Virus record (IMG/VR): IMGVR_UViG_3300013094_000359
Coordinates: 1-20,127 of that record
Direction: 5' to 3' (one strand)
Source: a virus
DNA length: 20,127 bases
Within the stretch, counting starts at the first letter, position 1. Every line of letters begins with the position of its first letter. Below the pieces are notes generated by a model. It did not search any database, had not been told where the DNA came from, and saw only the letters and a program-made list of their open reading frames with translations. The position numbers and the translations under genes are program-made. Shown here piece by piece: positions 1 to 20,127 of this stretch.

Positions 1-58
1 CCGGAGCCTTTACTATTTGATCGGCTACTGCTTTGGCTAAGCGGTCGAATAGACCCAT
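1..58 (-). CDS. Probable portal protein, N-terminus only (cut by window edge)
   Basis: Only the first 19 residues are inside the window (MGLFDRLAKAVADQIVKAP). The ATG at 58 has a strong ribosome binding site, AAGGAG, 7 nt upstream. The gene begins 32 nt after the terminase large subunit stop on the same strand. An MGLFDRL-type opening and a position directly after TerL are both typical of siphovirus portal proteins, the dodecameric ring through which DNA enters the capsid. No domain can be checked because the rest of the gene lies to the left of the window. A head-associated protein other than portal is possible. Confidence 0.6.
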   Translation of the reverse strand, partial: MGLFDRLAKAVADQIVKAP

Positions 59-90
59 GTGCTTGCTCCTTGTTTAATGCCCCTTGTAAT

Positions 91-1449
91 TCAGGCTGGT
101 GTAATAATAGCGGTATTGCAACGTGGACACACTCTAGTACCGCGTAGAAGTGGTAAGCGACAGTTCTGGCAAAAGTCTGCGAGTGCCGCTAACGACTTCA
201 TCGCAACGCTTCCAGCCATCAAATCTGTAATCGCCCACACCATCGCGTCCATGCGGTCTGGTGATTCTTTGCTATCCGGTTCCCATGTAACGAGTTGATC
301 TTCCAATTCAGGAAACGCGCCAACCATGTGCAGTCGCTTCTGCTCGCTTAATGCCGATACAGGTTCAGCGCGTACTTGCTTACCGCGAGATGCTGTGACC
401 TTGCGTAATGCGACTGTGCTGTCTACCTGCTTCAACACTTCCAATACAAGATCGCCACCATTGTTGGTTTCCGCGATAACACGATCAGCCTTCCATTTGC
501 GATACAACTCCACCGCTTTACGCGCCCAAGCGTCAGGAGTGCCTTTCATCGTGGCATCTTCCAGCACCCAGTAATGTCCATCAGGCGTTGCGCCGGCTAC
601 AACTATTCCGGTCATGTCTGCATCCTCGCCACTTGTCACAGCAGGGTCAATCGCCACGACTATGCGGTAGCACGCTGGCGCTTCAGTAACTCTTGCATCT
701 TCGATCAAGCTTCTAGTCCAGAGCGCTCCTTCGGAATCTTCCAAAAGTTCGCCGAACAACTCCTGCCTACCTAAGCGAGTACCGGCATAGCGCGCTTGTA
801 ATTCTATGAGTGCTTGTGGAGCGAGGTTAGCGGCGTTATCGAAGGTTGAACCGCGAACGATCTTGACTGTGCCGTCTGTACGCTTGGATAGCGTTCTGAT
901 AATAGATACATTCTTAGGCGTGGTGGTAACTACTACGCGAGGATGCTGTCCTAAGCGCATACCGAACTGCAACTGATCCCATGTCTCCGGATAACGCCAA
1001 GCCGCCAACTCATCGCACCATGCTCCATGATGTTGTGGACCGCGTAGGCGATCAGGCTCATCTGCGGAGAAAAGCTTGATACGCGAGCCGTTTTTTAGCC
1101 GGATTAGCCCCGTACTTCTATTGTAGTAATCGAGATTTCCATACTGACGTAGGATAGGGATAACCCCTGATTCACCTTCCGCGCAGACGTCTCTGACGTC
1201 ACCAAAGGTTGGCGCGATAATTGCCCAGCGCGTTGCATCGTGTCTGCTTGCTTCCCACGCAATCCACTCAGCCGCAGTGCGCGTCTTACCAGCGCCACGC
1301 CCAGCCAAGTAAAGCCAAGTACTCCAATCAGCGTCATCAGGCAGTTGCTCCGGTCTCGCCAAGGTTGCCGCCCAAAGCGCTCGTCGTGCTGCGAGATGAT
1401 CGTACAAGCTCAATGATTCGCTGGGTATGTTCAGCAAGGGTGTTTCCAT
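91..1449 (-). CDS. terL: Terminase large subunit (packaging ATPase/nuclease)
   Basis: 452 aa. The N-terminal ATPase has Walker A LAGRGAGKT at residues 48-56 and a Walker B-like WCDEL with D146/E147. The C-terminal RNase H-like nuclease shows AIDPAVTSG near residue 268 and a final acidic residue in RMDAMVWA (D401). This order is that of the motor that pumps DNA into proheads and cuts concatemers. The start lies inside terS: GAGGTGAT sits about 10 nt before ATG 1449, and the family motif RPEQLP...W..WL begins before the terS stop, so a shorter start would lose conserved sequence. Oddity: the last 26 residues form a CxxC...CxxC zinc ribbon (C427, C430, C441, C444) beyond the usual nuclease end. 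Assignment is firm. Confidence 0.96.
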   Translation of the reverse strand: METPLLNIPSESLSLYDHLAARRALWAATLARPEQLPDDADWSTWLYLAGRGAGKTRTAAEWIAWEASRHDATRWAIIAPTFGDVRDVCAEGESGVIPILRQYGNLDYYNRSTGLIRLKNGSRIKLFSADEPDRLRGPQHHGAWCDELAAWRYPETWDQLQFGMRLGQHPRVVVTTTPKNVSIIRTLSKRTDGTVKIVRGSTFDNAANLAPQALIELQARYAGTRLGRQELFGELLEDSEGALWTRSLIEDARVTEAPACYRIVVAIDPAVTSGEDADMTGIVVAGATPDGHYWVLEDATMKGTPDAWARKAVELYRKWKADRVIAETNNGGDLVLEVLKQVDSTVALRKVTASRGKQVRAEPVSALSEQKRLHMVGAFPELEDQLVTWEPDSKESPDRMDAMVWAITDLMAGSVAMKSLAALADFCQNCRLPLLRGTRVCPRCNTAIITPA

Positions 1450-1804
1450 CGTAAGTAATCACCTCTGTCTGTAATTTCTCCGGTGCGTTCAGTCCTAGTA
1501 TTTTTGCCTTGCGGTCGTGGATCGCTAACGCCCTGTCCATCTCCCTCAGCGAGAGTTTGGCTTTTGGCTTGCCTTCCTCGTTGAAGAACAACTGGTGCAA
1601 CAGCGAGTCTAAAAAAGATAATTCGATTTCCCTATGTTCGTCTATCTTCGGGTGAACTCTGCGAGCCTGTAAGCGCTGGTATGCCTTGTAAGCACCACTA
1701 GCGCCGGCGTAACCGAGTGCCTGTCCTATGGCTTCCCATGTAGCGCCGGTATTGCGTAGGGCGATTATTTTAAGGTCACGCTCTACCATTTCTGGCTCAG
1801 GCAT
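1337..1804 (-). CDS. terS: Terminase small subunit
   Basis: 155 aa from the ATG at 1804. That start is preferred because AGGA lies 9 nt upstream; in-frame ATGs at 1810, 1822 and 1882 have poor or badly spaced Shine-Dalgarno sequences, and the last would overlap the HAD gene. Residues near 5-45 form a helix-turn-helix (LKIIALRNTGATWEAIGQAL...), as in TerS DNA-recognition domains. The middle is charged and helical (REMDRALAIHDRKAKILGL), suitable for oligomerisation. TerS recognises the packaging site and loads TerL. Its identity rests on the HTH plus the position before terL; sequence similarity was not tested. Its last 37 codons overlap terL by 113 bp, far more than elsewhere in this genome. 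Confidence 0.8.
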   Translation of the reverse strand: MPEPEMVERDLKIIALRNTGATWEAIGQALGYAGASGAYKAYQRLQARRVHPKIDEHREIELSFLDSLLHQLFFNEEGKPKAKLSLREMDRALAIHDRKAKILGLNAPEKLQTEVITYDGNTLAEHTQRIIELVRSSRSTTSALGGNLGETGATA

Positions 1805-1836
1805 AGCCATTTTTCCTGTCATGTGTGTAGCGTATC

Positions 1837-2283
1837 TCAGGAAATAGGAAATGCAACTGGCGCGCTCATGCCTTCTTCCCAAAAGTAGAGTTCAGCAGGG
1901 CAAGCGTTCTCGTGCAGACCTTTGAGTATCTTCTTGTTGTCCTCGGTAAATCTTGTAATCTGATAATTCTCAATAGCCGCGTTCTTGAACTTCACTACGT
2001 TCTCGATAGACCTGCTCATGGGCAGTAGGGCAACCCCAAGCACTAAATCGCCATATCTCTCTTTGAGCCAATGAGTAGTTATCCCTCTTACGAGAGGTTC
2101 GTCTTTACGAGCGCTTATGGCGTAAAAAGGTTCTGTCGGAATGAGTAGGGCTTTGGCGTTGTCGTATTGGTGAAGTAGGTTCTCTTTGTGGGCTTTACGC
2201 TCTGCGCCGTTCATCCTTCCCCACTTCTTGTCGCTAGGGGTCGGCTTAGAAGCTAATACTCCGTCAATGTCGTAACCGATCAT
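1837..2283 (-). CDS. HAD-superfamily phosphatase-like protein
   Basis: 148 aa. Three HAD signatures can be read: motif I GYDIDGVLA (nucleophile D5, general acid D7), motif II AISAR, and a late motif III/IV region VVKFKNAA...RFTEDNKKIL with a lysine and paired acidic/Asn residues. HAD enzymes use an aspartyl-phosphate intermediate to dephosphorylate small molecules, nucleotides or polynucleotide ends. ATG 2283 overlaps the glycosyltransferase stop by 4 nt (ATGA), so the two are translationally coupled. The setting suggests a supporting step in sugar-nucleotide or nucleotide metabolism for DNA modification, but the substrate is unknown. A DNA 3'-phosphatase role is an alternative. Confidence 0.75.
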   Translation of the reverse strand: MIGYDIDGVLASKPTPSDKKWGRMNGAERKAHKENLLHQYDNAKALLIPTEPFYAISARKDEPLVRGITTHWLKERYGDLVLGVALLPMSRSIENVVKFKNAAIENYQITRFTEDNKKILKGLHENACPAELYFWEEGMSAPVAFPIS

Positions 2284-3206
2284 AAGCCTAGAGCGATGTA
2301 AGCAGTCTCTATATCTCCTGTTGCCGCGATTACCTGCTGTGCGTGTAGTTCTTCTCGCTGGTTCTTGTCCATTCTGAGGAGTTGAGCCAGTTCGTTAGGG
2401 TAATCTGCCGGAAATGCCCAAGCAAGACCCCTATTGCCACGTGGAGCGGCTACGGGTATTCCTGCGAGTAGAGCGTGGTAAGCGCGACCTGTACGCCAAC
2501 CTGTATCGGCGTGTTTGCCGTCATAAATTGCTAGACAGGCTCTCCATTGGCGGTAGAACTCTGAGCGATTTTTCTGCTCCGGCGCTGGAACGACAATTTC
2601 GTTGCCCCATTCTTCTTGCTTACCGGCGATAGTCACAATTCCGCTAGAAAGGAATGGCGCTAGGACTTTGCTTCTGCCGTTAGGTCTGCCGTAATAGATA
2701 GCCGTTGTGTTGATGCCGTCTGCGAACTCGCGTTGTCGCAATACAGCATGGAACGGGATGTCTATGACCTTTGCCGCCGTTGGTACGTTCAGGCGCTTAC
2801 GTACTGCATCAGTATTGACTGCGTTAGCCGCGATAGTCCAGCGAGACCAATCTTCATCTGGCAGTTCTTTCCATAAGAACGGCAGATCCGGGTCATCGTT
2901 CAGGAATACGATCTTGCCCTTGTGTTGCTTGATGATGGCAAATGTCTCTTCCCATGCCTTTTTGTTGAACATGAGGTTATTGCCGCCGAACTCCAGCATG
3001 AGCAGGTCGCAATGGTAGTTAGAAGCTTTTGCGTAACCTGCCTCTTGGCTATTAGGCGTTGGGTCGGTCAAGTACGAGAAAGTATGTCCTCGTTCTTCCA
3101 AGCTTGCGATAAGACCTCTGCGCTTTTCTAGCCACGTACCTCTCGCTCCGGCTTCATTGTCGGTTAGAGGTAGTTTGCCCGATACACGCCGGTAGCCAAC
3201 CTTCAA
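2280..3206 (-). CDS. Predicted glycosyltransferase (GT-B-like), likely DNA-modifying
   Basis: 308 aa with a TTG start at 3206 that overlaps the upstream stop by 4 nt (TTGA); an AGG motif lies 7 nt upstream. The protein divides into an N-terminal half, with the acidic FLNDDPDLPF at 101-110, and a C-terminal half with YYGRPNGRSKVL (171-182), a glycine-rich turn, and R-x-YHALLAG-x-P at 241-251. That last pattern resembles the nucleotide-sugar binding end of GT-B glycosyltransferases (R..E....G.P). Neither a signal peptide nor a membrane segment is seen, so it should act in the cytoplasm. Placed between a TET/JBP-like oxygenase and a HAD phosphatase, it could transfer a sugar onto hydroxymethylated bases. 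Family identity is inferred from motifs; a different nucleotide-sugar enzyme is possible. Confidence 0.6.
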   Translation of the reverse strand: MKVGYRRVSGKLPLTDNEAGARGTWLEKRRGLIASLEERGHTFSYLTDPTPNSQEAGYAKASNYHCDLLMLEFGGNNLMFNKKAWEETFAIIKQHKGKIVFLNDDPDLPFLWKELPDEDWSRWTIAANAVNTDAVRKRLNVPTAAKVIDIPFHAVLRQREFADGINTTAIYYGRPNGRSKVLAPFLSSGIVTIAGKQEEWGNEIVVPAPEQKNRSEFYRQWRACLAIYDGKHADTGWRTGRAYHALLAGIPVAAPRGNRGLAWAFPADYPNELAQLLRMDKNQREELHAQQVIAATGDIETAYIALGL

Positions 3207-4072
3207 CCTTTAACCTGCGACTCTGCTTCGCCTTTGAGTACCTTGACCATCTGTTCTTCACGTTTGGTTCGGTTCTCGCCACCGCGAGCAGTTTCTACTG
3301 CATAGGTGAAGCAATCTTTCATGCCACGTAGCGCGTAATACACGATTGAGTAGCGGTAAGCATCTTTTTTCACCGGCGTCATAGGTGTTACTCCATGCAC
3401 GTACTTGTATCCAGCAAAAAACAGCACCCATCCATCACGGCAAGAGCAAGTGATGTTATAGGCAGGGAAATTGAGGTAGCCGCCTTTCATGTCGCGGCGA
3501 ATAACTGGCATCGCCGACCATGTGGCAAAGTTGAATCCGTCTCTGTGGTAAGGCAGGGTTGAAGATTTATTTACAACGCCGGATGTCCATAGAGCATCAT
3601 CGGTCATGCGCCATTCGTTTTCTAGTCCGGCTTCTTTGAGTGCTTCTACATCGTGTTCGTAGACATCAGGAGCAAACTCCTTGAACATTTTGGCAAACTT
3701 CTCTGCAAACGCAATAAGAACTGCGTGTTCGTTGGGTTGCTCTCCGGCGAGAGTTGTTGGGCGGCAGGACTCTCTACGCTGAAAGACCTTGCGCGGTGCC
3801 ATTCCGAAAGTACGTGAGAGGTTTTCAATACCGAGGCTCTGGCGCTTTGTGCTTCCGTACTTGATGTTCAATACAGACCTGCGTAGGAGATTGACTTCTT
3901 CTTCCATCGGGAAGTAAGCGAGGATAATCTCGTCTGTGTCTTCGTCTACATAAATACCGGCTTCGTTACAGTTGGCTTCGAGGTTCTCCACCATTGTGCC
4001 TACGAGTTCGCTGGATTCTTCTTCCGACATTACTCGCTTGATTTTAATAATTGGAAGATCGGCTAGGTTCAT
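3203..4072 (-). CDS. TET/JBP-family 2-oxoglutarate/Fe(II) dioxygenase
   Basis: 289 aa. The double-stranded beta-helix core shows the iron ligands H176-x-D178 (PYHRDGFNF) and distal H226 (VHGVTPM), with R240 (DAYRYSIVYY) placed to bind 2-oxoglutarate. A GGYLNFPAY segment sits between HxD and the distal His, as in the TET/JBP group. The N-terminal SRTFGMAPRKVF...C103 element and the C-terminal YYALRGMKDC...E..R also match my recollection of phage TET/JBP proteins. Known members oxidise the 5-methyl group of 5-methylcytosine (phage and animal TET) or thymine (JBP). ATG 4072 overlaps the ParB-like stop (ATGA), and the glycosyltransferase follows with another 4-nt overlap. The base substrate cannot be read from sequence. 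The fold call is strong; the family call is good. Confidence 0.85.
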   Translation of the reverse strand: MNLADLPIIKIKRVMSEEESSELVGTMVENLEANCNEAGIYVDEDTDEIILAYFPMEEEVNLLRRSVLNIKYGSTKRQSLGIENLSRTFGMAPRKVFQRRESCRPTTLAGEQPNEHAVLIAFAEKFAKMFKEFAPDVYEHDVEALKEAGLENEWRMTDDALWTSGVVNKSSTLPYHRDGFNFATWSAMPVIRRDMKGGYLNFPAYNITCSCRDGWVLFFAGYKYVHGVTPMTPVKKDAYRYSIVYYALRGMKDCFTYAVETARGGENRTKREEQMVKVLKGEAESQVKG

Positions 4073-4731
4073 TCTCTTGGAGCCTTCTCGTTGTAAATAT
4101 CTTCAACCAGTTTGACGATCGCGTCAGCGTTTGTTGTGAGTCCGTGACGTTGGCGGTAATCGCTTAACTTCTCGATAAGCCATACGTAAAGAGTGTTCTC
4201 GTAATCTGCCATCAACATACGAGTTTGCTTCGCGTTGTAGCGTTCGGCGTATTCGCCTAATGAGGTACCGACATTGACGTTGCTTAATCCTGTTTCACCA
4301 ATTTTAGGTGCGAGGTGAATATCTGCTCCGAGGTTAGGTGTCGCTTGCTCATCAAGTAGTGCGAGCAAACTGTCTACATCATCTTGCGCGTAGCCGGTAG
4401 CAGTAAGATCAGGCAAATCTCCCAATAGTTCTAGAAGCTTCTCGGTGTCGTATTCACCAGAGTCAGATGTCTTGTTATCGATCGCTACAATCTTCGCGGC
4501 TGTCGCTTCATCTACATTGACGTATGTGACGGCGATAGTTTCCCAACCGAGTTTTTGTGCGGCGGCATACGTATGGTTGCCGGCTAGGATTTCATTGTTA
4601 CGTAGGTTCACAGTAATCGGTTTGTATTGCCCGTAAGCTTCCAACGATTCAGCGATTAAATCTACGTTGCCTTTGCGTGGGTTCTTTGCATAAGGCTTAA
4701 TTGCCGTAAGAGCGATTTCTTCGATTTCCAT
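4069..4731 (-). CDS. ParB/Srx-fold protein (ParB-like nuclease domain)
   Basis: 220 aa. Residues 5-80 form a ParB N-terminal-like domain: I..YAKNPRKGN (17-22), an IAESLEAYGQYKPITV helix-strand, and AGNHTYAAA (50-58) where chromosomal ParB has a G-x-R-R box. The following VDEATAAKIVAIDNKTSD is also typical of phage ParB-like proteins. The C-terminal 110 residues are not recognised and may bind partners. Unlike ParB partition proteins, such stand-alone phage domains occur with DNA methylases and modification enzymes, and some are nucleases or CTPases. Here it is the first gene of the oxygenase/glycosyltransferase set, so a role in targeting or regulating modification is a reasonable inference. 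No ParA is seen in the window, so plasmid-style partition is unsupported. Confidence 0.8.
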   Translation of the reverse strand: MEIEEIALTAIKPYAKNPRKGNVDLIAESLEAYGQYKPITVNLRNNEILAGNHTYAAAQKLGWETIAVTYVNVDEATAAKIVAIDNKTSDSGEYDTEKLLELLGDLPDLTATGYAQDDVDSLLALLDEQATPNLGADIHLAPKIGETGLSNVNVGTSLGEYAERYNAKQTRMLMADYENTLYVWLIEKLSDYRQRHGLTTNADAIVKLVEDIYNEKAPRE

Positions 4732-4740
4732 GAGATTACT

Positions 4741-4905
4741 TTACTGTTCCTTTTCGCTTAGTTCCAATCGAGCATCTAACAGCGAGTCTAGTTCTCCAAG
4801 CAAGATATTTCGGCGGCGTGGGATTAGGCGTGGGTCAGCCAGCAAGGACTGTATCCATACCATAGCCTCATCGATTTCCTCGACGGTCGCTTCTTCTGTT
4901 TGCAC
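4741..4905 (-). CDS. Small acidic protein of unknown function
   Basis: 54 codons from GTG at 4905, beginning MQTEEATVEEIDEAMVWIQS and ending LDARLELSEKEQ. The reading frame fills the gap between the HTH gene and the parB-like gene with 9 nt on either side, which fits the packing of this genome. No good ribosome binding site precedes the GTG; an in-frame ATG at 4863 would give 40 aa. The product is helical, acidic at both ends, with a basic IPRRR patch in the middle. Function is not recognised. Confidence 0.5.
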   Translation of the reverse strand: MQTEEATVEEIDEAMVWIQSLLADPRLIPRRRNILLGELDSLLDARLELSEKEQ

Positions 4906-4914
4906 AGGAGTAGG

Positions 4915-5115
4915 TTACCCACGCTTTTTGTTTTCTCGCAGTTCTTTGAAGGCGCGAACCTCATTGGCAGAGTAATAGACTGAGCGCCAAACTCTTTTTT
5001 TCCACTCCAACTGACCTCGGTGCTGGATTTGCCGTAGGTTGTTTATTGTAATGTTAAGAAACTGGGCAACCTCATCAGTTGCCCATAATTCCTCGCCATT
5101 GTCGGCTGTTACCAA
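4915..5115 (-). CDS. Small helix-turn-helix DNA-binding protein (excisionase/MerR-like)
   Basis: 66 aa with a TTG start at 5115, supported by GAGGT 6 nt upstream. The sequence ELWATDEVAQFLNITINNLRQ followed by a short turn and a strand ending in YYSANEVRAF is the layout of the MerR-type HTH_17 domain found in excisionases and small phage regulators. The tail is basic (ENKKRG). It overlaps the SSB stop by 7 nt. No integrase is visible in this window, so an excisionase role is not supported by context; a transcriptional regulator of the modification/packaging genes downstream is equally likely. Confidence 0.75.
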   Translation of the reverse strand: MVTADNGEELWATDEVAQFLNITINNLRQIQHRGQLEWKKRVWRSVYYSANEVRAFKELRENKKRG

Positions 5116-5456
5116 GGCGCTACCTCGTCAGTCTTTGCCTTCTTGCTGATTTTGACCTCAGAAATGCTTTGACCCAAGATAGATAAATAAATCTTCTCTA
5201 CGCCGTCTTTGACATGCCGCTTGTAGCCGAATACGCCCTCGACCTCGACCAGATCGCCTTTGCGGTAAAAGTCCATAACCGCGTCTGCGTTCTTGTTCCA
5301 GAAGCTTACATCGAACCAAATTGTCTCACCCTCGCCTTTGGATTTTGACCAAGGTGTAAACGCTAATGAAAACTCAGCAACTGCTTCATCTCCGACTGCT
5401 TTGAGTTCAGGGTCTTTGCCTATACGCCCCTGTATTGTGAGTCTATTCTTCGCCAT
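5109..5456 (-). CDS. ssb: Single-stranded DNA-binding protein
   Basis: 115 aa OB-fold protein. RLTIQGRIGKDPELK at the start, FSLAF, and the IWFDVSFWNKNADAVMDFYRKGDLVEVEG core are diagnostic of bacterial/phage SSB. SSB coats single-stranded DNA in replication and recombination. The disordered Gly/Pro/Gln tail is missing, so the protein is short compared with bacterial SSB (about 160-180 aa), and the end is DEVAPW rather than the usual DDDIPF. The acidic-plus-aromatic tip that recruits partner proteins is therefore altered. GGGGG lies 5 nt before the ATG. The gene overlaps the HNH gene by 14 nt. Confidence 0.93.
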   Translation of the reverse strand: MAKNRLTIQGRIGKDPELKAVGDEAVAEFSLAFTPWSKSKGEGETIWFDVSFWNKNADAVMDFYRKGDLVEVEGVFGYKRHVKDGVEKIYLSILGQSISEVKISKKAKTDEVAPW

Positions 5457-5790
5457 CTTTGCCCCCTAAGTGATGGATAGTTCCATCTTCGTTGAGTAAT
5501 ACGATTGAGCCGTCAGGCTGAACAAATGGCGTTTCTGCCGGTTCTTGCCAAGACCCAACCATCCATCCTTTGCGCTCTGCTTCCGCAGGGTTCAGGTGAA
5601 TACTGTTTGTGTTTAAGTTGTGGCACCCGTGATGTATCCAAATCAGGTTAGTCACGCTATCTTCACCGCCGCGTGATTTAAGCTTGCGATGGTGAAGTGC
5701 CATGCTCTCATGCGCGTTACCGCCACAAGTCTCGCAGTAGCCGTTGGCACGACTTACTACCTTCTGAACAATCTTTGCGTCAATAGCCAT
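5443..5790 (-). CDS. HNH endonuclease (first of two)
   Basis: 115 aa from ATG 5790, chosen because AAAGG lies 9 nt upstream and TGATG couples it to the gene before; a longer frame to 5832 would overlap that gene. The motif CETCGG...ALHHRKLKSRGG...NLIWIHHGCHN holds the two zinc-binding CxxC/CxxH pairs and the catalytic HH..N..H arrangement of the beta-beta-alpha-metal nuclease fold. The C-terminal 40 residues are unrecognised. Phage HNH enzymes act in packaging or as mobile homing nucleases; there is no intron here. It sits between a secreted lysozyme-like gene and ssb. Confidence 0.87.
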   Translation of the reverse strand: MAIDAKIVQKVVSRANGYCETCGGNAHESMALHHRKLKSRGGEDSVTNLIWIHHGCHNLNTNSIHLNPAEAERKGWMVGSWQEPAETPFVQPDGSIVLLNEDGTIHHLGGKDGEE

Positions 5791-6185
5791 CAGTACCAAC
5801 CTTTCCGCTTTTCGTGCTTTAGTGCCGTACAAGGGTTGCCGTAACGAGCAGAGATATAGTCTAGTCCGGCTGTAATCTGAGTCAAGGCAGATTTAGGTCG
5901 AACTGGGTAGTGATAGTCCACCCAAGTTTGATCAAGAAATTGCGGAATACCGAACGCCGTAGAGTGCGGATTAGAAGCTTTTGGATTCCAATGGCTTTCT
6001 AGTGTCCATAATTCATTGAGACAGGAATCTTGCCGGATACTGTGCCACTCGCCTAGAACTACATACTTTGCATACGTTTTGGGTTGCATTACGAAGTCTT
6101 TAGGCGCAAATGCGGCTTGCGCTCCGACCGACTGGCAAGACCCAACCAAAATGGCTGTTACAAGGATCTTGCGCCAAATCTTTAT
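5790..6185 (-). CDS. Secreted lytic transglycosylase/lysozyme-like protein
   Basis: 131 aa if started at the ATA codon at 6185. The domain ELWTLESHWNPKASNPHSTA then FGIPQFLDQTWVDY, QITAGLDYISARYGNPCTAL and a final KGWY is the small transglycosylase-like fold seen in Rpf/aggregation-promoting-type proteins; the E of TLESHW is the likely catalytic glutamate. In front lies a clear signal peptide, KIWRKILVTAILVGS ending AQA before AFAPKD. No ATG, GTG or TTG begins that signal; the only standard start in frame, TTG at 6149, would remove most of it. AAGGT lies 6 nt before the ATA, which overlaps the preceding stop (ATAA). It probably remodels or degrades peptidoglycan. The product call is good, the start is uncertain. 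Confidence 0.75.
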   Translation of the reverse strand: MKIWRKILVTAILVGSCQSVGAQAAFAPKDFVMQPKTYAKYVVLGEWHSIRQDSCLNELWTLESHWNPKASNPHSTAFGIPQFLDQTWVDYHYPVRPKSALTQITAGLDYISARYGNPCTALKHEKRKGWY

Positions 6186-6283
6186 TCTTTGACCTTACTC
6201 CTTAAAGAGCAGTAGGAGCAGACTGTTGCCACCCATAGTTGAACGCCGCAAGAACGGCACCGAGTTACGAATGAATCATCCAT
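6182..6283 (-). CDS. 33-aa zinc-ribbon microprotein
   Basis: Begins MDDSFVTRCRSCGVQ and has a second pair CSYC, giving CxxC-x11-CxxC, a compact zinc ribbon with almost nothing else. The ATG at 6283 has an excellent ribosome binding site, AAAGGAG, 8 nt upstream, so initiation here is far more likely than at the in-frame ATG 6439. The stop overlaps the start of the lysozyme-like gene. Function unknown; such tiny ribbons may bind nucleic acid or host proteins. Confidence 0.7.
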   Translation of the reverse strand: MDDSFVTRCRSCGVQLWVATVCSYCSLRSKVKE

Positions 6284-6447
6284 TTTTCGTTCTCCTTTGT
6301 AGAGCGATAGCGGATACTGGTAAGTAAGTTTAGACCTAAACCGCCAGCCTGTGAACCGGCGGTCAGGTGGGGTAGCAGATACGGCTCTCCCGAATGAGTT
6401 AGGGGTCTTGACCGTTCTTTGGCGATGAAAGGACACCATTTGACTAC
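6284..6447 (-). promoter_or_regulatory. 164-nt leader with two adjacent inverted repeats
   Basis: This is one of the longest stretches without a convincing gene. It contains the palindrome GTTTAGACCTAAAC at 6328-6341 and, touching it, a hairpin with ACCGCC/GGCGGT arms at 6340-6363 (12-nt loop). On the minus strand the hairpin is transcribed first and the palindrome second. Neither is followed by a T-run, so a classic terminator is unlikely; an operator, RNA processing site or structured leader of the zinc-ribbon gene is possible. An in-frame extension from ATG 6439 (AGGT 6 nt upstream) runs through the region, so a longer 85-aa protein cannot be excluded. Confidence 0.4.
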
Positions 6448-6651
6448 CTATGCATTAAAAATCTTGACATCCATGTCTCCTGCGGCTCCGTGAAACGTGC
6501 ATACTCGCTTGTATTGCCCATTCACATCTCTGAACTTGTGCCAAGCTTGTACGGCATCGATCGCCGTGTTGTAGTGGAAATCCCATTCTTCCGGCTCGCT
6601 GGTTGCTGTCTTGTACTCAACTACGTGGATTTGATAAGCGCATTTTTTCAT
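6448..6651 (-). CDS. Small protein of unknown function
   Basis: 67 aa starting MKKCAYQIHVVEYKT. Alternating hydrophobic residues at the start, an aromatic middle (EEWDFHY, AVQAWHKF) and a final DMDVKIF strand suggest a small alpha/beta fold. The ribosome binding site is weak (AAGAG). It overlaps the previous gene by 35 nt, which is more than usual here but in a different frame and consistent with translational coupling. No family recognised. Confidence 0.65.
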   Translation of the reverse strand: MKKCAYQIHVVEYKTATSEPEEWDFHYNTAIDAVQAWHKFRDVNGQYKRVCTFHGAAGDMDVKIFNA

Positions 6652-6823
6652 TTTGAGTCTCTTTCATTAGTCGGTGTTGGTTTTCGTGTTCCCACATCAA
6701 ATTGTTAGGCGGTGCTTTGAAGATAGTCGAGCGAGCGCCAATTTCGCTGTATCTGTCTGTAGGTATCTCGTGGATGATCCGAAAGTCGCAATCAAGCTCT
6801 TGACAGACTTCGATTATGGTCAT
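6617..6823 (-). CDS. Small protein of unknown function
   Basis: 68 aa, beginning MTIIEVCQELDCDFRIIHEI. The start is well supported: AAGGAG lies 5 nt before ATG 6823, and the start overlaps the preceding stop by 4 nt (ATGA). The C-terminal third is rich in Asn, His, Glu and Gln (MWEHENQHRLMKETQNEKM). No membrane segment or known motif is seen. It is kept because of start quality and coupling. Confidence 0.6.
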   Translation of the reverse strand: MTIIEVCQELDCDFRIIHEIPTDRYSEIGARSTIFKAPPNNLMWEHENQHRLMKETQNEKMRLSNPRS

Positions 6824-7017
6824 CCCAACTCCTTCTCAATGGTTTGGATAGTAGGGCAGGGATAGGCAACATGAACTGTTAAGGTCGTACAAGCCTTGCA
6901 CAATCCGTAGTTTGATTTATGCAATTCCACTACTGCGCGAAGGGCATTATGCGGTGTTACATAATTGAAATCGTTACGCGAGAATTGAATCTTGGCTAGC
7001 AATTCATCGTGGGTCAT
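6820..7017 (-). CDS. Cys-containing small actinophage-type protein
   Basis: 65 aa from ATG 7017, which overlaps the preceding stop by 4 nt (ATGA); an ATG four codons earlier (7029) is also in frame. MTHDELLAKI opens it, NALRAVVELHK forms a helix, and LCKACTTL...YPCPTIQTI supplies three cysteines. The combination of an ALRAVVELHK helix, a CxxC and a YPCPTI end is a recurring small-protein type in phages of Actinobacteria. The cysteines suggest metal binding. Function is unknown. Confidence 0.75.
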   Translation of the reverse strand: MTHDELLAKIQFSRNDFNYVTPHNALRAVVELHKSNYGLCKACTTLTVHVAYPCPTIQTIEKELG

Positions 7018-7190
7018 TCGTTGCACCATAGTTCTTCAGCCGCAGACTCGTAGCCATAAACTGTCTCGCTCACGTTGCGCAAGATCGCCCAGATTAGTCG
7101 CGGGTCGTTTGAGTCGCTGGCATTTAATAAGTTGATAGCCGCTTTTTCACAATACTTCTGAATTCTTTTTAGTTCTTTTTTCTTGGACAT
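7014..7190 (-). CDS. 58-aa protein of unknown function
   Basis: The frame starts MSKKKELKRIQKYCEKAAIN and ends ESAAEELWCNE. The ribosome binding site is one of the best in the window (AAGGAG, 6 nt before ATG 7190), so it should be translated despite its size. It has a basic N-terminus and an acidic C-terminus and looks all-helical. Its 5' end overlaps the preceding gene by 44 nt and its stop overlaps the next start by 4 nt. No family recognised. Confidence 0.7.
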   Translation of the reverse strand: MSKKKELKRIQKYCEKAAINLLNASDSNDPRLIWAILRNVSETVYGYESAAEELWCNE

Positions 7191-7443
7191 TGCGCGCTCC
7201 TTCCGGTGCTAGTTCCCACATCATGTTATTAAGCTCTCGATAGTCCAGTTGTGCGCTGTACCACATGACTTTGTCCGGGGTGCGCTGTGCCGATAGTCCT
7301 GAATCCATAACAAATTGCTTGTATGGCATTTTGCCTTTGTAGTCTTGCATAAACTCAACTGCGGCTTGATAAAGTGCGTAGTCCTTGTTTATCCATAGCG
7401 ACACATTCCAAGTCGCGTAGTTCTTCCAACCCTCGTATTCCAT
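7147..7443 (-). CDS. DUF7249-like phage protein
   Basis: 98 aa from ATG 7443, which shares one base with the preceding stop (TAATG); a start six codons earlier (7461) has GAGG 6 nt upstream and is possible. WKNYATWNVSLWI at the start followed by ALYQAAVEFM, PYKQFV and LDYRELNNMM is the pattern of a small phage family that I recall as DUF7249, common in environmental phages. Its role is unknown. The 3' 44 nt overlap the next gene, and the lysine-rich end (EKRTKKNSE) is probably a flexible tail. Confidence 0.75.
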   Translation of the reverse strand: MEYEGWKNYATWNVSLWINKDYALYQAAVEFMQDYKGKMPYKQFVMDSGLSAQRTPDKVMWYSAQLDYRELNNMMWELAPEGARNVQEKRTKKNSEVL

Positions 7444-7613
7444 TATGCGTCTTTCCCCCATCCTGTGCCTCGGAACACAAGTCCGAAACTGTTGTAGTTG
7501 CGTTTCATTTTGTCACCGCAGATTCCGCAAGGGATAGTCTCCGGCGCTGTACCTATTGGGAACTGTTCTTCTTTTATTCCATCGAGTTCGCACTCGTATT
7601 CGTATTTAGCCAT
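7443..7613 (-). CDS. FmdB-like zinc-ribbon protein
   Basis: 56 aa: MAKYEYECELDGI, then FPIGTAPE, CGICGDKMKRNYNSFG and FRGTGWGKD. The order (YEYEC start, GTAPE, CxxCG-x-MKR, GxGW end) is that of the FmdB family of small regulators. The first CxxC pair has decayed to a single Cys (YECELDG), so the metal site is incomplete or borrows another ligand. AGAGG lies 6 nt before ATG 7613. It is coupled to both neighbours by TAATG. Bacterial FmdB relatives are putative regulators; the phage role is unknown. Confidence 0.75.
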   Translation of the reverse strand: MAKYEYECELDGIKEEQFPIGTAPETIPCGICGDKMKRNYNSFGLVFRGTGWGKDA

Positions 7614-7777
7614 TAGCGACCTCTGCGTTCATCTATGTCATCGAAAGAATGAGCAATTAGTTGGCAATCGCCGTTTTGACAATCTTCGCAAACGCCATCA
7701 TTTTCTTCTTCATCGAGTTCGCTGACTGAATCTGCGATGATCGTCACAAGCTTGTTGATATCAGGTTGCGCGCTCAC
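7613..7777 (-). CDS. Acidic CxxC small protein
   Basis: 54 aa from a GTG at 7777, two nucleotides after the preceding stop, with GGGG about 6 nt upstream. It opens MSAQPDINKLVTIIADSVSE, continues with an acidic stretch LDEEEND, and carries VCEDCQNGDCQLI (CxxC-x4-C). It ends DERRGR. The three cysteines may bind metal. The stop TAA is shared with the FmdB-like start. No family recognised. Confidence 0.65.
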   Translation of the reverse strand: MSAQPDINKLVTIIADSVSELDEEENDGVCEDCQNGDCQLIAHSFDDIDERRGR

Positions 7778-7936
7778 TTAAATCCCCAAACACTTAACTG
7801 AACTACCCCAGCAATAACCGGTGCCTGTCCACCAAATGTGATTAACTACGTAGAACGCTAATAGCAATAACGGGATACCAACGACTACAAATGCCACAAC
7901 TCGGCGGCGGCGAATAAACTTCTTTTCCATTCTCAT
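7778..7936 (-). CDS. Small single-pass membrane protein
   Basis: 52 aa from ATG 7936, coupled to the preceding stop by ATGA and preceded by AAAGGA about 10 nt upstream. A basic head (MRMEKKFIRRRR) precedes a strong hydrophobic segment VVAFVVVGIPLLLLAFYVV, then a short tail WWTGTGYCWGSSVKCLGI with two cysteines. By the positive-inside rule the tail would be outside the membrane, where the cysteines could form a disulphide. No family recognised; a host-surface or superinfection role is only a guess. Confidence 0.7.
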   Translation of the reverse strand: MRMEKKFIRRRRVVAFVVVGIPLLLLAFYVVNHIWWTGTGYCWGSSVKCLGI

Positions 7937-8091
7937 TCTGCTTCGATCCTTTCGGTACGGGTGATAGTTAGTGGAGCGCCCCAAGTACGAACGCCTTTTG
8001 GTCGAATTGATAGTCGTACTGTTTCGCCATCAAAAATAGTGACGAGGTATTCATCTTCATTTTCGTCTTTGAAAACTCTTGTCTCAATCAT
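7933..8091 (-). CDS. Small beta-rich protein of unknown function
   Basis: 52 aa starting MIETRVFKDENEDEYLVTIF. The start at 8091 has GGAGA 7 nt upstream and overlaps the preceding stop by 4 nt; a longer frame to 8133 has no such support. Alternating strands (YLVTIFDGETVRLSIRP) suggest a small beta-barrel or sheet. No known motif. Confidence 0.65.
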   Translation of the reverse strand: MIETRVFKDENEDEYLVTIFDGETVRLSIRPKGVRTWGAPLTITRTERIEAE

Positions 8092-8210
8092 TTGCTGTTC
8101 TCCAATGCAATTTTCATAGAGCACCATGAGCACTCATATAACCCTTCGGGATAGCAGATAAGTTGGTTTGCGAATCCGCCTTTTGATCCGCACCATGCGC
8201 AAGTAGCCAT
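8088..8210 (-). CDS. 40-aa zinc-ribbon microprotein
   Basis: MATCAWCGSKGGFANQ followed by ECSWCSMKIALENSK: CAWC and CSWC form a four-cysteine zinc ribbon covering nearly the whole protein. ATG 8210 follows directly after the preceding stop and has AGGTGG 5 nt upstream; its stop overlaps the next start (ATGA). Function unknown. It is the first-listed of three consecutive zinc-binding microproteins. Confidence 0.7.
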   Translation of the reverse strand: MATCAWCGSKGGFANQLICYPEGLYECSWCSMKIALENSK

Positions 8211-8342
8211 TTATGCCACCTGCATAAAGGTGTATTCGCATTCAGGGCACTCGAATATAACGAGAGTTGAATAACCGATTTCCGGAACTGTCGAATGAAA
8301 TTTCTTAGTCATTGACTGCCAACCGCATTCTTCGCAACGCAT
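8211..8342 (-). CDS. 43-aa zinc-ribbon microprotein
   Basis: MRCEECGWQSMTKK, a beta stretch YSTLVIFE, and CPECEYTFMQVA. The CEEC and CPEC pairs give a classical zinc ribbon with a central beta hairpin. The start shares a base with the preceding stop (TAATG). Its end supplies the ribosome binding site for the next gene. Function unknown. Confidence 0.7.
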   Translation of the reverse strand: MRCEECGWQSMTKKFHSTVPEIGYSTLVIFECPECEYTFMQVA

Positions 8343-8533
8343 TATGCAACCACCCAACCTGTTGAGTGAACATGACCGCAATCAAAACACTTGCCAGCGC
8401 GGATATCGTAACTAGCACCGCAGATGCAACCAGCCTCACGAACGACTGGCTCGCCTTTGTGAAAATCGTAGTGAAGAAGCATTTGATATTGCTTCTCGAA
8501 GCTTTTGCCACAGTTGAAACATTTGTATTTCAT
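8342..8533 (-). CDS. C2H2-type zinc-finger protein with second CxC/CxxC site
   Basis: 63 aa from ATG 8533 (AGGA, 7 nt upstream). Residues 4-24 fit the C2H2 finger pattern C-x2-C-x12-H-x3-H (YKCFNCGKSFEKQYQMLLHY followed by DFH), including the aromatic and leucine core positions. A second potential metal site follows: GCICGASYD and GKCFDCGHVH. C2H2 fingers usually bind DNA, RNA or protein, so this is a candidate small regulator. It begins the run of microproteins after the RusA gene and may be the functional lead of that group. Confidence 0.75.
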   Translation of the reverse strand: MKYKCFNCGKSFEKQYQMLLHYDFHKGEPVVREAGCICGASYDIRAGKCFDCGHVHSTGWVVA

Positions 8534-8544
8534 ATTCATTCCTA

Positions 8545-8572
8545 GCACTTGGGGGTCTTTCCGACCGAGTGC
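8545..8572 (-). other. Hairpin in leader of the zinc-finger gene
   Basis: The stretch GCACTT...AGTGC has outer 5-bp arms and an inner GGTC/GACC stem around a TTTCC/GGAAA loop. On the minus strand it ends 11 nt before the zinc-finger ATG, with no following T-run, so an RNA element acting on the microprotein run is more likely than termination. The surrounding 8534-8622 gap is AT-rich; I see no gene in it. Confidence 0.35.
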
Positions 8573-8622
8573 CTTAATTCTGCCTGACGAATTACATTTT
8601 GACTACGCCTCGCCAGTAATAA

Positions 8623-9000
8623 TTAAAAATATTTTTGAGTAAGGCGTACTTCTACTCCTGGAGTAGCCCCGTAAACTTTATGAGCGTTGATACTCACTAC
8701 TTGCGCATCGTCTGAGTAGCACACGTGAGTAAGGGCATCGAGTACCCCTCTTACAAGCTTGTCGAGGTCTGGCGGTACAGTAGGCAGATCGCGCTTGACT
8801 GTTTTGGGTTTAGGCATGATAAATACCATCGTCATTTCGACAGGCTCATCGGTAACTTTGGCGCCGGCTATCTTCGCGGCAAAAGCGACTGTTGATCGCC
8901 AAACGGCAAGGGCAGACCCCTGCGAGTGCAAAACGCGTCCATTGATAACCTTCATGGAGCCTTGCGGTACTGGTACGCCATCGGCGCGAAACTCAATCAC
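8623..9000 (-). CDS. rusA: RusA-family Holliday junction resolvase
   Basis: 125 aa. Early VPVPQGSMKV and the acidic core PPDLDKLVRGVLDAL...SDDAQVV are the RusA signatures; the aspartates in DLD and SDD coordinate magnesium for cleavage of four-way junctions. Length is typical of RusA (about 120 aa). In phages it resolves branched DNA before packaging. The start overlaps the preceding stop by 4 nt. It is the second gene behind the promoter at 9214-9242. Confidence 0.92.
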   Translation of the reverse strand: MIEFRADGVPVPQGSMKVINGRVLHSQGSALAVWRSTVAFAAKIAGAKVTDEPVEMTMVFIMPKPKTVKRDLPTVPPDLDKLVRGVLDALTHVCYSDDAQVVSINAHKVYGATPGVEVRLTQKYF

Positions 9001-9179
9001 CGAACTAGGGTAATGGAGTCTGTGATTACTTCGTGAATAGAACCGGAATCGTTGATCGCGTATAGATCGTATGCGCGGTTGTAATCGGTCTCTATAGCCT
9101 TGACTGTGTATTGTGAGTTGCCAAGTAGAACTGTGTCACCGATTTGGACTTGCTCCGGCTGGACTGGATAAAGGGTCAT
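8997..9179 (-). CDS. Small SH3/KOW-like beta-barrel protein, unknown function
   Basis: 60 aa: MTLYPVQPEQVQIGDTVLLG, then YTVKAIETDYNRAYDLYAI and a final ITDSITLVR. The VQIGDTV...YTV..IE rhythm is that of a small beta-barrel of the KOW/SH3 type. The ribosome binding site is strong (GGGGTG, 4 nt before ATG). It is the first gene after the promoter at 9214-9242, with a leader of roughly 30 nt. Confidence 0.7.
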   Translation of the reverse strand: MTLYPVQPEQVQIGDTVLLGNSQYTVKAIETDYNRAYDLYAINDSGSIHEVITDSITLVR

Positions 9180-9213
9180 GTTTCACCCCCTCTCTGTGAG
9201 GCTAGACACATAA

Positions 9214-9242
9214 ATTGTAATGCTTACAGGATAAAATTACAA
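9214..9242 (-). promoter_or_regulatory. Sigma70-type promoter with embedded palindrome
   Basis: On the minus strand TTGTAA (9237-9242, -35) and TACAAT (9214-9219, -10; 5 of 6 to TATAAT) are separated by exactly 17 nt. The same bases form inverted repeats: TTGTAAT/ATTACAA arms at 9215-9221 and 9236-9242, and an inner TGTAA-TGC-TTACA palindrome (9217-9229). Symmetry across a promoter suggests a repressor operator. It lies in a 64-nt intergenic gap, itself unusual here, and would drive the small beta-barrel gene, rusA and the microprotein run. Confidence 0.65.
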
Positions 9243-9243
9243 C

Positions 9244-9669
9244 TCATTCCGTACCTTCCCAGCGCGGTTTCCAAGAGTCATAATCCTCTCGTAATTCGCT
9301 GGTTTGGCGTTTCGTCTTTCGGGGTAATTCGCCATCCCACATGAGGTGGGTAATGGATTCGGGATGCGAGACTGCTGCATCTTCTAGAAGCTTCGCCAGC
9401 AGTTCAGAAATTGCCGCATTTTCCTCATCTTCGGCTGAAACTGTTTTTGCGCTTTCACGCATTGAGCGCCGGAGTTCTGCCGCTTCCTGTTCAGCGCGGA
9501 TTTGCAAAGTAGTCTTGAAAACTAACTTTGGCTTTTCCATTCGAGGTTTGCGAGGCTTTTTCGTTTTCACCACTGAGTTTTGAGCGGCGATCCGGTCTTG
9601 CTCTGCCTTCTCCCAAATCGCCATAGCGATTTCATGTGCATCCATTTGGCGCATGATAAATGTACTCAT
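9244..9669 (-). CDS. Charged helical protein of unknown function
   Basis: 141 aa. After a hydrophobic start (MSTFIMRQMDAHEIAMAIWE) it is dominated by charged helix: a basic stretch KTKKPRKPRMEKPK near residue 36, then QIRAEQEAAELRRSM with coiled-coil character, and a Trp-containing end (DYDSWKPRW). The start overlaps the replication gene stop (ATGA). Being directly downstream of the replication protein it may be a helicase-loader-like or accessory factor, but nothing in the sequence proves that. Confidence 0.65.
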   Translation of the reverse strand: MSTFIMRQMDAHEIAMAIWEKAEQDRIAAQNSVVKTKKPRKPRMEKPKLVFKTTLQIRAEQEAAELRRSMRESAKTVSAEDEENAAISELLAKLLEDAAVSHPESITHLMWDGELPRKTKRQTSELREDYDSWKPRWEGTE

Positions 9670-10400
9670 ACGCGTTTCAGGATTTCTTTGATTGAATCCG
9701 GCATAGGCACTCCTCTAGGGAGTTCAGAACTGTTGAATCGAGGCGGTGTTGCGGTCGGCGTAAGATCGAGGCTCCTAGGGGCGTTTAACGGCTTTCTAGG
9801 GGGTAGGGGTTCGTCTGTCCAACGCTCCGAATTGAGCCAAGTGGCAGGGTGGGGCGTGAACGTCTCATCGCGGTTCGGGTCTTTGGCGAATCTCTCAGCG
9901 CCGGCTATCACCGATTCGTATTCTGTCGAGGCTATCTTGTCCCAAGCTTTTCTAGCAGCGCCTTTGGCAACCTTGCGTGGGTAGTTAGTCCAAAACTCCT
10001 CAAACGCGACTTCTTTCTTTTTTCTTATAGGTAATTCCTTAATAGGTTCTTCTAAAGAAGTCGGGTTACCGGAAGTCGGTAAACCGGAATCCGGTTTTCG
10101 CACTCCGGTTGGCTGGTCATAGACTGTGCTGATCGTCTCGAATTGCCCGTTGTCGTGCCTGATGCGTGTCGTGACGATGTAGCCCAAATCCCGTAGTTCG
10201 GTCAGGCAGGTCAGAATTGCCCCTCGCCCCTCTTTTGACGAGCGAGCAAGGATTTCTGCGGATATCTTCCAGTTGTCGGGTCGGGAGAGAATCTCCAGCA
10301 AGATACCTCTCGCCCGATAGGACAGGCGAGAGTCTCTTACCACTTCGTTCGCAACAATCGTGTAGTGATTATCGGGTCGAGGTGAACGTACTATGCTCAT
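9666..10400 (-). CDS. Winged-helix replication initiator/replisome organiser
   Basis: 244 aa. The N-terminal 80 residues (YTIVANEVVRDSRLSYRARG, NWKISAEILARSSKEGRGAI, LRDLGYIVTTR) form a winged helix of the type in phage replication organisers. A low-complexity Pro/Ser/Thr/Gly linker follows (about 97-118), then a C-terminal domain FEEFWTNYPRKVAKGAARKA ... HPATWLNSERW that is widespread in phage replication proteins. Such proteins bind the origin and recruit helicase. The linker DNA holds 15-bp repeats next to an AT-rich stretch, listed as a candidate origin. Start ATG overlaps the WhiB stop by 4 nt. The domain call is confident; the exact family name is not. Confidence 0.8.
   Translation of the reverse strand: MSIVRSPRPDNHYTIVANEVVRDSRLSYRARGILLEILSRPDNWKISAEILARSSKEGRGAILTCLTELRDLGYIVTTRIRHDNGQFETISTVYDQPTGVRKPDSGLPTSGNPTSLEEPIKELPIRKKKEVAFEEFWTNYPRKVAKGAARKAWDKIASTEYESVIAGAERFAKDPNRDETFTPHPATWLNSERWTDEPLPPRKPLNAPRSLDLTPTATPPRFNSSELPRGVPMPDSIKEILKRV
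10009..10117. repeat. Candidate replication origin: 15-bp iterons beside AT-rich DNA
   Basis: Two head-to-tail 15-bp units, AAGTCGGGTTACCGG (10058-10072) and AAGTCGGTAAACCGG (10073-10087), match at 12 of 15 positions. A degenerate third unit starts at 10088 and another CCGGTT at 10105. An 8-bp-arm palindrome AAACCGGA-A-TCCGGTTT covers 10081-10097. Immediately on the left, 10009-10060 is strongly AT-rich with long pyrimidine runs. Iterons plus an unwinding stretch inside the initiator gene is the arrangement of lambda ori within gene O. In protein they encode a pentad linker (SGLPT, SGNPT). Confidence 0.5.
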
Positions 10401-10810
10401 AAAGAAATCGCCCTACGCCTTTCGATCACTTGCAAAGTCCGTGAGCGATAAGTGCTTTGACCGGCGAACTTCTTCTCGTAAGCCGTAGTGATCTCAATGA
10501 TTTCTTCGGGAGTTATCCCTCGCAACTCAAAATCGGTCATGATCTGCGCAACGATGGAATTGAAGCGACCGAGCCGGAGCGCCTGACGTTCTTCTCCCGT
10601 CATGCCACCCCACACGCCGTAGGTCTCATGCTCCAACGCGTATTCGATGCAGTCTCGCCAAATAGGACATGGAGCACAAATATTTCTAAATGTGTCGACG
10701 TTCATAAGCTTCTTGACGGCTCTGCTCTCTTCCCACGCGTAGAACACATCTGTCGAACCTACATCACGGCAAGCCGCCTTATCCCAATTTACTTCTGAAT
10801 ACTTTGGCAT
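10397..10810 (-). CDS. whiB: WhiB-family iron-sulphur transcription factor
   Basis: 137 aa from ATG 10810 (GGAG, 7 nt upstream); an in-frame ATG at 10855 is less well placed. The four iron-sulphur cysteines are C14, C45, C48 and C54 (C-x30-C-x2-C-x5-C), followed by GVWGGMTGEER, the WhiB turn. WhiB proteins bind a 4Fe-4S cluster and act with the primary sigma factor; they are restricted to Actinobacteria and their phages, so this gene identifies the host phylum. A C-terminal helical extension of about 55 residues, ending in basic RSRTLQVIERRR, is longer than in small Wbl proteins and may contact DNA. It probably controls phage or host promoters, possibly including 9214-9242. Confidence 0.95.
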   Translation of the reverse strand: MPKYSEVNWDKAACRDVGSTDVFYAWEESRAVKKLMNVDTFRNICAPCPIWRDCIEYALEHETYGVWGGMTGEERQALRLGRFNSIVAQIMTDFELRGITPEEIIEITTAYEKKFAGQSTYRSRTLQVIERRRAISL

Positions 10811-11451
10811 CCGACCTCTCCTGTTGGATCGAAAAACTCGCAATACAAAGCGCAATACGAGGCATACTTTTCCGGCGCTGGTGCTTCTTCAGATGCGCGC
10901 ACTTCAGCAAGCCACGCGATACCTGCTTTAGCAATTGTTTGATCGTAAGCTTCTACATGAGCGCGTATCTCGCCCATCTGTCCGTCACGCGGAATAACTA
11001 CGAGAGACACTTCATTGACGGGATAGCCGTTGTTCTCTAGTAGCCACCCATAAATCTGCACCTGCATACGTTGTTGTTCTGATGGAAAGTAACGCAGGTT
11101 CTTCTTCGTGGTTGTTTTCCAGTCCACGACCAAACCCTGATCTTTGATAAATAGGTCAACGTGTCCTTTCATGCCTTCGTGCGTAAACTCCTGCTCGATG
11201 AGGAAATTGTCACCGAATGGATCTTCGCGTTTGATGGCTTCGCTGATGCCGGCGTGAATAAACGTGCCGAGGATAGCCGCGAGACCTTCCGTGTCGTGAT
11301 TAGTCTCCGGTGTCTGGTTGATAGAATGCCAAACTTTTCTACGGCATCCCCCAATAGACGATGGACCGATCTCGACCTGATTCGATCTATCGCGGCTTTT
11401 ATCCCAGCCGTTGAGTGCAGTAGACAGCATTTTTGCGATGTCATTCGACAT
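10789..11451 (-). CDS. Cas4/RecB-like PD-(D/E)XK exonuclease with Fe-S cysteines
   Basis: 220 aa. The nuclease core reads GTFIHAGISEAI, then GMKGHVDLFI and LVVDWKTTTKK, that is, the H...D...DxK active site of the RecB/Cas4 group, followed by QQRMQVQIYGWLL (QxxxY motif). C36 (GGCRRKVW) near the start and C200, C204, C215 near the end are placed to hold a 4Fe-4S cluster as in Cas4/AddB. No CRISPR array or cas1/2 is present, so the likely job is DNA end resection in phage recombination, partnered with the annealing-protein candidate at 12647-13198. Confidence 0.85.
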   Translation of the reverse strand: MSNDIAKMLSTALNGWDKSRDRSNQVEIGPSSIGGCRRKVWHSINQTPETNHDTEGLAAILGTFIHAGISEAIKREDPFGDNFLIEQEFTHEGMKGHVDLFIKDQGLVVDWKTTTKKNLRYFPSEQQRMQVQIYGWLLENNGYPVNEVSLVVIPRDGQMGEIRAHVEAYDQTIAKAGIAWLAEVRASEEAPAPEKYASYCALYCEFFDPTGEVGCQSIQK

Positions 11452-11617
11452 TACTCTCTGCCCTCGCTCTCGCTAGATCCTGAGTCAATTCGGCAACAGC
11501 CGTCTCTCTCGTCATTCCCGGATTCTTCTTCATGTATCCATCTACGTAAGCTTGAAATACAGATTGCTGTAATGCGCTCTCGCCTTTTGGCGTGAGTACG
11601 TATCGATCTTCTTCCAC
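11441..11617 (-). CDS. 58-aa protein of unknown function
   Basis: Starts at GTG 11617 directly after the preceding stop, with GGAG 6 nt upstream: MEEDRYVLTPKGESALQQSV. It continues with VDGYMKKNPGMTRETAVAEL and ends RARAESNVE. LTPKGESAL is reminiscent of the end of winged-helix domains, but the protein is too short for a full one. It overlaps the Cas4-like gene by 11 nt. Function unknown. Confidence 0.65.
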   Translation of the reverse strand: MEEDRYVLTPKGESALQQSVFQAYVDGYMKKNPGMTRETAVAELTQDLARARAESNVE

Positions 11618-11986
11618 CTACAACTCCAAACTGGTACGCACTGATGTACCAATAGACCGAGCGATGTCCACCTGCTTGCTAATGCGTGAGATGTTGCCGC
11701 GAACCGAGCGAACAGTCGCGTCAATCGAAGCCATCTGGAAATGCAATTCCTCGTTTTCGATCAACGCTAAATCCTCGCGCTCTTGCATGGTGTAGTTCTT
11801 GCCGTTTGGTGACGAGACTGACGCATACTTCAGCCGTGTTTTTGCTAAGGCAATTTCATACGCCGCTTTGGTCTCAAAATACGACTTCTCAACCTGCTCC
11901 GAATACTTTTGCACATCGTCAAGTTCTTTCGACAATTCGTACAAACGTGCTTCGACTTGTTGCGGAGTTACGACATTATTCGCCAT
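11618..11986 (-). CDS. Coiled-coil protein of unknown function
   Basis: 122 aa from ATG 11986 (GGAG, 7 nt upstream); the ATG two codons earlier is only 1 nt from that GGAG. It begins MANNVVTPQQVEARLYELSK and is almost entirely helical with heptad-like spacing (LDDVQKYSEQVEKSYFETKA), a loop VSSPNGKNYTMQ, and a second helix hairpin. Small coiled-coil proteins of this type often sit by RecB-like nucleases in actinophages. The role is not known. Confidence 0.75.
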   Translation of the reverse strand: MANNVVTPQQVEARLYELSKELDDVQKYSEQVEKSYFETKAAYEIALAKTRLKYASVSSPNGKNYTMQEREDLALIENEELHFQMASIDATVRSVRGNISRISKQVDIARSIGTSVRTSLEL

Positions 11987-12122
11987 GCTCATACTCCGTT
12001 TTCTTTAGTTCTTCGAGATCGGCGCGAAGCTTTTGGATATCGACATTGAGTTCCGCGATCTTGTAGAGCAAGAACGCCGTTGTGATTCGCAGGTTCTCCT
12101 TCGTGCTTTTATTCTTGAACAT
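11976..12122 (-). CDS. Small coiled-coil protein
   Basis: 48 aa from ATG 12122 (GAGG, 9 nt upstream): a basic start MFKNKSTKENLRITT, then FLLYKIAELNVDIQKLRADL and an acidic end. The leucine/isoleucine spacing fits a single long amphipathic helix able to dimerise. It overlaps both neighbours by about 11-14 nt. It could partner the coiled-coil protein encoded next. Function unknown. Confidence 0.6.
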   Translation of the reverse strand: MFKNKSTKENLRITTAFLLYKIAELNVDIQKLRADLEELKKTEYEHGE

Positions 12123-12345
12123 TTTTGCCCGCCTCACGCTTCTTGATGTCGATAAGCTTCCAAGCATCAGCAGAGAAATCGAATGGGTCTGGCTCTAAAC
12201 GCAGTCCAACCCTCTCTAGTGTCTTGCCTAACTCGACGGCATCTAAGCCAAGCGCCTCAGCGAAAACGCGCACATACTCTGACTGATGGTGAATAGAGAG
12301 CATCCAGCCGACTGCTGGTTCAAACTTTTTTTGCTTATCCGACAT
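12109..12345 (-). CDS. Small protein of unknown function
   Basis: 78 aa from ATG 12345, which shares a base with the preceding stop (TAATG); longer frames upstream lack support. It begins MSDKQKKFEPAVGWMLSIHH and continues with helices EYVRVFAEALGLDAVELGKT and ADAWKLIDIKKREAGK. All-helical, no motif recognised. Its position inside the recombination/replication cluster is the only clue. Confidence 0.6.
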   Translation of the reverse strand: MSDKQKKFEPAVGWMLSIHHQSEYVRVFAEALGLDAVELGKTLERVGLRLEPDPFDFSADAWKLIDIKKREAGKNVQE

Positions 12346-12650
12346 TATTCTTTTGTCCATTCTGCTATTAAACGCCCGTGTGATGCCGTGCGACTGGTCT
12401 TTGCGAAACTGCTTCGAGCGATCAAACCTGCTTGCGCCCATGTACGGATTTTTGCGCCAACGGCATTGTTGGCATTAAGTCCGGGATTCCAAGAGTTGGG
12501 ATAACCGATGGAATAAGTCAAGTCCTCAGATGTGAAGCGTGTGCCGGCTGGCAATTCTTCCAACCATTCGTCTGCCGTTTGGCTCCATTCCTGCTTAGCG
12601 TCAAGAGCCAGTTGCATACCGCGTTCTGCTAGTTGCTCGGCGGTGCTCAT
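12345..12650 (-). CDS. Putative winged-helix-like small phage protein
   Basis: 101 aa. A helical start (MSTAEQLAERGMQLALDAKQ) is followed by AGTRFTSEDLTYSIGYPNSW, NAVGAKIRTWAQAGLIA and a final HGRLIAEW. The FT.EDL ... VGAKIR.WA.AGLI ... W rhythm resembles small phage proteins with a winged-helix-type fold that occur near recombination genes. Nucleic-acid binding is likely but unproven. The start overlaps the upstream stop (ATGA). Confidence 0.65.
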   Translation of the reverse strand: MSTAEQLAERGMQLALDAKQEWSQTADEWLEELPAGTRFTSEDLTYSIGYPNSWNPGLNANNAVGAKIRTWAQAGLIARSSFAKTSRTASHGRLIAEWTKE

Positions 12651-13198
12651 TTGATGTGCTCAACTTGTGAGAGCAAAGCATCTTTGAGTGTTGTGCCATC
12701 GACACGGATGTCTAGGTATTCCTTGTTTGCGTTCCAGAAGTTTGTAGCCTCTGTTTTACTGCTGAGGACTGGCACTTCGGTCAATAGATCGCGCACCTTT
12801 TGGATTTGCGCCTCAGTTGGCTTGGTCGTAGTGACTGGTTTGCGAGGCTCAGCCTTGTAACGCTCAACCTTCTTCATTTCTTCTTGTGATGGGCGAGCGC
12901 CGACTGGGGCATCTAGGCATAGCACCGAGTTGCTGATGGCGCGTCCAATTGCCGAGGTCTCGCAGTTCTCTAGAGCGCTGGTTTTATTGACCATTCCAAC
13001 GCCGACAATTTCTTCAGCGAAACCAGTTGCAATTGGTGTTTGATCTTCATAACGCAAGAAGATAAAAGCTTTTACAATAAATCTGCGCTCATCTTGATGA
13101 ATTAAATCAGTGAATACTCTTGCGTTTGGATAAGCTGTATACAACCTGCGGAGACGTAATTCAACTGTCTCGTAGTTTTCTAAATCGAACTGAGCCAT
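12647..13198 (-). CDS. Putative single-strand annealing/recombination protein (Erf/Rad52-like)
   Basis: 183 aa, AAAGG 9 nt before ATG 13198. The first 110 residues contain beta strands (RRFIVKAFIFLRYE, ATGFAEEIVGVGMV) and the signature NKTSALENCETSAIGRAI, which parallels the central helix of Erf/Sak-type phage annealing proteins (ALTYARRYAL position). A linker of Lys/Pro/Thr (AEPRKPVTTTKPTEAQ) leads to a C-terminal helical domain. With the Cas4-like nuclease, SSB and RusA it would make a complete phage recombination set. The superfamily assignment is an inference from motif and context. Confidence 0.6.
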   Translation of the reverse strand: MAQFDLENYETVELRLRRLYTAYPNARVFTDLIHQDERRFIVKAFIFLRYEDQTPIATGFAEEIVGVGMVNKTSALENCETSAIGRAISNSVLCLDAPVGARPSQEEMKKVERYKAEPRKPVTTTKPTEAQIQKVRDLLTEVPVLSSKTEATNFWNANKEYLDIRVDGTTLKDALLSQVEHIK

Positions 13199-13346
13199 GC
13201 TATACCGCCTTTGTTTGGGGGCACTTCTCGTGCCGGTTGCCCGTAATCCTGCCTGATCGGATTACAAAAAGCAAGCACCCTGCCTACGAGTCGTATGGCA
13301 AGATAGACCCATGATTCGAGTCCAAATAAGTCTGTGGAGCCTAGCC
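13199..13346. promoter_or_regulatory. Divergent intergenic region with two hairpins
   Basis: This 148-nt gap separates the minus-strand annealing-protein gene from the only plus-strand gene. It holds two perfect inverted repeats: GGCAC/GTGCC at 13220-13234 (5-nt loop) and GTAATCC/GGATTAC at 13243-13265 (9-nt loop). The second has the same TTGTAATCC-like start as the operator-like repeat at 9215-9242. A divergent promoter/operator is the natural reading, but I cannot assign convincing -35/-10 boxes on either strand. Confidence 0.45.
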
Positions 13347-13520
13347 GTGATGGTTGAGTCTGAACTCAAGTATCCCGACCAAATTGACGATGTAGTGAAC
13401 CGAACTCAGCAGTTATTCCAAAGCGGTATCGAAGCCGCCAAGAAGCAGGGCATCGACATTACTCAGCCGGTGATCGGTGAGGCTGTCGCTATCGACTTAG
13501 AAGATTTCGAGGAAGATTGA
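13347..13520 (+). CDS. Lone plus-strand small acidic protein
   Basis: 57 aa from GTG 13347 (GGAG, 7 nt upstream); the next codon is an ATG that could also serve. It reads MMVESELKYPDQIDDVVNRT, then QQLFQSGIEAAKKQGIDI and an acidic end IDLEDFEED. The helical centre and charged tail suggest a small regulatory or inhibitory protein, but no family is recognised. It is the only plausible gene on this strand, and its last 58 nt lie opposite the end of the proteasome-like gene. Confidence 0.55.
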   Translation: MMVESELKYPDQIDDVVNRTQQLFQSGIEAAKKQGIDITQPVIGEAVAIDLEDFEED

Positions 13521-14050
13521 GATTTCAACTGTTGCAAAAATAAGAACGGCTCAGAGGTGTACGGGTCGTGCTTACTTGCGATCTGCAACGCGCCTTTGAT
13601 GGTCGCTCCGGCTTCCAACGCGCCAATAGCGAGACTTGAACCTGACCCAACTCCGTAAAATCCTGACGAGGACATACTGACCGCGAAATCGTCAGCGATG
13701 TCGAAAACTTCTCCGCAAACCGCTATCAGAAATGCGAAACGAGTATCTTCCTCTTTTTCGGATTCCAGTTTGAGATCATTCGCCTTGAAAGATTCTTTCA
13801 TTGACGGAATGACTTTCGAGATAACAAAATGGTAAAGGTCTTTTTTATCTTTGACTGTAGGTGTTGGCGGTTCCCAAATGTGCTGTGCGACATCGCAGAA
13901 GCTTGATAACCCCGCACCGGCGATAATGTAATTGTTGCGCTCGCTGATTTTAACCATGTTTGGATGATTGTATTTACGCGTAGAAGTGACTAGAGAATCA
14001 GCGCCAAAATACACGCCGTCATCTTTTTGTACCGCAACAATTGTTGTCAT
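13463..14050 (-). CDS. HslV/proteasome beta-like Ntn-hydrolase peptidase
   Basis: 195 aa from ATG 14050 (TAATG with the preceding stop). Removal of Met leaves an N-terminal TTIVAVQ like HslV. Counting that Thr as 1, GADS places Asp at 17 and MVKI places Lys at 33, the exact catalytic T1/D17/K33 of proteasome beta and HslV subunits; YGVGSGSSLAIGALEAG matches the conserved GSG helix region. No long propeptide is present, so it resembles HslV rather than actinobacterial PrcB. No HslU-like unfoldase is in the window. The last 17 residues (Ser/Lys-rich) overlap the plus-strand gene and may be dispensable. It probably degrades or matures proteins; targets are unknown. Confidence 0.82.
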   Translation of the reverse strand: MTTIVAVQKDDGVYFGADSLVTSTRKYNHPNMVKISERNNYIIAGAGLSSFCDVAQHIWEPPTPTVKDKKDLYHFVISKVIPSMKESFKANDLKLESEKEEDTRFAFLIAVCGEVFDIADDFAVSMSSSGFYGVGSGSSLAIGALEAGATIKGALQIASKHDPYTSEPFLFLQQLKSQSSSKSSKSIATASPITG

Positions 14051-15084
14051 TAGTCCAGCCAAACCTTGTATGCCGCAGTTACTCTGCCTTTAACGGGATC
14101 GACAAAATGAAGCCGTTGCGATGGTGTTGCGCTCGCGGCAAGATTTACCGATGCGTACCTGTTTTCACTTTCAGTAGAGCCTGTTTGATAGACCGCGCCC
14201 AACCCATTCGCCATCGCCCATTCTGCGTGGGTATGGTAGTGACCAATGTATACGTCACGGAATTCCCAGTTGTACGAACCTGAACGCCAGCGGTTGGCGT
14301 GCTGAACGATGGCTCCCGGACTAGCGAATCCATTGCGACCGACTTCGTCTCCGTGTATGAGTAATGCACGATAGTTCCCAATTTCTACTCGCTGGATATC
14401 TTCAGGACATTCCTGCCACGATAATCTTTTTTCGCCGGCTAAGAGTTGTCGAGCCAATTCATAACACATGCGATCAAAATTATCAGAGCGAGGTACGTTA
14501 TCGCGCTTAGACCCAATACGACCATGATTTCCCCATTCCGGCACTACTGTGACTTTTTTATAGTTTGCTAGTGCGTAGCGCACGACATCAACGCACAACC
14601 GAGAGACATTGACGTATTGCTCGAATAGCGTTGCATCGATCTCAAAAGCTTGTGACGGGAAGTTGAATAGACCTTCTACCATGTCACCGCCAAACATAAT
14701 CACAACATCATCGACTGGGTGATCTTTGCGTTGTATTTCGGTGATCTTTACTGCCTTCTCCGCAAATTGCAGAACGCGATCGCGCATGATGTCGGAGTTG
14801 TATGAAGGTGTTTTCTTTGCGCCTTGCCAGTCTGTCATGTGCCACAACGCGACTTCCGGCTTACCTTTAACAGATAAAATCTTTGGTGCTGGCACAGGCG
14901 AAATTGCGCCCATAGTGAGTTGCGCTCCGTAAGCGGCGTTATGCGTTGCTTCTACGAGATCGTCTACGCGTTGCTTCGATTGGATAAGCTTCTTTTGCAA
15001 ACGCATCAACGCTGTGCGTAGTTCTTTTACTTCGACAGACTCAATACCTTCCGGCAAATTGTCTAGCGAATCTTTGAGGCTCAC
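14050..15084 (-). CDS. Calcineurin-like metallophosphoesterase
   Basis: 344 aa with a GTG start overlapping the preceding stop by 4 nt. A 60-residue helical N-terminus (LRTALMRLQKKLIQSKQRV) precedes the phosphoesterase core: MTDWQ (D85), FGGDMVEG (D134), EWGNHGR (N186/H187), IHGDE (H244, D246) and GHYHTH (H282, H284), all five metal-binding motifs in order. The family includes nucleases of the SbcD/Mre11 kind and nucleotide phosphatases, and a phage branch of this size with a coiled-coil N-terminus is common. It may process DNA ends or branched DNA. No SbcC-type ATPase is adjacent. Confidence 0.85.
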   Translation of the reverse strand: MSLKDSLDNLPEGIESVEVKELRTALMRLQKKLIQSKQRVDDLVEATHNAAYGAQLTMGAISPVPAPKILSVKGKPEVALWHMTDWQGAKKTPSYNSDIMRDRVLQFAEKAVKITEIQRKDHPVDDVVIMFGGDMVEGLFNFPSQAFEIDATLFEQYVNVSRLCVDVVRYALANYKKVTVVPEWGNHGRIGSKRDNVPRSDNFDRMCYELARQLLAGEKRLSWQECPEDIQRVEIGNYRALLIHGDEVGRNGFASPGAIVQHANRWRSGSYNWEFRDVYIGHYHTHAEWAMANGLGAVYQTGSTESENRYASVNLAASATPSQRLHFVDPVKGRVTAAYKVWLD

Positions 15085-15341
15085 TCTTGCGCATCCATCG
15101 CTATTTTGCGCCCGTGAATTGTGTAACCCATTTTGTCATCCCAAGAATCTTCCCAAATGGGATTAGCAAAACACCGGACTGTTTTATACGCATCGAGCAG
15201 TAGCGCAACCTGCCAAGAAGGAATTGCCTCTCTTTGCAAGAGCGTTCCCCAAATCTGTCCAACCTTTGTGAAGTTGGTTTCGGCATCGCCGTAAATACTT
15301 TGACGTTCTTCTAATACTTCGTCTACGCGGTTTTTGGGCAT
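15081..15341 (-). CDS. DUF6378-like phage protein
   Basis: 86 aa from ATG 15341, with GGGGA 7 nt upstream. VLEERQSIYGDAETNFTKVG, PSWQVALLLDAYKTVR, NPIWEDSWDDKMGYT and IHGRKIA match the pattern YGD..NF ... VAL.....K..R ... DSW.D..GY, a family I recall as DUF6378 and abundant in actinophages. The fold may belong to the all-alpha nucleotide-pyrophosphatase kind, but no activity is proven. It overlaps the next gene's start by 4 nt. Confidence 0.82.
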   Translation of the reverse strand: MPKNRVDEVLEERQSIYGDAETNFTKVGQIWGTLLQREAIPSWQVALLLDAYKTVRCFANPIWEDSWDDKMGYTIHGRKIAMDAQE

Positions 15342-15559
15342 TTGCAATTCCCCTGTCGGTGAAGATTGAAGTTGTTATCGCTGGTTTTGTAGCCTTCTTG
15401 ACGGAGAGCAAGAACGAGAGTGTGCGTTGCTACGCCGTTTTTAATTGCTTCCAAAAGAGTTTTTTTATCTTCTTCAGGAAGGACGTCCACAAGTTGCCCT
15501 ATAGCGCACTTTGGATTGATCTTGACTTCGTGCTGTTTGATTGCCTCTGATAGCCCCAT
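15323..15559 (-). CDS. Small HTH-like actinophage protein with CxC end
   Basis: 78 aa: MGLSEAIKQHEVKINPKCAI, then DVLPEEDKKTLLEAIKNG, ALRQEGYKTSDNNFNLHRQG and CKCPKTA. The order KC..G.L...LPEED...L..AI ... L...G...S...HR.G.C.C recurs in small proteins of actinophages and looks like a helix-turn-helix with a small Cys site. No ribosome binding site precedes the ATG; TACGCT sits 6 nt upstream as a possible -10 for a leaderless message. The 53-nt gap before it shows no terminator. A DNA-binding regulator is a fair guess. Confidence 0.75.
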   Translation of the reverse strand: MGLSEAIKQHEVKINPKCAIGQLVDVLPEEDKKTLLEAIKNGVATHTLVLALRQEGYKTSDNNFNLHRQGNCKCPKTA

Positions 15560-15612
15560 GAAAGAAGCGTACCAATAAACGTGTCGATAAATCTATGAAA
15601 GAAACACCTTTG

Positions 15613-15834
15613 TCATTCCACGTTATTGACGTATGGCGTGACTATGTGAGATTCCGGCTGAACGTTAGGACTGCTGGTGGGGTTGTGAGGCACAGAACTG
15701 CCGGCGAGCGCAGAACCGGCGGCAAGGATGAGGTGATGCGAGTCCATCGCGTATCCGCTACTAGCCCACGCCGTCATAAATCCCACGCTACCGAGGGTGA
15801 TCGCTTTAGGGTTGGTTATCGGTATTCGTATCAT
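15613..15834 (-). CDS. Small membrane-associated protein of lysis cassette
   Basis: 73 aa, coupled to the endolysin stop by ATGA: MIRIPITNPKAITLGSVGFM, then SHHLILAAGSALAGSSVPH and a Pro/Ser/Asn-rich tail. One weakly hydrophobic segment near residues 33-45 and another near 12-25 could insert in the membrane. Being last in the holin-endolysin set it may be a second holin, antiholin or spanin-like factor, but it carries neither a lipobox nor a strong transmembrane helix. Function is not assigned. Confidence 0.6.
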   Translation of the reverse strand: MIRIPITNPKAITLGSVGFMTAWASSGYAMDSHHLILAAGSALAGSSVPHNPTSSPNVQPESHIVTPYVNNVE

Positions 15835-16682
15835 GGAAGCTTCTTCATTAGAGACTCGTAGGTGCTTTTGTCTACAGTACCCGTTTGCGGCGCTCCTTGC
15901 GCTTTCTGAAAGGTTTTTACAGCCGCCACGTCAGTAGGCGACCATGCCGAGTTCTGACCCGCTCCAGCCAGCAATCCAGCCTTGTATAGCGCTGTCTCAA
16001 CTGCCAGTTCTTGCGGTGTCTTTGCTTTGAGCGGAAAGTCCGTAGCCGCCCACGCCGGAGCGGTAAATGTCGTTGCGCTTTTCGTTGGTACTGGAGCGGT
16101 ACCACTATGTGTAGCCGCTACCCCGCCACCGGCTAGTGCCGTCGCTCCTGCTACCCCCGCCGCAACTGTCTTGTTCGTTCCCGTTGAAACTGTTGGTTTG
16201 ACCGGGTTCTCGTAGGCAGGTCTAACGATCGCGAGGACGTAAAGATATGGGCGGTGGCGTAGATAAACCCCGTGTCCGTCTTGTTGCGATGCATTTGTTA
16301 TGTGATCGGGGGTCGTGTTGCCGCCGATTGTCGTAATGCCGTCTTTGGAAGCCGCGACAATAATCTCCACGTGATCGGCGATGCCGTTGCCAGCGAAAGA
16401 GTAGAACACAAGGTCTCCGGGCTGACCAAAGTATTTATCGACAACTGCCTTCTTTTGTTGAAACCACGTAAGTCCGACAGGACAGTACGAGAATCCTTTG
16501 GCGGTTTGAGCTGAAACAAGATTTGAGAGATTGTTTTGCGCGAATACCCATGAAACAAACATTGCGCACCAAGGCTCATCGGGTATTCCGTACCAAGTGC
16601 CGTAAGGGTTGGCATCGGTTGCACCACCGTAGAACCCGACCTGCTTCTGAGCGGTCGTGACGATGTCGAGTGCGTTAGCCAT
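15831..16682 (-). CDS. Endolysin: CHAP amidase/peptidase with peptidoglycan-binding domain
   Basis: 283 aa from ATG 16682 (AGGA, 7 nt upstream; the ATG two codons earlier is 1 nt from it). The CHAP domain has catalytic Cys39 (EPWCAMFVSWVF), PGDLVFYS, and His104 (ADHVEIIV), followed by a GGN turn. A Gly/Ala/Thr-rich linker (VAAGVAGATALAGGG) leads to a C-terminal PG_binding_1-like repeat, DVAAVKTFQKAQGAPQTGTV, ending YESLMKKLP. It cleaves peptidoglycan cross-links at the end of infection. No signal peptide is seen, so export needs the holin. The linker is hydrophobic enough to mimic a membrane segment but is more likely flexible. Confidence 0.93.
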   Translation of the reverse strand: MANALDIVTTAQKQVGFYGGATDANPYGTWYGIPDEPWCAMFVSWVFAQNNLSNLVSAQTAKGFSYCPVGLTWFQQKKAVVDKYFGQPGDLVFYSFAGNGIADHVEIIVAASKDGITTIGGNTTPDHITNASQQDGHGVYLRHRPYLYVLAIVRPAYENPVKPTVSTGTNKTVAAGVAGATALAGGGVAATHSGTAPVPTKSATTFTAPAWAATDFPLKAKTPQELAVETALYKAGLLAGAGQNSAWSPTDVAAVKTFQKAQGAPQTGTVDKSTYESLMKKLP

Positions 16683-16703
16683 GCTCATATCCTATCGAAA
16701 TGC

Positions 16704-16732
16704 AAAAACCCCCGACCTTCTCCTGTCGAGGG
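16704..16732 (-). terminator. Rho-independent terminator between holin and endolysin genes
   Basis: On the minus strand CCCTCGAC and GTCGGGGG form an 8-bp stem (one G-T pair) around an 8-nt loop, followed at once by TTTTT. It lies 16 nt after the holin-like stop and 21 nt before the endolysin start, so it should end or attenuate transcripts coming from the tail genes before the endolysin. Confidence 0.85.
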
Positions 16733-16748
16733 CTTTGCGAAGCTTGCG

Positions 16749-17042
16749 TTATTTAGTTGTAGTTGCCTTTACGACCTTGTTCGCGTCAGCAATTGCCGTG
16801 TCCACAGCAGCCGCCACGAGAGGTGCAGGTGCGCCGGTGTCCTTAGAGATGGTGTTTATCAAACTCTTTGGATTGACCTTAGCCAATAGAGGTACAAGCA
16901 GACCGCCTACAAGAGCGCCGACTACGACGTCTTTAGCGGTGCGATGCCCTGTTTGGAAAGTTGCGTATCCTGCGGCTACAACGCCGTAGGCATAGTGTTC
17001 AATCAGCGCTTTTTGTGTCGCTGACAGTTTGATCTTTGCCAT
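16749..17042 (-). CDS. Putative holin
   Basis: 97 aa, AGGA 5 nt before ATG 17042. Basic start MAKIKLSATQK, then two moderately hydrophobic stretches, YAYGVVAAGYATF and DVVVGALVGGLLVPLLAKV, separated by a short polar turn with Arg/Lys, and an Ala-rich helical tail. Size, small double membrane segment and position just before the endolysin are those of a holin, which opens the inner membrane for endolysin release. The 3' end is followed by a terminator. Confidence 0.7.
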   Translation of the reverse strand: MAKIKLSATQKALIEHYAYGVVAAGYATFQTGHRTAKDVVVGALVGGLLVPLLAKVNPKSLINTISKDTGAPAPLVAAAVDTAIADANKVVKATTTK

Positions 17043-17463
17043 CTTTGTCCTTCTTCCCGATTAGGTTTTTGACGTACTTTTCGGCTTCAAAGTCCGAAGC
17101 AGAAGCGTGATGTATTCCCCCTACACCTCGATGATGCTTCTCGCAGAGCCAAATTAAGTTAGCGGCTGATTCTACCCATGCACCAACTTCCTCTGGGTTG
17201 GATACACCGGGATAATCTGCCTCTAGCCATTTTAAATCTACACCATTTTGCAGAGAAAACTCAATGTGCGCGTGATGAAGTTCTAATCCTCCGGCACAGT
17301 CCGTAAAATCTGAGCGATGGTCTCCAATACTGCACTTTGCAGTTGCGGCGGTCTTTCGTCTAAAGGCGTTGAAATCTTTGTAGTTTGGGTCGCTTTCACG
17401 CGGCTCGTGCGCCGGATAGTGAACGACATAGGAGTTCGTGATGGCTTGATCGTGCGCATCCAC
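16999..17463 (-). CDS. HNH endonuclease (second)
   Basis: 154 aa from a GTG at 17463 immediately after the preceding stop (GGA, 7 nt upstream). C43 and C56 precede the LELHHAHIEFSLQNGVDL motif with the catalytic His pair, and NLIWLCEKHHRGVGGIHH supplies the Asn and second metal-binding His cluster of an HNH fold. The C-terminus is charged and flexible (GKKDKDGKDQTVSDTK). It overlaps the holin gene by 44 nt. Unlike the HNH near ssb it lies in the lysis cassette, so it may be a mobile nuclease or a packaging cofactor. Confidence 0.82.
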   Translation of the reverse strand: MDAHDQAITNSYVVHYPAHEPRESDPNYKDFNAFRRKTAATAKCSIGDHRSDFTDCAGGLELHHAHIEFSLQNGVDLKWLEADYPGVSNPEEVGAWVESAANLIWLCEKHHRGVGGIHHASASDFEAEKYVKNLIGKKDKDGKDQTVSDTKSAD

Positions 17464-17715
17464 TTAGATATCCAATTTTGTTTTGATGATCGCTTGGTTT
17501 AATTGTAATTCGTGTAACGCGGCATCTTGACGATTGAGTTGGTCTTTGATTGAACCGCCACCATTTTCGTACATTTGGTATTCGATCTTGTCTAACCGCT
17601 TGTCCATCTTGTTAAACTTTTTATTTATCCAGAAGATTGGCGCTCCTATAATTATGATGCTTTCGAGAAATGCCCAGATAGCGTTCGTGACTGTATTCGC
17701 GTTATTCCAGAACAT
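17464..17715 (-). CDS. N-terminally anchored coiled-coil membrane protein
   Basis: 83 aa, AAAGG 7 nt before ATG 17715. A membrane segment AIWAFLESIIIIGAPIFWI spans roughly residues 12-30, followed by KKFNKMDKRLDKIEYQMYE, a coiled coil with cationic face, a GGGS turn and a second helix. Small proteins of this build lie beside holins in many actinophages (DUF2746-like). A role in lysis timing is likely but not shown. Confidence 0.7.
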   Translation of the reverse strand: MFWNNANTVTNAIWAFLESIIIIGAPIFWINKKFNKMDKRLDKIEYQMYENGGGSIKDQLNRQDAALHELQLNQAIIKTKLDI

Positions 17716-17739
17716 GTTTGCGCCTTTACGGTTATGAGG

Positions 17740-17955
17740 TTATGTCCAACTTACTACCCTAATATTACCAAGACTATCCACGACTTTCAGAACGTTTGTT
17801 GTCGAGTTGATCCAAGCGTCTCCGTGACGGGGGTAGGTTGGGTCTGTCGCAACGACAGGAATTGTGAAACGCCCACCTACTTCGACTTTTTTCAGCCGGT
17901 CATCTAAACCGCCGATGATGTCTTTTAACTGGTTAGGTTGATTGACGTATGGCAT
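17740..17955 (-). CDS. Small tail-associated protein
   Basis: 71 aa, GAGG 5 nt before ATG 17955: MPYVNQPNQLKDIIGGLDDR and then RFTIPVVATDPTYPRHGDAW, INSTTNVLKVVDSLGNIRVV. The HGDAWINSTTN...V phrase is the same as in the small beta modules at the ends of phage tail fibres (GDIWYNTTTN). It is placed 7 nt after the minor tail gene, so it is probably a virion or tail-tip protein. Function not established. Confidence 0.65.
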   Translation of the reverse strand: MPYVNQPNQLKDIIGGLDDRLKKVEVGGRFTIPVVATDPTYPRHGDAWINSTTNVLKVVDSLGNIRVVSWT

Positions 17956-17962
17956 TTGTGCC

Positions 17963-19315
17963 TCAGTTCGTGGTTGTGGTCAAGGTCAAGGTAACGCGCT
18001 CTCCGGCGTTATTTTCGCCCGGAGTGACGTTGATGCCAATAATACGATAGTTGCCGTCAAACTCATTCGGGTAGAAATTATCCGTGATGACGAGGCGAGC
18101 CTGATCTCCGAGGTTATACGTTCCAAATACAGGGTCGAGGAAAGGCGGCGCTACGACTTGAATTGTTTGCGGTGGGTAAGAGGCGGCGAGTGTCTGACCT
18201 GTCGCAATACCCGTTAGCCATACAGGGTCGGTGATGTTGGAGTAGTTCACAGCATCTTCCAATAAAGGCCAACCGGTAGAAGTTTTGGTTGTGTCTTGGT
18301 ACGAAACTACAAGCTTGCCCTCGTTAGAACCTGCACCAGTCGCATAGAGGGAGTTGACGGCTTTAGAGCCATCCTCTTTGTAGTTGTATTGAACGATGTT
18401 TCCTGCCGGCAAAGTAAAGACAGGTACGCTGGCTGATGTTGCTGAATAGGTGTTGCCTAAGCGCGGATACCCTAGTTGAAGTGTTTTTGTGGGGTTTCCA
18501 TCGCCATCATAGGCAACTTTAATGTTGAAATCGAAACCTGTGTTCGACTTCGCTAGATCAGAGATTGCTGAGAAATACGTTTTCAATTCATACGAATAGT
18601 AAATCTGTTGACCGATAATGACGCCCTGATTGACCGCGCTACCGCCCGATGTGTAGGTATCCGTCAAGGTAACTGGCAGGGAGAATTGGGTCGAGGAGAT
18701 AATGCTCGCAGAGCCAGTTTGGTTGAATCCTGTTCCAGCCGCACCCGTAGGGTTGCCAGTCGATTTAATTCCGGTGACTGTAATCTGTTGCGCGCTTTGA
18801 AAATAATTAGTCGTGGAAGTCGTGTAGGTAATCGTGCTTCCGCTTGCTACGGCATTGGTTATAACGGCAGTTGTGGCTGAGGTTGAGTTAGGGACAATGA
18901 CCCCGATGTTTCCGTAGGGTTTAGCCTGAGCCTGAGTAATGAGGTTTTCAACGATTGTGAATTGCTCTACTCCCGTGAAAGGAGTGGTGGTGGTAATTCT
19001 CCGGCGCTCAAAGTAAGACTCAAACTCACGCGCTGTAAGCTTCAATAGTTGTGAGTTGGAATCCCATTCGCGTTGCCAAATAATGCCGCCCCATACAAGA
19101 ACGCCGTTACGATCGACATAGATAGCGTTGCGACCGGGAATTGTTGAAGGCAATACGTTCAGCGCGGCAGAGTTCACGCCCGACAAAAGAATCTCGCTGG
19201 TCATAGTTCCAGCCGCGTTGATCTGTTGCGTGAAATTGACGTTGGTGAGAGATAACTCGGCAATAATCGAGTTGGTCAGAACGTCAGCGAGCAGATAGCG
19301 GTATTGCGTTGCCAT
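17963..19315 (-). CDS. Minor tail (hub-like) protein with inserted beta domain
   Basis: 450 aa, AGGAG 5 nt before ATG 19315. The start RYLLADVLTNSIIAELSLTN and VNFTQQINAAGTMTSEI, the strands around residue 66-80 (YVDRNGVLVWGGIIW) and the tail LGDQARLVITDNFYPNEFDG match minor tail/baseplate-hub proteins of siphoviruses with hosts in Actinobacteria. Residues about 143-230 are different: a Ser/Thr/Gly-rich stretch containing TITYTTSTTNYF, QITVTGI and STQFSLPVTL, the pattern of a small all-beta module found in many environmental phage proteins. It looks inserted between hub domains. Confidence 0.82.
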   Translation of the reverse strand: MATQYRYLLADVLTNSIIAELSLTNVNFTQQINAAGTMTSEILLSGVNSAALNVLPSTIPGRNAIYVDRNGVLVWGGIIWQREWDSNSQLLKLTAREFESYFERRRITTTTPFTGVEQFTIVENLITQAQAKPYGNIGVIVPNSTSATTAVITNAVASGSTITYTTSTTNYFQSAQQITVTGIKSTGNPTGAAGTGFNQTGSASIISSTQFSLPVTLTDTYTSGGSAVNQGVIIGQQIYYSYELKTYFSAISDLAKSNTGFDFNIKVAYDGDGNPTKTLQLGYPRLGNTYSATSASVPVFTLPAGNIVQYNYKEDGSKAVNSLYATGAGSNEGKLVVSYQDTTKTSTGWPLLEDAVNYSNITDPVWLTGIATGQTLAASYPPQTIQVVAPPFLDPVFGTYNLGDQARLVITDNFYPNEFDGNYRIIGINVTPGENNAGERVTLTLTTTTN

Positions 19316-19317
19316 CG

Positions 19318-19392
19318 TTACTCCTGACTATGTTTGCCGTGTATGTATCCTACGCCTATGCCTAGCGCAAAACTAATGAAAAACAGAAGCAT
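19318..19392 (-). CDS. 24-residue transmembrane micropeptide
   Basis: The frame MLLFFISFALGIGVGYIHGK-HSQE begins at an ATG sharing a base with the preceding stop (TAATG) and ends 2 nt before the minor tail ATG, where its last codons form that gene's AGGAG site. It is one hydrophobic helix with a GIGVGY small-residue face, suited to packing in membranes. Its own ribosome binding site is weak, so coupling would be needed. Confidence 0.45.
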   Translation of the reverse strand: MLLFFISFALGIGVGYIHGKHSQE

Positions 19393-19595
19393 TATTCAGT
19401 TGCTTCGGTAGTTGCTTCGGCATTTGTGTTAGTTAAGGTATCGCTTGCTGGTGTAGAAGAGTTGGATGGGAGTGTGCTTGCAGCCTGTTGGGCATCGTAA
19501 GTTGCTTTTGACATACCTGTTTCAGAACCATCATTGTGAAAGATAATAACAAAATCATTTCCATCACGATCTTTAATTATATTTATTGTATCCAT
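19392..19595 (-). CDS. Small tail-region protein with Ser/Thr/Ala-rich tail
   Basis: 67 codons from ATG 19595 (GGAG, 10 nt upstream; TAATG with the tail-fibre stop). The first half, MDTINIIKDRDGNDFVIIFH, is a small beta hairpin; the second half is a low-complexity tail, STLPSNSSTPASDTLTN and repeated EATTEATE. The DNA here and to the right is more AT-rich than the rest of the window. Possibly a tail chaperone-like or fibre-associated protein; function unknown. Confidence 0.6.
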   Translation of the reverse strand: MDTINIIKDRDGNDFVIIFHNDGSETGMSKATYDAQQAASTLPSNSSTPASDTLTNTNAEATTEATE

Positions 19596-20127
19596 TATAA
19601 CTCTGCTCCAAATCCTAGATAACCGCCACCTGATTGCGCTGCCCAAGTTCCAAACCAACCAGCCGTAAGACCTGATGCCGTAGCGTAAACGTATATTTGT
19701 GATTCTGTCGTTCTAGAACCATTTAGAACAAAACTAGATAAAGAAGCAGCAACCGATTCATCATATTTAACAAATGATAAATTTGAAGCATCAATTACTG
19801 TTGGAATTGTTCTCATTGGAACTGGTGGTTGAATATATGCACCAGCAATTGTTGCGCTTATTGCGGAACCAGAATTTGCAACCATATAGTATTGATTAGC
19901 AGCAGTTCTGCGGAAGTAATACCTCTGGCAAGCGGCTAACTCCCCCTGAAGTGTGCCAGTAGCAGTTGTGAATGGTGTTGCGACTGAACCTGCTTCTAAC
20001 TGCACGCCCCAAAGGTCAATGTTTGTTCCGCTTGTAATATTGTTGAACTGAAACATAATTTCAAGGTTGCTTCCTGTTCCAATGGTTGCACCTGAAAGAG
20101 ATGGGATTGGGATTGTAAGAGAATATC
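19595..20127 (-). CDS. Tail fibre/receptor-binding protein, C-terminal part (5' end off window)
   Basis: The frame stays open to the right edge, so the 5' end is missing; an internal ATG at 20056 is not a credible start. Visible features are a carbohydrate-binding-like strand block (IPIPSLSGATIGTGSN), FQFNNITSGTNIDLWGVQLE, and GSVATPFTTATGTLQGELAA followed by CQRYYFR. The GVQLE.GS.ATPF ... CQRYYF junction is very common in tail-fibre and receptor-binding proteins of environmental phages. The C-terminus (about 110 aa, ending GYLGFGAEL) is a beta-rich, Ser/Ala-rich head domain that probably contacts the host surface. Confidence 0.8.
   Translation of the reverse strand, partial: YSLTIPIPSLSGATIGTGSNLEIMFQFNNITSGTNIDLWGVQLEAGSVATPFTTATGTLQGELAACQRYYFRRTAANQYYMVANSGSAISATIAGAYIQPPVPMRTIPTVIDASNLSFVKYDESVAASLSSFVLNGSRTTESQIYVYATASGLTAGWFGTWAAQSGGGYLGFGAEL

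Follow-up and report, generated by a model that had tools for sequence, protein, structure and literature searches.

The window analysed here, the whole 20,127-base IMG/VR entry IMGVR_UViG_3300013094_000359 (a genome fragment), contains a four-gene operon next to the terminase genes that very probably adds oxygen to a DNA base and then a sugar. Protein families, folds, catalytic residues, conserved linkage to neighbouring genes and the exchange of gene cassettes were computed for this operon and its relatives. We consider it probable that the operon carries out a post-replicative hypermodification, in which thymine would be converted to 5hmU and 5hmU to glycosyl-5hmU.

The four open reading frames were confirmed on the minus strand at the coordinates in Table 1 with a 4-nt overlap at each of the three junctions, as the preliminary description had claimed; the junction letters are ATGA (4069/4072), TTGA (3203/3206) and ATGA (2280/2283). 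The TTG start of the glycosyltransferase gene is credible, since TTG is kept in two relatives (L003 and L005) and ATG is found at the equivalent site in remoter ones. The preliminary description had also placed terS within 33 nt of the operon and called the operon fused to the packaging genes. The distance is roughly right: the mechanically called terS frame (1337–1882) overlaps the HAD gene, and the start is more likely the ATG at 1822, 14 nt past the HAD stop, judging from the protein of relatives, which begins MTGK. The operon is indeed adjacent to and co-directional with terS and terL, but there is no gene fusion. The genes of the locus have dN/dS values of about 0.06–0.13 where these were computable, and the gene order of the operon, tied to the terminase, is kept across dozens of contigs; the operon is therefore more than a chance arrangement. 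An actinobacterial host is indicated by a WhiB-like gene in the window and by relatives of the oxygenase in phages of Mycobacterium, Gordonia, Microbacterium, Arthrobacter and Rhodococcus.

Table 1 Genes of the operon and the adjoining packaging genes in the window
Feature	Position	Strand	Basis of assignment
ParB-like protein, 220 aa, operon gene 1	4069–4731	-	Pfam ParB_N 1.9e-6; PHROG 723 2e-46
TET/JBP-type 2-oxoglutarate/Fe(II) oxygenase, 289 aa	3203–4072	-	Pfam Tet_JBP 7.7e-9; PHROG 6059 1e-80
GT-B fold glycosyltransferase, 308 aa, TTG start	2280–3206	-	AlphaFold model; Foldseek/VIA-align to T4 BGT
HAD-superfamily phosphatase, 148 aa	1837–2283	-	Invariant motifs; model pLDDT 95.9; fold
Putative terS	1337–1822	-	PHROG 645 5e-21; directly before terL in relatives
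terL, 452 aa	91–1449	-	Pfam Terminase_6N 1e-28, Terminase_6C 5e-20

Profile searches bore out the ParB-like and TET/JBP identities proposed earlier for the first two gene products. The ParB-like domain lies at the N-terminus of its protein, and the gene is found upstream of the oxygenase gene in nearly all related siphophage-type loci. The 289-aa protein appears to be a TET/JBP-type oxygenase and is predicted to oxidise a 5-methylpyrimidine in DNA. It clears the Pfam Tet_JBP gathering score narrowly (35.4 bits versus 34.9), and a profile built from 21 of its relatives matched the solved structure of Naegleria Tet (5cg8) at 4e-4. H176, D178, H226 and R240, already picked out as oxygenase residues in the preliminary description, do not vary among 21 relatives, the most distant of which are 44% identical; the first three make up the HxD...H metal site and R240 is the 2OG-binding arginine. 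In cultured phages the oxygenase is matched 92 times, most closely in Rhodococcus phage Tonitrus (48%).

The glycosyltransferase was found to have no match in Pfam, PHROGs or NCBIfam. An AlphaFold model with 14 relatives in the alignment (pLDDT 89.9, pTM 0.86) has the GT-B fold that had been suspected from the letters of the sequence, and its two nearest structures are the DNA glucosyltransferases of phage T4. T4 beta-glucosyltransferase (BGT) was the top solved structure (Foldseek 6e-9; VIA-align Z 21.7, rmsd 3.5 Å, 290 aligned) and T4 alpha-glucosyltransferase (AGT) the second in VIA-align (Z 18.3), followed by other GT-B enzymes from Z 17.3 down. In the sequence comparison with T4 BGT, hhalign gave a probability of 1.4%, which is not significant; PF09198, the Pfam family of BGT, was not matched at E ≤ 1, that of AGT gave no match either, and a sequence-profile search of solved structures returned chance-level matches only, for this protein as for the HAD phosphatase. 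In a weak local sequence alignment DDPDLPF of the glycosyltransferase pairs with FTDIRLPF of T4 BGT around the catalytic D100, and D105, which stands opposite D100 in this weak match, is invariant in 15 relatives. No match to PF20691 (TAGT) was found in the protein, and the model is GT-B, not GT-A. The model suggests an enzyme that works like BGT yet falls outside the BGT family by sequence; a GT-B fold would not by itself identify the acceptor.

The 148-aa protein is a putative phosphatase by its motifs and its fold, which would not name the substrate. The DxDGV motif reported earlier is present, and all four catalytic motifs (D5/D7, S57, K100 and E114-D115) are invariant in 14 relatives, down to 41% identity. 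The model has a HAD fold, and the nearest structure is the 3′-phosphatase domain of T4 Pnkp (Z 11.8, rmsd 2.9, 117 aligned); AphA and further structures follow at Z 10 or below. No family match was obtained in Pfam, PHROGs or NCBIfam, and both this protein and the glycosyltransferase appear to represent uncatalogued families.

A profile-guided scan detected the glycosyltransferase in 67 viral contigs, 50 of which had flanks long enough for neighbours to be assessed within 1.5 kb. Both the oxygenase and the HAD gene lay within this distance in 45 of the 50, only the oxygenase in two, only the HAD gene in two and neither in one. The trio was found in three settings. The first is that of the window, ParB-TET-GT-HAD-TerS-TerL; in the second (L137, L142, L144, L158 and L159) the order is ParB-GT-HAD-TET and the genes adjoin terminase-like genes. 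In the third, found in T4-like phages, the trio comes after uvsX, a gp40-like gene and the gene of a gp41-like helicase, the ParB-like gene is absent, and the oxygenase is longer (Pfam Tet_JBP 3e-24). Since most glycosyltransferase contigs have both partners, in T4-like phages as well as in two orders elsewhere, the trio is evidently a unit. Two contigs, L148 and L153, have the glycosyltransferase and the HAD gene without TET, and carry a thymidylate-synthase-like gene and HMUDK_hel (PF18723). Among contigs of bacterial and archaeal genomes, a single MAG contig was the sole hit, and a tblastn search of 50,697 cultured-phage records gave no match to the glycosyltransferase or the HAD protein.

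In L141 and L173 the glycosyltransferase and TET are present with no HAD gene nearby. These two contigs, together with the nearness of the HAD fold to the Pnkp 3′-phosphatase domain, favour a HAD protein that is a nucleic-acid 3′-phosphatase or repair nucleotidase hitch-hiking in the operon, the modification being left to the oxygenase and the glycosyltransferase. We regard this as unlikely, because the HAD gene adjoins the glycosyltransferase gene in 47 of the 50 testable contigs, even where TET is missing, because a kinase or ligase partner is absent, and because the margin of the Pnkp fold over other HADs is small.

Several kinds of tailoring cassette were found in the interval between oxygenase and terminase. 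Among 79 oxygenase loci, 29 have a PF18751 kinase there, usually accompanied by ADDT (PF18724) and by either an FAD oxidase or a PLP-type protein; 21 have a TAGT-type or similar GT-A enzyme, seven another GT-B enzyme, and 13 the window-type glycosyltransferase (+HAD). The window-type glycosyltransferase never occurs together with the PF18751 kinase among these 79 loci, and family profile searches found no 5hmU DNA kinase or ADDT among the open reading frames of the window. The oxygenase tree requires at least 19 switches of cassette type and the TerL tree at least 16. The TerL of the window clusters (98 support) with those of L021 and L022, which are 91–93% identical to the window and whose cassette consists of ADDT, FAD oxidase and kinase. 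The oxygenases of L021 and L022 fall in the kinase-cassette part of the tree, and that of the window falls with the carriers of glycosyltransferase and HAD (95). Oxygenase and tailoring cassette thus seem to move jointly.

In Pfam and in PMC11955845, the names of the kinase and ADDT families refer to 5hmdU DNA chemistry. If the same oxygenase family serves these enzymes and the window-type glycosyltransferase, the shared intermediate would most simply be 5hmU made from thymine. The preliminary description had proposed that a methyl base is oxidised and then sugared. The DNA-modifying families and folds found here agree with this, and the base can be refined: thymine is likelier than methylated cytosine, since the oxygenase family in the same slot feeds 5hmU-type tailoring and most carriers are without a C5-methyltransferase (PF00145). 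This enzyme was found in only 4 of 28 records; none was present in four T4-like contigs of 102–160 kb or in the 20-kb window, itself a fragment.

A cytosine version of the pathway would start from 5mC made by a phage or host C5-methyltransferase, which the oxygenase would convert to 5hmC for glycosylation by the BGT-like enzyme. Such a logic was reportedly proposed by Burke et al. in 2021 for metavirome TET phages. 5hmC is a substrate of T4 BGT, the enzyme nearest in fold, and a full C5-methyltransferase lies about 11 kb upstream in L018 (38.7 kb), the closest near-full-length relative and the sole such contig in the glycosyltransferase and HAD clade of the window. The cytosine version is nevertheless quite improbable, given that the methyltransferase is missing from the window and from 24 of the 28 records, large T4-like carriers of the trio included, and that the swapped-in cassettes are made up of 5hmU enzymes. 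Methyltransferases turn up as well in G006 and G007, two records with the kinase cassette, and their occurrence is therefore not tied to the cassette of glycosyltransferase and HAD.

As regards the thymine reading, the thymidylate-synthase-like enzyme of L148 is 50% identical to that of PaMx11, a member of the Mesyanzhinovviridae, a phage family described with a deoxyuridylate hydroxymethyltransferase (PMC11946847). When thymidylate-synthase-like proteins were aligned to T4 gp42, the key residue did not separate dUMP from dCMP in that alignment, and the assignment of the L148-type enzyme therefore rests on its similarity to the Mesyanzhinovviridae enzymes. By that similarity, L148 and L153 may have a second route to 5hmU that feeds the same glycosyltransferase. 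T4 BGT glucosylates 5hmU weakly, or opposite G, which gives base J, and is inactive on 5hmU:A pairs (PMC4111573). Any genuine 5hmU enzyme must therefore differ from T4 BGT, and there is room for a dedicated 5hmU glycosyltransferase.

It is very unlikely that the glycosyltransferase and the HAD protein act on a non-DNA acceptor, such as a phosphorylated disaccharide that is then dephosphorylated, next to the oxygenase by coincidence: GT-B/HAD pairs of this kind do exist (trehalose- and sucrose-phosphate synthase/phosphatase), and trehalose-6-phosphate synthase appeared among the weaker Foldseek matches and sucrose-phosphate synthase among those of VIA-align, but the two phage DNA glucosyltransferases clearly lead the structural matches, and the glycosyltransferase is linked to the oxygenase in unrelated phages, in reversed orders too.

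From these data we infer the substrate, the sugar, the order of the reactions, the HAD step and the protective effect as follows. The TET/JBP oxygenase would act on phage DNA and hydroxylate a pyrimidine at its 5-methyl group, most likely turning thymine into 5hmU; in these phages it is probably loaded onto DNA, or directed there, by the ParB-like protein. The BGT-like GT-B enzyme would then move a sugar from a nucleotide-sugar to the hydroxyl of 5hmU, yielding a base-J-like glycosylated 5hmU. The HAD protein may take a phosphate off the sugar donor, the product or a DNA-linked intermediate, which is the least certain step. Modification would precede packaging, which fits the position of the operon before terS and terL, and the modified base would shield the phage DNA from host nucleases.

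The gene layout is known from cultured phages. In Gordonia phage CaiB, reported in 2022, genes 1–5 precede the terminase with 4-bp overlaps and encode ParB-like, TET/JBP, pyrophosphorylase and kinase proteins (PMC9302106). The ParB-TET/JBP-tailoring-terminase layout of Rhodococcus phage Tonitrus is like that of CaiB (PMC11955845). The preliminary description knew of no account of this exact four-gene set; the layout as such is not new, and only the variant with glycosyltransferase and HAD appears to be; no description of the GT-HAD-TET set was found in the literature searched. The operons of actinobacteriophages CaiB and Tonitrus and of the Mycobacterium phages ChrisnMich and Acadian resemble that of the window in having ParB-like, TET/JBP and tailoring genes directly before the terminase, 4-bp overlaps, and oxygenases 43–48% identical to that of the window; they differ in carrying a kinase, ADDT (aGPT-PPlase2) and others, without the window-type glycosyltransferase or HAD gene. 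For Mycobacterium phage Acadian, GlcNAc-5hmU was predicted earlier, as cited in PMC4111573.

With T4 BGT and AGT the window enzyme has the GT-B fold in common over nearly the whole length, but sequence similarity is not significant, and its gene is linked to TET/JBP and HAD genes whereas those of T4 are linked to dCMP hydroxymethylase. In phages with TET and TAGT, a glycosyltransferase likewise follows the oxygenase in the same slot (21 of the 79 loci), but TAGT is a GT-A enzyme, to which the GT-B enzyme of the window is unrelated. Thymidine hypermodification by 5-HMUDK, ADDT and FAD/PLP enzymes has its genes in this slot, after the same oxygenase, in the 29 kinase-bearing relatives; the window has no kinase or ADDT, and the hydroxyl would presumably be capped with a sugar rather than an amino group. 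This pathway was reportedly described by Lee et al. in 2018 and 2022. Trypanosomatid base J, made by JBP1/2 and the J glucosyltransferase, follows the chemistry predicted here (thymine to 5hmU to glucosyl-5hmU) but is eukaryotic, and its glucosyltransferase differs from that of the window.

Glucosylated 5hmU was stated in 2019 to be unreported in phage genomes (PMC6449724). A 2026 survey of T-even glucosyltransferases relied on sequence searches and would for that reason miss the 308-aa family (PMC13216743). We tentatively propose, as a distinct possibility, that the operon represents a widespread pathway of uncultured phages only, in which a TET/JBP oxygenase, a third family of DNA glucosyltransferases and a dedicated HAD phosphatase produce a base-J-like glycosyl-5hmU, perhaps with the HAD enzyme trimming a phosphorylated sugar intermediate on the way; this base is unreported from any phage. 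If this is true, bacterial viruses would arrive by the same two steps at a relative of base J, which has so far been recorded in trypanosomatids and related organisms, and a family of DNA glycosyltransferases missed by sequence searches would be usable for 5hmU labelling. The fixed oxygenase slot beside the terminase would then be refitted with varied tailoring cassettes, likely in an arms race with host nucleases.

The TET/JBP family to which the window oxygenase belongs (phrog_6059) is labelled 'queuine tRNA-ribosyltransferase' by PHROGs and in several RefSeq records, a name that looks like a propagated misannotation. In L002, one of the related viral contigs compared with the window, a stop splits the oxygenase ORF in two while the rest of the contig is near-identical; either the contig was misassembled at this point or the gene copy is no longer functional.

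The surroundings of the oxygenase vary among the relatives. Ahead of it, a tandem pair of ParB-like genes rather than a single one was found in L019, L034, L038-L041 and L177; L118, L121 and L124 carry a gene from cluster c33, roughly 370 aa long, inserted between the glycosyltransferase and HAD phosphatase genes or directly after the former; and the kinase-type cassette of L058 contains a second oxygenase-like gene. In L125, a T4-like relative, a stretch resembling an intein seems to split the gp41-like helicase at its Walker A motif; the end of this stretch reads ...VSSHN and is followed by TGVGKS.

Coordinates and matches of genes in the window and its relatives
Gene	Contig	Position	Match
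TerL	window	91-1449	DZR/Zn_Ribbon (C-terminal tail), weak
TET/JBP oxygenase	window	3203-4072	phrog_6059
WhiB-like regulator	window	10397-10855	
HslV-family (proteasome-like) peptidase	window	13463-14062	PHROG 1040, 5e-27
Split oxygenase ORF	L002	1840-2736	
Second oxygenase-like gene	L058	5181-6266	Asp_Arg_Hydrox PF05118, 1e-7
gp41-like helicase	L125	3233-4453	

At its C-terminus the large terminase of the window has a short CxxC...CxxC tail that resembles a zinc ribbon, and the TerL of a relative (L147) has such a tail as well. Elsewhere the window encodes an HslV-family peptidase and a WhiB-like regulator, the latter pointing to an actinobacterial host for this virus.
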